Assembly: GCF_003999995.1 (NCBI RefSeq)
Contig: NZ_RJAD01000003.1
Location: 310,001-374,000, forward strand
DNA length: 64,000 bases
Source of the DNA: Microbacterium sulfonylureivorans
Lineage (GTDB): Bacteria > Actinomycetota > Actinomycetes > Actinomycetales > Microbacteriaceae
Direction: 5' to 3'
Under the pieces are notes generated by a model that did not search any database, was not told where the DNA came from, and worked only from the letters and a program-made list of their open reading frames with translations. Of the stretch, positions 1 to 64,000 are shown piece by piece; the stretch's first letter is position 1; every line of letters starts with the position of its first letter. A program made the position numbers and the translations under genes.

Positions 1-30
1 GAATCGAGCCGAGCGCGATCGCGCGCAAGC

Positions 31-1014
31 ATGGAAGCGGCTCGACTGCACGCCCGCCTCGGCACGGACATGTCCATACCAATTGATGTCTTCGAGGTGG
101 TCCGTGAGCTTGGCGTATGGCTCTCGGCGCGTGACCTCTCTTCGACGCTCTTCGGGTTCTACCTCTCCGATGGCGGCACATTCGGGATCTGCCTCAATGA
201 TCGGCATCCGGAGCCCCTCCAACGTCTGACGTGCGCGCACGAGCTAGGGCACCACATGCTCGGCCATCAGTCAGCGCTGGACCTCGAACGGCACATTAGT
301 GGCGGAGGCGACACCTCACTCGCTGAGGTGGAGGCACAGGCATTTGCATCGGCGTTTCTGATGCCGCCCGGCCTCGTGAATCGGAAAATGAGAACGCTTG
401 ACCTAAACGGGCGATCCGGCCTCACGGATCTCGACCTCTATCGTCTCGCACGCACGATGGACACGAGCTTTTCAGCAACCGTGTGGCGGCTAGTGGACCT
501 GGAAATATTGACCCCGGCGGCTGCGAAGGAGCTGGCGCGAAAAGGGCCCTCAAAGGCCAAGGCCATTCTCATTCAGCCGTTCGCTGCTCCAGGGCGCGGC
601 GAAGTGGTGGAGGTGGATGCCGAGCGCCAAGACCTGGCGCTGTGCCGCGTCGGTGACCACGTAATGGTGGACCTCCCCAATCACGGGGATTCGGGCTACA
701 TCTGGGTCGCGGACGGTCAGCTCCCGGGGTCGTTCCCGCCGGGGCTGGTCTGGGATGGAGCGGGTACCCTGGCACAAGCTGCGCAACCACTTGTCGCCCG
801 GCACGCCCCCGAATCGGGTGGCGGAAGCCGGCTGCACTTTCAGTTCGAGGCTCCAGGGCCGGCGGAGGTATCGATGCAGCTGATACGCCCGTGGGAGGCA
901 TCGCCCAGACCCGCGGCTGAGCTTCCGCTTAATGTAGTGGTCCAACCCGAGCATCAAGTCGTCGGTATGGATGCGGCCCAAATCGGTGCCTACGCGCGAC
1001 GGGTGGGTAGCTGA
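31..1014 (+). CDS. ImmA/IrrE-family zinc metallopeptidase fused to a chagasin-like (I42) cysteine-protease inhibitor domain
   Basis: The N-terminal half (about residues 1-165) is an ImmA/IrrE peptidase: HELGHH at 70-75 gives the HExxH zinc site and the EVEAQAFASAFLMP stretch from 99 supplies the third ligand and the conserved helix of the family. Family members cleave repressors (ImmA on ImmR, IrrE on DdrO) after stress signals. The C-terminal half (about 185-305) looks like a chagasin-type inhibitor: GDHVMVDLP, then NHGDSGYIW at 217-225 in place of NPTTGYxW, a GGG turn at 263-265, and RPW at 286-288, the three loops that plug papain-like active sites. The reading frame stays open to the window edge, ten codons upstream of this ATG, so the true start may lie outside. 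The stop codon abuts the GTG of the papain-like protease gene. The peptidase call is firm; the inhibitor domain is read from motifs only and its target is inferred from the neighbour. Confidence 0.85.
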   Translation: MEAARLHARLGTDMSIPIDVFEVVRELGVWLSARDLSSTLFGFYLSDGGTFGICLNDRHPEPLQRLTCAHELGHHMLGHQSALDLERHISGGGDTSLAEVEAQAFASAFLMPPGLVNRKMRTLDLNGRSGLTDLDLYRLARTMDTSFSATVWRLVDLEILTPAAAKELARKGPSKAKAILIQPFAAPGRGEVVEVDAERQDLALCRVGDHVMVDLPNHGDSGYIWVADGQLPGSFPPGLVWDGAGTLAQAAQPLVARHAPESGGGSRLHFQFEAPGPAEVSMQLIRPWEASPRPAAELPLNVVVQPEHQVVGMDAAQIGAYARRVGS

Positions 1015-1686
1015 GTGCTCAGATGGGTGTTCGATGGGCGATCGGATAGCCGCCCGGTGGATGACCAAGGGATGCGGTCCATTTGTCTCGCCGTATCAGC
1101 CACGTTCGTTCACGATCTCGCACGCGACGATCTCATGAGTGCCGAGTACCTTCATTGGGATTCCGAACGGTACGGTGGTCGCGGACATCCTCGGTCGGTG
1201 GCGAAGTCCCTAGCGACTACCGGCCAGCCGCCCTCGGCACAATGGCCGATGGACGCGGCGATCGACGACACCGACTCGGCGTACGCACCGTCGAGCCTAG
1301 TGATCGGTCCGTTTCGCAGGGCGGTGACGGAGACCTACTTCGACCTCGATCTAGCGATCGATAAGGTCGCGGGCGGAACGCCCGTCGTGATGTGCCTCCT
1401 CACCTCCCCGGAGTTCTACGATCCCGACGTCTCAGTCATAACGACGTGGACCGGCCCAATTGCTGGGCACGCTGTCGTGGCGATCGGTCTCGCGATATAC
1501 GACGGGCCGCCGATCCCGGGCGGACCCGAACCAGGTGCCAGATTCCTGTGCCTACGCAATAGCTGGGGCGCGGACTGGGGCAGGGCTGGTCATGTCTTGA
1601 TGAGCGAAGTAGTCGCGCGTCAGTGCACCCAAGTAGCCCTCGATATCGCCCCGCTCGATCCTGATGCAAGATCCATTCGTGCTTAG
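1015..1686 (+). CDS. Papain-like (C1 family) cysteine protease, no propeptide
   Basis: A 223-residue protein with the complete C1 active site: the oxyanion Gln18 in PVDDQG, nucleophile Cys24 in RSICLAVSAT, His152 in GHAVVAIG and Asn182 in LRNSWGADWG. The MSAEYLHW segment after the first helix also matches C1 enzymes. There is no signal peptide and no room for an inhibitory prodomain, because the catalytic Cys is only 24 residues from the start; the enzyme would therefore be born active in the cytoplasm. The GTG start follows the preceding TGA with no spacing (TGAGTG), so translation is probably coupled to the gene that carries a chagasin-like inhibitor domain. Most papain-like proteases with known biology are exported or self-inhibited, so a cytoplasmic one paired with an inhibitor suggests a controlled toxin or an effector protease. 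Substrate unknown. Confidence 0.85.
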   Translation: MLRWVFDGRSDSRPVDDQGMRSICLAVSATFVHDLARDDLMSAEYLHWDSERYGGRGHPRSVAKSLATTGQPPSAQWPMDAAIDDTDSAYAPSSLVIGPFRRAVTETYFDLDLAIDKVAGGTPVVMCLLTSPEFYDPDVSVITTWTGPIAGHAVVAIGLAIYDGPPIPGGPEPGARFLCLRNSWGADWGRAGHVLMSEVVARQCTQVALDIAPLDPDARSIRA

Positions 1687-1975
1687 GAAGCGACTGAGGT
1701 TATACCGATTCAATTGCTGCAGGCGATCTTGCCTAGGCAACCGGACAAGATCTCGCCCTCTCAGGAGCGAATGGGCTGGGCCCCCAGCTTGAGTCGGCGG
1801 CGACGCTAGAGATCGAGCTGCCTGCCCGCCCGGGACTCACCCGTTCTCGGGCATTGAGTGCGGAAGCGCATGCCATTTCGACCGCTGGCGATGAGCCCAC
1901 TGTTGATCGAGCCGACCGCCCCGCGCCAAGGACCTACTACTAGCTTCGGGCGGCGTCCCGCTGAGAGACCGGTCG
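1687..1975. other. Intergenic stretch, nothing recognised
   Basis: These 289 bases separate the protease pair from a convergent membrane-protein gene. I see no credible reading frame, tRNA or clear terminator here. Confidence 0.4.
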
Positions 1976-2641
1976 CTATTCTTCTCGTTGCCCTGCTTCA
2001 GATTGACTAGGCAGTGCACGCTCCAATTCGACAGGCGCGGTGCCCGTGCGTCGTTCCCACCGCACTCCGTTCGCGTCAGTAAACTGTATGACCCCCTGTC
2101 CCCTCCCCGGCTCGAAGGCTTGAGGCAGCAATCGGGAGAGGCGGAGCCACGGCGACTGCACGCTAGGTGCGAGCGGCGACATGCGAGCTTCATCCGTGAT
2201 CTTCTCTTTGTCGAACATGCCGTAGTACCTCACGTCCGTCACCGGAGCGTCGCTCCTGTTGACGAGTTCAAGGTTCACCTCCAAACCCTCTGAACCAGAG
2301 GAGGTCGATCCCCACGTCACATGAATTTGCTCTGCCTGCGCGCGTCGTGCTGAATCCACCTGAAACACAAGGTTCGCGTGCTCGGTAGCAGCCGTCTGTC
2401 TTGCTGCGTCCGCGGCACCTGCCGCGTGCCGAGTTGCTCTCCAAGCGGCTACTGCGGCGACGGCGCCGACGATGGCTGCCGCGGCGGAGACCATCAGAGT
2501 TATGAGGTCGACGGTGGGATCTCCTGCGGGGAGGTTAACCGTTACTGGCGGGGGCGGGACAATCACAGTGACTGTCGGGACAGGCAGCGGATCCGCCGTG
2601 GGCGTCGGCGAGGGGGCGACGGACGCGGGGAGGAAGATCAC
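1976..2641 (-). CDS. Hypothetical single-pass membrane protein
   Basis: Not recognised. The N-terminal 45 residues are rich in Pro, Thr and Val, followed by one hydrophobic segment (VDLITLMVSAAAAIVGAV, about 46-66), a short Ala/Arg-rich helix that may be a coiled coil, and a C-terminal region of about 120 residues with beta-rich character (VNLELVNRSDAPVTDVRYYG) typical of small globular domains in actinobacterial hypothetical proteins. The only canonical start is the GTG at 2641. The same frame stays open upstream to about 2776 and reads as plausible protein without offering an ATG, GTG or TTG, so the N-terminus may be longer or the gene may be damaged. It lies downstream of the small HTH gene on the same strand. 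Confidence 0.6.
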   Translation of the reverse strand: MIFLPASVAPSPTPTADPLPVPTVTVIVPPPPVTVNLPAGDPTVDLITLMVSAAAAIVGAVAAVAAWRATRHAAGAADAARQTAATEHANLVFQVDSARRAQAEQIHVTWGSTSSGSEGLEVNLELVNRSDAPVTDVRYYGMFDKEKITDEARMSPLAPSVQSPWLRLSRLLPQAFEPGRGQGVIQFTDANGVRWERRTGTAPVELERALPSQSEAGQREE

Positions 2642-2792
2642 CGCGTCAGCATCGCACCAGAGTACAAGCTGGGTTGGGTGGCGCGCCGTGGTATCGACCC
2701 CAACGAAGCTCGTCCGCCAAACGGTCCTCAGAACGGCGTGTGTCCCCTCGGGCCGCTCGAGCGGACGGTTCCAAAGTCACCCGCTGCGCGTC

Positions 2793-2972
2793 CTAGCTGT
2801 CAACTCCAAACGCGCGGAGCAAGCCTGCGCGAGGAATCATCCGTCTCTGCCCAAGCTGGACGGTGGGGATCGTCCCGTTCTCGATGCCGAGCTTGATCGT
2901 GCGGTAGTCCACGCCGACTAGGCGCGCGGCATCCTTCATGGTCAGCGCCAGCGAATTCGCTGTCTTGTTCAT
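2793..2972 (-). CDS. Small excisionase/MerR-type HTH DNA-binding protein
   Basis: A 59-residue protein with the helix-turn-helix layout of excisionase-family DNA-binding domains: TMKDAARLVGVDYRTIKLGIENGTIP followed by the wing-like VQLGQRRMIPRAGLLRAFG. The ATG at 2972 is chosen over an upstream alternative because GGAG lies six bases before it. Proteins of this type control excision or plasmid/phage replication genes, but small HTH proteins of the same fold also act as plain regulators. Its position in an accessory segment, divergent from another HTH gene, fits a mobile-element remnant. Confidence 0.7.
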   Translation of the reverse strand: MNKTANSLALTMKDAARLVGVDYRTIKLGIENGTIPTVQLGQRRMIPRAGLLRAFGVDS

Positions 2973-3103
2973 GTCCCGCTCCTTCCCGTATGAGCAGTGC
3001 GCGTCAGCACTTGCCCACACAGTACTCCTGCCGCGAGCAATCCGCGACACCAATTCCTCACGCCGCGTTGTTCTTGTCGAGACGCCGTGGAAGACTCACC
3101 ATC

Positions 3104-3709
3104 ATGAGTGAGATTGCGGTCGAGGCGGTCGACCCTGAGTGGGTGGAACTGGGCGATCGCGTCCGCATTCCGAAGGCCTGGGATGCGGTATCTGCGGAAG
3201 AGCCTGGCATTGCCGGGACGATCAGGGTCCACGTGGTCTATGACGAGCAACTCCGCCGGGCAGCGGCCGCGTCAGTCCGGCTGGATCGATCCGGTGAGGG
3301 TGACGAGGTCACGACGGTTTCGCTGCGCGAGGTACGTGTGCAGTGGGTCGTCCAACAGTCGGCGACCCAGCTTGCCACGGTGGATGGAGCGTCGGGGCCG
3401 GCGACGCTGCGCGACTACGTTCCGCAGCTGTGGAGTCGAACTGACCGCTCGCATGCGGAGAACCTCCGTGAGGCCGTGACCCTGTACCGTCTTGCGGCGA
3501 CCGTCAATCTTGCGCCGCTGAAACTTGTCTCTGACGGGCTCAGGGTGAGTGTCAGCACCGCGACCCGGATGATGGCGCGGGCACGTGAGGCCGGCCTCGC
3601 GCAGGACCTCATCACTCGTGAGACCTACAACCGGATCCGCGCATCCGAGGACCTTCTCACGGCGCCCATCCAAGCACCTGGCACGTCCGGTCCGTCGCTC
3701 GGCCGGTGA
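3104..3709 (+). CDS. Hypothetical protein with C-terminal helix-turn-helix
   Basis: A 201-residue protein. The first ~90 residues have no motif I recognise. The last ~80 residues contain LKLVSDGLRVSVSTATRMMARAREAGL, which reads as a helix-turn-helix of the kind used by actinobacterial regulators that carry an 'xxVSxxTAxRxxxxAREAGL' recognition helix. ATG 3104 is preceded by GGAAG at a workable distance; a longer in-frame start at 2990 would overlap the divergent promoter region and is less likely. It is transcribed away from the excisionase-like gene at 2793-2972, sharing a 131-bp divergent spacer where either could act as regulator. Confidence 0.65.
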   Translation: MSEIAVEAVDPEWVELGDRVRIPKAWDAVSAEEPGIAGTIRVHVVYDEQLRRAAAASVRLDRSGEGDEVTTVSLREVRVQWVVQQSATQLATVDGASGPATLRDYVPQLWSRTDRSHAENLREAVTLYRLAATVNLAPLKLVSDGLRVSVSTATRMMARAREAGLAQDLITRETYNRIRASEDLLTAPIQAPGTSGPSLGR

Positions 3710-4281
3710 CCCCACATAGCGCTCAGGCATGTCCGTAAGGTGCTTGGCGACGGGAGCTTTGACGCCACGGCGCACTGAGCGATCTGCTCAACCCTTCTCG
3801 CCCGAGGCGAGCCGACCCGAGTTCTCGACAACGCCGGGCTGCAAGAGTAGTCTCACCGCTAGTGCAAAGCCATTTTGCCCGCTTTTTGCCCGCAAACCGG
3901 TCGCACCTAGATGTTTTCGGACGTCGCTAGATGTGGCCCGAATCTCGAAAACCCGCGTAATTCCGCGGTTTCTGCAGGTTCGCGTCGGAGGATGAATTCG
4001 GTTAATCGGTTTCGAGTGCCACTCACCCCGCTGACCAGCGTTCACCCCGAAGCCGGCCCAATGGAGGGCAAAATAACCTCAAGGGTTCGCTCGACCGGAG
4101 ACGCAGTAGCCTCCCCCGCGACTCCGACGAGGCGTTACCCGCGGATCGTCGCGCATCTCATCCTCACCAACAACCCTCGCCACGCTCCGTGCGCGGTCAG
4201 CTCAGGATCCAGCATCCCGGGATCACCGGCGTGAGCGCAACAGCCCCGAGGTGACGCCGCGAGACAGCTCGCTGCGTCACG
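3710..4281. other. Gene-poor stretch with short direct and inverted repeats
   Basis: No convincing gene is seen in these 572 bases. They contain CTAGATGT twice about 20 bp apart (3907-3935), a repeated TTTTGCCCGC motif (3872-3893) and an imperfect dyad, AAACCCGCG and CCGCGGTTT (about 3952-3974). The base composition near 3840-3990 is visibly more AT-rich than the chromosome-like DNA after 5.1 kb. This is consistent with a decayed mobile-element boundary, but no integrase, tRNA or matching attachment site is in view. Confidence 0.4.
3872..3935. repeat. Short direct repeats in the gene-poor stretch
   Basis: TTTTGCCCGC occurs twice back to back near 3872-3893, and CTAGATGT occurs twice between 3907 and 3935. 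They could be regulator or recombinase sites or chance repeats; no protein partner can be assigned. Confidence 0.35.
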
Positions 4282-5064
4282 CTATCCGCGGAGGATGGCG
4301 TAGTCGCGGTCGCTGACGGTGGCGTAGATGACCGACGCGGGGTTGGACTTCTGCGCCGCGCGGTAGAGGTTGTTCTCGGATTTCGAGATCTCTCGACGGA
4401 GCTTTCCGGTGGTGGTATCGAACAGCCCTTTCGCAAGCTGGCTGTTTTCTCGTTGCACTACGATGATCGGCATATCGTCGTCCTCCAGACCTCGAACTGT
4501 GATGGCATTGATACGGAAGCCCTTGGCTGCGTCCGGCACCCTCCAGGGATCGAAGTCACCGACGTGCCAGGTCTCTCGCGGCTTGACGAAGTCGACCCGA
4601 AATCCGGCAATACGGCACAAGGCGATGAACCGTGCCCACGCGGTGAATGAGTTGCCGGGGGCGAGGTCGCCCCAATTCTGCACATCGATCGCCATGCAGT
4701 CTCTGCCTTGGAAGACGCCGCCATGCGAGGAGAACCCGGGACGCGCGGCCATGATCCCCAGCCGCTGTCGGTAGAGGACTTGGACATCGAGTGGGCGGAA
4801 GAGATTCCATCCCGGAGTGACTCGCAGCGTGACGCCGTACTTCGCCTTGCCCGTGGCAACGAGCCAATTCCAGCGCGCAGCCGTTCCCGGCGGCGCAAGA
4901 TGCTTCCAGGTGCCGTCGGCGTTGCGTCCCCTGCCCAGAGCAATCAGTCTGGACTCCGGAATTCGGCCGTTCGCGAACTCAGGCACATCACACCCCGTTC
5001 CCCAGAAAGGTGATGTTGGGTCGAATGGTAGCGCGGGCGAACTCTCGACAACAGGCGTCCGCAT
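4282..5064 (-). CDS. M15-family (VanY-like) peptidoglycan peptidase, phage-type endolysin
   Basis: A 260-residue protein with the M15 zinc-peptidase signature: the SSHGGVFQGRDCMAID segment supplies His and Asp ligands and ETWHVGDFDPW supplies the second His. M15 enzymes cleave D-Ala-containing cross-links of peptidoglycan. There is no signal peptide, and a ~60-residue C-terminal tail after DDDMPIIVVQ resembles the accessory tails of actinophage lysins, which reach the wall through a holin. No holin, tail or capsid genes flank it, so it appears to be an orphan left from a prophage or carried by the accessory segment. ATG 5064 lacks a clear Shine-Dalgarno sequence. Confidence 0.75.
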   Translation of the reverse strand: MRTPVVESSPALPFDPTSPFWGTGCDVPEFANGRIPESRLIALGRGRNADGTWKHLAPPGTAARWNWLVATGKAKYGVTLRVTPGWNLFRPLDVQVLYRQRLGIMAARPGFSSHGGVFQGRDCMAIDVQNWGDLAPGNSFTAWARFIALCRIAGFRVDFVKPRETWHVGDFDPWRVPDAAKGFRINAITVRGLEDDDMPIIVVQRENSQLAKGLFDTTTGKLRREISKSENNLYRAAQKSNPASVIYATVSDRDYAILRG

Positions 5065-5145
5065 GTGAGTGAGTGGAGGCGGCGCAGGTGGAGCGGTTCG
5101 CCGTCGCTCTCACCGACGCCGTCGGCGATCCCGAGGAGGGAACGA

Positions 5146-6627
5146 ATGAACACGCCCGACCCCCGCGACCCTCGCGGCTACGCCGCCGACGCGCCGCTCC
5201 TCGAGGCGTGGCTGCGTTTCACCGGGGACGTGCGCGACGGTCGCACGATGCCCTTCAGCATCCCGGGCCACAAGCACCGCACCGACCTGGTGGGCGACGT
5301 CGTCGTCGGCGACGTCCCGATGCTCGCCGGCCTCGACACGATGAAGCAGGACCACGCGCTGCTGGCGACGGCGGAAGCCCGCGCGGCCGAGGCGTGGGGC
5401 GTGGACTGGTGCCGGCTCTCCGTCGGCGGCTCCACGCACGCGAACCAGGCGTCGATCCTCGCTCTCGGGCACCCGGGGCAGAGCGTGGTCGTCTCGCGAA
5501 CCCTCCACCGGTCGGTGCTGCTCGGGCTGGTCTTCGCGGGGCTGCGGCCGGTCTGGGTGCATCCCGAGATCGACGCCGCCACGGGCCTGCCGGGCGGCGT
5601 TCCCGTGGCCGCGGTCGAAGCGGCGCTGCGAGCCCACCCCGACGCCTGCGGGGTCCTCATCGGCGACCCGGCATACGTCGGCACGCTCTCCCGCATCGAA
5701 GACCTCGCCGCGGCCGCGCACTCGTCCGGCGTCCCCCTCGTCGTCGACGCCGCGTGGGCCGCGTACTTCGGGTTCTCTCCGAAGGTGCCCGCCCACGCCC
5801 TCGCGCGCGGCGCGGACGCCCTGATCACCAGCGCCCACAAGACCCTCCCGGCCTGGAGCCAGTCCGCCTTCCTCCTCGCGCGCACCTCCCGCTCGGGCGG
5901 CCTGCTCGACCCCGATCGGCTCGAGCGGGGGTTCGAGGCATCCGCCACCACCAGCGCAGCCGGTGCCATCCTCGCCAGCGCCGACGCATCCCGCGCGCTG
6001 CTGCAGCGCGACGGCGCCGCACTGGTGGGCCGGCTCGTCGACCTCGTCGCCTCCGCACGCGAGCAGCTCGCCGCCGTCGACGGGCTCGAGGTGCTCGTCG
6101 ACCGACCAGCCGATCACCCGCAAGGCCCCCTCGCCGTGGACCCCGCGAAGCTCGTCGTCCTGCTCGCCGGCACCGGCGCCCACGGGCACGCCGTCGAAGC
6201 CGAGCTCCTCGCCGAGGGCATGACGCTCGAGATGGCCGACCGCGACATCCTCGTGCCGATCATCACGCTCGCCGACGACGAGACGACCGTGCGTCGACTC
6301 GTCACGTCGCTCGCGGCGGCGATCGAGCGCCACCGCGGCGAGGCCCGGCGGATCGCGACCTCGCCGGCGTGGAGCGTGCGATCCGAGACGGCGATCTCGC
6401 CGAGAGACGCCTTCTTCGCCCCTCACGAGACAGTCCGAGCGGATGCCTCGATCGGCCGCGTCTGCGCGGAGCTCATCGCGCCCTACCCGCCCGGGGTTCC
6501 CGTCCTCGCGCCCGGCGAGATCGTCACCGCCGAGGCGCTCGACGCGCTGCGTGCGACTCGCGCCGACGGCGGACGGATCGCCTACGCCGCCGACGCGACC
6601 CTCGCGACCCTCCAGGTCGTCGCGTAG
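5146..6627 (+). CDS. PLP-dependent Orn/Lys/Arg decarboxylase-family protein
   Basis: Fold-type I PLP enzyme of the prokaryotic ornithine/lysine/arginine decarboxylase family. The N-terminus has the family PFSIPGHKHR motif (37-45), the middle has SVGGSTHANQA and the Asp of VVDAAWAAYF, and SAHKTLPAWSQS carries the PLP lysine (Lys232). The ~490-residue length matches the short actinobacterial members that lack the N-terminal wing domain of the E. coli inducible enzymes. ATG 5146 is chosen because GAGGAGGG lies just before it; an in-frame upstream start is not needed. The likely product is a polyamine or cadaverine-type amine, but which amino acid is used cannot be read from the sequence. Confidence 0.85.
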   Translation: MNTPDPRDPRGYAADAPLLEAWLRFTGDVRDGRTMPFSIPGHKHRTDLVGDVVVGDVPMLAGLDTMKQDHALLATAEARAAEAWGVDWCRLSVGGSTHANQASILALGHPGQSVVVSRTLHRSVLLGLVFAGLRPVWVHPEIDAATGLPGGVPVAAVEAALRAHPDACGVLIGDPAYVGTLSRIEDLAAAAHSSGVPLVVDAAWAAYFGFSPKVPAHALARGADALITSAHKTLPAWSQSAFLLARTSRSGGLLDPDRLERGFEASATTSAAGAILASADASRALLQRDGAALVGRLVDLVASAREQLAAVDGLEVLVDRPADHPQGPLAVDPAKLVVLLAGTGAHGHAVEAELLAEGMTLEMADRDILVPIITLADDETTVRRLVTSLAAAIERHRGEARRIATSPAWSVRSETAISPRDAFFAPHETVRADASIGRVCAELIAPYPPGVPVLAPGEIVTAEALDALRATRADGGRIAYAADATLATLQVVA

Positions 6628-6687
6628 CCACGCACCGAGCCGGGGCACCCGCTCACGAGCCCGGGGACACCGCCCCGCACCCGCCCG

Positions 6688-7368
6688 TCACCCCATGCGA
6701 GGGTCGTACGTCGGATCCGGATACATCGTCGGGCATCCGCCGTCCACGGCCTCCTCGCGCAGCTCGTAGTGCCACGGCTCGTTCGCGTAGATCTGGCAGA
6801 GCCCGTACGCGGCGCCGTGCGCCGACAGCCAGGCCGCGGCATCCCCTCCCATGTCGATCGCTTCGCCGCGCACGTGCGGCGACGTCTCGGGTGTCGCCAC
6901 CCACCGGGCGGCCTCGTCGGCCGAGCCGTACTCCGCGACGGCGTCGTCGAGCAGCATCCCCTGGTACTGCGCGGAGCGCCAGCCGCTGTTGACCGAGAAC
7001 GCGACCCCGTCCGCAGACGCCACGGACGCTGCGCGCCGGACGGCGTCGATCAGCCGAGTCTCGAGGTTCGAGATCGCCGGCAGCTCGTCGTACACCGTCG
7101 CGCCGTCGCCGAGACCGCCGTCCTCGAGAGCGACCTGGCCGTCGAGCGGCGGCGCGGCGGGCTGCGTCCGGGTTTCTCCCGCCGTCGCGTCCGCAGACTG
7201 CGTGTGTGCGGGTGCGTCCGCGGTCGTCGGCCCGGCGATCGCCGTGGAGGACGCGCTCCCGACGATGCCGGCGATCGCGGCGACCGCCACGGCGACGACG
7301 GTCGTGATGACGACGAGGAAGGGCAGGCGGATGCGGCGGGGGGAGGTTCGGGAACTGCTCGTGGACAT
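6688..7368 (-). CDS. Membrane-anchored M15 D-alanyl-D-alanine carboxypeptidase
   Basis: A 226-residue protein: short cytoplasmic basic tail, one N-terminal membrane segment (PFLVVITTVVAVAVAAIAGIVG), a Thr/Ala/Pro-rich linker, then an M15B/VanY-type domain with NSGWRSAQYQ, the zinc site SPHVRGEAIDMGG and the catalytic EPWHYEL. It would trim the terminal D-Ala of peptidoglycan stem peptides outside the membrane. ATG 7368 is used; an in-frame GTG further out at 7443 would run into the divergent alr promoter. It faces alr-ddl across an 86-bp spacer, so the locus makes and removes D-Ala-D-Ala. Confidence 0.85.
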   Translation of the reverse strand: MSTSSSRTSPRRIRLPFLVVITTVVAVAVAAIAGIVGSASSTAIAGPTTADAPAHTQSADATAGETRTQPAAPPLDGQVALEDGGLGDGATVYDELPAISNLETRLIDAVRRAASVASADGVAFSVNSGWRSAQYQGMLLDDAVAEYGSADEAARWVATPETSPHVRGEAIDMGGDAAAWLSAHGAAYGLCQIYANEPWHYELREEAVDGGCPTMYPDPTYDPRMG

Positions 7369-7442
7369 GCGTCGAGTCCACTCGCACGGGCGTTGCGACG
7401 GCGTATGCGGGTCTCGATACGCAGACGATATGCGCGGCTTCA

Positions 7443-7448
7443 TAGGGT
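7443..7448 (+). promoter_or_regulatory. Candidate leaderless promoter -10 of alr
   Basis: TAGGGT is followed by six bases and then the alr ATG at 7455, the spacing expected when transcription begins at the start codon. No clear -35 is seen. Confidence 0.4.
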
Positions 7449-7454
7449 CGACGC

Positions 7455-8615
7455 ATGCCCTCGCCCTCCCCCGACACCGGTCCCTCTCATCGCCGAGATC
7501 GGGCGCCGTCGGTCGTCACGGTCTCGGAGGCGGCGATCGCGTCGAACACCGCCCTTCTCCGCGCGCTCTGCGGCACGCCCGTGATGGCCGTCGTCAAGGC
7601 GGACGGCTTCGGACTGGGCGCGACCGCCGTCGCTCGCGCCGCTCTCGCCGGCGGTGCGGGCGAACTGGGCGTCGCCACGTGCGACGAGGCGCTCGCGCTC
7701 CGGGCAGCAGGGATCGACGCGCCCATTCTGGTGTGGATGCTGCACCCCGGCGCTCCTCTTGCCGACGCGATCCGGGCCGACGTCACCCTGTCGTGCGCAT
7801 CGCCGCGCCTGCTCGAGCTCATCGCGGCGGCCGCGGCGGAGACCGGCCTCCGCGCGCGGGTCGAGCTCGAGGTCGAGACCGGGATGCACCGCTCGGGATG
7901 CCCGCCGCAGGACTGGCCGGACCTGTGCGCCGTGGCGCGCGCGGCGGAGCAGCGAGGACTCGTGGACGTGACGGGCGTCTGGACCCACTTCGGCGTGACC
8001 GACGACGACGCAGGAGCCTTCGCGCGTCCGCTCGCGCGGCTCGAGCACGCCCTCCGCACGGCCCGCGACACCGGCCTGCGGCCGCGCCGTCGTCACGCCG
8101 CGGCCTCGCTCGCGGCGGTCGTCAGCCCGGATGCCCGCCTCGACCTCGTGCGCATCGGAGCAGCGCTCTTCGGCATCGAGCCGGTGCGGTCGCGGCCGCT
8201 CGGCCTCGAGCCCGCAGCACGCTGGGAGACCGCGGTCGCGCAGGTGCGCGACGTCGGCCCCGGCGATCCGGTCGGCTACGGCGCGCAGTACCGCACCGCA
8301 CGCAGCGGCCGACTCGCCCTGCTGCCGGTGGGCTACGCCGACGGCATCCCCCGCTCGGCGTGGCCCGGTGTGACCGTCTCGGTCGGAGGGATCCGGCATC
8401 CGCTCGTCGGCGCGGTCTCGATGGACCAGTGCGTCGTCGATGTCGGCGACGCCGTCGTCGAGGTGGGCGATCGCGTCGTGCTCCTCGGGGAGCCCGCGCT
8501 CGGCGAACCGTCGCTGCTCGAGTGGTCGCTGATCCTCGGCACGATCCCGCAGGAGGTGCTCACCGGGCTCGGGCCGCGGGTGGCTCGCGTCGTCGCGCAG
8601 GGCGTCCGCTCGTGA
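7455..8615 (+). CDS. alr: Alanine racemase
   Basis: PLP enzyme that interconverts L- and D-alanine for peptidoglycan. Seen directly: the PLP lysine in VVKADGFGLGA (Lys48), the catalytic tyrosine in PVGYGAQYRT (Tyr275), VGYADGIPR, and MDQCVVDVGD near 323. The length, 386 residues, is normal. The family usually has VKADAYGHG; Gly-Phe-Gly-Leu here is a permitted variation. Its TGA overlaps the GTG of the ligase gene (GTGA), so the two are co-translated. It is outside the division/cell-wall gene cluster, so it may be a second copy. The divergent DD-carboxypeptidase gives the arrangement a resemblance to VanT/ligase/VanXY clusters, but nothing in this protein shows serine specificity or a membrane domain. 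Confidence 0.93.
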   Translation: MPSPSPDTGPSHRRDRAPSVVTVSEAAIASNTALLRALCGTPVMAVVKADGFGLGATAVARAALAGGAGELGVATCDEALALRAAGIDAPILVWMLHPGAPLADAIRADVTLSCASPRLLELIAAAAAETGLRARVELEVETGMHRSGCPPQDWPDLCAVARAAEQRGLVDVTGVWTHFGVTDDDAGAFARPLARLEHALRTARDTGLRPRRRHAAASLAAVVSPDARLDLVRIGAALFGIEPVRSRPLGLEPAARWETAVAQVRDVGPGDPVGYGAQYRTARSGRLALLPVGYADGIPRSAWPGVTVSVGGIRHPLVGAVSMDQCVVDVGDAVVEVGDRVVLLGEPALGEPSLLEWSLILGTIPQEVLTGLGPRVARVVAQGVRS

Positions 8616-9664
8616 TCCGGCAGGTCGTCGTCGTCTCGGGCGGTGCGAGCAGCGAGCACGACGTGTCGGTCGCCTCCGGACGGGACGTCTCGGCGGCTCT
8701 TGCTGCGACCGGCCGCCACTCGGTCATCGACGTGCACGTCGACCGCGCCGGCGCCTGGCACATCGGAAGCCTCGCCGCCCCCGCCCAGCCCTTCGCCGAC
8801 GTGCTCGACGAGGTCTCCCCCGGCACCGTCGTCTTCCCCGTGCTCCACGGCGGCTGGGGCGAGGGAGGCGGGATGCAGCGCGAACTGGAGGAGCGCGACA
8901 TCCACTTCGTCGGAAGCGGCGCTGTCGCTTCGGCGCGCGCCCTGTCCAAGCGCGAGACCCTCCGGCTCTGCGCGGCGGCCGGGGTTCAGATCATCCCCAC
9001 GTGGTGTGTCGACCGCGCCCGCTACGTCGCCGATCCCGACCTCGTGGCCGGCGCGATCCGGCGAACCTTCGGGGGCGATCTTGTCGTCAAGCCCGACACC
9101 GGCGGATCGAGCATCGGCGTCCACGTCGTCCCGGGGCACACGCCGGTGCGCGCCGCACTCGCCGACGCCTTCGCCGATGCGCCGCTCGCGCTGGTCCAGC
9201 CGCTCGTGGACGGTGACGAGGTGAGCGTCGGCGTCTGGACGGATGCCGAGGGCGCCGTGCGCGCGAGCGGAGCCTCGCTCCTCCACCTCCCCCGCGACGC
9301 GGACGGGGGCGGATTCACCTACGCCCACAAGTACGAGGGCGCGGGCGCCGTGCTCGAGATCCCCGCCGCCTTCCCCGAGTCCACCCTCGACGCGCTGCGG
9401 TCGGCGGCCCTGCGGTGCTTCACGGCACTCGGATGCCGCGGCCTCGCCCGCATCGACTTCTTCGTCGACCGTTCCGGCCGGATCCTCCTCAACGAGATCA
9501 ACACCATTCCCGGCCTGCGCCGCGAATCGCACTTCCCCCGCCTGGTGGCGGCTGCCGGAACACCGTACCCGCGGCTGCTCGAGGCCCTCGTCGACGACGC
9601 GATGCGCCGACCCCGCCCGCGCCGACGGGATGTCCTCCCCCGGATCGGCGCCGCGTCCCGCTGA
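8612..9664 (+). CDS. ddl: D-alanine--D-alanine ligase family ATP-grasp protein
   Basis: A 350-residue ATP-grasp ligase. Seen: GGASSEHDVSVASG at the N-terminus, FPVLHGGWGEGG (the HGxxGEGG substrate loop), VVKPDTGGSSIGV, the omega-loop GFTYAHKYEGAG with the Lys-Tyr pair typical of D-Ala-D-Ala or D-Ala-D-Ser ligases rather than D-lactate ligases, and the metal site ARIDFF...LLNEINTIPGLR. It starts with GTG 8612, overlapping the alr stop. It would join two D-amino acids for the peptidoglycan stem peptide. The DNA is normal high-GC core type. Function of the fold is firm; second-substrate preference is inference. Confidence 0.9.
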   Translation: MIRQVVVVSGGASSEHDVSVASGRDVSAALAATGRHSVIDVHVDRAGAWHIGSLAAPAQPFADVLDEVSPGTVVFPVLHGGWGEGGGMQRELEERDIHFVGSGAVASARALSKRETLRLCAAAGVQIIPTWCVDRARYVADPDLVAGAIRRTFGGDLVVKPDTGGSSIGVHVVPGHTPVRAALADAFADAPLALVQPLVDGDEVSVGVWTDAEGAVRASGASLLHLPRDADGGGFTYAHKYEGAGAVLEIPAAFPESTLDALRSAALRCFTALGCRGLARIDFFVDRSGRILLNEINTIPGLRRESHFPRLVAAAGTPYPRLLEALVDDAMRRPRPRRRDVLPRIGAASR

Positions 9665-9789
9665 GATCGGAGACCGACCGTCGGGGCACGTCGACCGCGT
9701 CGCGCATGGACGCGGTTGCCGGGCGGGCTTAATATCGGGCTCGTCCGCCGGATCCGCCGCGGAGACGGAACGCGAAGGAGGGTTCGACG

Positions 9790-10536
9790 GTGAGCGACGA
9801 TCCCACCCTCGGCCTCACGCTCAGCGGCGGGGGCGCGTACGGAGCCGCGCACGTCGGCGTGCTGCAGGAGCTGGAAGCGCGAGGCATCCGTCCCGGAATC
9901 GTCGCCGGCACCAGTTCGGGTGCCCTCGTCGCGGCCGCCTATGCGGCCCGCGTGCCGCAGGACGCGATCGAGCAGGCCGCGCTCGCATTCCGCTGGAGCT
10001 CGATCGCCCGCATGTCGCTGACCCCGCGGCTCGGGCTGCTCGACTCCGGCGCCCTGACCGACGCCATCCACCGCACCCTCGGCGAGGATCCGCTGATCGA
10101 GGAACTTCCCCGACGCTTCGCGGCCGTCGCGACCGACGTGCGCACGCGTCAGGCGGTGGTGATCGACAGGGGTCCGCTGAACCTCGCGCTGCGGGCGACG
10201 ATCGCCGTTCCGGGGCTCCTGCCGCCGGTTCGCCGCGGCGGCCAGGTGCTCATGGACGGCGGCATGGTCGACAACGTGCCGGTCGGCGCGACGCGCCAGC
10301 TCGGCGCCGAGCGGATCATCGTCGTGCGTCTCCACGCGAAGTGGGAGAACGTCCGCATGATGCGCGTCGTCTCCAGCACCGCCGAACTCGAGGAAGACCC
10401 GTCGATCGTCCTCGTCCAGCCCGAGATGACAGGGCTGGCGCAGTGGTCGATGGCCGACGTGCCGAACCTGATCGAGGAGGGCCGCCGCGCCGCCCGCGAG
10501 GCGCTGGACGCCGCCGAAGGGCTCCCCCGCGGCTGA
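9790..10536 (+). CDS. Patatin-like phospholipase
   Basis: A 248-residue cytoplasmic or membrane-peripheral serine lipase of the patatin/RssA family. The oxyanion loop is LSGGGAYGAAHVG (11-23), the nucleophile elbow GTSSG places Ser42, and MDGGMVDNVP places Asp156, completing the Ser-Asp dyad. Compact bacterial members of this size hydrolyse acyl esters or phospholipids, often without a known substrate. GTG 9790 follows GAAGGAGGG at good distance. A strong hairpin terminator at 10589-10625 lies between this gene and the convergent surface-protein gene. Confidence 0.88.
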   Translation: MSDDPTLGLTLSGGGAYGAAHVGVLQELEARGIRPGIVAGTSSGALVAAAYAARVPQDAIEQAALAFRWSSIARMSLTPRLGLLDSGALTDAIHRTLGEDPLIEELPRRFAAVATDVRTRQAVVIDRGPLNLALRATIAVPGLLPPVRRGGQVLMDGGMVDNVPVGATRQLGAERIIVVRLHAKWENVRMMRVVSSTAELEEDPSIVLVQPEMTGLAQWSMADVPNLIEEGRRAAREALDAAEGLPRG

Positions 10537-10588
10537 CGCCGCGAGATCGCCCGCCGTCCGACGCGTGCCCGGGGCGCTGCGGCGATGT

Positions 10589-10625
10589 CACGGGCAGGCG
10601 GCGAAGGGGGCGCCGCCTGCCCGTG
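10589..10625. terminator. Bidirectional intrinsic terminator
   Basis: CACGGGCAGGCGGCG pairs perfectly with CGCCGCCTGCCCGTG (15-bp stem, 7-nt loop) in the 94-bp gap between the convergent patatin and surface-protein genes. It lacks a long T-run, as is usual in GC-rich actinobacteria. Confidence 0.75.
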
Positions 10626-10630
10626 CGGCC

Positions 10631-13600
10631 TCAGATCGTCGACCGCCGGCGGCTGCGAACGACGGCGACGATGAGGCATCCCGCCCCTGCGATCAGCGCG
10701 GCGAGCCCCGCGACGAGCACCCACGCCCGCAGCTCACCGCCTGTGGTCGCAAGGTCGGAGATCACCGGAGGCAGGACGACGACGTCGCCCTCCGCTGCGG
10801 CGAGGTTGTCGGCGAGCACCGGGTCGTAGGCCGCCGAGAGCGCGACGGCCTGGTTGACGACGTCCGCACCCGCGGCGAGCGCGGGGTCGACGGTGCCCAC
10901 GATCGTGTCGTAGATCGTCACGCCCACCGGAAGCTCCGGATACGTGCACTCGACGACGTTCGGGTGCGACGCCAGTGAGTACGGGCCGTACTCGGGCGCC
11001 AGTCCCTCGAGATCGCTCGCGAGCGTGGGCCGGGTCTCGCAGTCTGCGCCGGGCACGGCATCGTCGGGCGCGCCGACGGGGTTCAGGATGCCCGCGGGGA
11101 TCGGGTCGACCGTGCGGACGTCGGTCGCCACCGACGGGCCGTTGTTGGTCGTGGCGATGAGGTAGCTGATCGGCTTGCTCGCCACCACCGCCAGGACGTC
11201 GAGCGTCTTGGTCACTGCGAGGTCGGCGACCGGCTCGACGGTCACGTTGACCACGCCCGTGTCGCAGACGGGGGTCGGGCTGGACGTGTCGCACAGCTCG
11301 TAGGTGAAGGCGTCCGCGCCGTCGTACCCCGCATCGGGCGTGTACGTGATCGTGTCGTCGGCGTTCACGACGACCGTTCCGTGCTCAGGCTCGGCGGTGA
11401 CCGCCGGCGGCGCGGCGAACGGCTGACCGGATGCGGACGACGCGCCGGCGTGCACGTCCAGAGGCTCGGCCGTCTCGTCCACACGGGTGGCGATGGCGTG
11501 GTCCGGTGCCGCGACCGTGTTCGGCAGGACGCGGACCGCGATGACCACCGTGTCGCACTCCTGCGGTGTGGCGGTATCGCAGACAGTCACCTCGTAGGAG
11601 TCCGGACCCGAGTATCCCGGCGCCGGCGTGTAGGTCACCGCACCGCCGCCGGCGGCCGGCGCGGCGAACCCGAGCCGACCTGCCGTGGCGCCGATGGTGA
11701 TGCTGCCGTGCTCGGGCGCGGTCACCTCGGTGGTCGTCGCAGGGTCGAGCGGCATGCCGGCCGCGGTGACGATGTCGGCGAGCGGGGTGGTGACGCTCGA
11801 GTTCTGCGCGACCTCGACGCCGATGTTCTCCTCGGCCGCGGGACCGTGGATGAAGACGTTCGCGATCTCCAGCGAGACGGTGGCCGTGTCGCACACGGGG
11901 TCGGGGTGCGACGTGTCGCAGACCTCGTACGTGTACTCGTCTGTTCCGGAGAAGCTCGCGTTCGGCGTGTAGGTGATCGTCCCGTCGCCGTTCACCGCCG
12001 CGACGCCGTTCGCCGCCTGCGCGGTCACCGACGGGAGCGCGAAGGACTGTCCGGACGCGGACGTGTCGTTGGCGCGCACGTCGCTGGCGACGGACTGGCC
12101 CGCGTCGGTCGCCGCCGCGTCGTTCTCGGCGGAGACGGTGTTCGGCTCGACCTGCGCCGCCACCGTGACGCTGCGGCACTGCTGCGGCGTGGCCGTGTCG
12201 CACACCTCGACGGCGAACGAGTCGGGCCCCGCGTAGCCGGCCGTCGGCGTGTACGTGACGTCGCCGGTGACGGGGTCGATGGTCAGGTCGCCGTGCGACG
12301 GCGCCGACTCCTGCGCCATCGTCGTCGGGTCGAGCGAAGCGCCGGACGCCGTGACGATGTCGGCGAGCACCGCGGTGATCGCACCGTTGTGAGCGACGGT
12401 GATGCCGTCGCGACTGGCGGCTGCGGTGCCTTCGGCGAAGACGTTGTCGACGGTGACCGCGACCTCGGCGGTGTCGCAGACGGGGTCGGGGGTGGACGTG
12501 TCGCACACCTCGTAGGTGTACGAGGTCGCTCCGCTCCATGCGGCGGCCGGGGTGAACGTGATGGTGCCGTCCGCGTTCACGGCGGTGGCTCCGGACGAAG
12601 ACTCATTCGTCACGGTCGGAATCGCGAAGGCCTGGCCGGACGCGGAGGTGTCATTGCCCCGGACGTCGGTGACGACATCCTGCCCCGCCTCGGTGGTCGC
12701 CACGTCGTCGACGGCCGTCACGACGTTGTCCGCGACCTCTACGGCGACGGTGACGTCGTGGCATTCCTGCGGGGTCGCGCCGTCACAGGCGGTGACGGTG
12801 TACGCATCGGCACCCGAGTAGCCGGGCGTGGGCGTGTAGGTGACGGCGCCCGTGGCCGGATCCACCGCGATGCTGCCGTGCTGCGGCGACGTCGCCTCGG
12901 TGACCGTGGTGGCGTCGACCGGTGACCCGTCGGCGGTGAGGATGTCGGCCAGCGGCGTGGTCACCGCGACGTTCTGCGTCGTCCCGATGCCGTCGTTCGC
13001 GGCCGCAGCGGGCCCGTCGACGAACACGTTCGCGACGTCGACCGTGACGGTCGCCGTGTCGCACACCGGGGTGGGCGCCGACGTGTCGCAGATCTCGTAC
13101 GCGTACGAGTCCGCACCGCTGAACGCGTCATCGGGCGTGTAGACGAGAGCACCGGCACCGTTCACGGTCACGGTGCCACCCGCCGGCTGCGCGGTCACCG
13201 TCGGGATGGCGAGCGGCTGCCCGCTCGCGCTGGTGTCGTTCGCGAGGACCGGGGTGGTGACGGGCTGGTCGGCCGTGGTCGCCGCGGGGTCGTCGACGGC
13301 CGTCACCACATTGGCGGCGACCGTGACGCCCACCGTGACGTCGTGGCACTGCGATGGCGTCGCCGTGTCGCAGACGTGCACGGTGTAGGCGTCAGGGCCC
13401 GAGTATCCGGCGGTCGGCGTGTAGGTCACCGCACCGGATGCCGCGATCGAGATCGATCCGTGCTGCGGCGCCGTCACCTGGGTGACCTCCGTCGGATCGA
13501 CGGGAGCGCCGAGCGTGGTGACGATGTCGTCGAGCGGGGTCGTCACCGCGGTGTTCTGCGCCGTGTCGACGCCGGCGTTGGCAGCTGCCGCCGGGCCGTC

Positions 13601-16600
13601 GACGAACACGTTGCCCATCGTGACCGTGACGGTGGCGCTGTCGCAGGATGCGACCGGGAACGACGTGTCGCACAGCTCGTAGCGGTAGGAGTCGGTGCCG
13701 CTGTATCCGGGTGCGGGCGTATAGGTGACCGTGCCGTCGCCGTTGACCACGGCCGCACCGTGGTCCGGTGCGGTGATGATCGTCGGGGGCGCGAACGGCT
13801 GGGCGCTCTCGGACTCGTCGTTGGCGCGCACGTCGGTCGTGACCGCCTGGCCTGTCAGCGTCTGCGCGTCGTCGTCGACGGCCGTGACCACGTTCGGGGG
13901 CACGGTGATGCCGACGATGACCGAATGGCACTCCTGCGGGGCAGCGGTGTCGCACACGCTCACCTCGTACGTGTCCGTGCCGCCGTACCCCGTCTGCGGC
14001 GTGTACGTGACGGCGCCGGTCACAGGGTCGATGCTGATGCTGCCGTGCCGTGGCGCGTCGACCTCGGCGACCGTGGTCGCGTCGAGCGCCGCGCCCGTGG
14101 TGGTGACGATGTCGGCGAGGGGCGTCGTGACCGGCGTGTTCTGCGCAGTGCCGATGCCGCCGTTCGCGTCGGCGGCAGGACCGTCGACGAACACGTTGTG
14201 CATCAGCACGTCGACGGTGGCCGTGTCGCACACCGGGGTCGGAGACGACGTGTCGCAGACCTCGTAGGTGTAGGCATCCGCACCGCTGAATCCGGCGTCC
14301 GGCGCGTACGTGACCGTTCCGTCGCCCTGGACGGTCGCGGTGCCGTTCGCACCGGCGACCGTCACCGTCGGGAAGGCCAGCGACTGGCCGGACGCCGACG
14401 TGTCGTTCGCCCGGACGTCCGTCGTGACCGCCGCGCCCACCGAGGTCGTCGCGTCGTCGTCCACGGCGGTCACCGTGTTCTGCTCGACGGTGACCGTCGC
14501 ACCGGCCACCGTGCACTGCACGGGAGCGGACGTGTCGCAGACCCGGATCTCGTACGCGTCAGGCCCGGCGTAGCCGGCATCCGGCGTGTAGGTCACCGCA
14601 CCGGTGGCGGGGTCGATCGTGATTGCGCCGTGTTGCGGAGCGGTCTGCGCGGTCGCCGAGGCCGGATCCAGCGGCGCACCCGCGGCGGTGACGATGTCGG
14701 CGAGCGCCGTGGTCACAGCCGTGTTCTGCGGGGTCGTCTCCGCCGGGTCGAGGGCCGTGAACACGTTCACGACGCTGTCGGTGTCGGATGCCGTGTCGCT
14801 CAGCGTCACAGAGCCGTCCGCGGGGTCGGATGCCTCCACCGTGGCGGTGTTGACGACCGTGTCCTTCGTGCCCGGGAGCACGCGGACCGTCACCGTCGCC
14901 TGCGCGGAAGACCCGGCGGCGCCGGTGGTCGCCGTGCCGTCACCGACGGTGCCGGCCGCGGTGAGCGAGCCGACGTTCCACGTGATCTCCTGACCGCTCA
15001 CGGTGATGCCCGGGCTTGCCGAGACGAACTCGAGACCGGCGGGGAGGGTGTCGGTGACCAGCACCCCGTTCAGTGCCTCGCCGGTGAGCCCGTTGGTCGC
15101 GGTGAGCGTGTACGTGGTCTCCGCGCCGACCTCGACCGTGTCGACGCCGTCGGTCTTGGTGACGTCGATCTCCGGGCTCGCAGCCGTCACGGTGGAGCAC
15201 GACACAGCCGTGTCGTTCGCGGCGTTCGGGTCGTTGTAGATTCCGGCGATGTCGCCCGTGACACAGGTGGTGCTCGCCGCGGATGCGGTCGGGCGCAGGT
15301 CGAACGTGAGGGTCTCCGGCGCGTCCAGGGCAAGTGTGCGCGCGGTCACCCCATCACCGGCGACCGGCCTGCAGGTGACGACCGTCGGGCCGGTGGTGTC
15401 GGCGGCATCGCAGTCCCAGCCGGCGTTGCCGACATCGACGATGTCCACCCCCGAGGGCACCGCGAACGCCGCGGTCGCCGGCGCCGTCGCCGAACCACCG
15501 AGGTTCGTGACGGTGAAGGGGACTGCGCCGACTCGTCCGATCTGCAGCGGGAAGCGCGACGCGGCGACGATGCGCAGGTCCGACTCCTCTGTGGTGGCAC
15601 ACACCGCGCGCGGCTCGATCGCCGCAAGCAGGTTCGCAGCACCGGCGACGGAGTTGCAGGCGACCTGGTCAGCGGAACCACCGACGAGGGATGCCTCGTA
15701 CACGAACGACTTCGAACCGGCGAACGGCAGGCTGGCGATGGTGGCGCGCAGCGCGCTGGCGCCCACCAGCGACGCCGTCCAGTCCCCCGTCGTCGCACCC
15801 GAGTACACCTCGGGGCGGGGCGGGTTCGTCGATGCGGAGTAGGCAAGGGTGACACCGGCGTCGATGTTGCTGACGGACGCGAGGGTCTCCTTGACCGTGC
15901 TGCCGCGGGGCACGCCGGCGGTCGCTGTGGAGGTTCCGGTGTCGCCGATGAACGGGAGCACGTCGTACAGGTTCACGCCGGTCAGGTCGGCGTTGCCGGT
16001 GTTCTTGACGGTGATGCGGTATTTGATCGAGGTGGCTGCCGGCGGCACACCGACCTTGATGTCGGGGTCGGAGATCCAGTCGCAGCCGTCAGCGGCGGAG
16101 GTCTCGGGCCGGCAGATCTCCTTCGTCACCGCGAACCCACGGGTGGCGGCCAGCGACGTGTTCGCCTCCGCGCGGGCGAACGCGTCCGCGGTCGCACCGT
16201 CACCGTCCAGGTCGGTGGCGTCGTTGTACCGATTGGTCGTGTAGGTGTTGACGATGCTGTTCTCGGCGTCACCGAGCAGTGCCGTCGCCGTCTGAGTGTT
16301 CACACCTGCGGGCGCGGCAAGGGTCGGCGTGGACCGCACCACGAGCTGCGGCAGCGTGATGGTGCCCGTCACCGCCGTCGGCCACGTCGCGACGACGGCC
16401 TGCCGCTGCGTCCCGTTGTAGGTGACCGTGCGGTAGTCGAACGTCGTACCCGCCGGGGCCGCGGTGGCGAAAGACGCCCCGTTCGGGAGGATCTCCCATC
16501 CGAGCGGAGCGATGAAGGAGTACTGCGGCCGGATCGTCGATCCTGCGGGCACGTTCGTCATCGAGCCGGTCGTCCGCCAGGTCACCTCACTGCCGACGAC

Positions 16601-18274
16601 AGCGGTGCCGCCGCCGGTGACCGTCGCCGCGGGAGCGCCTGACGTGAAGGTGACCGGAGGCGGCGTCACAACCGGGTCCACGAGGTTGACGCTTCCGTTG
16701 GCCGGTCCGAGGCTTGTCGTGGTGAGCGTCGGCGTCGTGGGGTACGCCATCGAACCCGTCGCAGTGTTGGTCCGCACCCCCGGCGACGTTCCCGACGACA
16801 GCGTGGTCCAGAACAGCAAGGTGAAAGGGCTGTTCGCGGTTCCTGACGGCGAGGTGTTCACCGGGAGGAGCGGTGACGATGTGGCTGTCGCAGCAGTGAT
16901 GGTCCGCCCCGCCGGTGCGGCGTACCAGGTGCCGTTGTTGACGACTACGGTTCCTGTGGTGCCGTTGTCCAGCGTGTAGTCGATGGTTGCCGGACCACCG
17001 GCGTTGACCTGAATCGCGCGAGTCGGCAAACCCGGTGGGTTGAGAGTGTTGTCGACGATGGTGCCGACACCGGTCACGTTCGACTGGTTGTTGACGGTCA
17101 CACCCCAGTAGCCGCTCGTTGTCGGTGCAGCGGGGGCGACCGGGATGTTCTGCGTCGCACCGGTCGAATAGCTCTTGGTGATGTTCGCCTTGGCGAATGG
17201 TTCACAGTTGCCCACCTGGACGTTCCGGCTGGCATTGGCGGTCTTCACCTGGCCGTCAAGGTAGGTGACGGTGTGCGAGAGGGTGAACGTCTCCGTCGCC
17301 AGACAGCCCGGCGCGGTCGTCGGGTACGCCGTCGTCGGGAATCGCACCACGACCGTCCTGGGGTCGTTCCACACGCCGCCGGCAGCGTTCACACCCGTCT
17401 CAGCGAACGTGACCGTGTGGGTGAGCGGGTTGTACACCCCGCCGGTGCTGGAAACGTACACCGCGTTCGGTGGCAGCTGAATCGTCGCGTCATAGGACTG
17501 CGCGCACGTGAGCCACGGCGAGCCCCGGTAGTTGGCGATCGTATAGTCCCAGGTGCCGCATCCGGAGAAGCTGTAGTGGGGCCACACCTGAACATCGGCG
17601 CCCGCTGCCACGGTGGTCGAGTTCCCGTTGAGCGCCGCAGACGGGTTCGGGACCGTGCTCTTCCATGTCGCGTTCGTGGTGCTCGTGGCGGGGTTGTCGG
17701 AATTCGCGGCCGAGATGGTCGCAGACGCCGTCACCGGCGAGCCGTTCAGGAAGTACGAGCCCGGCGCAGGAGCGTTCGCCGGGTTGGAGAAGATGTTGTA
17801 GCCGATGCTGAACGACCCGCTGGTACCCGCAGCCACGGTCCCCAGGTTCACGGACAGCCCGGTCGCGGGCGTGCCGGTGACAGCGGGAGCGGGCGTGTAC
17901 GGCGGGTTGAAGATGTACGTGGCGGTCTCACGGCGCTGCGTCCCGTAGAACGGGTCGACAGCCACTGCGGGGAGATCCACCTTCGTGCCCGTGCAGTCCG
18001 CGACGTTGCAGCTGTACGCGACGTTCACGTAGTAGTGCGTCATCGTCTGCGCATCCACGGTGCTGACCGGGTTCCCGGCGGCGTCCGTGATCGTGGTGAC
18101 GACCGACACCACAGCCGGACCCGCGGCGCTGGCGGCCGTGGCGGGGACGACGCCGAACACCAGGGCGACCGCCGCGAGCACGGCGCCGATTCGCTGAGGT
18201 CGAGTCCATAGCGTGAGCACTCGGGAGCGCGGTGCTCCCGTCGTCGGGCGGGCTGATCCGTGGTCTCGCTTCAC
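10631..18274 (-). CDS. Giant secreted repeat-domain surface protein with LATTG sorting signal
   Basis: About 2547 residues. GTG 18274 is chosen because AGAGG lies seven bases upstream and the result is a clean signal peptide (hydrophobic core from about 28, cleavage near AASA-AG). The order is: signal peptide; ~850 residues of beta-rich, Thr/Pro/Gly-rich domains, including one near 770-890 with the 'ITVKNTGNADLTGVNLYDVLP' style of DUF11/isopeptide adhesin domains; further DUF11-like domains to about 1170; six tandem ~195-residue units, each made of two cadherin-like modules; a last DUF11 domain; and the C-terminus DLATTGGELRAW, a membrane helix and RSRRR. LATTG fits the LAxTG motif of actinobacterial class E sortases. 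Repeated CDTS..P..C pairs suggest disulfides. It probably stands out from the cell wall as an adhesin or matrix protein. Ligand unknown. Confidence 0.88.
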   Translation of the reverse strand: MKRDHGSARPTTGAPRSRVLTLWTRPQRIGAVLAAVALVFGVVPATAASAAGPAVVSVVTTITDAAGNPVSTVDAQTMTHYYVNVAYSCNVADCTGTKVDLPAVAVDPFYGTQRRETATYIFNPPYTPAPAVTGTPATGLSVNLGTVAAGTSGSFSIGYNIFSNPANAPAPGSYFLNGSPVTASATISAANSDNPATSTTNATWKSTVPNPSAALNGNSTTVAAGADVQVWPHYSFSGCGTWDYTIANYRGSPWLTCAQSYDATIQLPPNAVYVSSTGGVYNPLTHTVTFAETGVNAAGGVWNDPRTVVVRFPTTAYPTTAPGCLATETFTLSHTVTYLDGQVKTANASRNVQVGNCEPFAKANITKSYSTGATQNIPVAPAAPTTSGYWGVTVNNQSNVTGVGTIVDNTLNPPGLPTRAIQVNAGGPATIDYTLDNGTTGTVVVNNGTWYAAPAGRTITAATATSSPLLPVNTSPSGTANSPFTLLFWTTLSSGTSPGVRTNTATGSMAYPTTPTLTTTSLGPANGSVNLVDPVVTPPPVTFTSGAPAATVTGGGTAVVGSEVTWRTTGSMTNVPAGSTIRPQYSFIAPLGWEILPNGASFATAAPAGTTFDYRTVTYNGTQRQAVVATWPTAVTGTITLPQLVVRSTPTLAAPAGVNTQTATALLGDAENSIVNTYTTNRYNDATDLDGDGATADAFARAEANTSLAATRGFAVTKEICRPETSAADGCDWISDPDIKVGVPPAATSIKYRITVKNTGNADLTGVNLYDVLPFIGDTGTSTATAGVPRGSTVKETLASVSNIDAGVTLAYSASTNPPRPEVYSGATTGDWTASLVGASALRATIASLPFAGSKSFVYEASLVGGSADQVACNSVAGAANLLAAIEPRAVCATTEESDLRIVAASRFPLQIGRVGAVPFTVTNLGGSATAPATAAFAVPSGVDIVDVGNAGWDCDAADTTGPTVVTCRPVAGDGVTARTLALDAPETLTFDLRPTASAASTTCVTGDIAGIYNDPNAANDTAVSCSTVTAASPEIDVTKTDGVDTVEVGAETTYTLTATNGLTGEALNGVLVTDTLPAGLEFVSASPGITVSGQEITWNVGSLTAAGTVGDGTATTGAAGSSAQATVTVRVLPGTKDTVVNTATVEASDPADGSVTLSDTASDTDSVVNVFTALDPAETTPQNTAVTTALADIVTAAGAPLDPASATAQTAPQHGAITIDPATGAVTYTPDAGYAGPDAYEIRVCDTSAPVQCTVAGATVTVEQNTVTAVDDDATTSVGAAVTTDVRANDTSASGQSLAFPTVTVAGANGTATVQGDGTVTYAPDAGFSGADAYTYEVCDTSSPTPVCDTATVDVLMHNVFVDGPAADANGGIGTAQNTPVTTPLADIVTTTGAALDATTVAEVDAPRHGSISIDPVTGAVTYTPQTGYGGTDTYEVSVCDTAAPQECHSVIVGITVPPNVVTAVDDDAQTLTGQAVTTDVRANDESESAQPFAPPTIITAPDHGAAVVNGDGTVTYTPAPGYSGTDSYRYELCDTSFPVASCDSATVTVTMGNVFVDGPAAAANAGVDTAQNTAVTTPLDDIVTTLGAPVDPTEVTQVTAPQHGSISIAASGAVTYTPTAGYSGPDAYTVHVCDTATPSQCHDVTVGVTVAANVVTAVDDPAATTADQPVTTPVLANDTSASGQPLAIPTVTAQPAGGTVTVNGAGALVYTPDDAFSGADSYAYEICDTSAPTPVCDTATVTVDVANVFVDGPAAAANDGIGTTQNVAVTTPLADILTADGSPVDATTVTEATSPQHGSIAVDPATGAVTYTPTPGYSGADAYTVTACDGATPQECHDVTVAVEVADNVVTAVDDVATTEAGQDVVTDVRGNDTSASGQAFAIPTVTNESSSGATAVNADGTITFTPAAAWSGATSYTYEVCDTSTPDPVCDTAEVAVTVDNVFAEGTAAASRDGITVAHNGAITAVLADIVTASGASLDPTTMAQESAPSHGDLTIDPVTGDVTYTPTAGYAGPDSFAVEVCDTATPQQCRSVTVAAQVEPNTVSAENDAAATDAGQSVASDVRANDTSASGQSFALPSVTAQAANGVAAVNGDGTITYTPNASFSGTDEYTYEVCDTSHPDPVCDTATVSLEIANVFIHGPAAEENIGVEVAQNSSVTTPLADIVTAAGMPLDPATTTEVTAPEHGSITIGATAGRLGFAAPAAGGGAVTYTPAPGYSGPDSYEVTVCDTATPQECDTVVIAVRVLPNTVAAPDHAIATRVDETAEPLDVHAGASSASGQPFAAPPAVTAEPEHGTVVVNADDTITYTPDAGYDGADAFTYELCDTSSPTPVCDTGVVNVTVEPVADLAVTKTLDVLAVVASKPISYLIATTNNGPSVATDVRTVDPIPAGILNPVGAPDDAVPGADCETRPTLASDLEGLAPEYGPYSLASHPNVVECTYPELPVGVTIYDTIVGTVDPALAAGADVVNQAVALSAAYDPVLADNLAAAEGDVVVLPPVISDLATTGGELRAWVLVAGLAALIAGAGCLIVAVVRSRRRSTI
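10735..10760 (-). other. Sortase signal LATTG of the giant surface protein
   Basis: The coding strand reads Leu-Ala-Thr-Thr-Gly-Gly immediately before a 20-residue hydrophobic helix and an Arg-rich tail. The LPxTG-like order (motif, helix, positive charges) and the Ala at position two point to a class E sortase. No sortase gene is in the window. Confidence 0.7.
11230..14770 (-). repeat. Six tandem ~585-bp units inside the surface-protein gene
   Basis: Each unit begins with an Asn-Val-Phe-(Val/Ala/Ile)-(Asp/Glu/His)-Gly block (near 14764, 14197, 13605, 13025, 12440 and 11855) and contains two ~97-residue modules. Both modules share '(T/P)xxGYxGxDxY...CDTxxPxxC', the Tandem-95/cadherin-like pattern. 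The DNA copies have diverged clearly while the protein pattern is kept, so the array is old and under selection rather than a recent slippage product. Confidence 0.8.
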
Positions 18275-18769
18275 TGCTCTACCTCTTCGTTCCGGGCATG
18301 GCCGTGGGTCCTGCTGACCTCTGAGAGTCCACGCCCGTGGTCTTGTTACGCGAATCACCCCGACGAGATGCGATCCGCCGCACGAGCCGGGCGCTCCTCG
18401 CTCCCGCAGGCACGCCGAACGGCGCCGACGGAACGGGATGCCGCGTCAGAGGCGATGCAGAAAGCTCCAAGTCCATTCCCCCCGGGTGGATCGGTCAGGT
18501 GTGCAAAGAGGCGGCGGCGGATGCGCCGCCCGCCCCCGGTCCGTCGCGCGCGGGCGCTCGGGCGGGCTGAGCAGCGAGGACGGGGCCGGATGCGGCGGCG
18601 ATGCCTGCGCGGTGCGCGGCCGATTCTCGGCGGCGGGCCGTCGCTGATGTCGGTCGTCTCATGGCCCTCCCTCCAAGAAACTCGCCCCTGGCCCAACTCG
18701 CCGGGGCGTGGCCAGCGTCCCGAGGAGCAGAACGGATCGTCAAGGGACAGCGCTCCGCTGGAGGCCAAT

Positions 18770-18788
18770 CTCATCCGTTGAGGATGAG
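18770..18788. promoter_or_regulatory. Candidate operator dyad upstream of the LuxR-type regulator
   Basis: CTCATCC and GGATGAG form a perfect 7-bp inverted repeat around GTTGA, ~80 bp before the regulator's start. It could be an autoregulatory or surface-protein control site; no binding evidence. Confidence 0.3.
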
Positions 18789-18851
18789 GTCTGCGCCGTC
18801 CGCGGAAATCGCCGCGTTTCGCGCGTGTTCGGATATCGTGCACGATCGCCT

Positions 18852-18857
18852 TATACT
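18852..18857 (+). promoter_or_regulatory. Candidate leaderless promoter -10 of the LuxR-type regulator
   Basis: TATACT ends seven bases before ATG 18865, so transcription would start at or next to the start codon. TTCGGA near 18828 is a weak -35. Confidence 0.45.
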
Positions 18858-18864
18858 CACCGGG

Positions 18865-21432
18865 ATGTCGCTCGCCGCCACCTCGTCCTTCCCCTGGACG
18901 CGATTCAGACCGCCCGAGACACAGCGGGGCGCTCTCGCGCGGCCTCGACTCACGGCGCTCCTCGACGATGCCGTCGCGTCCGAGCGCATCACGGTCGTCT
19001 CGGCGCCGAGCGGATACGGCAAGACCTCCGCGGTGAGCATGTGGGCGGCGTCCCGACCCGAACCGGTCGCCTGGCTGAGCCTGAGCGTGTATGACGCCGA
19101 CCCGGCGCAACTCGGACTGAGCGTGATCGAGGCGCTCCAGTCATCCGCCCGCCGCGGACCTTCGTCGGTCGCACCGCTGCTGGGAGTCGACCCCCAGGCC
19201 GAGGTGACCGGAGACACGTATCGGGCGCTCTGCGAGGCCCTCGCCGAGATCGAGGGGACGACGGTGCTGGTCGTCGACGACGCCCATCGGACGGGCGACG
19301 CGCTGAGCGAGAGCCTGCTGGGTGCGCTCATCGACTCGGCGCCGGACTCGCTCCGCATCGTCCTGGTCGGCACGCCCGCACTCGAGATCAGCCTGTCCCG
19401 CCACATCCTGAGCACGTACGCGAAGACGGTGAGCGCCGACGACCTCGCGTTCGACGCGACCGAGATCGCCGCCCTGGCGGCCGGTACGCGCTTCGAGCAC
19501 GACGACGGCGCCCTCCTGCGCGAGACGCGCGGATGGCCGATCGCCGTCCGCGCGGTGCTGGTCGGCGGCGCGTACCCGTCAGCGCTCGAACCCGGTTCCC
19601 GGCCGCGGCTCCTGCACGAGTACGTCCGCGACTTCGTCCTCCGCTCGCTGCCGCCTCAGCTCACCGACTTCGTGCTGGCCACCACGGTCCGCCCGGACGT
19701 CACGGCGAGCCTGGCGGCGGCGCTGTCGGGTCGCCCCGACGCCGGCGGACTCCTCGAGCAGGCAGTCAAGCTGGGGCTCTTCCTCGACCGCTTCCGCTCG
19801 GGCCGTCGCACGGCATACCGGTGGCACCCCGTGTTCGCCCAGGAGTGCCGCGCCATCCTGGCGGCCACCGACCCCGAGCGCCTGACGCTGCTGCAGAAGA
19901 CGGCCGCCCGTTTCCTCAGCGACGTCGACCCGCTCGCCTCCGCCGCCCACTGGCTCGAGGCCGGCGAGGCGGAGTGCGCACTGGAGGTGCTCCTCGACGG
20001 ATGGGTCACCGCCGTCGTCGGCACGGAGGCGGCCGCACTGGATCGCCTCTGCATCGAGCTGCCCGCTCCCCTGCGCACCGACCCGCGGGTCATGCTCATC
20101 CGCGCCTGCGCGCAGGACGTGCTCGGCGGCAGCACCCATGCGAAGCTCCTGTTCGCTCAGGCCGAAGCGGCCGCGGCCGAGCGCCCGGCCCTCCCGCGCT
20201 ACGACAGCACGCTCGCGCTGACCCGCCTGTTCCTGCTGGACCAGCGCGCGGATGTCGCGGCTGCGAGCGCCGACGTCCGCGCACGGCTGTCCGCGGCGGC
20301 ACCCGGCCACCGTCGCACCCGCGCGGCGGTGCTCTACCTGCTCGGCTGGGCTGAACTCCGACATCGCGGCGACCCCGCCGCGATCGTGGAGCTCCTGCAG
20401 TCGGCCCTGCGCGAAGCGGACGCCATCGGGGATGTGCACCTGGCCCGTCGGGCCGCCAGCCAGCTCGCCTTCGCGCAGGCGTGGGGCGGTCACCTGAAAC
20501 GCGCGCGCACCACGCTGTCGATGCTCGGCAACGGATCGGCAGAGGATCCGGGGCCGTGGGGCTACTACGCCGGTGAGGGCGCGGGCTCCGCCGCCGGATT
20601 CGTCGCGTACTGGGCGAATGACCTCGAAGACGCCGACCGCGAATTCTCGCGCGTGATCGACGGTGGCGGCGCCGCACGGGCCTTCGCGGGAATCGCGCGC
20701 ATGATGCTCGCGTTCACAGCGGCGGCGATGAACGACCCTCTCGTCCAGCGGCGCGCGGCGCGAGAGCTCGCCGCCATGCCGAAGATCGAGACCCACGGCC
20801 TCTCCTGGCCGGCGTTCCGGCTCGCGGCATCCGCTGTCCTCGAGGAGGCAGCCGGCAATCGGGCGCGTGCGATGGCGCTGGCGCGCTCACAGGCGGAGGC
20901 GACCGACGTTCCCCTCGTCGCGGTCACCCTCTCGGGAATCCTGCGTCGCGGCGGCGAAGTCACAAGTGCCCTGCGCCTGATCGAGAATCAGCGCGCATAC
21001 GCGGACATCGCGTACGTGCACGTCGCTCAGCTCACGACCTCGGCCGTGCTTCAGGAGCGCCGCGACGACCTCACCGGAGCCCACGGCCTTCTCGACGAGG
21101 CGCTGCGCCTGGCGTCGCGCGAAGGCATCCGCAAGCCGTTCTGTGAGGACGACCCGGTGATCCGCCGGATGCTCGGCGAGCACCTCAGGTGGGGCACCGC
21201 GCACGAGGAGCTCATCGCGTCGTTCCTGGCACCGCAGGAGCCGCCGACGATCCGCGGCAAGCTGACGTCGATGGAACGGGCGGTTCTCGAGCGCCTGCGC
21301 ACCGATGCGACCGTCATCGAGATCGCCGACACCCTCGGCATCTCGGTGAACACCGTCAAGACCCACCAGCGCGCGATCTACCGCAAGCTCGGAGCGTCGA
21401 CGCGCCGCGAAGCCGTCCGGCTCCTGCACTGA
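18865..21432 (+). CDS. LuxR-family regulator of the MalT/LAL type (large ATP-binding)
   Basis: An 855-residue STAND-type activator. The Walker A motif SAPSGYGKTS is at about 46-55, Walker B is TVLVVDDAHR near 135, then winged-helix and TPR-like Ala-rich helical repeats fill the middle (about 330-770), and the C-terminus has a LuxR/GerE HTH: LTSMERAVLERLRT..IAD TLGISVNTVKTHQRAIYRKLG. Such proteins bind an inducer through the helical repeats, oligomerise with ATP and activate nearby promoters. A longer frame reaches 18601, but ATG 18865 gives the normal N-terminus (FPWTRFRPPE) and has a -10 box placed for leaderless transcription. It is divergent from the giant surface-protein gene, a likely but unproven target. 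Confidence 0.85.
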   Translation: MSLAATSSFPWTRFRPPETQRGALARPRLTALLDDAVASERITVVSAPSGYGKTSAVSMWAASRPEPVAWLSLSVYDADPAQLGLSVIEALQSSARRGPSSVAPLLGVDPQAEVTGDTYRALCEALAEIEGTTVLVVDDAHRTGDALSESLLGALIDSAPDSLRIVLVGTPALEISLSRHILSTYAKTVSADDLAFDATEIAALAAGTRFEHDDGALLRETRGWPIAVRAVLVGGAYPSALEPGSRPRLLHEYVRDFVLRSLPPQLTDFVLATTVRPDVTASLAAALSGRPDAGGLLEQAVKLGLFLDRFRSGRRTAYRWHPVFAQECRAILAATDPERLTLLQKTAARFLSDVDPLASAAHWLEAGEAECALEVLLDGWVTAVVGTEAAALDRLCIELPAPLRTDPRVMLIRACAQDVLGGSTHAKLLFAQAEAAAAERPALPRYDSTLALTRLFLLDQRADVAAASADVRARLSAAAPGHRRTRAAVLYLLGWAELRHRGDPAAIVELLQSALREADAIGDVHLARRAASQLAFAQAWGGHLKRARTTLSMLGNGSAEDPGPWGYYAGEGAGSAAGFVAYWANDLEDADREFSRVIDGGGAARAFAGIARMMLAFTAAAMNDPLVQRRAARELAAMPKIETHGLSWPAFRLAASAVLEEAAGNRARAMALARSQAEATDVPLVAVTLSGILRRGGEVTSALRLIENQRAYADIAYVHVAQLTTSAVLQERRDDLTGAHGLLDEALRLASREGIRKPFCEDDPVIRRMLGEHLRWGTAHEELIASFLAPQEPPTIRGKLTSMERAVLERLRTDATVIEIADTLGISVNTVKTHQRAIYRKLGASTRREAVRLLH

Positions 21433-21489
21433 CCCCGATCGCCGGGGTGCACACGCACCGGGAGGCGCGCGCCGGGTCGACGCGCCGGG

Positions 21490-21891
21490 TCAGACGATGG
21501 TCTCGCCGCACACCCCGCACACACCGGTCGAGGGGACCTCGACCCAGCACGTCGGGCAGACCGCACGCGGGCGATCCTCGACCGAGGTGGGTCGGCGCGG
21601 AGCCGTCGTGCGACGCTCGCTGCTGCCTGCCGCCCGTCGGGCGGGTGCCGCGGCGACGGGCTTCGGCGCCGGGATCGCGGGCAGGTGCGTCTGGCAGTAG
21701 AACCGGACGTAGCCGCCGTGCTGCTTCGGGTGGCGGTGCTTGACCGCCCAGAGCTCGGTGCGCGGCAGCGGCTCGGAGTCGCCTCCGCAGACCGAGCAGC
21801 GAGTGGCCTCGCCCGGGGAGACCTCGGCGACGAGAGTGGGGGTCTCGAATGCGAGGTCGTCTCGCCAATCGGAGGACGCGACGACCTTCAT
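21490..21891 (-). CDS. Small protein with two Cys-pair zinc-ribbon motifs
   Basis: A 133-residue protein. Near the N-terminus CSVCGGDSEPLP and a later YCQTHLP give one candidate Cys/His cluster; the C-terminus CPTCWVEVPSTGVCGVCGETIV reads as a four-Cys zinc ribbon. The middle is a basic Ala/Arg/Pro linker. ATG 21891 is preceded by GAAGGG at good distance. I do not recognise a specific family; zinc-ribbon proteins of this sort commonly bind nucleic acid or act as adaptors. Confidence 0.65.
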   Translation of the reverse strand: MKVVASSDWRDDLAFETPTLVAEVSPGEATRCSVCGGDSEPLPRTELWAVKHRHPKQHGGYVRFYCQTHLPAIPAPKPVAAAPARRAAGSSERRTTAPRRPTSVEDRPRAVCPTCWVEVPSTGVCGVCGETIV

Positions 21892-22132
21892 GGAAATTCC
21901 CTTCTCGGGCTTCGGGATGGGCGGCACGATGGCACCGCTGTTCCGAAGCGACTGTTCGAGGTTACCTGCCGCGGCTGAACGCGGAGTGCACGGGCGGATG
22001 CCGGGGGCCGAAGCATCCGCTCATCGCGCGAAGCGCTCGCGCGGCGGAGTCGACACCCGCTGTTCGCGGCGCGTTCATCGGCGGTGCGTAGTGTCCGTTC
22101 ACCGCATCGCCGGACGCCGCGCAGGAGGACCG

Positions 22133-22531
22133 ATGAAGGAGATCACCGACCTCACCGAGGAGGAGGCCGACTGGGTCGCCGGTCACGTCGCGACCCTGGA
22201 GCGTCTCGACGTCGCCCTCGATCCCGTCGCGCTCGACGCCTACCTCGAGCGGGCGCGCGCTTCGGCGGGCGCGCAGGACCCCACGCCGCTCGTGAACCTC
22301 GTCGGCGCCGGAGTCGGCCAGATCCTCGCCGAGCGGCTGGGACTGCGATGGGTGACGGTCGTGGACAAGCACGGGACCCGGCCGGCGCTCTACGGCGACG
22401 CGAAGAAGACGGTGGTGTTCCCGCTGGATGCCGTCGCCCGGCGCTGGGAGGGCGGCTCGGTCGGTCTCGCCCAGTACGTCGCGGAGACCGGGGCGATGAT
22501 CGTGCGGCTGCGGGCGCCGAAGGCGGTCTGA
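22133..22531 (+). CDS. DUF3806-like hypothetical protein
   Basis: A 132-residue soluble protein with the pattern of DUF3806 (VNLVGAGVGQILAERLGLRWVTVVDKHGTRPALYG followed by VVFPLDAVARRWEGG). No catalytic motif is evident. ATG 22133 has GCAGGAGG directly upstream. It converges on dnaE2 with a 52-bp gap. Confidence 0.7.
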   Translation: MKEITDLTEEEADWVAGHVATLERLDVALDPVALDAYLERARASAGAQDPTPLVNLVGAGVGQILAERLGLRWVTVVDKHGTRPALYGDAKKTVVFPLDAVARRWEGGSVGLAQYVAETGAMIVRLRAPKAV

Positions 22532-22583
22532 CGCGCGGAGGTCCGTGCGCCGACGCGGAACGCGGGTGACCGGCTGCCGCACG

Positions 22584-25500
22584 TCATCGGAAGTCCCGGG
22601 ACTGGTGGTGCACCCCCACTCGCAGGTCTTCGAACCTGTCGGCGAGGAGGTTCGTGACGCCCTCGACCGAGCGCTCCAGCATCCCGCGCACGATCAGCGC
22701 CGGTGCGTCGCGCACCACCCGCCGATAGCGGTTCCAGACCCCCACCGAGCAGATCACGTTGACGAGTCCGTGCTCGTCCTCGAGATTGATGAAGGTGACA
22801 CCGGATGCCGTGGCCGGCCGCTGCCGGTGGGTCACGAGTCCCGCCACCTCGATGCGGCGTCCGACGTCGTGGGTGCGCAGCTCACGCGACGTGAGCACGC
22901 CGCGGGCGTCGAGCCCGGAGCGGTAGTGGGTCATCGGGTGGTCGTCGGTCGAGACCCCGGTCGCCCACAGATCGGCGGCGAGCCGCTCGTAGCTCGTCGG
23001 ATCGGTGAACAGCGGCGGCTGCACCGACACGAGCGAGTCGGGAAGGAACTCCGGCCGGTCGAGCGCCGCCGACCCGGCGAGCCAGATCGCCTCGCGCCGT
23101 GCGAGCCCGAGGGCGTCGAACGCCCCCGCGGTCGCGAGCGCCTCGAGCTGGGCGGCGGTCACGCTGGTGCGTCGGACGAGGTCGCGGAGGTCGCGGAAAG
23201 GCCCGCCCGCCTCACGGGCGGCGACGATGCGCTCGGCGACCTTGGCCCCGATCCCCTTGACGCCGGCGAGGCCGAGCCGCACCGAGAAGCGCCTGTCACG
23301 GCGGTGGGCGGCGGACTCGTCGGGAGCGTGCAGGTCGAACTCCCCCACCGGTGGCTGGGTGCGGGCGGCGCACTCGTCTCTACCCGTCGGCGCGGGCTCG
23401 GCATCGGAGCCCTCGACCGGCTCGAGCACCGCCTCGACCCCCGACAGATGCAGGTCGGGGCGGCGCACCTCGACGCCGTGGCGCCGGGCATCCGACACCA
23501 GCGTGCCCGGAGAGTAGAACCCCATCGGCTGCGCGCGCAGCAGCCCCGCGAGGAACGCCGCCGGATAGTGCAGCTTGATCCACGAGCTCGCGTACACGAG
23601 CAGCGCGAACGACAGCGAGTGGGACTCCGCGAACCCGAAGTTCGCGAACGCCTGGATCTTGGCGTAGATCGCGTCGGCGTCCTCGCCCACCAGCCCGTTC
23701 TCGGCCATGCCCGCGTACAGCTTCTCCTTCAGCGACTCGATCCGCTCGACCCCGCGCTTGGAGCCCATCGCCCGCCGCAGCAGGTCGGCGTCCTCGCCGC
23801 TGAGTCCGCCGACCGCCATGCCCATCTGCATGAGCTGCTCCTGGAACACCGGGATGCCGAGCGTGCGCTCGAGCACGGGCTCGAGCTTCTCGTGGGCGTA
23901 GGTGACCTTCTCGAGCCCGAGCTTGCGCCGCACGAACGGGTGCACCGCGCCGCCCTGGATCGGCCCGGGGCGGATGAGCGCGATCTCGATCACCAGGTCG
24001 TAGAACCGTCTCGGCTGCAGGCGCGGCAGGAGCCCCATCTGCGCACGCGACTCGACCTGGAACACCCCGATCGAATCCGCACGGCACAGCATATCGTAGA
24101 CCGCCTTCTCCTCCTTCGGCAGCGTGGAGAGCTCCCAGTCCTCGCCCGTCGAGGCGCGGATCATGTCGAAGCAGTACTGCAGGGCGGCCAGCATCCCGAG
24201 CCCCAGCAGGTCGAACTTCACGAGCCCCATCCAGGCGGCGTCGTCCTTGTCCCACTGGATCACCGTGCGGTTCTCCATGCGGGCGTGCTCGATCGGCACG
24301 ACCTCCCCCACCGGCCGGTCGGTGAGCACCATCCCGCCGGAGTGGATGCCGAGATGCCGCGGAGCCTTCAGCAGCTCGCCGGCGAACTCGAGGACGCGAT
24401 CCGGGATGTCGTGGCCCGGCCCTGTCTGGAGGCTCGCACCCCACCCCTCGACCTGCTTCGACCAGGCATCCTGCTGACCGGGCGAATGCCCGAGCGCCTT
24501 CGCCATGTCGCGCACGGCGTTCTTGGGCCGGTACTGGATGACGTTGGCGACCTGCGCGGCGCGCTGGCGCCCGTACTGCCCGTACACCCACTGGATGATC
24601 TCCTCGCGGCGGTCGGAGTCGAAGTCGACGTCGATGTCGGGCTCCTCGTCGCGCAGGCTCGACAGGAACCGCTCGAACGGCAGGTCGTACGCGATCGCGT
24701 CCACCGCGGTGATGTCGAGCAGGTAGCAGATGGCGCTGTTGGCCGCGGAGCCGCGGCCCTGGCACAGGATGCCGCGGCGCCGCGCCTCCTGCACGATGCC
24801 GTGGACGATCAGGAAGTAGCCGGGGAAGTCCTTCAGCTCGATGACCCCCAGCTCCTTCTCGATGCGGGCCCGGTCCTTCTCGGACAGGTCGGGGTACTTG
24901 CGGGGCACCGCCTCCCACACGAGGTGACGCAGCCACGACATCGGCGTGTGCCCCTCGGGGACCTCCTGCTTCGGCAGCGCGGGCTTGGCACGGCGGAGGG
25001 GAAAGGCGAGCTCGTCCGCCAGCACGACGGTGCGGGCCACGGCATCGGGGTGGCGCACGAACCGCTCCGCCATCTCCGCCCCGCTGCGCAGGTGCGCGCC
25101 GGCGTGGGCCGGCAGCCAGCCGTCGAGCTCGTCGAGCCCCCGGTTCGCGCGCACCGCCGCGACCGCGGCGGCCAGCAGCTGACGCCTCGGCACCGCGTAG
25201 TGGACGTTGTTCGTCGCGAGCAGCGGCAGCCGGCGCTCGCGCGCAAGGCCGACCAGCACGTCGTTGTCGCGCGTGTCGAGCGGATTGCCGTGGTCGATCA
25301 GCTCGACGTGCACGGCGTCGCGCCCGAAAAGGGCGACGAGGCGGTCGAGCTCGCGGGACGCGGCATCCGCTCCCCCGTCGGCGAGCGCGCGCCGCACCGC
25401 GCCCTTGCGACATCCGGTGAGCACGGCCCACTCGCCCGCTGCCTGCGCGGCGAGCTCGTCGAGGTCGTACACCGGACGCCCCTTCTCGGCCCCCTGCAGC

Positions 25501-25988
25501 TGCGCGTGGGTGATGGCGCCCGCGAGCCGGTGGTAGCCCTCCTCGCCGCGCGCGAGCACGAGCAGGTGCGCGCCGGCCGGGTCGGGCTCGCCGTTCTGCG
25601 GCTTGGGGAGCTCGAGCGAGAGCTCGGCCCCGAACACGGTCTTGAGCTGCAGCGACTCGGCGGCCTCGGCGAAGCGCACGATGCCGTAGAAGCCGTCGTG
25701 GTCGGTGATCGCGAGGGCGTGCAGCCCCAGACGCTCCGCCTCCTCCGCGAGCTCTTCGGGCGAGGACGCCCCGTCGAGGAACGAGAACGACGAATGCGCG
25801 TGCAGCTCGGCGTACGGGATCGCGTCGGCGGGACGCTCGATGCCCGGCGCGACGTATGGCCCCCGCTTGTGCGACCATGCCGGGCTGTCTCCGCCGTCGG
25901 CGCCGGCGGGAGGGCCGCCCGGCCGACGCCGGTCGCTGAGCAGCCGCTCCATCTCGGACCACGGCACGGAGGGATTGTCGAAGCCCAT
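22584..25988 (-). CDS. dnaE2: Error-prone DNA polymerase III alpha subunit (ImuC/DnaE2)
   Basis: A C-family polymerase of 1134 residues. The PHP domain starts at YAELHAHSSFSFLDGASSPEEL (about 59-80); the catalytic acidic residues are in PDIDVDFDSDRREEI; the C-terminus carries an OB-fold (RIEVAGLVTHRQRPATASG). Unlike replicative DnaE it lacks the long C-terminal clamp and tau region, which identifies the ~1100-residue DnaE2 branch. DnaE2 extends past lesions for the SOS mutasome. It is the last gene of imuA-imuB-dnaE2, 27 bp after imuB, and is expected to be induced through the LexA-type site at 28516-28533. Confidence 0.93.
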   Translation of the reverse strand: MGFDNPSVPWSEMERLLSDRRRPGGPPAGADGGDSPAWSHKRGPYVAPGIERPADAIPYAELHAHSSFSFLDGASSPEELAEEAERLGLHALAITDHDGFYGIVRFAEAAESLQLKTVFGAELSLELPKPQNGEPDPAGAHLLVLARGEEGYHRLAGAITHAQLQGAEKGRPVYDLDELAAQAAGEWAVLTGCRKGAVRRALADGGADAASRELDRLVALFGRDAVHVELIDHGNPLDTRDNDVLVGLARERRLPLLATNNVHYAVPRRQLLAAAVAAVRANRGLDELDGWLPAHAGAHLRSGAEMAERFVRHPDAVARTVVLADELAFPLRRAKPALPKQEVPEGHTPMSWLRHLVWEAVPRKYPDLSEKDRARIEKELGVIELKDFPGYFLIVHGIVQEARRRGILCQGRGSAANSAICYLLDITAVDAIAYDLPFERFLSSLRDEEPDIDVDFDSDRREEIIQWVYGQYGRQRAAQVANVIQYRPKNAVRDMAKALGHSPGQQDAWSKQVEGWGASLQTGPGHDIPDRVLEFAGELLKAPRHLGIHSGGMVLTDRPVGEVVPIEHARMENRTVIQWDKDDAAWMGLVKFDLLGLGMLAALQYCFDMIRASTGEDWELSTLPKEEKAVYDMLCRADSIGVFQVESRAQMGLLPRLQPRRFYDLVIEIALIRPGPIQGGAVHPFVRRKLGLEKVTYAHEKLEPVLERTLGIPVFQEQLMQMGMAVGGLSGEDADLLRRAMGSKRGVERIESLKEKLYAGMAENGLVGEDADAIYAKIQAFANFGFAESHSLSFALLVYASSWIKLHYPAAFLAGLLRAQPMGFYSPGTLVSDARRHGVEVRRPDLHLSGVEAVLEPVEGSDAEPAPTGRDECAARTQPPVGEFDLHAPDESAAHRRDRRFSVRLGLAGVKGIGAKVAERIVAAREAGGPFRDLRDLVRRTSVTAAQLEALATAGAFDALGLARREAIWLAGSAALDRPEFLPDSLVSVQPPLFTDPTSYERLAADLWATGVSTDDHPMTHYRSGLDARGVLTSRELRTHDVGRRIEVAGLVTHRQRPATASGVTFINLEDEHGLVNVICSVGVWNRYRRVVRDAPALIVRGMLERSVEGVTNLLADRFEDLRVGVHHQSRDFR

Positions 25989-26015
25989 CAGCGGCGGTCC
26001 TCTCGCCGGGTGCGT

Positions 26016-27677
26016 TCAGTCATAGGTCGCCTCCGCGGTCCACACGTCGCCGTCGCACACGAGCAGCCACGCCCCGCCGTCGGCGTCGACGACCTGGAAC
26101 CGGTGCGACCGCCGCGCGCGCGCGGCATCCCACGACCGCTCCACCACCGGCCACGGCCCCGCCCACGCCTCGATCGCCCGTCGGCGCCCGCTCTCGATGA
26201 GCAGCGCCGGCACGGCCGAGACGATGCCGCGGTCATCGACATCGATCGTCTCTCCTCCCAGCGCGCGCACGTCGACGGGGACGGGCTCGGCGAACACGGT
26301 CGCCGGCAGCGGATCGGGAAGGCTCCCCGGCCAGGGCCGCGCCCGCTGCGCGGCGAGTCCGTCGGCACCCGCCGCGTGCCGATCGCCCCACGGCACGAGC
26401 ACCTGTCGCTCGACCAGCCACCGCCCGCCGCCGATCGCCGGGGTGAGCACGCCGCGATGCCCGAGCATCGCCTGCACGCGGGACAGGGCGTGGTGCACGC
26501 GCTCCTCGGGGCCGCCGCCGAAGATCGCCGGGGCGTGATGGGATGCCGCGTCGACCGCCTCCGGCGAGATCCGCACCACCGCGACCCCGCTGCGCAGACC
26601 TCCTCGCTCATTTCCCCCGGCTCCCCCGGCTCCGCGCTCCCCGACGTCCTCGGCGAGCTGCCAGCGCACGCGGTCGACGACCGCCGCCGCGTCGAAGGAG
26701 CCCGGGTGCAGCCACACCCGCTCGCTGCGCTCGCCTCGGTCGCCGATGAGCTCGACCCGCAGCTCGGTGCACACGAGGTCGATCGCGCCGAGCCCCCCGA
26801 TGAAGTCGTCGGCGGTGACGCGCATGCCGAACGCGACCTGGTCGGCGATCTCGAGCGGTGGCTCGAACGCGATCTCGCGGTGCAGCTCCGGCGGCGGGAT
26901 GCGCGGCTCGACGGGCCGGGAGTCGCGCCCGCCGGAGAGCGCGTGGAGACGGATGCCGCGCTCGCCGAACCTCTCGCGCACCCGATCGGCGTCCATGGCC
27001 GCGAACTCCCCGAGCGTCTGGACCCCCAGCCGGGCGAGGAGTCCGACGAGGTCGGCGGATGCGGAGGCCGGCGCCGAACCTCCTGCCCCGAGAGAGGAGG
27101 CGTCGAGCACCGCCACGGACAGCGGCGCGAGGAACCCGGCGGCACCGCCCGCCGGCACCGAGAACACCGGCTCGGACGCGCTCGCTCCCGCCTTTGCCGC
27201 CTGCTCGGCGGTGAACGGACCGTCGGCGATGCCCGCCCGCACATCGCCGAGCCCGAGATCGCGCAGCGTCTCGAGCAGCACGCGCGCCGCCTCGATCTCG
27301 CCCCCGTAGTAGCGGGCAGGACCCCGCGCCCGCAGGGCGCACAGCCCAGGACGCACGAGCTGCACCCCCGGAGCCCGCTCCTCGATGCGCGCCACGACGG
27401 GAGCGAAGGCCCGCTGGTCGCGCGCGGCGTCGGCCGGCACGACCGTGAGCCCCGGACAGCGCGCCTGCGCGTCTCGGCGGCGCTGGCCGCGACGCACCCC
27501 CTCGGCCCGCGCCGTCGCCGAGCACGCCGTCACGAGGTTGCGCTCCATCACCGCCACCGCCCGGGACGCGTCCAGCGGCACGCCCCCCGCCAGGCCGCCG
27601 CCGTCGCGCGTCAACGCTGTCACAGGCCAGTCGGGGAACCACAGCACGAGGCTCCGGACAGGAGACTCCACCGCCAT
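26016..27677 (-). CDS. imuB: ImuB, Y-family polymerase-like mutasome hub
   Basis: A 553-residue protein related to Y-family polymerases. The N-terminus LVLWFPDWPVTAL aligns with the DinB 'HvDxDxFYA' motif but lacks the catalytic acidic pair, as known for ImuB, so it should be a scaffold linking DnaE2, ImuA' and the sliding clamp rather than a polymerase. The little-finger region and a long C-terminal tail follow. ATG 27677 lies one base after the imuA TGA (TGACATG), giving tight translational coupling; longer in-frame starts would overlap imuA. Confidence 0.9.
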   Translation of the reverse strand: MAVESPVRSLVLWFPDWPVTALTRDGGGLAGGVPLDASRAVAVMERNLVTACSATARAEGVRRGQRRRDAQARCPGLTVVPADAARDQRAFAPVVARIEERAPGVQLVRPGLCALRARGPARYYGGEIEAARVLLETLRDLGLGDVRAGIADGPFTAEQAAKAGASASEPVFSVPAGGAAGFLAPLSVAVLDASSLGAGGSAPASASADLVGLLARLGVQTLGEFAAMDADRVRERFGERGIRLHALSGGRDSRPVEPRIPPPELHREIAFEPPLEIADQVAFGMRVTADDFIGGLGAIDLVCTELRVELIGDRGERSERVWLHPGSFDAAAVVDRVRWQLAEDVGERGAGGAGGNERGGLRSGVAVVRISPEAVDAASHHAPAIFGGGPEERVHHALSRVQAMLGHRGVLTPAIGGGRWLVERQVLVPWGDRHAAGADGLAAQRARPWPGSLPDPLPATVFAEPVPVDVRALGGETIDVDDRGIVSAVPALLIESGRRRAIEAWAGPWPVVERSWDAARARRSHRFQVVDADGGAWLLVCDGDVWTAEATYD

Positions 27678-27678
27678 G

Positions 27679-28506
27679 TCAGCCGACCGCCCTCGCTTCG
27701 AGCGGCACGAAGCGCTCGTCGCCGAACGCGCGCACCGGCTCGACGGCGCGCACCGTCTCGGCCGCGGCGGAGACGTGGCCCGAGGCATCCGGCAGCATCA
27801 CCCGCGCCCGTCGGGAGCGTGGCCATCGCCTGCTCGACGAGGTGAGGGTGACCTCGCGCGCGGAGAGATAGCCGTGGCCGCGACCCACACCCGCCCACAC
27901 GGGATCCGTCACCTCGAGCACGGCCTCGGCCTGCGGCCAGGGGCCCTGAACGAGCAGCACGCCGCCCCGGTCACGCAGGCGTGCGGCCAGGCGCGCGATC
28001 TCGCCGTCGGACGCGCGACCGGACGGGCGCACGGCGACGACGGGGAGCACCTCGGCGATGGTCGCGGTCACCGCGAGCCACCGGACACCGGGATCGGGGA
28101 TGAGCACGAGCCGGGAGAGGTCGACCCCCAGCGCCTCGGCCGCCTCGGCGCCGAGCCGCGGCAGGCCCACCGCCGCACACCATGACCCGGACTGCGACGG
28201 CTGTGCGAGCAGGGCCAGCAGCAGCGACGTCGACCTCGGGAGGGAGTACGCCGCCCCCGGGCGCAGTCCACCACCGGGGAGGAGGGACGCGAGGGTGGGA
28301 TGAACCGGCAGCACCGGCGCATCGAGTTTGCGCCCCTGCACCCGCTCGAGCTGGGCACGCAGCCGCGCCACGGTGTTTCCCACCACGGTGCTTCCCACCA
28401 CGGCGCCTCCCGCCACGGCGTCTCCCGACACGGCGTCTCCCGACACCGGGCTCGCCGACACCGGCTCCTGCCCATGCGATGCCGTGAGCTGCACGATCGC
28501 CCTCAT
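27679..28506 (-). CDS. imuA: ImuA'-like mutasome protein
   Basis: A 275-residue RecA-like protein of the actinobacterial ImuA' group (LPGGGLRPGAAYSLPRSTSLLLALLAQP, then LVLIPDPGVRWLAVTATIAEVLPVVAVRP, GVLLVQGPWPQAEAVLEV). It binds ImuB and is needed for damage-induced mutagenesis. ATG 28506 is chosen over GTG 28512 because the GTG directly abuts the -10 box, whereas the ATG is six bases from it, matching a leaderless transcript. Residues about 18-47 are an odd low-complexity run of five-residue repeats (GDAVS/GDAVA/GGAVV/GSTVV/GNTVA) encoded by a 15-bp tandem repeat. Confidence 0.88.
   Translation of the reverse strand: MRAIVQLTASHGQEPVSASPVSGDAVSGDAVAGGAVVGSTVVGNTVARLRAQLERVQGRKLDAPVLPVHPTLASLLPGGGLRPGAAYSLPRSTSLLLALLAQPSQSGSWCAAVGLPRLGAEAAEALGVDLSRLVLIPDPGVRWLAVTATIAEVLPVVAVRPSGRASDGEIARLAARLRDRGGVLLVQGPWPQAEAVLEVTDPVWAGVGRGHGYLSAREVTLTSSSRRWPRSRRARVMLPDASGHVSAAAETVRAVEPVRAFGDERFVPLEARAVG
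28366..28455 (-). repeat. Six 15-bp tandem repeats in the imuA 5' coding region
   Basis: Units of the form CRCCACGGYGYYTCC (read on the + strand) repeat in frame six times and diverge toward one end. They encode a Gly-Xaa-(Ala/Thr)-Val-Xaa pentapeptide array. Copy number can change without a frameshift. Confidence 0.85.
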
Positions 28507-28512
28507 TCCCAC

Positions 28513-28541
28513 AGACTAGAACTGATGTTCTAGTATTTCAA
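28513..28541 (-). promoter_or_regulatory. SOS promoter of imuA-imuB-dnaE2
   Basis: On the minus strand TTGAAA (28541-28536) and TAGTCT (28518-28513) are spaced by exactly 17 bp. The imuA ATG begins six bases after the -10, so the mRNA is predicted to be leaderless. The LexA-type dyad fills the spacer. Confidence 0.75.
28516..28533. promoter_or_regulatory. LexA-type SOS box
   Basis: CTAGAACTGATGTTCTAG is a perfect dyad with 7-bp arms and contains GAAC-N4-GTTC, the core of the Gram-positive/actinobacterial LexA site. It lies between the -35 and -10 and touches the -10, so LexA binding would block RNA polymerase directly. Confidence 0.85.
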
Positions 28542-28553
28542 TCGCAGGAATCG

Positions 28554-28569
28554 AAGATAACTCTTATCT
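28554..28569. promoter_or_regulatory. AT-rich dyad AAGATAA-CTC-TTATCT
   Basis: The arms AGATAA and TTATCT pair perfectly around CTC. They are the same half-sites as in the MarR operators at 29504-29544, but in the opposite (everted) order. It sits 43 bp past the exporter stop codon and upstream of the imuA promoter. Confidence 0.35.
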
Positions 28570-28611
28570 CTGACATCCGCACCACCGAGGAGCGAATGCC
28601 GACACGAGACT

Positions 28612-29514
28612 CTACGTCCGACGGATCGCGGGGCGCAGCATGATGCCGGCCCGTCGAGATGCCCCACTCCCGGGCAGTGCCCCCAGCGCGATCCCCGCGA
28701 GCACGAGAGCCACCCCGGCTGCCTGCGGGAGCCCGAACGCCTCACCCGCCACGACCACCCCGAGCGCGACGCCCGTCACCGGATTGAGCAGGCCGACGAC
28801 GCCGACCACGCCCGGAGCGAGGTGACGCAGCCCGGCGAACCAGGCGGCGTACGCGAGCGCCGTCGCCACGAGCGTGACATAGGCGAAGCCGAGCCCCGAT
28901 TCCAGCGTGAGTGCGGGCGGCGCCCCCTCGACGAGGAGCGCGGCGGGCAGCAGCACGAGCGCGCCGCCGACCAGCTGCCACGCCGTCATCGCGAGCGCCG
29001 GCACCTCCGATCCCCAGCGCGCCGTCAGGACGAACCCGAGAGACGAGGCGAGCATGGCGCCGAGCGACGCCGCGACCCCCCACACGTCGACCCCGCCGAC
29101 GTCGAATCCCAGCATCACGACCACTCCGCCGAGCCCGACAGCCGCTCCGGCGACCGCGACGGCACGAGGACGACGCCGAAGCAGCAGCCACGCGAACAGC
29201 AGCATCCCGGCGGCGGATGCCGACATCAGCGTCGCCGCGAGGCTCGAGGGCAGTCGCTGCCCCGCGATGTAGACGAGCACGAAGAATCCGCCGACGTTGA
29301 GCGTGCCGAGCACCAGCGACCGCCACCACCACGATCCCCGGGGCCTCGTCCGTGCGATCAGCAGCACGAGGAGCCCCGCCGGCAGGGCGCGCAGCACGCC
29401 GCCCCACAGCGGCGACTCCGGCGGCAGGAGGTTGCGTGTCACGACGTACGTGCTGCCCCATGCGATCGGCGCGATCGCGGTGACGGCGATCCATCGCCAG
29501 CTTTTATCTTCCAT
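28612..29514 (-). CDS. EamA-family (DMT) transporter
   Basis: A 300-residue, ten-helix drug/metabolite transporter formed from two EamA halves (AWGSTYVVTRNLLPPESPLWGGVLRALPAG in the first, ATALAYAAWFAGLRHLAPGVVGVVGLLNPVTGV in the second). It probably exports a metabolite or drug across the cytoplasmic membrane. ATG 29514 is chosen over GTG 29523; it is itself the centre of an operator copy. The divergent MarR gene and the operator dyads between them indicate a classic regulator-exporter pair with ligand-induced export. Confidence 0.88.
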   Translation of the reverse strand: MEDKSWRWIAVTAIAPIAWGSTYVVTRNLLPPESPLWGGVLRALPAGLLVLLIARTRPRGSWWWRSLVLGTLNVGGFFVLVYIAGQRLPSSLAATLMSASAAGMLLFAWLLLRRRPRAVAVAGAAVGLGGVVVMLGFDVGGVDVWGVAASLGAMLASSLGFVLTARWGSEVPALAMTAWQLVGGALVLLPAALLVEGAPPALTLESGLGFAYVTLVATALAYAAWFAGLRHLAPGVVGVVGLLNPVTGVALGVVVAGEAFGLPQAAGVALVLAGIALGALPGSGASRRAGIMLRPAIRRT

Positions 29515-29523
29515 GGAAGACAC
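29504..29523. promoter_or_regulatory. MarR operator copy 1 (imperfect)
   Basis: TTATCTT, six bases, then AAGACAC: the left arm is identical to that of copy 2 and the right arm matches at AAGA. It overlaps the start codon of the exporter gene. Confidence 0.55.
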
Positions 29524-29524
29524 T

Positions 29525-29544
29525 TTATCTTACCGGGAAGATAA
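29525..29544. promoter_or_regulatory. MarR operator copy 2 (perfect dyad)
   Basis: TTATCTT and AAGATAA form perfect 7-bp arms around ACCGGG. The centre lies 21 bp, two helical turns, from copy 1, and the right arm overlaps the marR -10 box, so the protein would repress both divergent genes including its own. Confidence 0.7.
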
Positions 29545-29547
29545 GAT
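29542..29547 (+). promoter_or_regulatory. Candidate leaderless promoter -10 of the MarR gene
   Basis: TAAGAT is followed by six bases and then ATG 29554. It overlaps the right arm of the operator dyad. Confidence 0.5.
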
Positions 29548-29553
29548 GGGCGC

Positions 29554-30066
29554 ATGGATGCTTCCGCCCGCGAACCGCTCGATCGTGTCGCCGAGATCCA
29601 GCAGGCGTGGCGCCGCGAGCGCCCCGACCTCGATCCCTCACCGCAGGGCGTCATCGCCCGGCTGCATCGGATCGCCCTCGAGCTCACCGACCGACTCGTC
29701 GCCGTCTACGGCGAGTACGGCCTGAACGAGGGCGAGTTCGACGTGCTGGCCACCCTCCGCCGCGCCGGAGCGCCCTACGAGCGCGCCGCTGGCGAACTCG
29801 CCGACCACACGCTCGTCACCACCGGCGGGCTGACCAAGCGCGTCGACCGGCTCGCCGCCCGGGGGCTCGTCGAACGGCGGGCCGAGGCATCCGATGCACG
29901 CCGCCGTCTGGTGCGACTCACCCCGGCCGGTCTCGACCTCATCGACCGGGCGTTCACCGCGCACCTCGCCAACGAGCACCGCCTGATCGCCGAACTGGGA
30001 TCGGCGGATGCCGCGGCCCTCGAGCCGATCCTCAGCCGCTGGCTGCAGGTCCTGGACGCGCGCTGA
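29554..30066 (+). CDS. MarR-family transcriptional regulator
   Basis: A 170-residue winged-helix regulator. The DNA-recognition part is EFDVLATLRRAGAPYERAAGELADHTLVTTGGLTKRVDRLAARGLVERR, followed by the wing EASDARRRLVRLTPAGLDLIDRAF. MarR dimers bind dyads like the two at 29504-29544 and release on binding small phenolic or drug-like ligands. The target is most likely the divergent exporter and itself. Confidence 0.88.
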   Translation: MDASAREPLDRVAEIQQAWRRERPDLDPSPQGVIARLHRIALELTDRLVAVYGEYGLNEGEFDVLATLRRAGAPYERAAGELADHTLVTTGGLTKRVDRLAARGLVERRAEASDARRRLVRLTPAGLDLIDRAFTAHLANEHRLIAELGSADAAALEPILSRWLQVLDAR

Positions 30067-30067
30067 C

Positions 30068-30565
30068 CTACGCGGCGAGGGCCAGATACGGCTCCCACCG
30101 CGGATCGGTGCGCTCGGTGCCCCGCACGGTCCACTGCGCTCCGCGCGGGGGGTGCGGGATGAAGCGGAGCTCCCAGTTCATCTCCTGCGGCGTGCGGTCG
30201 CCCTTGACGTTGTTGCAGCGGAGGCAGCACGCCACCAGGTTCTCCCACGAATCGCCGCCGCCGCGGGACCGCGGCAGCACGTGGTCGATCGTCGACGCAG
30301 ACGTGCCGCAGTACGCGCAGCGGTGCGAGTCGCGACGCAGCACGCCGCGCCGGGTCACCGGCACACGGCGTCCGCCGGGCACCCTCACGTACCGCGTGAG
30401 GATGATCACCGCCGGGCGATCGTAGGCGCGTCTCGTGCCCCAGACCGGATCGTTGTCGGTGTGCTCGATGACGACCGCCTTCTCATTCATCACGAGCACA
30501 AGGGCCCGCTTGAACGACACGACGGCGAGCGGCTCGTAGCCCGCATTCAGCACCAGAGTGCGCAT
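30068..30565 (-). CDS. HNH endonuclease-domain protein
   Basis: A 165-residue protein with the HNH fold: CAYCGTSASTIDHVLPRSRGGGDSWENLVACCLRCNNVKGDRTPQEM gives the paired CxxC zinc knuckles and the IDHVLPRSRGG catalytic His. The N-terminus MRTLVLNAGYEPLAVVSFKRALVLVM is the usual start of the housekeeping actinobacterial HNH protein, whose role is not established. GAGAGG lies before ATG 30565. Confidence 0.85.
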   Translation of the reverse strand: MRTLVLNAGYEPLAVVSFKRALVLVMNEKAVVIEHTDNDPVWGTRRAYDRPAVIILTRYVRVPGGRRVPVTRRGVLRRDSHRCAYCGTSASTIDHVLPRSRGGGDSWENLVACCLRCNNVKGDRTPQEMNWELRFIPHPPRGAQWTVRGTERTDPRWEPYLALAA

Positions 30566-30641
30566 TGATCATCCTCTCGAACGGCCGGGACGGCTTCCCG
30601 GTGATTCGACTTGCGCGACGATCAAGCGGCGCAGGGGTATG

Positions 30642-30669
30642 AAAAAAGGCGCTGTCTATTGACAGCGCC
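30642..30669 (-). terminator. Intrinsic terminator with U-tract
   Basis: GGCGCTGTC and GACAGCGCC form a perfect 9-bp stem with a 4-nt loop (30648-30669); on the minus strand it is followed by six T residues (30647-30642). It is the most canonical Rho-independent terminator in the window. Confidence 0.85.
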
Positions 30670-30766
30670 ATAGCGCCACGGTCTGGCCGTGGCATCCGGT
30701 CATACGATGCCGAAGGACAAGGCGTCCGAGCGCATCCATGGTGCGGATGCGTGGTGTGATGCCCAT
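30656..30766 (-). CDS. Candidate 36-residue small protein ending inside a terminator
   Basis: ATG 30766 has GGAGGG eight bases upstream and opens a 36-codon frame beginning MGITPRIRTMDALGRL and ending ALWRCQ. Its TAG lies in the loop of the terminator hairpin at 30648-30669, so the transcript ends directly after translation. The residues are Arg-rich (basic) with two Cys. I recognise no family. It may be a true small protein, a leader peptide or part of a small RNA. It sits in a ~360-bp gap between the HNH and M23 genes that otherwise holds no gene. Confidence 0.45.
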   Translation of the reverse strand: MGITPRIRTMDALGRLVLRHRMTGCHGQTVALWRCQ

Positions 30767-30876
30767 CTTCGGCTCCCTCCGCTGCTCTCAGCGTCGGGTT
30801 TCAGGCTAACGCACGTATGTGCGGCACGGGCCGCAGACGGCGGTGAACGACGCGTGGCGTGTCGGCGAACAGACGA

Positions 30877-30911
30877 TCCCCCCGGCGCCGGAGCGCCGAG
30901 GGGATCGTCGA
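30877..30911. terminator. Hairpin terminator after the M23 peptidase gene
   Basis: GATCCCCCCGGCG can pair with CGCCGAGGGGATC with one mismatch across a short loop, immediately past the M23 stop codon. No T-run. Confidence 0.6.
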
Positions 30912-30924
30912 GATGCAGGGTCGA

Positions 30925-31809
30925 TCAGCCCGCGTTGGCCTGCAGCCACGCGTACGGGTCGACATTCGAGCCGTTGATGTAGGTCTCGAAGTGCAGGTGG
31001 TTCGCGGTCGAGCGGCCGGTGCTGCCGACGAGCCCGATGACCTGACCGGCCTGGACGGTCTGACCCGCGACGACCTGGCGGCTGCCGTAGGTCATGTGTC
31101 CGTAGAGGGTGCCGACGCGCTGGCCGTTGATGACGTGGTCGATCGTGACGGCCACGCCGTAGCCGCCGTAGCTCTCCTGCGACACCTTGACCACACCGGC
31201 GGCGGCGGCGAAGATCGGCGTGCCGGCGGGCGCGAGCATGTCGACGCCCATGTGGGCGCCGCCGCGCGTGCCGAAGCCCTCGCCGAGCGTGTAGCCCGAG
31301 AGCGGCCAGCGGACCGCGCCGGAACCGGGAGCCACCATGTTGAGGTCGACCTTGATGGTCGAGGCGACGCTCGCTGCGAGGCGTGCGCGCTGCGCGGCCG
31401 CCTCGGCGGCCTTCTTCTTTTCGATCTCCTCGGCCGTGGTCGCGGAGTAGCTCTCGCGGCTCAGCTGGGTCGAGGTGGCATCTGAGGCGATCACGAGCGA
31501 CTGAGCGTCGTCGACCGCCATCTGCTGGACGGTCTTGGCCTCTTCGACCGGAAGCGACGCACCGAACGCGGGAAGCGCGACGGTCGCGATGAGACCGCCC
31601 ACCATCGTCAGGATCACCAGGCTGCGCAGAGGCTTGACCACGCGGTTCGGGCCCTTGGATGGAGCGGGACGAGTCGAGGCGGGCGTGGGGGCGACGGTCG
31701 CGACGGCCTTGTTGCGACGGCCGACCGGGCGCCGCACACGCGTGCGACGGGTCAGACTCGTCGCGGCGTGCTCGGGCTCGTTCGCGAGCGAATCGTTCTG
31801 TTCAGCCAA
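30925..31809 (-). CDS. M23-family (LytM-type) peptidoglycan endopeptidase
   Basis: A 294-residue protein: basic cytoplasmic N-terminus, one membrane segment (LVILTMVGGLIATVALPAFGAS, about 64-86), a charged Ala/Glu/Lys helix likely to be a coiled coil (about 125-150), and a C-terminal M23 domain with GEGFGTRGGAHMGVDMLAPAGTPIFAAAAG, YGHM and NHLHFE zinc-site motifs. It would cleave peptide cross-links in the wall from the membrane. The motif at 31973-31989 upstream resembles an MtrA box, and M23 genes are known MtrA targets in corynebacteria, which suggests control with the division cycle. Confidence 0.87.
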   Translation of the reverse strand: MAEQNDSLANEPEHAATSLTRRTRVRRPVGRRNKAVATVAPTPASTRPAPSKGPNRVVKPLRSLVILTMVGGLIATVALPAFGASLPVEEAKTVQQMAVDDAQSLVIASDATSTQLSRESYSATTAEEIEKKKAAEAAAQRARLAASVASTIKVDLNMVAPGSGAVRWPLSGYTLGEGFGTRGGAHMGVDMLAPAGTPIFAAAAGVVKVSQESYGGYGVAVTIDHVINGQRVGTLYGHMTYGSRQVVAGQTVQAGQVIGLVGSTGRSTANHLHFETYINGSNVDPYAWLQANAG

Positions 31810-31972
31810 ACTGTCCTCCGGCGCCTCTGCGCCGTCGGCGCTGGCTCGTCGGCATTCGGTGTCGGGGCACGATATGCGGGCTTCACCGCGACGACGACGA
31901 GCCAGGGAGGCAATCAGCGCGGGGTCCGTCGGCGGGCTTCTCGCCTAGTGGACTGTTCGAGGCTACCCGAAG

Positions 31973-31989
31973 GTAACGAATCTGTCACG
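31973..31989 (+). promoter_or_regulatory. Candidate MtrA box upstream of the M23 gene
   Basis: GTAACG and GTCACG are direct repeats separated by five bases, the spacing of actinobacterial MtrA sites. They lie in the 220-bp gap between the IdeR gene and the M23 gene. Confidence 0.35.
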
Positions 31990-32029
31990 CTCATCGCCTG
32001 GCAGTTCCCTGATGGGGCTGCGCGATCGC

Positions 32030-32731
32030 TCAGCGGCGCTCGTCGACCAGGAAGATGTGGGACGCCACCTCGATGGGCAGTTCGAGCCCCTCGTCGCTGC
32101 CGTGCATCTGCACCAGGACGTAGCCCTCGCTGTAGCGGTAGTCGCCGCTCTTGCCGGGGAGAACACCGGCGCCCTTGAGCTGCTGGAGCAGCTCGGGGTC
32201 GACCTGTGCGGGCTCGGCGAGGCGGCGCACGGTGCCCGAGATCGGCTCGCCGGCCTCGTTCAGACGACGCACGAGTCCGACCACGCCCTGCTCGAACCCA
32301 CTCGCCGGCACATCGCCGAGCTGGTCGAGTCCGGGGATGGGATTGCCGTACGGCGACTCGGTGGGATGCCCCAGCAGCTCGACGAGGCGACGCTCGACCT
32401 GCTCGCTCATGACGTGCTCCCAGCGGCAGGCCTCTTCGTGGACATAGGCCCAGTCCAGGCCGATGACGTCGGACAGCAGTCGCTCGGCGAGGCGGTGCTT
32501 GCGCATCACGTCGACGGCCTTCTGCCGACCGGAGCCGGTGAGCTCGAGGCTGCGGTCTTCGGAGACGACCACGAGTCCGTCGCGCTCCATGCGGCCGATG
32601 GTCTGCGACACCGTGGGCCCGGAGTGTCCGAGGCGCTCGGAGATGCGCGCGCGCAGGGGAACGATGTTCTCCTCCTCGAGCTCGAGGATCGTGCGCAGGT
32701 ACATCTCGGTGGTGTCGATCAGGTCGGTCAT
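32030..32731 (-). CDS. ideR: DtxR/IdeR-family iron-dependent repressor
   Basis: A 233-residue repressor. The winged HTH is LRARISERLGHSGPTVSQTIGRMERDGLV. With ATG 32731 the metal ligands fall on the classic DtxR numbering: primary site Met10, Cys102, Glu105, His106; ancillary site His79, Glu83, His98. SPYGNPIPG and a C-terminal SH3-like domain (PIEVASHIFLV) are also present. With Fe(II) it represses siderophore and iron uptake genes. GAGG precedes the ATG; a longer in-frame start upstream would destroy the numbering match. Confidence 0.93.
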   Translation of the reverse strand: MTDLIDTTEMYLRTILELEEENIVPLRARISERLGHSGPTVSQTIGRMERDGLVVVSEDRSLELTGSGRQKAVDVMRKHRLAERLLSDVIGLDWAYVHEEACRWEHVMSEQVERRLVELLGHPTESPYGNPIPGLDQLGDVPASGFEQGVVGLVRRLNEAGEPISGTVRRLAEPAQVDPELLQQLKGAGVLPGKSGDYRYSEGYVLVQMHGSDEGLELPIEVASHIFLVDERR

Positions 32732-32828
32732 CTCGCGGTGTCCTCGTTCGTCGAAGGGGCGAGGACAGCCTATCCATTCCCTCGACACCGGGCGCCGGTG
32801 CGCTCTTGCGCCGACGAGCGTCCCGCCG

Positions 32829-32834
32829 CATGAT
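32829..32834 (+). promoter_or_regulatory. Candidate leaderless promoter -10
   Basis: CATGAT is followed by six bases and ATG 32841; a TANNNT-like box at leaderless spacing. Confidence 0.3.
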
Positions 32835-32840
32835 TCAGGC

Positions 32841-33170
32841 ATGAGCGCGAATGCCGATCACTCGCCCATCGATGCCGTCGTCCAGCGGCTCACGGAACGG
32901 TTCCCCTCCGTCCCGCCCGACCGCGTCGCCGCGATCGTCGACGAGGAGCTGCACCGCTTCGACGGCGCCAAGGTGACGGAGTTCGTCCCCGTCCTCGTCG
33001 AGCATGAGGCGCACGAGGTGCTGCGCCGCGAAGCGACCCCTGTGCCGCTGTCCGAGCAGAGCGCCACGGCGATCGTCGCCGGGCACGCGGTGGAGCCCGA
33101 CCTCGACCCGCTCGAGGTGGAGCGCCGCACCGAGCAGACCGGACTGCTGCTGGGCGAACTCGACAACTGA
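32841..33170 (+). CDS. Three-helix-bundle dimerisation-domain protein
   Basis: A 109-residue protein whose first ~62 residues (IDAVVQRLTERFPSVPPDRVAAIVDEELHRFDGAKVTEFVPVLVEHEAHEVLR) match the small actinobacterial three-helix-bundle domain often found N-terminal or alone. No catalytic motif. It is 73 bp upstream of serC on the same strand. Confidence 0.75.
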   Translation: MSANADHSPIDAVVQRLTERFPSVPPDRVAAIVDEELHRFDGAKVTEFVPVLVEHEAHEVLRREATPVPLSEQSATAIVAGHAVEPDLDPLEVERRTEQTGLLLGELDN

Positions 33171-33231
33171 CGACCGCGCGGCCGGACGTCACCTCGCGTC
33201 ATGCGACCCGGGCGTCGCACTCGCCCGAGCC

Positions 33232-34356
<1,125 letters not shown>

Positions 34357-34383
34357 TCCGGCGCCTCACCGGGACATCGGCGC

Positions 34384-35016
34384 TCAGACGAGTGGCGAGG
34401 GCGAGGGCGCGAGCACCGCGGTGACGATCGCCTCGATCGCGAACTCGGATGCGCGCCCCAGATCGAGCGCGGTCGGGTCGAGCAGCCACTGCACCTGGAG
34501 GCCGTCCATGACCGCGAGGATGCTCGTCGACGCGTAGGCGACCGTCTCCGGCTCGCGGATGCCGCGTTCGGCGCAGGCGACGGCGAATGCGTGCGCGACT
34601 TCGCCCCGCAGGGTCTCATACCGCTTCTGGAAGAAGTCGCGGCCGGGGTGGTCATGCGTCACGGACTCGGCCGAGAGCACGGCGTACGCCTGAACGATGC
34701 CCGGTCGGTCGGCGTTCGCGAACGCGGTGCGCACGAGATGGCGGAACAGATCCATCCCGTCGGGGATGTGCTGCTCCTCCAGGTCGGCCACATCGGTCTC
34801 ATCACGATGCTGCAGCACCTCGAGCAGCAGCGCATCCTTGGAGCCGAAGTGATGGAGGATGCCCGCGTGGGTCATGCCGACCTGGTCGGCGATCTCCTGG
34901 AGGGTGCCGCCGGTGAACCCCTTGGCCCCGAATATCTCGGTCGCGGCGTCGAGGATGTCGCGTCGGCGCGCGAGAGTCTCGGGTCGCGAACGCGGCTGTC
35001 TGCGCTGCTCGGTCAC
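34384..35016 (-). CDS. TetR-family transcriptional regulator
   Basis: A 210-residue regulator with a typical N-terminal HTH, ATEIFGAKGFTGGTLQEIADQVGMTHAGILHHFGSKDALLLEVL (about 25-70), and an all-helical ligand domain. GTG 35016 is preceded by GGCGGAAG. It is divergent from the Opp-type transporter/beta-glucosidase operon and probably represses it in response to a sugar, as in other glycoside-uptake loci. The TTAC/GTAA cluster at 35098-35119 is a candidate operator. Confidence 0.87.
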   Translation of the reverse strand: MTEQRRQPRSRPETLARRRDILDAATEIFGAKGFTGGTLQEIADQVGMTHAGILHHFGSKDALLLEVLQHRDETDVADLEEQHIPDGMDLFRHLVRTAFANADRPGIVQAYAVLSAESVTHDHPGRDFFQKRYETLRGEVAHAFAVACAERGIREPETVAYASTSILAVMDGLQVQWLLDPTALDLGRASEFAIEAIVTAVLAPSPSPLV

Positions 35017-35097
35017 TGGCTTCCGCCCCCTCGACTCATCCGGCGGATCAAGAGTCTACGCACGAGTCGGATGCGGTCGCAGATCGACTCGGTTGCA

Positions 35098-35119
35098 TTA
35101 CTTACTTACTAGCTTGTAA
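35098..35119. promoter_or_regulatory. Candidate TetR operator
   Basis: TTAC occurs three times in tandem and is then mirrored by GTAA after TAGCTT, giving an inverted repeat TTAC-N6-GTAA, in the AT-rich part of the spacer between the divergent TetR and binding-protein genes. Confidence 0.45.
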
Positions 35120-35198
35120 CCTAATCCCCGCAATCACCCCCCACGACGTCGTGGTGACTCACGTGAGTACGCCGACGTCACATCACGAAGGAGAAGCA

Positions 35199-36854
35199 AT
35201 GAGGCTTAGGTCCTCCCTCGTCGCCGTCGGCATCGCCGCGGCGATCGTGCTCACCGGCTGCGCAGCCGGCGGCACGGACTCCGGCAATTCCGAGCCCGGT
35301 GCGGCACTCACCATCGCCAAGCCCGACGGCGCGATCACGACAGAGTCGAACAACCCGTACCTGGGCGACTCATCCGCCTCGAAGTACGCCTACGGCAAGG
35401 TCATCTTCGAGTCCCTCGCACTCGTGAACCCGACCGGCGACCTCGGCACAACGCCGTGGCTGGCCGAGTCCGTGGAGTGGAACGACGACTACACGCAGCT
35501 CACCGCGGTGGCCCGCAGCGGCGTGAAGTGGAGCGACGGCGAGGACTTCACCGCCGACGACATCGCGTTCTCCTTCAACCAGGTGCTCGACGGCAAGCTC
35601 AACGACACCAACGCGCTCGACATCAAGAGCGTGAACGTCGACGGCGACACCGTCACGATCGACTTCAACAGCTCGAAGTACACCCAGCAGGCCCGCGTCC
35701 TCCACTTCCAGATCGTGCCCGAGCACATCTGGGCGGACATCGAGGACCCGAACACCGACCCGCTCACCGGCGAGGGCCAGGTCGTGGGCACCGGTCCCTA
35801 CGTGCTCGACTCGTGGACGACCGAGTCGGTCACCCTCACGGCGAACCCCGACTACTGGGGCGGCGAACTGTCCGTACCCGAACTGCACTACGTCTCCTAC
35901 GGCGACAACGCTGCCCTCACGACCGCGCTCGCGACGGGCGAGGCGGACTGGGCGCAGGCGTTCATCCCGCAGATCGAAGACAGCTACCTGTCGGCCGACC
36001 CCGACAACAAGTTCCTCGTCTCGCCCACTGCAGGTGCCGGAACGCTGTTCATGAACCTGCAGACCAAGCCGTTCAACGACCCCGCGCTCCGTGAGGCCCT
36101 CGCCTGGACGATCGACCGTCAGGCCTACGTCGACATCGCGCGCGAAGGCGCGAGCGAGGCGGTCTGGAGCGTCACCGGTCTGGGTGCGCTGCTGGAGGAC
36201 GAGGTCATCCCCGAGTACGCCGGCCAGAACTACGCCGTCGACATCGACAAGGCGCGCCAGGTCCTCACGGACGCCGGCTACACCTGGGACGGCGAGACGC
36301 TCATCGACCCGGACGGCGAGGCTGTCTCGTTCTCGATCTCGGTCCCCGCGGGATGGAGCGACTGGAACACCGAGCAGGCGCTCATCGCCGAAGAGCTCAA
36401 GGAGGGCCTCGGCATCGACGTCAAGGTCGACCAGCCCGACTGGGGCGGTTGGGATGCCGCGCGCCAGGAGGGCACCTTCCAGGCCATCATCCACTGGCTC
36501 GAGGACACCGGCAACGCGTACGGCCTGTACACGTCGACGATGGACCCGAAGTGGATCGTCGATGACAAGGCGGCGTTCAACTTCGGCCGCTTCGACGACC
36601 CCGCGGTCACCGAAGCGCTGAACACGTACGCGAACGCAGCGACGGACGCCGACCGTGAAGCCGCTCTCGAGGTCATGCAGACGGCCTTCGTCGAGAACGT
36701 GCCGGCGATCCCGCTGGGTGCGCACCCGCTCCTGGGCGAGTTCAACACGCGCAACTACGTCGGATGGCCGTCGGAGGACGACCAGTACGCCTCGGCCGAC
36801 CCGACGCAGCCCGCGATCGTGCAGATCCTGACCGAGCTGCAGCCCGCCGACTGA
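35199..36854 (+). CDS. Opp-type (family 5) ABC transporter substrate-binding lipoprotein
   Basis: A 551-residue SBP. The lipoprotein signal peptide ends in LTGC, lipidation at Cys21. The mature part has the family 5 pattern: SRSGVKWSDGEDFTADDIAFSF-type motif, GTGPYVLDSW, NPDYWGG and a C-terminal FVENVPAIPL. ATG 35199 has AAGGAG upstream. Family 5 proteins bind oligopeptides but also cello- and other oligosaccharides; the beta-glucosidase at the end of this operon argues for a sugar ligand. A strong hairpin follows the stop codon and would let this gene be expressed above the rest of the transporter. Confidence 0.88.
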   Translation: MRLRSSLVAVGIAAAIVLTGCAAGGTDSGNSEPGAALTIAKPDGAITTESNNPYLGDSSASKYAYGKVIFESLALVNPTGDLGTTPWLAESVEWNDDYTQLTAVARSGVKWSDGEDFTADDIAFSFNQVLDGKLNDTNALDIKSVNVDGDTVTIDFNSSKYTQQARVLHFQIVPEHIWADIEDPNTDPLTGEGQVVGTGPYVLDSWTTESVTLTANPDYWGGELSVPELHYVSYGDNAALTTALATGEADWAQAFIPQIEDSYLSADPDNKFLVSPTAGAGTLFMNLQTKPFNDPALREALAWTIDRQAYVDIAREGASEAVWSVTGLGALLEDEVIPEYAGQNYAVDIDKARQVLTDAGYTWDGETLIDPDGEAVSFSISVPAGWSDWNTEQALIAEELKEGLGIDVKVDQPDWGGWDAARQEGTFQAIIHWLEDTGNAYGLYTSTMDPKWIVDDKAAFNFGRFDDPAVTEALNTYANAATDADREAALEVMQTAFVENVPAIPLGAHPLLGEFNTRNYVGWPSEDDQYASADPTQPAIVQILTELQPAD

Positions 36855-36860
36855 CGCACC

Positions 36861-36898
36861 GCAGGCGGGACGGATGCTGCGGCATCCGTCCCGCCTGC
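36861..36898 (+). terminator. Strong intra-operon hairpin (attenuator)
   Basis: GCAGGCGGGACGGATGC pairs perfectly with its complement across a TGCG loop, a 17-bp stem beginning seven bases after the binding-protein stop codon. The distal genes must be read through it or from another promoter, so it probably sets stoichiometry and protects the upstream mRNA. Confidence 0.75.
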
Positions 36899-37023
36899 AC
36901 GTCAGCACTGTTGCTGCGGCATCCGTCCCGCCTGCACGTCAGCACTGTTGCTGCGGCATCCGTCCCGCCTGCACGTCAGCACTGTTGCTGCCGCATCCGC
37001 CCCGCCTGCACGTCAGCCCTCAC
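36876..37023 (+). repeat. Four tandem 37-bp repeats copying the hairpin's 3' arm
   Basis: Units at 36876-36912, 36913-36949, 36950-36986 and 36987-37023. The first three are identical; the fourth differs at a few positions. Each holds GCATCCGTCCCGCCTGC, the 3' arm of the terminator stem, and CACGTCAGCACTG. There are no spacers and no cas genes, so this is not a CRISPR array. It fills almost the whole gap before the next gene. Confidence 0.9.
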
Positions 37024-37043
37024 GAAAGCGAACCAGCACACCG

Positions 37044-37864
37044 ATGAGAGATTCGCTGCTCTCCGTCCACGACTTCTCGATCGTCTATGACGTCGATCCG
37101 CCGGTCCGGGCGGTCAAGAACGTCACCCTCGAACTCCAGCGGGGTGAGATCCTCGGACTCGCCGGCGAGAGCGGGTGCGGCAAGACGACCCTCGCCTACG
37201 GCGTCCAGCGCCTGCTCAAGCCCCCGGCCGTGATCACCAGCGGCTCCGTCGTCTTCCACGACGCGACGGGCGAGGACGTCGACCTCAACAGCCTCGGCGC
37301 CGAGGAGATGCGCCGCTTCCGCTGGGACAAGATCTCGATGGTCTTCCAGGGCGCGATGAACTCGCTGAACCCGGTCGCCACCATCGGATCTCAGCTGGAG
37401 GACGTCTTCGAGGTCCACCGACCCGCCTTCTCCCGCTCGCAGCGGCGCGAGGCGGTCGTCGATCTGCTCGAGATCGTCAAGGTGGGTGCGCAGCGCTACC
37501 GCTCGTACCCGCACGAGCTGTCGGGCGGCATGCGCCAGCGCGTCATGATCGCCATGGCGCTCGCGCTGCGCCCGCAGCTCATGGTCATGGACGAGCCGAC
37601 CACCGCCCTCGACGTGCTCGTCCAGCGCGAGATCCTGCGTCAGATCTCGCACCTGCGTCACGAGTTCGGCTTCTCGGTGATCTTCATCACCCACGACCTC
37701 CCGCTGCTGCTCGAGATCAGCGACCGGATCGCGATCATGCGCGACGGCGAGATCATCGAGCTCGACACCGCGGAGCGGATCTGGACCGACCCGCAGGACG
37801 ACTACACGCGCACGCTGCTCGCCTCGTTCCCACGACTCACCGGAGAGAGAGGGGTGGTCCACCG

Positions 37865-37868
<4 letters not shown>
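37044..37868 (+). CDS. Opp-type ABC transporter ATPase (DppD-like)
   Basis: A 274-residue ATPase with Walker [10 protein letters not shown] (41-49), Q-loop [12 protein letters not shown], signature LSGGMRQR, Walker [13 protein letters not shown] and switch His in FITHD. The QGAMNSLNP and GMRQR variants are typical of the first of two Opp ATPases. ATG 37044 is chosen since the 37-bp repeats end just upstream; its ribosome site is weak. It overlaps the second ATPase gene by ATGA. Confidence 0.9.
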
Positions 37869-38670
<802 letters not shown>

Positions 38671-38674
<4 letters not shown>

Positions 38675-39750
38675 GCGCCGTCGCTCCCCAGCTGCCGACT
38701 CCGGACTTCGATGCGATCGAGGCGGGCACGACGGCGACCGGCGCCGTCAAAGCCCGCGCCCGCATCCCCTGGCGCTTCCTCGGCAACCGCGTCCTGTTCT
38801 ACCTGTTCACGCTGTGGGCCGCGATCACGATCAACTTCTTCCTGCCGCGCCTGATGAAGGGCGACGCGGTGAGCGCGTACCTCGCCCGCAATCGCAACGT
38901 CACGCCCGAGGCTGCTGAGGCTCTGCGCGCGCTGCTCGGCCTCGACACCGACAAGACGCTCTGGCAGCAGTACCTCGACTACTGGGGACTGCTCCTGCGC
39001 GGCGACCTCGGGATCTCGCTGCTGCACGGCATGCGCCCGGTGACCGAGGTGGTCGGCCAGTCGCTGATCTGGACCGTGGGCCTCGTCGGCTTCGCGACGC
39101 TCATCGCGTTCGCGATCGGCACCATCGGCGGCGCGATCGTCGGCTGGCGTCGCGGCAGCCGGCTCGACGCGCTCATCCCGATCACGACATTCCTCAGCAC
39201 CATCCCCTACTTCTGGCTCGGCCTGCTCGCCATCTCGGCGTTCTCGGTGACGCTCGGCTGGTTCCCCATCGGCAAGGCGTACGGCGTCGGAGTCACGCCG
39301 GAGTGGTCGTGGGAGTTCGTCGGAGACGTCGTCCATCACGGCTTCCTGCCCGCAGCGACCATCATCATCGCCTCCCTCGGCGGCTGGATGCTGGGCATGC
39401 GCAACATGATGCTCACAGTGCTCGACGAGGACTACGTCATGGTCGCGCAGGCAAAGGGCATGCCGAACAACCGGGTGCTCTGGCGCTATGCCGCGCGCAA
39501 CGCGGTGCTGCCCCAGATCCAGAGCTTCGCGCTCGCGCTCGGGTTCATCGTCGGCGGCACGATCGTCATGGAGGTGGTGTTCAGCTATCCCGGCGTCGGC
39601 AAGCTGCTGCTCGACGCCACCAACGCGAAGGACTACGCCCTCATGCAGGGAGTGTTCCTCGTGCTCACGATCTCGGTGCTGCTGGCGAACCTCCTGGCCG
39701 ATGTCGCCTACGCATTCCTCGACCCGCGCACGCGCCAGACGGAGGCCTGA
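38671..39750 (+). CDS. Opp-type ABC transporter permease (DppB-like)
   Basis: A 359-residue membrane protein with about six helices; the cytoplasmic EAA loop reads DYVMVAQAKGMPNNRVLWRYAARNAVLPQI and the C-terminal helix ends in AYAFLDPRTR, as in DppB. The first ~30 residues are a soluble extension. GTG 38671 overlaps the ATPase stop codon. Confidence 0.88.
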
Positions 39751-39752
39751 GC

Positions 39753-40817
39753 ATGGACACGATCATCAACGACACCGCGGCGCAGCGTCCGGCGAACACT
39801 CCCGCGACCGCCACGCTGCGTGCTCCGTCGCCTTCTGGAGGCGCCGCCGCCCCTCAGAGGCCGACGTTCTGGTCGAAGCTGGGCTCCGCCTTCGCGATGT
39901 TCCGCAACGGAAAGTCGATTGCGGGCCTGTCGATCCTCGGCTTCTTCGTGCTCGTCGCGATCCTCGCCGACGTGCTCGCCCCCTACTCGCCGACGAAAGT
40001 CGACAACACGGCACGATTCCAGCCGCCGTCGGCGGCGCACTGGCTGGGCACGACCCACATCGGCGAGGACGTGCTGAGCCAGGTCATCCACGGCACCCGC
40101 GGGGTCATCGTGGTCGGCTTCCTCGCCGCGATCATCGCCACCGTCCTCGCCATCGTCGTCGGGGTGATGTCGGGCTACCTGCGCGGCTGGCGGAGCGAGG
40201 GCCTGTCGGCGCTCACGAACGTGTTCCTCGTGATTCCCGGCATCCCGCTGATCATCATCGTCGCCTCGATGTACGAGGACCCGCCGCTCATCCTCGTCGC
40301 GGGAATCCTGGGCCTCATAGGCTGGGCCTGGGGCGCGCGCGTGCTCCGCGCGCAGACGATGTCGCTGCGCAGCCGCGACTTCGTGCTGGCCGCCCGCGCC
40401 AACGGCGAGCCTCTGCACCGCATCATCACCGTCGAGATGCTCCCGAACCTCATGGCGCTCATCGCCGCGAGCTTCGTGGGCACGGTCACGGCCGCGATCA
40501 TCGGCCTCACGACCCTGTCGTACATCGGCATCATCCCGGTCACGACGTACAACTGGGGCACGATCCTCAACTGGGCGAGCGCGCAGGGTGCCTTCCGCCA
40601 GGGCCAGTGGTGGTGGTTCGTGCCTCCCGGCCTGTGCATCGCCGCGATCGGCGTCGCGCTCTCGCTGATCAACTTCGGCATCGACGAGTACGTCAACCCC
40701 CGTCTCCGGTCCGCCGGCGAGCGAGCCCGCGCCCTCAAGAAGAAGGGCATGAGCGTGAACGACACCGTCACTGCCGTCCGCACCGCGCCCGCGACATCCC
40801 GACAGGAGAATCTGTGA
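39753..40817 (+). CDS. Opp-type ABC transporter permease (DppC-like)
   Basis: A 354-residue permease with an N-terminal Pro/Ala-rich extension, then LAPYSPTKVD and HWLGTTHIGEDVLSQVIHGTR of the DppC type, and the EAA loop DFVLAARANGEPLHRIITVEMLPNLMALI. It completes the importer: one lipoprotein, two ATPases, two permeases. The stop overlaps the beta-glucosidase GTG. Confidence 0.88.
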   Translation: MDTIINDTAAQRPANTPATATLRAPSPSGGAAAPQRPTFWSKLGSAFAMFRNGKSIAGLSILGFFVLVAILADVLAPYSPTKVDNTARFQPPSAAHWLGTTHIGEDVLSQVIHGTRGVIVVGFLAAIIATVLAIVVGVMSGYLRGWRSEGLSALTNVFLVIPGIPLIIIVASMYEDPPLILVAGILGLIGWAWGARVLRAQTMSLRSRDFVLAARANGEPLHRIITVEMLPNLMALIAASFVGTVTAAIIGLTTLSYIGIIPVTTYNWGTILNWASAQGAFRQGQWWWFVPPGLCIAAIGVALSLINFGIDEYVNPRLRSAGERARALKKKGMSVNDTVTAVRTAPATSRQENL

Positions 40818-43114
40818 CCAACGACGCACCCTATCTCGACCCCGAGCTTCCGGTCGAGGAGAGGATCGCCGATCTGCTGGGTCGCATGACCCTCGAGGAG
40901 AAGGTCGGGCAGATGCTGCAGCTCGACGCCCGCGAGGACCTCGACGACCAGATACTCCGGATGCACGCCGGATCGATCCTGCACGCCTCCCCCGCGCGCG
41001 TGCTGCGTGCCCGAGACCTGACGCTCCAGACGCGATTGCGGATCCCCCTCCTCGTCGGCGAGGACTGCATCCACGGCCACGCGTTCTGGGAGGGCGGCAC
41101 GGTCTTCCCGACCCAGCTCGGCATGGCGGCGACGTGGGATCCTGCGCTCGTGGAGCAGGTGGCCGGCGCGACCGCGGCCGAGGTGTCGGCGACCGGCATC
41201 CACTGGACGTTCTCCCCCGTCCTGTGCATCGCGCGCGACCTGCGCTGGGGCCGCATCGATGAGACGTTCGGCGAGGACCCGCACCTGATCGGCGAGCTCG
41301 CCTCGGCGATGGTCCGCGGATACCAGGGCGGCGGTCTCCACGATCCCGACGCGATCCTCGCGACGGCCAAGCACTTCGCCGGGTACTCCGAGACGCAGGG
41401 CGGGCGCGACGCGAGCGAGGCCGACATCTCGCGACGCAAGCTGCGGTCGTGGTTCCTGCCGCCGTTCGAGCGCGTCGCCCGTGAGGGGTGCCGCACGTTC
41501 ATGCTCGGCTACCAGACCACCGACGGCGTGCCCATCACCGTCAACGACTGGCTGCTCAACGATGTGCTGCGCGGCGAGTGGGGCTACACCGGCACCCTCA
41601 TCACCGACTGGGACAACGTCGGCCGCATGGTGTGGGAGCAGAAGGTGCAGCCCGACTACCCGCACGCCGCAGCCGCGGCGGTCAAGGCCGGCAACGACAT
41701 GGTGATGACCACGCCGGGCTTCTTCCACGGCGCGCTCATGGCGATCGAGCGGGGGCTCATGGCCGAGGGTGATCTGGACCGCGCGCTGTCGCGCATCCTG
41801 CGCCTGAAGTTCGAGTTCGGCCTGTTCGAGAACCCGCGCCTTCCCGACGACGAGCGCATCGAGACGGTGATCGGCAGCGCCGAGCACGTCGCGCTCAACC
41901 TCGAGACCGCCCGCCGTTCGCTCGTGCTGCTGCAGAACGACGGCACGCTTCCCCTCGGCGTCGACGAGACGCCGCGCCGAATCGCGGTGGTCGGGCCCCT
42001 CGCCGACGACGCCCAGACGCAGCTCGGCGATTGGGCCGGCTCGTCGGGCCAGGTCGACTGGCTGCCCGACGGTCAGCCGCGCGAGCTCATCACGACGGTG
42101 CTCGACGGCCTGCGCGCGCACGCCCCGTCGACCTGGGAGGTCGCGCACGCGCGCGGCGCCGACATCCTCACCCTCGAAGAGGATCCGGAAGGGGCCTTCT
42201 TCCCCGACGGGCAGCCCCGGCCCCAGATCGTCGTGCCCGTCACCCCGGACGCCGCACTGATCGCCGAGGCCGTCTCGGCAGCGGAAGCCGCCGACTATGT
42301 CGTCGCGGTGGTGGGCGACCGCGTCGAGCTCGTGGGCGAGGGCCGTTCGACCGCGACCCTCGAACTGCTCGGCGGCCAGCAGGCGCTCCTCGAGGCGCTC
42401 GCGGCGACCGGCAAGCCCCTCATCGTCGTCCTGCTCGCATCGAAGCCGCTCGTGCTGCCGCAGTCGGTGACGGATGCCGCGGCCCTGGTGTGGGCGGCGA
42501 ACCCGGGCATGGAGGGCGGTCGCGCGATCGCCGAACTGCTGCTCGGGCTCATCGAGCCATCCGGCCGGCTGCCGATCTCCTTCGCACGCCACGTCGGCCA
42601 GCAGCCGACGTACTACAACCAGTTGCGCGGGCAGCACGGGTCGCGCTACGCCGACCTCACCCAGAGCCCCGCGCACGCGTTCGGCGAGGGACTGTCGTAC
42701 ACACGCGTCGAGTACTCGGACCTGCGGATCGACGAGCCCGTGCTGGGCGCGGGCGACACCGTCCGCGCGAGCGTCACCGTGCGCAACACCGGCTCACGGC
42801 CGGCGCGCGAGGTCGTCCAGGCCTACGTGCGCGACAGTGTGACGTCGGTCAGCTGGGCCGACAAGGAACTCAAGGGGTTCACCGTCGTCGACGTCGAGCA
42901 GGGCGCCGAGGCGACGGTCGAGCTTGCGATCGCGGTCGCCGACTGCACGATCGTGGATGCCGCCGGCCGCCGTGTCGTCGAGGCCGGGGAGTTCGAGCTG
43001 CTGGTGGGCCCGTCGTCACGCGACGAGGCGCTCCTGAGCGCGCGCTTCTCGGTGTCGGCAGGAGGTGCCGAGCGCCCGGTCGAGATGGCGGTCGCAGCGG
43101 CGCTCACCCCTTGA
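40814..43114 (+). CDS. Glycoside hydrolase family 3 beta-glucosidase
   Basis: A 766-residue cytoplasmic GH3 enzyme without signal peptide. The (alpha/beta)8 domain has the GEDCIHGHAF, KHFAGYS (about 186) and LITDWDNVG motifs, the last carrying the nucleophile Asp265. An alpha/beta sandwich and a C-terminal fibronectin III-like domain (VTVRNTGSRPAREVVQAYVRD) follow. It should hydrolyse beta-linked glucose or xylose units of the oligosaccharides delivered by the transporter. GTG 40814 lies after AGGAG and overlaps the permease stop codon. Exact substrate is not readable. Confidence 0.9.
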   Translation: MTNDAPYLDPELPVEERIADLLGRMTLEEKVGQMLQLDAREDLDDQILRMHAGSILHASPARVLRARDLTLQTRLRIPLLVGEDCIHGHAFWEGGTVFPTQLGMAATWDPALVEQVAGATAAEVSATGIHWTFSPVLCIARDLRWGRIDETFGEDPHLIGELASAMVRGYQGGGLHDPDAILATAKHFAGYSETQGGRDASEADISRRKLRSWFLPPFERVAREGCRTFMLGYQTTDGVPITVNDWLLNDVLRGEWGYTGTLITDWDNVGRMVWEQKVQPDYPHAAAAAVKAGNDMVMTTPGFFHGALMAIERGLMAEGDLDRALSRILRLKFEFGLFENPRLPDDERIETVIGSAEHVALNLETARRSLVLLQNDGTLPLGVDETPRRIAVVGPLADDAQTQLGDWAGSSGQVDWLPDGQPRELITTVLDGLRAHAPSTWEVAHARGADILTLEEDPEGAFFPDGQPRPQIVVPVTPDAALIAEAVSAAEAADYVVAVVGDRVELVGEGRSTATLELLGGQQALLEALAATGKPLIVVLLASKPLVLPQSVTDAAALVWAANPGMEGGRAIAELLLGLIEPSGRLPISFARHVGQQPTYYNQLRGQHGSRYADLTQSPAHAFGEGLSYTRVEYSDLRIDEPVLGAGDTVRASVTVRNTGSRPAREVVQAYVRDSVTSVSWADKELKGFTVVDVEQGAEATVELAIAVADCTIVDAAGRRVVEAGEFELLVGPSSRDEALLSARFSVSAGGAERPVEMAVAAALTP

Positions 43115-43139
43115 GCCCCGAGGGCGGCGGCGCGGCGAG

Positions 43140-44207
43140 TCACTCCTTCGCGTCGTCGCCCTCGTCGGAACTCCCTGCGGAGTCGCCCTCGTCCGCGTCG
43201 TCGTGATCCGACTCGTCGTCGTCAGCGTCGTCCGACTCGTCGTCGTCCGACTCGTCGTCGTCGTCCGACTCGTCGTCGTCATCCGACTCGTCGTCGTCAT
43301 CCGCGTCGTCGTCATCCAACTCGTCGTCGTCCGCGTCGTCGTCCGACTCGTCGTCGTCCGACTCGTCGTCGTCCGACTCGTCCTCGTCCTCGTCGTCGTC
43401 GTCATCCGACTCGTCGTCGTCCGCGTCGTCGTCGAGCTCGTCGATGTCGACGCCGTCGACGTCGCCCGCGTGGAGGATCCTCGATCCGTCCTCGTCGAAG
43501 TCCGCTGCGTCGAGGTCGTCGACGTCGTCGAGACCCTCGAGGTCCTCATCGAGCTCTTCGTCGGCGGCAGCGTGCGGCGTCTCGGCCAAGGCCGCCTGGG
43601 CGGCCTGATACTCGGCGAGTCGCACGGCCCACGGCACCCAGTCGGGAGCGAGCAGTGCACCGTCGCCGGGCAGCAGCTCGACCTCGAGCACGGTCGGCTC
43701 AGCGTCTTCGACGCGCGCGAGGCTCACGGTCCAGAACCATCCCGGATAACCGGGGAGCCGGTTCTCGAAGCGCAGCGAGACGACACCGCCGCGCTCGACG
43801 CGGTGGCCGGCGACCTCACCGATCGTCGATGCCGGCGTGATCTCCCGCAGTGCCGCGAGCGCCAGGTCGTGCGACTCGAACAGCGACGGGTCGGGCTCGA
43901 CGTCAGGCTCAGGCTCAGGGACCGACTCGGCCTCGATCTGGACCTCGGGCCCCGACTCGGACTCCGCTTCCACGCCGGCCCCGGGCTCGACATCCGTCTC
44001 CGGCTCCGCGGTCGACTTCGCCTCGGCAGCGGGCTGCAGGTCGGCTTCAGCCTCAGCCTCGACGTCTGCCTCCGTCTCAGCCTCGGCAGGCTCCGGGGAC
44101 GGGGCATCCGTCACCGAGGCGACCTCGCTCTCATCGACCTCCGGCGCGTCGCTCGACGGCGACTCGCCGTCGAGCGGGCCGTCGGCCGGATCAGTCGTCG
44201 AGTTCAT
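43140..44207 (-). CDS. DUF3027-domain protein with long poly-acidic tail
   Basis: A 355-residue protein. The N-terminal ~105 residues are Glu/Ala/Pro-rich low complexity. A folded centre (about 106-200, DLALAALREITPASTIGEVAGHRVERGG to GYPGWFWTVSLARVEDAEPTVLEVELLPG) matches DUF3027, a domain of unknown function in actinobacteria. The last ~110 residues are almost only Asp, Glu and Ser. The start overlaps the end of the cold-shock gene by 17 bases, so the two are probably co-expressed and possibly functionally linked. The acidic tail would mimic nucleic acid or bind basic proteins or metal; that is inference. Confidence 0.8.
   Translation of the reverse strand: MNSTTDPADGPLDGESPSSDAPEVDESEVASVTDAPSPEPAEAETEADVEAEAEADLQPAAEAKSTAEPETDVEPGAGVEAESESGPEVQIEAESVPEPEPDVEPDPSLFESHDLALAALREITPASTIGEVAGHRVERGGVVSLRFENRLPGYPGWFWTVSLARVEDAEPTVLEVELLPGDGALLAPDWVPWAVRLAEYQAAQAALAETPHAAADEELDEDLEGLDDVDDLDAADFDEDGSRILHAGDVDGVDIDELDDDADDDESDDDDDEDEDESDDDESDDDESDDDADDDELDDDDADDDDESDDDDESDDDDESDDDESDDADDDESDHDDADEGDSAGSSDEGDDAKE
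43198..43440 (-). repeat. Imperfect GAC/GAT/TCG codon repeats encoding the Asp-Ser tail
   Basis: On the + strand the segment is built of GTCGTCGTC and GTCCGACTCGTCG units with frequent exact copies. It encodes Asp-Asp-Glu-Ser-Asp-type runs. Length change by slippage in multiples of three would keep the frame. Confidence 0.85.
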
Positions 44208-44574
44208 CCGCGACCTTGCGCAGCACGGCCGCGACCTTCTTCGAGTGGGCTCCGCTGGGGTAGCGGCCGCGACGCAGGTCGCCGCCGATCCCGTCGAGCA
44301 GCTTCACGAGGTCTTCGATGATGATGGCCATGTCGTCCGCGGGCTTGCGCGAGCGCTTCGCGAGGCTGACGGGGGCCTCGAGCACCCGCACCGACAGCGC
44401 CTGGAGCCCGCGCTTGCCGTCGGCGACGCCGAACTCGAGACGGGCGCCGGCCTTGGGCGCCGGGGTGCCTGCGGGCAGGGCCGTGGCGTGCAGGAAGACG
44501 TCCTGGCCGTCATCGGTGACGATGAAGCCGAACCCCTTCTCCTCGTCGTAGAACCTGACCTTGCCGGTGGGCAT
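44191..44574 (-). CDS. Cold-shock domain protein with C-terminal extension
   Basis: A 127-residue protein. Residues 1-68 are a cold-shock domain (GKVRFYDEEKGFGFIVTDDGQDVFLHATAL with RNP1 GFGFI and RNP2 VFLHA motifs), which binds single-stranded nucleic acid. The C-terminal ~60 residues form a basic helical extension (KKVAAVLRKVADELDD) not found in classic CspA, typical of the longer actinobacterial protein next to DUF3027. It overlaps the DUF3027 gene. Confidence 0.85.
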   Translation of the reverse strand: MPTGKVRFYDEEKGFGFIVTDDGQDVFLHATALPAGTPAPKAGARLEFGVADGKRGLQALSVRVLEAPVSLAKRSRKPADDMAIIIEDLVKLLDGIGGDLRRGRYPSGAHSKKVAAVLRKVADELDD

Positions 44575-44694
44575 GGAGACCTCGCTGTGTACGGCGCCGA
44601 TGTGACGCGGGCATGACGGAACAGGGATCGACAGATCCCGGCCCCCAGCCTACGGCAAGGGGCAGTGTGGCGTCCGCGCCGGGGACCCAGCCGC

Positions 44695-44700
44695 TAGGCT
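44695..44700 (+). promoter_or_regulatory. Candidate leaderless promoter -10
   Basis: TAGGCT, seven bases, then ATG 44708 of the small membrane-protein gene. Confidence 0.4.
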
Positions 44701-44707
44701 GAAGCGG

Positions 44708-44974
44708 ATGAGCAAGAACACTCCCGCCGAGGACGTCCCCGTCCGGCGGATCGACCGCATCCTGGCGTTCATGTCGCTGGGCCTGCTCGCGCTGTCGATC
44801 GTGAGCTTCTTCGCGATCATGATCGCCTCCGCCTCAGGCGCCGACATGAGCACCGGCATCTGGCCCCTCGTCGGCGTGCTCGTCTACATCGCGCCCGTCA
44901 TCGCGTTCGCCATGATCCTGGCCGTCCTCATCATGAGCTTCGCGCGGAGGGCTCGGGCGAACCGAGGCGGCTGA
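44708..44974 (+). CDS. Small two-helix membrane protein
   Basis: An 88-residue protein with two hydrophobic segments, IDRILAFMSLGLLALSIVSFF-type at about 15-40 and WPLVGVLVYIAPVIAFAMIL at about 52-75, and a basic C-terminus. I recognise no function. Its stop codon abuts the GTG of the helicase-associated gene (TGAGTG), so it begins that transcription unit. Confidence 0.7.
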   Translation: MSKNTPAEDVPVRRIDRILAFMSLGLLALSIVSFFAIMIASASGADMSTGIWPLVGVLVYIAPVIAFAMILAVLIMSFARRARANRGG

Positions 44975-46690
44975 GTGGTCTCCGACGAGCGGGCCCTGGC
45001 GACCTGGTTGGCCGCGCGCGACGACCACGCCCTGGCCGCGACGCTCGCCGGTCGCGGCGTGCCCGCCTCGTCCTCCTGGCACGACTTCTTCGACGCCGCC
45101 GAGGCGCTGATGGATGCCGCATCCCTCGACCGCGCCCTCGTGCGGCTTCCTCGCACCGCCCTCTCCGCCCTCGCGTCCGGCACCCCCATCACCGACGGCG
45201 AGCTCACCCGTCTCGCGCTCGTCGCCGAGTCGGGCCATCCGTACGACGCCGTCCAGGACCGCGTCGCCGTCCTGGTGTCCGGCCATCCCGGCGTGTTCGA
45301 GCAGCAGCCGCCCGCCGCGGCGCGCATCACGGCCGACGACCGCGCGTCCGCCGCGGCGGCGGAGCGCGCGTTCGGCACGGCGGGCTCACTCGCCGATGTG
45401 CTCCTCGCGTGCCTTCATTCGCCGTTCGCGCGGACCGGCTCCGGCTCGGTCAGCGCCGCCGAGCGCAAGCGGCTCACGGACGCGGGCGCCCTCGGCGCGA
45501 CGGACGACCTCGAAGACCTGCTCGCCGCAGCCGAGGCGGCCGGTCTGGCATCGGCGCAGGAACGACTGTGGAGCGTGACGGCGGCCGGCGAGCGGTGGCT
45601 CGAGTCGCCGACCGCCGATCGCTGGGCCATCGTCGCCGAGGGCTTCCGCAGCGCCCTCCCCGATGGCCTCCGCACCGACGACGGCGGGTTCGCCGACCCT
45701 TCGTCGTGGCCCGCCGCATATCCCCTCGACCCCGATTGGCCGGCGCGCTCGGCGCGGATCCGCCGGATCGGCGAGAGCTGGGGACTCCTCGGCGCCGACG
45801 GCGCGGAGTTCACGTGGACGGCGGCGCTGCGCGACGGCGCGGCGGCGGACGCATCCGGGCTCGCGGCGCACCTTCCCGCCGAGATCGACCGCGTGTATCT
45901 GCAGGCGGATCTGACGGCGATCTCCCCCGGCCCGCTGGCACCTGCCCTCGATCTGCGGCTGCGCAGCATCGCCGTGCGCGAATCCCGCGCCCAGGCCTCG
46001 ACGTACCGCTTCACTGCCGAGTCGCTGGGCGCGGGGATGACCGACGGCGAGACGGCGGGATCGATCCGCGGCTTCCTCGCGGAGATCTCGCTGACAGGCA
46101 TCCCGCAGCCGCTCGACTACCTCATCGAGAGCACCGCCGCCCGTCACGGGCTCGTGCGGGTGAGGTCGGACGACGCGACGGGACGCACCAGGGTCGAGAG
46201 CCCGGATCGGTCGCTGCGCGAGACCATCGCGATCGATCAGGCTCTGCGGCCGCTCGGCCTCCTGTCGGACGGTGACAGCCTGGTCTCGCGGGTCACCCGC
46301 GACGGCGTGTACTGGGCTCTGGCCGACGCACGTTACCCGGTGGTCGCCCTCGACGACGACGGCTCTCCCGAGCCCGTCCGCCGGCGCGCGGTCGGATCCG
46401 TCGAATCATCCTCGACGACCCCCGCTGCGGCTTACGCGCGCCTGCTCACCGCCCTGCGCAGCGGACACGGCACCGAGGGCGAAGAGGGCTGGCTCGGACG
46501 CGAGCTCGAGCAGGCCGTCCGCGCACGCTCCGAGATCGTGGTCGTGGTGAGGATGCCCGACGGGTCGGAGCGCACGATGACGCTGGAGGCGTCGGGGCTC
46601 GGCGGCGGGCGGCTCCGCGGCCGCGACCGCGCGGCCGACATCGAGCGGACCCTGCCGGTGTCGAGCATCGTCAGCGTGCGACCCGCGTGA
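44975..46690 (+). CDS. Helicase-associated domain protein, partner of XPB
   Basis: A 571-residue Ala/Asp-rich protein of the family usually encoded directly before the actinobacterial XPB helicase and often labelled 'helicase-associated' or 'Helicase_C_3'. The recognisable core is EIDRVYLQADLTAISPGPLAPALDLRLRSIAVRESRAQASTYRFTAESLGAGM, and the C-terminus VVVRMPDGSERTMTLEASGLGGGRLRGRDR. It contains no Walker motifs. GTG 44975 follows the upstream TGA directly. Its role with XPB is inferred from this conserved pairing. Confidence 0.78.
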   Translation: MVSDERALATWLAARDDHALAATLAGRGVPASSSWHDFFDAAEALMDAASLDRALVRLPRTALSALASGTPITDGELTRLALVAESGHPYDAVQDRVAVLVSGHPGVFEQQPPAAARITADDRASAAAAERAFGTAGSLADVLLACLHSPFARTGSGSVSAAERKRLTDAGALGATDDLEDLLAAAEAAGLASAQERLWSVTAAGERWLESPTADRWAIVAEGFRSALPDGLRTDDGGFADPSSWPAAYPLDPDWPARSARIRRIGESWGLLGADGAEFTWTAALRDGAAADASGLAAHLPAEIDRVYLQADLTAISPGPLAPALDLRLRSIAVRESRAQASTYRFTAESLGAGMTDGETAGSIRGFLAEISLTGIPQPLDYLIESTAARHGLVRVRSDDATGRTRVESPDRSLRETIAIDQALRPLGLLSDGDSLVSRVTRDGVYWALADARYPVVALDDDGSPEPVRRRAVGSVESSSTTPAAAYARLLTALRSGHGTEGEEGWLGRELEQAVRARSEIVVVVRMPDGSERTMTLEASGLGGGRLRGRDRAADIERTLPVSSIVSVRPA

Positions 46691-46716
46691 GCGCGCCGCC
46701 GCAGCCGCCGCCCCGG

Positions 46717-46722
46717 TAGACT
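46717..46722 (+). promoter_or_regulatory. Candidate -10 of the XPB gene
   Basis: TAGACT, eight bases, then ATG 46731; near-leaderless spacing. No Shine-Dalgarno sequence is visible. Confidence 0.4.
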
Positions 46723-46730
46723 GGCACGTT

Positions 46731-48371
46731 ATGGCTGACGGCCCCCTTATCGTCCAGAGCGATCGCACCGTACTGCTCGAAGTCGCGCATCCCGACGCCG
46801 AGAGCGCCCGGCACGAGCTCGCGATCTTCGCCGAGCTCGAACGCGCCCCCGAGCACATCCACACCTACCGGATCACCCGGCTCGGACTGTGGAACGCCCG
46901 CGCGGCCGGCCACGACGCCTCCGACATGCTCGCGACCCTCGACCGCTGGACGCGCTTCCCGGTGCCTCCCTCGGTGTCGATCGACATCACCGAGACCGTC
47001 GGGCGGTACGGACGCCTCGTGATCGAGCGCACCGCTGAGGGCGAGCTGGTGCTGCGGTCGACGGATGCCGCGGTCCTCGCCGAAGTGTCGAAGAACAAGC
47101 GCATCCAGCCGCTGCTCATCGGCCGCCCCTCGCCCGACACATTCGTGATCGACGCGTGGGCGCGGGGCCACATCAAGCAGGAGCTCCTCAAGATCGGATG
47201 GCCCGCCGAGGATCTCGCGGGCTACACGCCGGGGACGCCGCATCCGATCGATCTCGCGGAGGACGGCTGGAACCTGCGTCCCTACCAGCGCCAGGCGGTC
47301 GACATCTTCACCGACGGGGGCTCGGGCGTCGTCGTGCTCCCCTGCGGCGCGGGCAAGACGCTCGTCGGCGCGGGAGCGATGGCGGCGACCAAGACGACGA
47401 CGCTGATCCTCGTGACGAACACGGTGAGCGCACGGCAGTGGCGCGACGAGCTGCTCAAGCGCACGTCGCTCACGCCCGAGGAGATCGGCGAGTACTCGGG
47501 GCAGTCCAAAGAGATCAAGCCGGTCACCATCGCGACGTACCAGATCCTCACGGCGAAGCGGAAGGGCGAGTACGCGCACCTCGCGCTGCTCGACGCCCTG
47601 GACTGGGGTCTCATCGTCTACGACGAGGTGCACCTTCTCCCCGCTCCCGTCTTCAAGCTCACCGCCGACCTGCAGGCGCGACGACGCCTCGGTCTGACGG
47701 CGACGCTCGTGCGCGAGGACGGCCGCGAGGGCGACGTGTTCAGCCTCATCGGCCCCAAGCGCTTCGACGCCCCCTGGAAGGAGATCGAGGCCCAGGGCTT
47801 CATCTCGCCCGCCGTCTGCTATGAAGTGCGCGTCGACCTGCCCGCAGGCGACCGCCTGGAGTACGCCGCCGCCGCCGACGACGAGCGCTACCGCCTCGCC
47901 GCCACCGCACCGGCCAAGATCGGGGTCGTGCGGAGGCTCGTCGAACGCCACGCCGGCGAGCGCATCCTCGTGATCGGCCAGTACCTCGACCAGATCGATG
48001 TGCTCGCCGAGGCGCTCGACGCCCCGAAGATCACGGGCGCGACGCCCGTCGACGAGCGCGAGCAGCTCTACCAGGCGTTCCGCGTCGGCGAGATCTCGCT
48101 GCTCGTCGTGTCGAAGGTCGCGAACTTCTCGATCGACCTGCCCGAGGCATCCGTCGCCATCCAGGTCTCGGGATCGTTCGGCTCGCGCCAGGAGGAGGCG
48201 CAGCGGCTCGGCCGCCTGCTTCGGCCCAAGGAGTCCGGCAACACCGCGAGCTTCTACACGCTCATCGCCCGCGACACGGTCGACCAGGACTTCGCGCAGA
48301 ACCGCCAGCGATTCCTCGCCGAGCAGGGATACGCCTACACGATCCTCGACGCCGACGGCATCGCCGCCTGA
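46731..48371 (+). CDS. XPB-type DNA repair helicase
   Basis: A 546-residue superfamily 2 helicase with Walker A PCGAGKT (204-210), the DEVH box (298-301), LTATLVREDGREGD (motif III), and C-terminal motifs LVVSKVANFSIDLPEASVAIQVSG and EEAQRLGRLLRP (motifs V and VI). The N-terminal damage-recognition-like region (SVSIDITETVGRYGRLVIERTAEGELVLRST) is also present. Bacterial XPB unwinds DNA 3'-5' and is thought to aid excision repair. It is 40 bp after its partner gene. Confidence 0.92.
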   Translation: MADGPLIVQSDRTVLLEVAHPDAESARHELAIFAELERAPEHIHTYRITRLGLWNARAAGHDASDMLATLDRWTRFPVPPSVSIDITETVGRYGRLVIERTAEGELVLRSTDAAVLAEVSKNKRIQPLLIGRPSPDTFVIDAWARGHIKQELLKIGWPAEDLAGYTPGTPHPIDLAEDGWNLRPYQRQAVDIFTDGGSGVVVLPCGAGKTLVGAGAMAATKTTTLILVTNTVSARQWRDELLKRTSLTPEEIGEYSGQSKEIKPVTIATYQILTAKRKGEYAHLALLDALDWGLIVYDEVHLLPAPVFKLTADLQARRRLGLTATLVREDGREGDVFSLIGPKRFDAPWKEIEAQGFISPAVCYEVRVDLPAGDRLEYAAAADDERYRLAATAPAKIGVVRRLVERHAGERILVIGQYLDQIDVLAEALDAPKITGATPVDEREQLYQAFRVGEISLLVVSKVANFSIDLPEASVAIQVSGSFGSRQEEAQRLGRLLRPKESGNTASFYTLIARDTVDQDFAQNRQRFLAEQGYAYTILDADGIAA

Positions 48372-48398
48372 TCGCGCCGGTGGGCGACCCCGCTCCAT

Positions 48399-48458
48399 GC
48401 CGAGCGTGCACGAACGACAGCTCCCCGGCCGTCCGGTCGTCGTTCGTGCACTCTCGGC
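48399..48458. repeat. Long intergenic hairpin (REP-like or terminator)
   Basis: Two 20-bp arms, GCCGAGCGTGCACGAACGAC and its complement with one mismatch, are separated by 20 bases. It lies just after the XPB stop codon, with no T-run. The core GTGCACGAACGAC looks like a dispersed palindromic element as much as a terminator. Confidence 0.65.
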
Positions 48459-48474
48459 TAGGCGCGCCCGCCGC

Positions 48475-48555
48475 TCAGTCCGCGAGAAACGCGGCGATGC
48501 GCCGAGCCGCCTCGCCGGGGTTGTCGTCGACGAGGAAGTGCGCGACTGCATCAGC
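48475..48555 (-). pseudogene. 3' remnant of an alpha/beta-hydrolase gene
   Basis: On the minus strand the DNA reads AVAHFLVDDNPGEAARRIAAFLAD followed by TGA at 48475. This is the usual C-terminus of epoxide-hydrolase or haloalkane-dehalogenase-type alpha/beta hydrolases (a catalytic-His region 'HF' then 'P..a...i..Fl'). Upstream the frame turns into unrelated Arg-rich sequence and runs into the response-regulator promoter, so the rest of the gene has been lost. Confidence 0.55.
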
Positions 48556-48617
48556 GCCTGACAGGGCGCGTCTACGCCTCTCCGGGTGATATCCAGACAG
48601 CGCAACGCATCCATCGC

Positions 48618-48623
48618 CATAAT
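48618..48623 (+). promoter_or_regulatory. Candidate leaderless promoter -10 of the response-regulator gene
   Basis: CATAAT, six bases, then ATG 48630. Confidence 0.45.
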
Positions 48624-48629
48624 GAGGGC

Positions 48630-49322
48630 ATGACTGCACCTCGCATCCTCGTCGTGGACGACGAGCCGAACATCCGCGACCTGCTCATCACGAGCCTCCG
48701 CTTCGCGGGGTTCCAGGTGAAGGCCGTGTCCAACGGCGCCCAGACGATCTCCGCCGTGCTCGAAGAGGAACCTGACCTCATCATCCTCGACGTGATGCTG
48801 CCCGACATGAACGGGTTCAGCGTGACGAAGCGCCTCCGCGGCGCCGGCTACACCGCGCCGATCCTGTTCCTGACGGCGAAGGACGAGACCGAGGACAAGA
48901 TCACCGGGCTGAACGCCGGCGGCGACGACTACGTCACCAAGCCGTTCAGCCTCGATGAGATCGTCGCTCGAATCCAGGCGATCCTGCGGCGCACGATGCA
49001 GGCCGACGAGGAGTCGATGATCCGCGCGGGCGAGCTGACGATGGACCAGGACACCCATGACGTCCAGGTCGGCGAGGCGAGCATCGACCTCAGTCCGACC
49101 GAGTTCAAGCTCCTCCGCTACCTCATGCTCAACCCGAACCGGGTGCTGTCGAAGGCGCAGATCCTCGACCACGTGTGGGAGTACGACTTCAACGGCGACG
49201 CGGGCATCGTCGAGAGCTACATCTCCTACCTTCGCCGCAAGATCGACCCGCACTCGAGCGAGCCGCTCATCCAGACCAAGCGCGGCTTCGGCTACATGCT
49301 GAAGGCGGGCAAGTCCGCGTAG
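48630..49322 (+). CDS. OmpR/PhoB-family response regulator
   Basis: A 230-residue regulator: receiver domain with acidic pocket Asp10/Asp11, phosphoacceptor Asp54 in LIILDVMLPDMNG and KPF switch lysine, then a winged-helix domain (LSPTEFKLLRYLMLNPNRVLSKAQILDHVWEYDF..GIVESYISYLRRKID). It resembles TcrA/PrrA-like actinobacterial regulators. Its TAG stop is followed in the same frame by the histidine-kinase coding sequence with no canonical start for 32 codons. Confidence 0.9.
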   Translation: MTAPRILVVDDEPNIRDLLITSLRFAGFQVKAVSNGAQTISAVLEEEPDLIILDVMLPDMNGFSVTKRLRGAGYTAPILFLTAKDETEDKITGLNAGGDDYVTKPFSLDEIVARIQAILRRTMQADEESMIRAGELTMDQDTHDVQVGEASIDLSPTEFKLLRYLMLNPNRVLSKAQILDHVWEYDFNGDAGIVESYISYLRRKIDPHSSEPLIQTKRGFGYMLKAGKSA

Positions 49323-49349
49323 CCCGCGGGACGAGTCGAGGGAGCCGCT

Positions 49350-51098
49350 CTGGCGCACAAGACGGACGCGATCACCCGGTGGTGGCGCGGCACCAGCCTG
49401 CGCGCGAAGGTCACCGGGGTGACGGTCGCCGTGCTCGCGCTCGGACTGGTCGCCACCGGCGCCGGCGCGACGCTGTTCCTCCGCAACGCCCTCATCGCGA
49501 ACCTCAACAGCACGGTCGAGCAGGTGGCCGCCACCGAGATCGGGGCGACGATGTTCGACATCGAGATCGTCGACGGCGTGGTGACGGCCTCCCAGAAGCC
49601 CGATGTGCCGCCGAGCGAGTATCACGTCGCGCTCTACCAGTCCGCGCAGCCGGGCGCCTTCATCATCTCGGCCGGCGGCGGTGAGCCCGCCCCCGATTTC
49701 CCGCTCGAGTTCCCGCTCGAGAAGGCGTACACCGAGGGGCAGGCCGCCTTCGAGCTGACGGATGCCGAGAGCGGCGCGCGCTTCCGCGCCAGCGTCGCCC
49801 CGCTGGAGGTGCCGGGCGGGGTCTTCCTGCCGCAGCTCGTCGCGATGCCCGTCGCTCCCGTCAACCAGGTCGTCGCGACCTTCCTCGGCATCTACACGGT
49901 GCTCGCCATCATCACGCTGATCATCGGCGCCGTCGCCACCCGATGGCTGGTGACCCTCACGTTCCGCAGCCTCGGGCAGGTCGAGACGACCGCCGACGCG
50001 ATCGCCGGCGGCGACTTCAGCCTCCGGATGACCGACATCGAGCCCACGAAGACGGAGGTGGGGCGCCTCAAGGTCGCGATCAACGCGATGCTCGATCGCG
50101 TGGACGCCGCCCTCTCTCAGCGTGACGCGACGGTGCGCCAGATGCGGCGCTTCATCGGCGACGCGAGCCATGAGCTGCGCACGCCGCTCGTGACCGTGCG
50201 CGGGTATGCCGAGCTGTACCGGATGGGCGCCATCCGGGGCGACGAGGACGTCACACAGTCGATGGAGCGCATCGAGAAGGAGGCGATCCGGATGGGCGTC
50301 CTCGTGGAGGACCTGCTGGCCCTGGCGCGACTCGACGAGCGTCGCGACGTGGTCATCGCCCCCGTCGACCTCCGTCCGATCGCGAGGGATGCCGCGCTCG
50401 ACCTGCGTGCGTCGGCGCCGCAGCGGCCCGTGACCGTGATCGACACCACCGCGGAGGATCAGGTCGCGCCTCCCTCGCCCGACGAGCCCGCCGACGACGT
50501 GCCCGAGAAGCGCCGGCCGACGCCCACGGCGCTCACCAGAGCAGGTGCGACGCTGTCGCTGCTGCGCCGGCGACCCAAGCCGGTGCCGGCGACCAGCGCG
50601 ACGGGCGCGCGCGAGCTGCCGCCGATCGCACCCGTCGCGGAGGCGCTTCCCGCAGCCGGCGAGCTCGTCCCCGTCGTGCTCGGCGACGAGAACCGCGTCC
50701 GCCAGGTGGTGACGAACCTGATCGGCAACGCCCGGCGGTTCACCGCAGAGGACTCCCCTCTCGAACTCCGCGTGGGCGTCGACGCGGCTGCGGCGATGGG
50801 GTGGGTCGAGATCGTGGACCACGGTGAGGGCGTCCCCGACCAGATCAAGGACAAGATCTTCCAGCGCTTCTGGAGGGCAGACACCTCCCGCACCCGCGAG
50901 ACCGGCGGTTCCGGCCTGGGGCTGTCGATCGTGGCATCGATCGTCGAGGCCCTTCACGGCTCGGTGGGGGTCACCGACACCCCCGGCGGCGGTGCGACCT
51001 TCCGGGTGTCGTTCCCCCTCGCGGAGTCTCGGGATGCAGCGGAGCACCTGCAGATCGCGACGCAGCCCATCGAGCGGCTCCGGCTCGATTCCGACTGA
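49350..51098 (+). CDS. Sensor histidine kinase, probable CTG start
   Basis: About 582 residues if it starts at CTG 49350, which follows GAGGGAG and gives the N-terminus AHKTDAITRWWRGTSLRAKVTGVTVAVL; the basic TSLRAKVTG run before the first membrane helix is conserved in this kinase type. The first canonical start, GTG 49419, would begin inside the helix. A second helix (LGIYTVLAIITLIIGAVATRWLV) closes a ~130-residue sensor loop; HAMP, HisKA with His274 in GDASHELRTP, and a HATPase with NLIGNARR, GEGVPD and GGSGLGLSI follow. Between HisKA and HATPase is a ~70-residue Pro/Ala/Thr-rich insertion that is not usual. It forms a two-component pair with the preceding regulator. Confidence 0.85.
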   Translation: MAHKTDAITRWWRGTSLRAKVTGVTVAVLALGLVATGAGATLFLRNALIANLNSTVEQVAATEIGATMFDIEIVDGVVTASQKPDVPPSEYHVALYQSAQPGAFIISAGGGEPAPDFPLEFPLEKAYTEGQAAFELTDAESGARFRASVAPLEVPGGVFLPQLVAMPVAPVNQVVATFLGIYTVLAIITLIIGAVATRWLVTLTFRSLGQVETTADAIAGGDFSLRMTDIEPTKTEVGRLKVAINAMLDRVDAALSQRDATVRQMRRFIGDASHELRTPLVTVRGYAELYRMGAIRGDEDVTQSMERIEKEAIRMGVLVEDLLALARLDERRDVVIAPVDLRPIARDAALDLRASAPQRPVTVIDTTAEDQVAPPSPDEPADDVPEKRRPTPTALTRAGATLSLLRRRPKPVPATSATGARELPPIAPVAEALPAAGELVPVVLGDENRVRQVVTNLIGNARRFTAEDSPLELRVGVDAAAAMGWVEIVDHGEGVPDQIKDKIFQRFWRADTSRTRETGGSGLGLSIVASIVEALHGSVGVTDTPGGGATFRVSFPLAESRDAAEHLQIATQPIERLRLDSD

Positions 51099-51238
51099 CC
51101 ACCGCTCCTCCCCAGCACTGCGCACCGGGCGACCAGTCCACCGCCGAGCGACGCAGCCCGGGAGCGGGCCGGCACGGCTCGTAGCGTGGCGGACACACGC
51201 GGGCGCGGCATCCGGTCGCCCCGACGAAGGGAGCAATC

Positions 51239-51526
51239 ATGGCCGTCTTCTCCGTCGACAGCGATGCGGTCCTCGCCACCACCACCGCCGTGCGGGGCAC
51301 GATCGAGCGGCTCCAGGCCGAGTCCAACGCGATGATGACGCAGCTCACGCAGCTGCAGTCCTCGTGGACCGGCTCGGCGTCGATCGCGTTCCACACGGTC
51401 GTCGACCAGTGGCGGGCGACCCAGCGCCAGGTCGAGGAATCGCTCGCGGGGATCAACATCGCCCTCGCCGCCGCCGGGCGTCAGTATGCAGAAGCCGAGC
51501 TCGCCACGACGAGCCTGTTCCGCTGA
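51239..51526 (+). CDS. WXG100-family protein
   Basis: A 95-residue, all-helical protein with the central WxG turn (SSWTGSAS, about 41-48) between two long helices, the EsxA/B-like fold. Family members are type VII secretion substrates or chaperones. No ESX genes flank it, so it is an orphan, as is common in Microbacteriaceae. GAAGGGAGC precedes ATG 51239. Confidence 0.85.
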   Translation: MAVFSVDSDAVLATTTAVRGTIERLQAESNAMMTQLTQLQSSWTGSASIAFHTVVDQWRATQRQVEESLAGINIALAAAGRQYAEAELATTSLFR

Positions 51527-51550
51527 TCCGGCGTCCGCCCCCGGAATGAC

Positions 51551-51585
51551 GAAGGGCCCCTCCCGGAGGAGGGGCCCTTCGTTTC
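51551..51585 (+). terminator. Intrinsic terminator between convergent WXG100 and groEL
   Basis: GAAGGGCCCCTCC and its complement form a perfect 13-bp stem around CGGA; GTTTC follows on the + strand. It can serve both directions. Confidence 0.8.
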
Positions 51586-51616
51586 AGCTACGCGTTGCGC
51601 GGGCTGGGCTTCCGGA

Positions 51617-53297
<1,681 letters not shown>

Positions 53298-53407
53298 TCC
53301 ATTCTGGCACTCCCCCCTAGGGAGTGCAAGCCGCCGCGAAGGGTGCCGCAACACGCAGAAACGGGATGCCGCGGCATCCCGTTCCCCGAACGTGCGGGCG
53401 TCTGCGG

Positions 53408-53605
53408 TCAGACGACGCGCACCGACTCGGCCTGCGGGCCCTTCTGGCCGGTGCCGACGGTGAACTCGACCGTCTGGCCTTCCTCGAGCACGCGGAAGCC
53501 CGACATGTCGATGTTCGAGTAGTGGACGAAGACGTCCTGCCCTTCCGCCGTGATGAAGCCGAAGCCCTTCTCGGCGTTGAACCACTTGACGGTGCCCTGA
53601 GTCAT
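53408..53605 (-). CDS. cspA: Cold-shock protein CspA
   Basis: A 65-residue single-domain cold-shock protein: [29 protein letters not shown] with intact RNP1 (GFGFI) and RNP2 (VFVHY). It acts as an RNA chaperone. AGGAG precedes ATG 53605. Confidence 0.93.
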
Positions 53606-53702
53606 TGCGAATCTCCTGTAGCTGGTGCGACAGGCATCATCGTATGCACGGCGCGCTACCGCCAGGCGTCCTCTCCGGGACTTGTTGACACGGTGGAATA
53701 GA

Positions 53703-53725
53703 AGTGTTTACCGGCGCGAAACACT
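53703..53725. promoter_or_regulatory. AGTGTTT/AAACACT dyad
   Basis: Perfect 7-bp arms around nine bases, between the LytR-C gene end and the cspA promoter region. It could be a weak terminator for the former or a regulator site for the latter. Confidence 0.35.
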
Positions 53726-53742
53726 CGCCCCGCGCCCGGCGT

Positions 53743-54312
53743 TCAGGGAGTCGGCGTCGAGGTCTGACCGGCCGCCGTGCGGTCGAGCCCGATCACGACG
53801 GTGAGCTGTCTGGTCGAGGGGTCGGCGGGCTGATAGACGTCGCTCTGCTCGATGCGCGCGCCGCCGATCACGTCGGCGAGACCCGCGGCCGCCGCCTGGT
53901 CCTCGGGGGCGAGGTAGTAGACGGTCGTCTCGGCGAAGTCGTCGGCGCTCGCGTCGCTGGGCAGCACGCCGCTGTCGGGCCAGCCGGCCGCCACGACGAC
54001 ATCCTTCATCTGCGTCGCGAGTCCCTGCTCCGGCGTCGCGTTGAGGATGACGACCTGGTACGACGTGTCGAGGACCGGGGTCACCTCGGCGGTGGGCGCG
54101 GCAGTGGGCGCCGGAGTCGGGAAGAGCTCGATGCGACCCGAGGCCAGGAGCGTGCCGAAGATGCCCACTGCGATCAGCACGATCGTCGCGAGGGCGGCCC
54201 ACAGCAGCACGACCCAGCCGCGCATCCGGGGGTTCTCGGCTCGGTGGGCGCCGACGCGGTCCGCGTCCGGAAGATCGTCGAAGCGATCCCGGGGGAAGGT
54301 CGTTTTCGGCAC
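53743..54312 (-). CDS. LytR C-terminal-domain membrane protein
   Basis: A 189-residue protein: ~30-residue cytoplasmic tail, membrane helix (GWVVLLWAALATIVLIAVGIFGTLL), Pro/Thr linker, and a LytR_C domain (YQVVILNATPEQGLATQMKDVVVAAGWPDSGVLPSDAS to TTVYYLAPEDQAAAAGLADVIG). LytR_C domains lie outside the membrane and probably bind wall polymers. The frame starts at GTG 54312 without a ribosome site; a TAGCAT box six bases away supports leaderless translation. Confidence 0.82.
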   Translation of the reverse strand: MPKTTFPRDRFDDLPDADRVGAHRAENPRMRGWVVLLWAALATIVLIAVGIFGTLLASGRIELFPTPAPTAAPTAEVTPVLDTSYQVVILNATPEQGLATQMKDVVVAAGWPDSGVLPSDASADDFAETTVYYLAPEDQAAAAGLADVIGGARIEQSDVYQPADPSTRQLTVVIGLDRTAAGQTSTPTP

Positions 54313-54318
54313 CTGACG

Positions 54319-54324
54319 ATGCTA
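54319..54324 (-). promoter_or_regulatory. Candidate leaderless promoter -10 of the LytR-C gene
   Basis: On the minus strand TAGCAT is followed by six bases and GTG 54312. Confidence 0.45.
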
Positions 54325-54380
54325 CCGGGAGAGGCCGTGTGAGCCCGCGCAGACGGGCGGGACAGCCGGCATCGGACGCA

Positions 54381-54641
54381 TCAGTGCAGGTCTCCCGCCG
54401 CATGGCCGACGCGCGCCAGAGCACGGGCGTCGCGGAGCCGGCGGAGCCGCTTGACCAGCATCGGATCGTGGGCCTGGGCATCGGCAGTGTCGATCAGACG
54501 GCCGAGCAGCTGGTAATAGCGGGCGGGCGAGAGCCCGAGGTCGGCGCGGATCGCCTCCTCCTTGGCTCCGGCGTGACGCCGCCACTCCCCCTCGAAGGCG
54601 AGGATGGCGAGATCGCGGTCGGAGAGGGGCACGGCCCCCAC
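54381..54641 (-). CDS. DUF3263 protein
   Basis: An 86-residue protein with the DUF3263 core (LSDRDLAILAFEGEWRRHAGAKEEAIRADLGLSPARYYQLLGRLIDTADAQAHDPMLVKRLRRLRDAR), which contains a likely HTH (EEAIRADLGLSPARYYQLLGRLI). GTG 54641 begins two bases past the DUF2332 stop codon; GTG 54632 is an alternative. It is co-transcribed with DUF2332 and is probably DNA-binding. Confidence 0.78.
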   Translation of the reverse strand: MGAVPLSDRDLAILAFEGEWRRHAGAKEEAIRADLGLSPARYYQLLGRLIDTADAQAHDPMLVKRLRRLRDARALARVGHAAGDLH

Positions 54642-54642
54642 G

Positions 54643-55635
54643 CTAGCCGCGAAAGGACGGCCCGCCGGCGCGCCACTCCACGGAGCCGCCGAGCGGGTCG
54701 ACAGCGGCCAGGGGCACGCCGTCGCGACCGAGGACGAATCCGCCCCAGGTCTCCGGATCGACGGGCGGATCCCACGCTTTGTGGAGCCCCGGCGGATCGA
54801 TCGAGATCCAGACGGCGTCGAGCTCGCGCACGGCCGCGATGAGTCGCTCGCGCCCCGCCCGGGGGATGTGCGGAAGCACACCGGGCGTGGTCACGACGAG
54901 GGTGGCGTCCGCCGGCGCGAGGTCGGCCGCCGCCCGCAGCACCGCGGGATCGGAGGCGTCGCCCGCGATCATCACGGGCGGGTCGGCGGCGGCGATGTCG
55001 AGCGCTGCCTCGATGCGTGCGGCGCGCCCGCGCTCCCCCGGCCACACGAGGGCTGTGAGGAAGCGACGGTCGTCGGGGTCGCCCGGGTCGAGGGGCGCGA
55101 GGTCGACCCCCGCGCGCCACACCACGTCGGGCAGTCTCAGCGGCGGGTCGCCGGTCACGTCGCAGGCGAGCACCACGCGCGACGGGCCCGTCGCCGGGTC
55201 GAGCTGGGGACCGCCGCGGAATCGGTACGAGTACCGGTCGGGGAAGAGGCACAGGCCCGCACTCGCGCCGAGCTCGAGGAGGGCGATCGGACCGTCCACC
55301 GTGCTCAGCGCCGGAAGGAGAGCGGCGCACCGCTGCGGCTCGTTGGTCTGCAGACTCCGGCGGGATGCCTCGGCCACCACCTCGTCGGCGTGCGCGGCCA
55401 TCCACTCCGACCATGCCGCGAACGGCGCCTCGGGCGCGCCGAGCATGCGGCTGACGGCGAAGACGAGGGGAGGCTGCCTCCGCGTCTCGGGGATGCGGGC
55501 CAGGATCGCGGCCACGTCCGCGTCCGCAGCCACGCCCGCCGCCCAGTCGGCGTAGAGGTCGGAGCGCCCGGGCGCCTCATCGCGCGCGAAGCGTGCGAAG
55601 CGCTCGGCGACGGCGGCTGCGGCATCCGGTCCCAT
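54643..55635 (-). CDS. DUF2332 protein
   Basis: A 330-residue protein of the DUF2332 family (FARFARDEAPGRSDLYADWAAGVAADADVAAIL at the N-terminus; IALLELGASAGLCLFPDRYSYRF; WRAGVDLAPLDPGDPDDRRFLTALVWPGE). The LLELGASAGL stretch resembles a methyltransferase SAM loop, but no substrate is known. ATG 55635 has GGGGG just upstream. Confidence 0.78.
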   Translation of the reverse strand: MGPDAAAAVAERFARFARDEAPGRSDLYADWAAGVAADADVAAILARIPETRRQPPLVFAVSRMLGAPEAPFAAWSEWMAAHADEVVAEASRRSLQTNEPQRCAALLPALSTVDGPIALLELGASAGLCLFPDRYSYRFRGGPQLDPATGPSRVVLACDVTGDPPLRLPDVVWRAGVDLAPLDPGDPDDRRFLTALVWPGERGRAARIEAALDIAAADPPVMIAGDASDPAVLRAAADLAPADATLVVTTPGVLPHIPRAGRERLIAAVRELDAVWISIDPPGLHKAWDPPVDPETWGGFVLGRDGVPLAAVDPLGGSVEWRAGGPSFRG

Positions 55636-55735
55636 GCCCCCATTCTCGCGGGCAACGCCCAGCCCTCGCGGAGCGGCGGTCGTCGGACTGGGGTTGAATG
55701 GAGGGGACCCACACGCACAAAGGCACGGAGGAGTC

Positions 55736-56143
55736 ATGACGTACACCGTCGACAAGAGCGACGACCAGTGGCGCGAGGAGCTCTCCCCGGAGCAGTACGC
55801 GGTGCTGCGCCAGGCCGGCACCGAGCGTGCGTGGACCGGCGAGCTGCTCGACGAGAGCCGCGCCGGCCTGTACACGTGCGCGGCGTGCGGCTCCGAGCTG
55901 TTCAAGAGCGGGACGAAGTTCGACTCCCACTGCGGCTGGCCGAGCTTCTACGAGTCCATCCGCCCCGAGGCCGTCGAGCTCATCGAGGACTCCAGCCACG
56001 GCATGGTGCGCACCGAGGTCCGCTGCGCGAACTGCGGCTCGCACCTCGGACACGTCTTCCCCGACGGGTTCGGCACCCCCACGGGCGACCGCTACTGCAT
56101 GAACTCGATCTCCCTGAACTTCACGCCCGAAGAGTCCGCGTGA
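55736..56143 (+). CDS. msrB: Peptide-methionine (R)-S-oxide reductase
   Basis: A 135-residue MsrB that repairs methionine-R-sulfoxide. The zinc pairs CAAC (Cys48, Cys51) and CANC (Cys97, Cys100), the GWPSFY motif, and the nucleophile Cys121 in DRYCMNSISLNF are all present. CGGAGGAG precedes ATG 55736. Its stop overlaps the nitroreductase GTG. Confidence 0.95.
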   Translation: MTYTVDKSDDQWREELSPEQYAVLRQAGTERAWTGELLDESRAGLYTCAACGSELFKSGTKFDSHCGWPSFYESIRPEAVELIEDSSHGMVRTEVRCANCGSHLGHVFPDGFGTPTGDRYCMNSISLNFTPEESA

Positions 56144-56694
56144 CCGGTGCGCTGGAGGCGGTGCGCGCGCGCCGCTCGTGGTCGAAGGTGACCGATGAGG
56201 CACCCACGCACATCGAGCTCCTCACGCTCGTCTCCGCCGCCGGGCGCGTGGCAGACCACTCGTCGCTGCGACCCTGGCGGCTCATCGAGCTGCGCGGCGC
56301 CGATCGCGAGCGACTTGCGCAGGCGATCGCGAAGGCCGAGGGCGACAAGAGCCCGTCGTCGAAGCCGATGCGCGCACCTCTGCTGATCGCGGTGGTGGCG
56401 AGCTATCGCAAGAGCGAGAAGGTGCCGCGCTGGGAGCAGGAGGCCGTCGCGTCCGGCGTCGCTCACGTGCTCAGCCTGCTCCTCGACGAGGCCGGCTGGG
56501 GCGTCATCTGGCGCACGGGCCGCTACACGCGTTCCAAACCCGTCGCCAAGGCGCACGGTCTCGAGAAGAACGAAGAGCTCCTCGGCTGGCTGTACGTCGG
56601 CGGCAAGCCCGTGCGCTCCCGTCCCGGGCGACGCAAGGGCGTCGAGGCGCGCAGGCACGTCTCGCGGATGCCGCGGGCCAAGAAGCAGGACTGA
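56140..56694 (+). CDS. Nitroreductase-family flavoprotein
   Basis: A 184-residue FMN-dependent oxidoreductase of the short nitroreductase type (VRARRSWSKVTDEAPTHIELLTLVSAAGRVADHSSLRPWRLIEL, then AVASGVAHVLSLLLDEAGWGVIWRTGRYT). It starts at GTG 56140 inside the msrB stop, so the two redox enzymes are co-translated. Substrate unknown. Confidence 0.83.
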   Translation: MTGALEAVRARRSWSKVTDEAPTHIELLTLVSAAGRVADHSSLRPWRLIELRGADRERLAQAIAKAEGDKSPSSKPMRAPLLIAVVASYRKSEKVPRWEQEAVASGVAHVLSLLLDEAGWGVIWRTGRYTRSKPVAKAHGLEKNEELLGWLYVGGKPVRSRPGRRKGVEARRHVSRMPRAKKQD

Positions 56695-56707
56695 GGGGCG
56701 TCGCGCG

Positions 56708-57664
56708 TCAGCGGCCGCGCCGCCGCCACGGGATCGCCGCCACCACCACGGACGCCATTGCGACGGTGACCATCGCGAGCTCCTGCCCGAATCCGGGGCT
56801 CGCGGGCGCCGGCCAGAGCGCGTCGAGCACGACCGACATCAGCAGCTGGCCGACGACCGTCCCGAGGCCGAGCAGCAGGACGCCGGTGTACTGCACGATC
56901 GCCGCCGACAGGAAGATGTAGACGACGCCGAGCGCACCGCCGACGTAGAGCCAGGCCTCCGTCGGGAACGCGGCGGGCGCGCCGGCGAACGCGATGTGGA
57001 TCGCCGCCGCGGCGACCAGGAGGATCGTGCCGCCGGTGAAGTTCACCAGCGTCGCAGTCAGGGGCGTCCCCACCCGCTGTCGAAGACGGCCGTTCGTCGC
57101 CTGCTGCCATGCGATCGCGATGCCGGCCAGGAGCGGGAGCACGAGCATCCACATCGGCACGCCGCTCAGACCGTCGCCCACCAGCGCGAGCCCCACCGCG
57201 GCCAGGGCGAGCGCGCCGCCGATCAGACGCGGCACCGTGACGGCGACGACGCCCGCGGGCCCGAAGCCCACGCGATCGAGGAGCAGGCCGCTCACCGTCT
57301 GCCCGGCGACGATCCCCACCGTGAACAGCGAGACGCCGATGAGTCCGACAGCGAGGCCCTGTGTGGCGACGGTCAGCGCACCGGCGGCGCCGCCGGCGAG
57401 CATCCACCAGGGGATCCCCCCGCTGCGCACACCGGAGAGCAGCCGGCCGAAGCCCGCGCGCCCTGAGGGCAGGACCGCCGACAGGACGCCGACGATCGCG
57501 AGGCCCGATCCGAACGAGACCGCAGCCGCGACGAAGCCGTCGTCGAGGCGGATGCCGAGCTGCCCGTTCACCCGCGCCTGCACCGCGGTCATCATGCCGA
57601 TCGCCGCGGCGACGCCGAGCGCGATCCAGACGGGCATGCGAGGGCGCGAGGGAGTGGCGGTCAT
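56708..57664 (-). CDS. DMT-family transporter with two DUF606-like halves
   Basis: A ten-helix protein of up to 318 residues; both halves show the YdcZ/DUF606 pattern (QARVNGQLGIRLDDGFVAAAVSFGSG and QQATNGRLRQRVGTPLTATLVNFTGG). It probably moves a small metabolite. The frame's ATG 57664 lies only two bases past the 3' end of tRNA-Thr, leaving no room for a ribosome site; Met10 (57637) is an alternative. Co-transcription with the tRNA and translation from a processed, nearly leaderless end is possible. Confidence 0.82.
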   Translation of the reverse strand: MTATPSRPRMPVWIALGVAAAIGMMTAVQARVNGQLGIRLDDGFVAAAVSFGSGLAIVGVLSAVLPSGRAGFGRLLSGVRSGGIPWWMLAGGAAGALTVATQGLAVGLIGVSLFTVGIVAGQTVSGLLLDRVGFGPAGVVAVTVPRLIGGALALAAVGLALVGDGLSGVPMWMLVLPLLAGIAIAWQQATNGRLRQRVGTPLTATLVNFTGGTILLVAAAAIHIAFAGAPAAFPTEAWLYVGGALGVVYIFLSAAIVQYTGVLLLGLGTVVGQLLMSVVLDALWPAPASPGFGQELAMVTVAMASVVVAAIPWRRRGR

Positions 57665-57666
57665 CG

Positions 57667-57739
57667 AGCCGGCTACGGGACTTGAACCCGTAACCCCCTA
57701 ATTACAAGTTAGGTGCGCTACCAATTGCGCCAAGCCGGC
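57667..57739 (-). tRNA. tRNA-Thr (anticodon TGT)
   Basis: A 73-nt cloverleaf: GCCGGCT/AGCCGGC acceptor stem, D-arm GCGC-AATTGGTA-GCGC, anticodon loop CTTGTAA with TGT, T-arm ACGGG-TTCAAGT-CCCGT, discriminator T. CCA is not encoded. Confidence 0.95.
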
Positions 57740-57782
57740 AGAGAAGCCATTCTACCGGCGAGCCGGGGAGGGGTCCGCGCGA

Positions 57783-58739
57783 CTAGGGCGTGGGGGTCGG
57801 AGTCGGAGTCGGAGTCTCGTCGTAGTACGCGTCGCTCGCGACCGTGAGGACGAACTGCGCGAACTCCTTGGGATCGTCCAAGGCGCCGACGTAGGGGGTG
57901 CCGTTCACGAGCACCATGGGCGTTCCGGTGAGCGCCACGTCGTCGGTGTCGGGGAGTCCGCCGAGCGCCCGTTCGGTCGCGGTCTTGGCCCACGACGTGA
58001 ACGCCTGGTCCTCGATGCACGAGCGAACCACCTTCGCCCCCTCGGCACCGGAGGCGATGGCCATCGCGGCCAGCTCGCTGTCGGTGTAGCCGTCGGAGTC
58101 GACGTCGGGCTGCTGCGTGAGAAGCGTGTTGTTGAACGCGAAGAAGTAGTCCGGGGAGTGCGTGGCGACACAGGCGGCCGCGCCCGCGGCCCGGAGCGAG
58201 TACTTCGTTCCGTTGGACTTCGACGTCAGCATGGCGACCGGGTAGTACGTGAGGGTGGCGGCGTCCTCGCTGACCCACTTCGACAGCTGCTGCACGTTCG
58301 CCACCTGGAAGTCGCGCGATCCGGTCGACAGGTAGTCGACGTAGACGCGGATGTCGACGTCGGGCTGCTCGGTCGGCGTCGCAGACGGCGTGGGCTCGAC
58401 GGTCGGAGTCGGCGTCGGCGTCGGCGACGCGGTGCCTTCGAGGGTGCCCGTGTTCGACGGGTCGTCGGAACTGAGCCCGGTGCCGGTGACACTGGAGATG
58501 ACGAACCCGTCGTCCTCGATGTTGGCCGGGCTGAGCGTCGGCTTCGACGCGGCGGACGAGACGGCCCAGGTCACCACGACCGCGGCGACCGCGACGACGG
58601 CGACGACGATGGCCGAGATCGTCGTGGCGCGGATCACGCGAGCACGCGACTGGCGGGCCTGCACCTGCTGCGCCTTCTCGCGCACGGCGTCACGCCGCTC
58701 GCTGGCAGCAGCGGCGTTCGGTGACTCGTCGCTCGACAT
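57783..58739 (-). CDS. Membrane-anchored DsbA-like thioredoxin-fold protein lacking CxxC
   Basis: A 318-residue protein: cytoplasmic tail, membrane helix (about 38-60), Pro/Thr-rich linker, and a DsbA/DsbG-like thioredoxin fold outside the membrane. Where active members have DYxCPxC, this reads VDYLSTGSRDF: Ser138 and Ser141 replace both redox Cys. The cis-Pro loop GTPMVLVNG (Pro274) and two other Cys (190, 241) remain; the C-terminus is a Thr-Pro run. It cannot be a normal thiol oxidoreductase and may instead be a binding or chaperone protein. GAGAGG precedes ATG 58739. Confidence 0.82.
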   Translation of the reverse strand: MSSDESPNAAAASERRDAVREKAQQVQARQSRARVIRATTISAIVVAVVAVAAVVVTWAVSSAASKPTLSPANIEDDGFVISSVTGTGLSSDDPSNTGTLEGTASPTPTPTPTVEPTPSATPTEQPDVDIRVYVDYLSTGSRDFQVANVQQLSKWVSEDAATLTYYPVAMLTSKSNGTKYSLRAAGAAACVATHSPDYFFAFNNTLLTQQPDVDSDGYTDSELAAMAIASGAEGAKVVRSCIEDQAFTSWAKTATERALGGLPDTDDVALTGTPMVLVNGTPYVGALDDPKEFAQFVLTVASDAYYDETPTPTPTPTP

Positions 58740-58961
58740 GGAACCTCTCGGGACGGAAGCGGGCCGGGAATCGGCATGGCCCTCCGGGGGAATGGGCCGT
58801 TGACGATGCTAGCCAGCGACCCTGGGAAATGCCCAGACGGAGCCTCCACGCGCGCCGTGTCATACTGGAGTCGCGCCCGAAGAAGGGCGTGCGGGAAGCC
58901 CCCGCTCATTCCATCACTACGGATCGTCCGGCACGTACCTGCCGGTGAAGGAGAAGAGAAC

Positions 58962-60065
<1,104 letters not shown>

Positions 60066-60078
60066 TCGGTTTTCGGTC

Positions 60079-60117
60079 GCAACGGCGCGGGTGGGAGGAT
60101 TCCCCCCGCGCCGTTGC
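60079..60117 (+). terminator. Hairpin terminator after the MsmX-type gene
   Basis: GCAACGGCGCGGG pairs perfectly with CCCGCGCCGTTGC (13-bp stem, 13-nt loop). No T-run. Confidence 0.7.
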
Positions 60118-60136
60118 GCATCTCCAGGGGGTTGCC

Positions 60137-61444
60137 ATGCCGGATTCGCTGAGCATCACCGCCAGCAGCGTCGATCCCGGCCTGCTGACGCTGCCGTGGT
60201 CGACGACGCTCGCGGACTGGCCGTCGAGCAACATCGTCTACCTGCCCAAGGGCATCTCGCGCCATCTGGTCAGGTTCGCCAACCTCTCGGGCCGCGTGGT
60301 CGCCATCAAGGAGACGACCGAGCAGATGGCCCGGCGAGAGTACGACATGCTCGGCAACCTCGATCGCCTGGACGTCCCGTGCGTGCAGCGGGTCGCGGTC
60401 ATCGCCGGGCGAACGGATGCCGCGGGCGACCCGCTTCCGGCGGCTCTGGTGACGGCGCACCTCAAGTTCTCACTCCCCTACCGGGCGCTCTTCACGCAGG
60501 TGCTGCGCCCCGACACCGCCACGCGTCTCGTCGACGCGCTCGCCGCTCTCCTGGTGCGGCTGCACAACGTGGGGTTCTTCTGGGGCGACGTGTCGCTGTC
60601 GAACACCCTTTTCCGACGTGACGCCGGTGCCTTCGCGGCGTACCTCGTCGACGCCGAGACCGGCGAGCTGCACGAGACGGGCCTCACGCCGGGACAGCGC
60701 GCGCACGACCTCGACGTGGCGCGCACGAACATCGCCGGCGAGATCATGGACCTCGAGGCCGGCGGACGACTCGAGGGCGGCGTCGACGCGATCGCGATCG
60801 CCGACGGCATCGTGTCGTCGTACCACTCGCTGTGGGCGGCCCTCACCGACAAGGAGTCGTTCGGCGTCGACGAGGCGTGGCGCCTCACGGAGCGTGTGCA
60901 GCGCCTCAACGATCTCGGCTTCGACATCGGCGAGATGTCGATCCTGACGACCGCGGACGGCACGCGCGTCTCGATCCAGCCCAAGGTCGTCGACGCCGGA
61001 CACCACCAGCGCCGGCTCATCAGGCTCACGGGCCTCGACGTCGAGGAGAACCAGGCCCGACGGCTCCTCAACGACCTCGACGAGTTCCGGGTGCGCATCT
61101 CGCGTCTGGGCGACGACGAGGAGATGGCCGCGCACGAGTGGCTGACCCGCGTGTTCGAGCCCGTGGTGAAGGCCATCCCGTGGGATCTCCGCGCCAAGCT
61201 CGAGCCCGCCGAGGTGTTCCACCAGGTGCTCGAGCACCGCTGGTACATGTCGCAGGCGCGCGGGCGATCGGTGCCCCTCGCCGAGGTGCTCACCAGCTAC
61301 ATCGACGAGGTGCTCCGACACCGGCGGGACGAGGCGACGCTGATGGGTCCGCCGACCGAGACGGTCTCGCTGTCGATCATCACCGCGAGCCAGCCCGTCA
61401 TCGACGACGAGGACGACGACATCGACTGGCGCGACCTGGTCTGA
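60137..61444 (+). CDS. DUF4032 protein, kinase-like
   Basis: A 435-residue protein of the DUF4032 family, related to LPS-kinase/InaA-like folds. The kinase-like part has VAIKETTEQMARREYDML, LLVRLHNVGFFWGDVSLSNTLFRR (a catalytic-loop pattern with WGDVSLSN in place of HxDxxxxN) and YLVDAETGEL for the metal Asp. The C-terminal third is the DUF4032 helical domain and ends in an acidic tail. Function unknown; GGGGG precedes ATG 60137. Confidence 0.8.
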   Translation: MPDSLSITASSVDPGLLTLPWSTTLADWPSSNIVYLPKGISRHLVRFANLSGRVVAIKETTEQMARREYDMLGNLDRLDVPCVQRVAVIAGRTDAAGDPLPAALVTAHLKFSLPYRALFTQVLRPDTATRLVDALAALLVRLHNVGFFWGDVSLSNTLFRRDAGAFAAYLVDAETGELHETGLTPGQRAHDLDVARTNIAGEIMDLEAGGRLEGGVDAIAIADGIVSSYHSLWAALTDKESFGVDEAWRLTERVQRLNDLGFDIGEMSILTTADGTRVSIQPKVVDAGHHQRRLIRLTGLDVEENQARRLLNDLDEFRVRISRLGDDEEMAAHEWLTRVFEPVVKAIPWDLRAKLEPAEVFHQVLEHRWYMSQARGRSVPLAEVLTSYIDEVLRHRRDEATLMGPPTETVSLSIITASQPVIDDEDDDIDWRDLV

Positions 61445-61449
61445 CGACG

Positions 61450-61490
61450 GCGAAGGCGCGTCCCTGACCATGTCGGGGACGCGCCTTCGC
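61450..61490. terminator. Bidirectional intrinsic terminator
   Basis: GCGAAGGCGCGTCCC pairs perfectly with its complement across an 11-nt loop, filling the gap between convergent DUF4032 and oxidoreductase genes. Confidence 0.8.
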
Positions 61491-61495
61491 ACAGG

Positions 61496-62137
61496 TCAGT
61501 AGCCGACGGTGAAGCGCTCGCGCGAGTGCTTGGGCTCCTCGATCTCGTCGACGATCGCGACCGCGAGGTCGGGGCCGGAGATGTACGAGTCGCCCTTGTC
61601 GTCGGTGACGAGGACGTCGCCGCCGTCGCGATAGGAGCCGGTGCGCTCCCCCGGGTTCCACACGCCGAAACCGCCCGCCGGATGGACGTAGAACCAGTCC
61701 CGCGACGCCGGTCCGGCCCGCAGGTCGTCGAGGATGCCGATGGCCTCGAGCGCCTCGGGCTTGTACTCCTCGGTGAACGACGGCTGGTCGACCAGGCGCT
61801 CGCCACCGGGCGCGACGAGGCTGCCGCCGGCGCCGCCGACGACGCCGATCCGCACGGTCGACGGGAGCTCGGCCGCCAATTCGGCGACGTTGCCCCGGAC
61901 GTTTCCGAGCATGTCGCCGCGGGCCGGGACGGTGGAGACCACGACGTCGACGCCTTCGAGCTCGGCGACGAGGCCGGGCACATCGAGGAGGGTGCCCTCG
62001 ACGTACGTCGCGCCCTCGACCCGCTCGGCCGGAACCGACCGTGCCACCGAGACCACCGTGTGGCCGCGGCTCACCGCCTCGGCGACGATGTTGCTGCCGG
62101 CGTAGCCGGTTCCTCCGATGACGGCGATACGTGCCAT
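61496..62137 (-). CDS. NAD(P)-binding oxidoreductase (atypical SDR)
   Basis: A 213-residue Rossmann protein of the NmrA/YwnB-like atypical SDR group: dinucleotide loop IAVIGGTGYAGSNIVAEAVSRGHTVVSVAR, VDVVVSTVPARGD, and DWFYVHPAGGFGVWNPGERTG near the substrate site. It lacks the YxxxK pair of classical SDRs. It may be a redox sensor or quinone/flavin reductase. AAAGGGAG precedes ATG 62137. Confidence 0.83.
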   Translation of the reverse strand: MARIAVIGGTGYAGSNIVAEAVSRGHTVVSVARSVPAERVEGATYVEGTLLDVPGLVAELEGVDVVVSTVPARGDMLGNVRGNVAELAAELPSTVRIGVVGGAGGSLVAPGGERLVDQPSFTEEYKPEALEAIGILDDLRAGPASRDWFYVHPAGGFGVWNPGERTGSYRDGGDVLVTDDKGDSYISGPDLAVAIVDEIEEPKHSRERFTVGY

Positions 62138-62221
62138 GGTCTCCCTTTCGACGGATACGTCAGGCCCAAGTCGGGCCGTCGGCGATTCATTCCCATGAAT
62201 GCGCCGGATGACGGCATCCGG

Positions 62222-63211
62222 TCAGCTGTCCTTCTGGGCGCGGACTGTCGCGACCTGGTAGAGCGCGACGGATGCCGCGATCCCCGCGTTGAGCGACTCC
62301 GTCGCGCCCGAGATCGGGATCGACACGATCTGGTCGCAGGTCTCGGTCACCAGGCGGGAGAGGCCCTTGCCCTCGGACCCGACGACGATGACGACGGGAC
62401 GGTCGGCGAGCTCGAGCGTGGGGAGCGACACATCGCCGCCGCCGGCGAGCCCGAGGATGAACACGCCCTGCTTCTTGAACTCCTTGAGCATCGACGTCAG
62501 ATTCGCCGCGATCGCCACGGGGATGCGGGCCGCCGCGCCGGCGCTGGTCTTCCACGCCGCGGAGTTGACGCTCGCCGACCGGCGCTGCGGCACGATCACG
62601 GCGTGCCCGCCGAAGGCAGCGGTGGAGCGGATGATCGCGCCGAGGTTGCGGGGGTCGGTGATCCCGTCGAGGGCGACGAACAGCGGCGTCTCGCCCGACT
62701 CGATCACGTTCTCGAGCAGGTCCTGCGGGTGGGCGTACTCGTACGGCGGCACCTTGAGCGCGACGCCCTGGTGCACGCCGTCGAAGCCGGCCATGCGGTC
62801 CAGCTCGGGCCGGGTGACCTCGAGCACGGGGATGTCGCGGTGCGTGGCGATCGACAGCATCTCCTTGACGCGGTCGTCCATCTCCACGCGCTGGGCGATG
62901 TAGAACGCCGTCGCCGGGATCTTTGCGCGCAGGGCCTCGAGCACCGAGTTGCGGCCGGTGACCGTCTCGGTGTCGTCTTCCTTCTTCGCCCGCGGAGCGC
63001 GGTTCTGGGTCGACCCCGGGGGCCGGCCCTTGCCGCCGGCCGCGGCATACCGCTCAGCGGCGGCCTTGCGCTTGCCGGCGGGGTGCCACGCGCGGTCCTC
63101 GGCCTTGGGGGTCGGTCCGCGACCTTCGAGGGAGCGCTTGTTCTTGCCGCCGGTGCCCTTCGTGGGCTTCTTGCCGCCCTTAGCGGCGCCGGGGCGTCCT
63201 GGCTTTGCCAT
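62222..63211 (-). CDS. rlmB: 23S rRNA (guanosine-2'-O)-methyltransferase RlmB
   Basis: A 329-residue SpoU/TrmH methyltransferase. The basic N-terminal ~85 residues (Lys/Gly/Pro-rich) are typical of actinobacterial members. Motifs: VTGRNSVLEALRAK (substrate-binding domain), LDGITDPRNLGAIIRSTAAFGGHAVIVP (motif I), VIVVGSEGKGLSRLV (motif II) and VSIPISGATESLNAGIAASVALYQ (motif III). It methylates G2251 of 23S rRNA. GGAAAGGAAAT precedes ATG 63211. It is the usual neighbour of cysS. Confidence 0.93.
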   Translation of the reverse strand: MAKPGRPGAAKGGKKPTKGTGGKNKRSLEGRGPTPKAEDRAWHPAGKRKAAAERYAAAGGKGRPPGSTQNRAPRAKKEDDTETVTGRNSVLEALRAKIPATAFYIAQRVEMDDRVKEMLSIATHRDIPVLEVTRPELDRMAGFDGVHQGVALKVPPYEYAHPQDLLENVIESGETPLFVALDGITDPRNLGAIIRSTAAFGGHAVIVPQRRSASVNSAAWKTSAGAAARIPVAIAANLTSMLKEFKKQGVFILGLAGGGDVSLPTLELADRPVVIVVGSEGKGLSRLVTETCDQIVSIPISGATESLNAGIAASVALYQVATVRAQKDS

Positions 63212-63225
63212 GAGATTTCCTTTCC

Positions 63226-63245
63226 GGCCGGGCTCCGCCCGGCAG
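63226..63245. other. Short hairpin between cysS and rlmB
   Basis: GGCCGGGC and GCCCGGC can pair around TCC in the 39-bp gap of the cysS-rlmB pair. It may tune read-through from cysS into rlmB. Confidence 0.35.
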
Positions 63246-63250
63246 GCTCG

Positions 63251-64000
63251 CTAGTGCGAGCCGAACGTTTCGCGGGCCACCGGTGCGCCGGGCTCGGCGC
63301 CGACGAGACTCCAGTGCGTGCCGTCCGGCCCGTCTTCGAGGGCGATGCCGGCCGCCGCGATCGCGTCGCGGATGCTGTCGGCCGCCGCCCAGTCCTTCGC
63401 GGCCCGCGCGTCGGCGCGCTGGACCAGCATCGTCTGCACGAGGGCGTCGAGAGCGGATGCCTCGGCCGAGGCATCCGTCGACGTCCAGTGAGGGTCGAGG
63501 GGGTCGATCCCGAGGAGACCTGTCATGACGGCCACATCGGCGAACGCCGAGACGACGGCGTCGCGGTCGCCCGCGTCGAGGGCGGAGTTGCCCTCGCGCA
63601 CGGTCTCATGGATCACGGCGAGCGCCTGCGGCACGCCGAGGTCGTCGTCCATAGCTGCGGCGAACCGCGCGGGGACGGCACCGTCGATGCGCAGGTCGTC
63701 GCCGCTCTGGAGGGTGCGCACGGTGCGCTGCAGGAACGTGCGGATGCGGTCGACCGCGGCCTCCGCCTCATCGAAGCCCTTGTCGGACACGTCGAGGCTC
63801 GAGCGGTAGTGCGCCGCGGCGAGCGCGTAGCGCACCACGAGCGGATCTCGATCGCGCAGCGCGTCCGCGGCGAGCACGAAGTTGAACAGCGACTTCGACA
63901 TCTTCTGGCCCGCGACGGTGACAAGGCCGTTGTGCATCCAGTACCGCGCGAAGCCGTCGCCGGCCGCGGTGGACTGGGCGAGCTCGTTCTCATGGTGGGG
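63251..64000 (-). CDS. cysS: Cysteinyl-tRNA synthetase, C-terminal part (truncated by window edge)
   Basis: The last 249 residues of CysRS. The frame runs off the right edge reading PHHENELAQSTAAGDGFARYW, then MHNGLVTVAGQKMSKSL with the KMSKS ATP loop, the DALRDRDPLVVRYALAAAHYRSSLD helix and the anticodon-binding DALV helices. It charges tRNA-Cys. The N-terminal Rossmann half with the HIGH motif is outside the window. Confidence 0.95.
   Translation of the reverse strand, partial: PHHENELAQSTAAGDGFARYWMHNGLVTVAGQKMSKSLFNFVLAADALRDRDPLVVRYALAAAHYRSSLDVSDKGFDEAEAAVDRIRTFLQRTVRTLQSGDDLRIDGAVPARFAAAMDDDLGVPQALAVIHETVREGNSALDAGDRDAVVSAFADVAVMTGLLGIDPLDPHWTSTDASAEASALDALVQTMLVQRADARAAKDWAAADSIRDAIAAAGIALEDGPDGTHWSLVGAEPGAPVARETFGSH

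What the first reader, a model, noticed from the sequence alone, without database searches (positions are those of the whole stretch)
31..1686. Coupled pair: ImmA/IrrE-chagasin fusion and papain-like protease
Seen: a zinc peptidase motif (HELGHH) joined to a C-terminal domain with the three chagasin loop motifs (GYIW, GGG, RPW), followed with zero spacing by a C1 protease with Cys24, His152, Asn182 and Gln18 all in place. Known: chagasin-type proteins inhibit papain-like enzymes; ImmA/IrrE proteins cleave repressors in response to stress or DNA damage. Inference: gene 1 restrains the otherwise unchecked protease of gene 2, and the ImmA part releases it, by self-cleavage or by removing a repressor, when phage or DNA damage is sensed. 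This would be a protease-based defence or toxin/antitoxin system that I do not recognise as described.
Basis: partly seen in the sequence, partly recalled or inferred. Interest (0 to 1): 0.9.

Follow-up and report, generated by a model that had tools for sequence, protein, structure and literature searches.

The report
Leashed protease in DNA-modification operon
A bacterial gene pair joins a stress-sensing protease that carries a built-in inhibitor domain to a papain-like protease, and the pair sits inside a larger operon that looks made to alter nucleotides or DNA, probably as part of conflict with phages or plasmids.

Summary
Gene 1 is an ImmA/IrrE (M78) peptidase with a C-terminal chagasin (I42) domain. 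Gene 2, starting on the next codon, is a C1 peptidase with Gln18, Cys24, His152 and Asn182. The pair is not free-standing: it ends a gene cluster that starts before the window, with thymidylate synthase, HMUDK_hel, acyl carrier protein, a thymidylate-synthase-like protein (TSL), 4'-phosphopantetheinyl transferase and an XRE repressor. The core recurs in Alphaproteobacteria, a Burkholderia and a halophilic archaeon, often on conjugative plasmids. All 16 plasmid records with the C1 homologue carry ImmA-I42 directly upstream. In 40 TSL loci that have ImmA, I42 and C1 are both present (29) or both absent (11), never one alone; ImmA is shorter in the C1-less loci. This supports I42 restraining C1, but rests on one or two evolutionary events, and no complex model could be run. 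ImmA/XRE resembles CapP/CapH, so release on ssDNA or DNA damage is the likeliest trigger; this is inferred, as is a role in phage defence. Known parts, in a combination I found no description of.

The parts
1..1014 (+). ImmA/IrrE (M78) peptidase fused to C-terminal chagasin (I42) domain; gene continues upstream of the window (probable GTG start at C3:309986)
154..381 (+). M78 peptidase domain match; zinc motif HELGHH at 238-255
   Evidence: (PF06114)
646..921 (+). Inhibitor_I42 domain match; GYIW 694-705, GGG 817-825, RPW 886-894
   Evidence: (PF09394)
1015..1686 (+). C1 papain-like cysteine peptidase, 223 aa, only 17 residues before the active-site Gln (no room for a propeptide); Gln18 1066-1068, Cys24 1084-1086, His152 1468-1470, Asn182 1558-1560

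Best explanation
The pair is the regulator-plus-effector end of a conserved nucleotide/DNA-modifying conflict operon. Shown: the gene order (in most relatives ACP, XRE, ImmA-I42, C1, TSL, then HMUDK_hel or UDG, usually MazG; rearranged in this genome), intact catalytic residues in both peptidases, conserved chagasin loops, and joint presence or absence of I42 and C1. Inferred: in the resting cell XRE represses the operon, and the I42 domain of ImmA sits in the C1 cleft and keeps the adjacently translated protease off. When ImmA is activated, probably by single-stranded or damaged DNA as for CapP and PprI, it cleaves XRE so that the operon is expressed, and C1 is set free by a shape change or by cleavage of the linker. 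C1 then cuts host or invader proteins, or another part of the operon, while the ACP/TSL/HMUDK enzymes alter nucleotides or DNA.
For: Domains and residues. Pairing: 16 of 16 plasmid records with the C1 homologue carry ImmA-I42 directly upstream. In 40 TSL loci that have ImmA: 29 with I42 and C1, 11 with neither, 0 mixed; 22 and 9 after collapsing at 80% identity. Among the 17 of these taken from genome searches with TSL (one, G355, had also come up with the C1 profile): 11 with both, 6 with neither. In C1-less loci ImmA is shorter after HExxH (204-224 residues against 246-258, leaving out L025 at 224, whose frame is broken, and L185 at 327), and Pfam finds no I42 in 4 of 4 of them, against 3 of 4 above cut-off in C1 loci. 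XRE found near TSL in 40 of 40. Best PADLOC hit capP. Activation of CapP and PprI by ssDNA: passages of PMC13373217 and PMC10904395.
Against: The joint presence and absence reflects only one or two events (2 changes on the tree; one C1-less clade not rejected, AU p 0.071). The I42 profile was built from C1 loci, so a diverged inhibitor in C1-less ImmA could be missed; a weak likeness remains in the Streptomyces type. Some C1 loci have altered inhibitor loops. I42-C1 distances correlate (r 0.93) hardly better than M78-C1 (0.91) or TSL-C1 (0.91). The C-terminal domain that helps bind ssDNA in PprI (GAF-like) is here replaced by I42, so DNA sensing may differ. No enrichment of defence genes was measured.
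Confidence: 0.6

Rival explanations
1. C1 acts on ImmA or XRE rather than on outside targets: it is one more step in regulation (for example it clips ImmA-I42 or the repressor), with I42 as its docking handle.
For: C1 lies between the regulator genes and TSL in the 16 plasmid loci read; I42 and C1 come and go together.
Against: XRE and ImmA remain together without C1 in 11 of 40 loci, so basic regulation does not need it; chagasin itself is an inhibitor of papain-family peptidases (PMC2607524, passages).
Confidence: 0.18
2. C1 is not a degrading protease but a processing or transfer enzyme that works with the acyl carrier protein (thioester to amine), part of the base-modification chemistry, gated by I42.
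For: An ACP-like gene with a conserved serine was read in 14 of 14 C1 loci examined (by profile 27 of 29), and PPTase or ACPS genes lie nearby in some; the papain fold can in principle do acyl transfer (recalled).
Against: The operon with ACP persists without C1; the Gln, Cys, His and Asn residues are of peptidase type.
Confidence: 0.12
3. Ordinary neighbours: an I42 inhibitor and a C1 peptidase of general protein turnover that happen to be adjacent.
For: C1/I42 neighbours occur elsewhere: the same genome has another C1 gene followed by a stand-alone I42.
Against: Fixed gene order across bacteria and one archaeon and joint absence.
Confidence: 0.05

Closest known systems
CapH/CapP (and PprI/DdrO, ImmR/ImmA) repressor-protease pairs
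   Same: XRE-type HTH gene directly followed by an ImmA/IrrE peptidase gene; PADLOC capP is the best hit; a profile of the family hits CapP and IrrE structures.
   Different: The part after M78 is a chagasin domain rather than a GAF-like one, and it is paired with a C1 peptidase; cleavage of XRE and response to ssDNA are not shown here.
Chagasin/ICP (MEROPS I42) inhibitors of C1 peptidases
   Same: PF09394 cut-off passed; GYxW, GG and RPW loops align with amoebiasin-2.
   Different: Fused to a zinc peptidase and encoded with its presumed target; the NPTTG part of loop 2 is not there (GDSG here).
5-hmdU DNA kinase / thymidylate synthase / MazG_C / aGPT-Pplase nucleotide systems
   Same: HMUDK_hel, TS, MazG_C and UDG genes in these operons; DefensePredictor lists a 5-hydroxymethyluracil kinase and a thymidylate synthase among domains newly validated in defence, and predicts systems with aGPT-Pplase, MazG, MazG-C and UDG (passages of PMC13092281).
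   Different: A term search of that paper's main text found no 'acyl carrier' and no 'cysteine protease'; homology of whole systems was not tested.

Membership tests
Inhibitor I42 (chagasin) | Match to PF09394 above cut-off | tested here: met
   28.4 bits, cut-off 27.2; L002, L016 and L020 also above it, L017 below
Inhibitor I42 (chagasin) | Three loops: NPTTG, GXGG, RPW/F | tested here: inconclusive
   GYIW after loop 2, GGG and RPW present; NPTTG itself not (motif definition from PMC2607524 passages)
Inhibitor I42 (chagasin) | Ig-like fold; inhibition of a C1 peptidase | not testable with these tools
   structure prediction never ran; inhibition needs the bench
Peptidase C1 | PF00112 match with Gln, Cys, His, Asn of the active site | tested here: met
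ImmA/IrrE (M78) | HEXXH zinc motif and PF06114 match | tested here: met
CapH/CapP regulator | HTH repressor gene next to an ImmA-type peptidase gene | tested here: met
   8 bases apart here; XRE within 8 kb of TSL in 40 of 40 loci with ImmA
CapH/CapP regulator | GAF-like C-terminal domain (seen in PprI passages; for CapP recalled) | tested here: not met
   the C-terminal part matches I42 instead
CapH/CapP regulator | ssDNA-stimulated cleavage of the repressor | not testable with these tools
   bench only
Toxin-antitoxin or anti-phage system | Toxic effector neutralised by partner; protection from phage | not tested
   no assay; defence-type neighbours (annotated caspase, Shedu, CHAT, metallophosphoesterase) seen at some loci but not counted against a control

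The most novel reading that the evidence does not exclude
A two-protease immune switch: one protein senses invasion with its zinc peptidase part, frees an operon by cutting a repressor, and carries the inhibitor that holds a papain-like killer protease in check, all built into an ACP-dependent DNA-base modification system on plasmids and chromosomes of bacteria and archaea.
Probability: 0.4. Interest if true: 0.88.

Novelty: new variant of a known kind. Interest (0 to 1): 0.74.

Why it matters
If right, it is a protease leashed by the very sensor that triggers the response, comparable to zymogen or inhibitor-controlled caspase switches, in an intracellular bacterial setting. It also links an acyl carrier protein and a divergent thymidylate-synthase-like enzyme to base-modification genes (HMUDK_hel, UDG, MazG_C) whose role in defence is only now being tested. 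The C1-containing and C1-less operons form a natural comparison that makes the role of the protease directly testable.

Tried and rejected
Rejected: a free-standing pair. Lone C1 relatives as members: of 19 C1 places at E 1e-10 in 396 genomes of the phylum, two belong to the system (own, G355), one is the own genome's second C1 gene with a separate I42, and 16 showed no I42 or TSL in the short loci fetched. None of the 80 viral-contig loci kept (of 223 relatives found in a capped scan) showed I42 or TSL; a pattern scan with TSL confirmed no relative in viral contigs. Two phage records have a C1 relative and are not among the five phage records with an ImmA match; one of the two was opened. The Martelella hit L007 looks like a chance frame. 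I42-C1 coevolution beyond other pairs: not shown. Streptomyces-type ImmA C-terminus as a degraded I42: only weak (hhalign probability 11%); the cyanobacterial type showed nothing (below 1%).

Rows left out of the 40-locus count (one search read 44): L175 (genome copy of plasmid locus L019), and L149, L178 and L184 (TSL without ImmA). L003 (same as L002) and fragment L140 were not in that table. L025, counted as C1-positive, has broken ImmA and C1 frames. Short strings that fit the loose motif patterns also turn up in C1-less ImmA (GVAW in L172, RLF in L150 and L170); they lie outside any I42 match. Most plasmid loci were first found by C1 or ImmA queries, so they are C1-positive by selection; the plasmid search with TSL returned the same 16 records plus 5 others (2 Streptomyces and 2 cyanobacteria without C1, 1 Burkholderia without ImmA). 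The third Streptomyces (L148) came from the ImmA search.

Full report
What is there. The window is G000:C3:310001-374000. Gene 1 is an ImmA/IrrE peptidase (PF06114) with a chagasin domain (PF09394, just above its cut-off), gene 2 a C1 peptidase (PF00112). The stop of gene 1 is followed directly by the GTG of gene 2, in the same frame. The true start of gene 1 is probably a GTG 15 bases before the window, 8 bases after an XRE gene.

The cluster continues upstream, outside the window (contig C3): metallophosphoesterase 303065-305380 (-), thymidylate synthase 305364-306869 (+), HMUDK_hel 306866-307855 (+, E 1e-93), acyl carrier protein 307997-308284 (+), TSL 308284-309174 (+), a 4'-phosphopantetheinyl transferase (ACPS) 309056-309619 (+, start unsure), XRE 309603-309977 (+), then the pair. 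That it is one operon is inferred from spacing and from relatives. The ACP is recognised from its motif and its family: 13 of 14 small proteins have DS[LKM], and this genome has RSK. Pfam gives it only E 0.06 here, and no hit for L024; NCBI names the equivalent genes 'acyl carrier protein' in 4 of the 5 C1-less plasmid loci read. TSL has no Pfam hit in 3 of 3 copies tried; its invariant Cys, YR and GN pattern and weak profile hits to thymidylate synthases (best E 0.035) point to a divergent relative of that enzyme, as does NCBI's name for the two cyanobacterial copies.

Relatives. A Parvibaculum-group locus (L002) has PPTase, ACP, XRE, ImmA-I42, C1, TSL, MazG and HMUDK_hel. Of 72,556 plasmid records, 16 hold the C1 homologue (E 1e-3), and all 16 have the ImmA-I42 homologue directly upstream (in one, L025, both are unannotated and their frames are broken). 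They are 14 Alphaproteobacteria, a Burkholderia and the archaeon Haloarcula marina; 11 of 16 are predicted conjugative. XRE and TSL, which were not used to find them, are in all 18 loci compared, own and L002 included. MazG is near TSL in 33 of the 40 loci counted below.

Joint presence and absence. Searches with TSL gave 7 of 385 genomes of the class of L002, 4 of 396 of the own phylum, 5 of 219 and 6 of 196 of two orders, and 1 of 189 of the own order, which was the own genome; these samples overlap and the first two include the query's own genomes. Gene 1 is rare in near kin: 5 of 198 relatives gave any match to it, the own genome at full length and four over the M78 part only. Of 44 loci read with wide context, 40 have ImmA and are not duplicates: 29 have C1 and an I42 match, 11 have neither, none is mixed (weakest I42 match E 8e-4 in L171). 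At 80% identity these are 22 and 9, Fisher p 5e-8 without correction for kinship. On a tree of M78 plus TSL the label needs 2 changes, and 0% of 200 bootstrap trees need only 1, but an AU test does not reject a single C1-less clade (p 0.071). So the statistic rests on one or two events. The Streptomyces group lies next to the C1-containing G355 locus. In C1-less loci ImmA is shorter and gives no I42 match. Each of the 40 loci has either UDG (21) or HMUDK_hel (19) within 8 kb, never both; all 11 C1-less loci have HMUDK_hel.

Mechanism. Shown: two peptidases with intact active-site residues, conserved inhibitor loops, recurring order, joint presence. Inferred: ImmA cleaves XRE on a DNA signal, as CapP and PprI cleave their repressors (passages read: PMC13373217, PMC10904395), and I42 holds C1 until then. 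What C1 cuts is unknown. The survival of the operon without C1 and I42 says that the protease is an added part, not the core chemistry.

Known or new. Searches of the paper library listed no account of an ImmA-chagasin fusion or its C1 partner (listings only, open-licence papers, no preprints). The two studies likeliest to cover the base-modification genes, by Iyer and co-workers 2013 (recalled) and Burroughs and co-workers 2015 (cited in PMC13092281), were not held, so an earlier mention there cannot be excluded. Public annotation already names two of these proteins 'protease inhibitor I42 family protein'. DefensePredictor (passages) reports a 5-hydroxymethyluracil kinase and a thymidylate synthase among newly validated defence domains and predicts systems with aGPT-Pplase, MazG, MazG-C and UDG; this makes a defence role for the operon plausible.

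Limits. No structure or complex was modelled. Inhibition, cleavage, toxicity and phage defence were not tested. 

Noticed in passing
G000:C3 about 222270-224100 (L048), outside the window: The same genome has a second C1 peptidase gene (601-aa frame with repeats) followed by a stand-alone 99-aa I42 protein with AGYEW and QRPWE.
   Followed up: partly
L031 (Burkholderia phage FLC9, gp163) and phage record LR756511.1: Two large phages carry a C1 relative with no ImmA-I42 match found in the phage search; possible capture or counter-defence, untested.
   Followed up: no
40 loci: UDG and HMUDK_hel genes exclude each other, one per locus (21 and 19), which suggests that they do equivalent jobs on DNA.
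   Followed up: partly
L015, L022, L023, L026, L020, L021, L017: Variable neighbours of the operon, as annotated: caspase-family proteins at four loci (Pfam gave no caspase match for the one tried, L026), CHAT with metallophosphoesterase, Shedu nuclease, a protein kinase; not counted against a control.
   Followed up: no
window 2793-3053 (-) and 1976-2641 (-): Excisionase-type HTH protein (TIGR01764) and a protein with a weak, below-cut-off EACC1 match just after the pair; hints of a mobile or conflict-gene border.
   Followed up: no
window 10631-18358 (-): A 2575-aa open frame with many repeats and a hydrophobic C-terminal stretch by eye, apparently a large surface protein.
   Followed up: no
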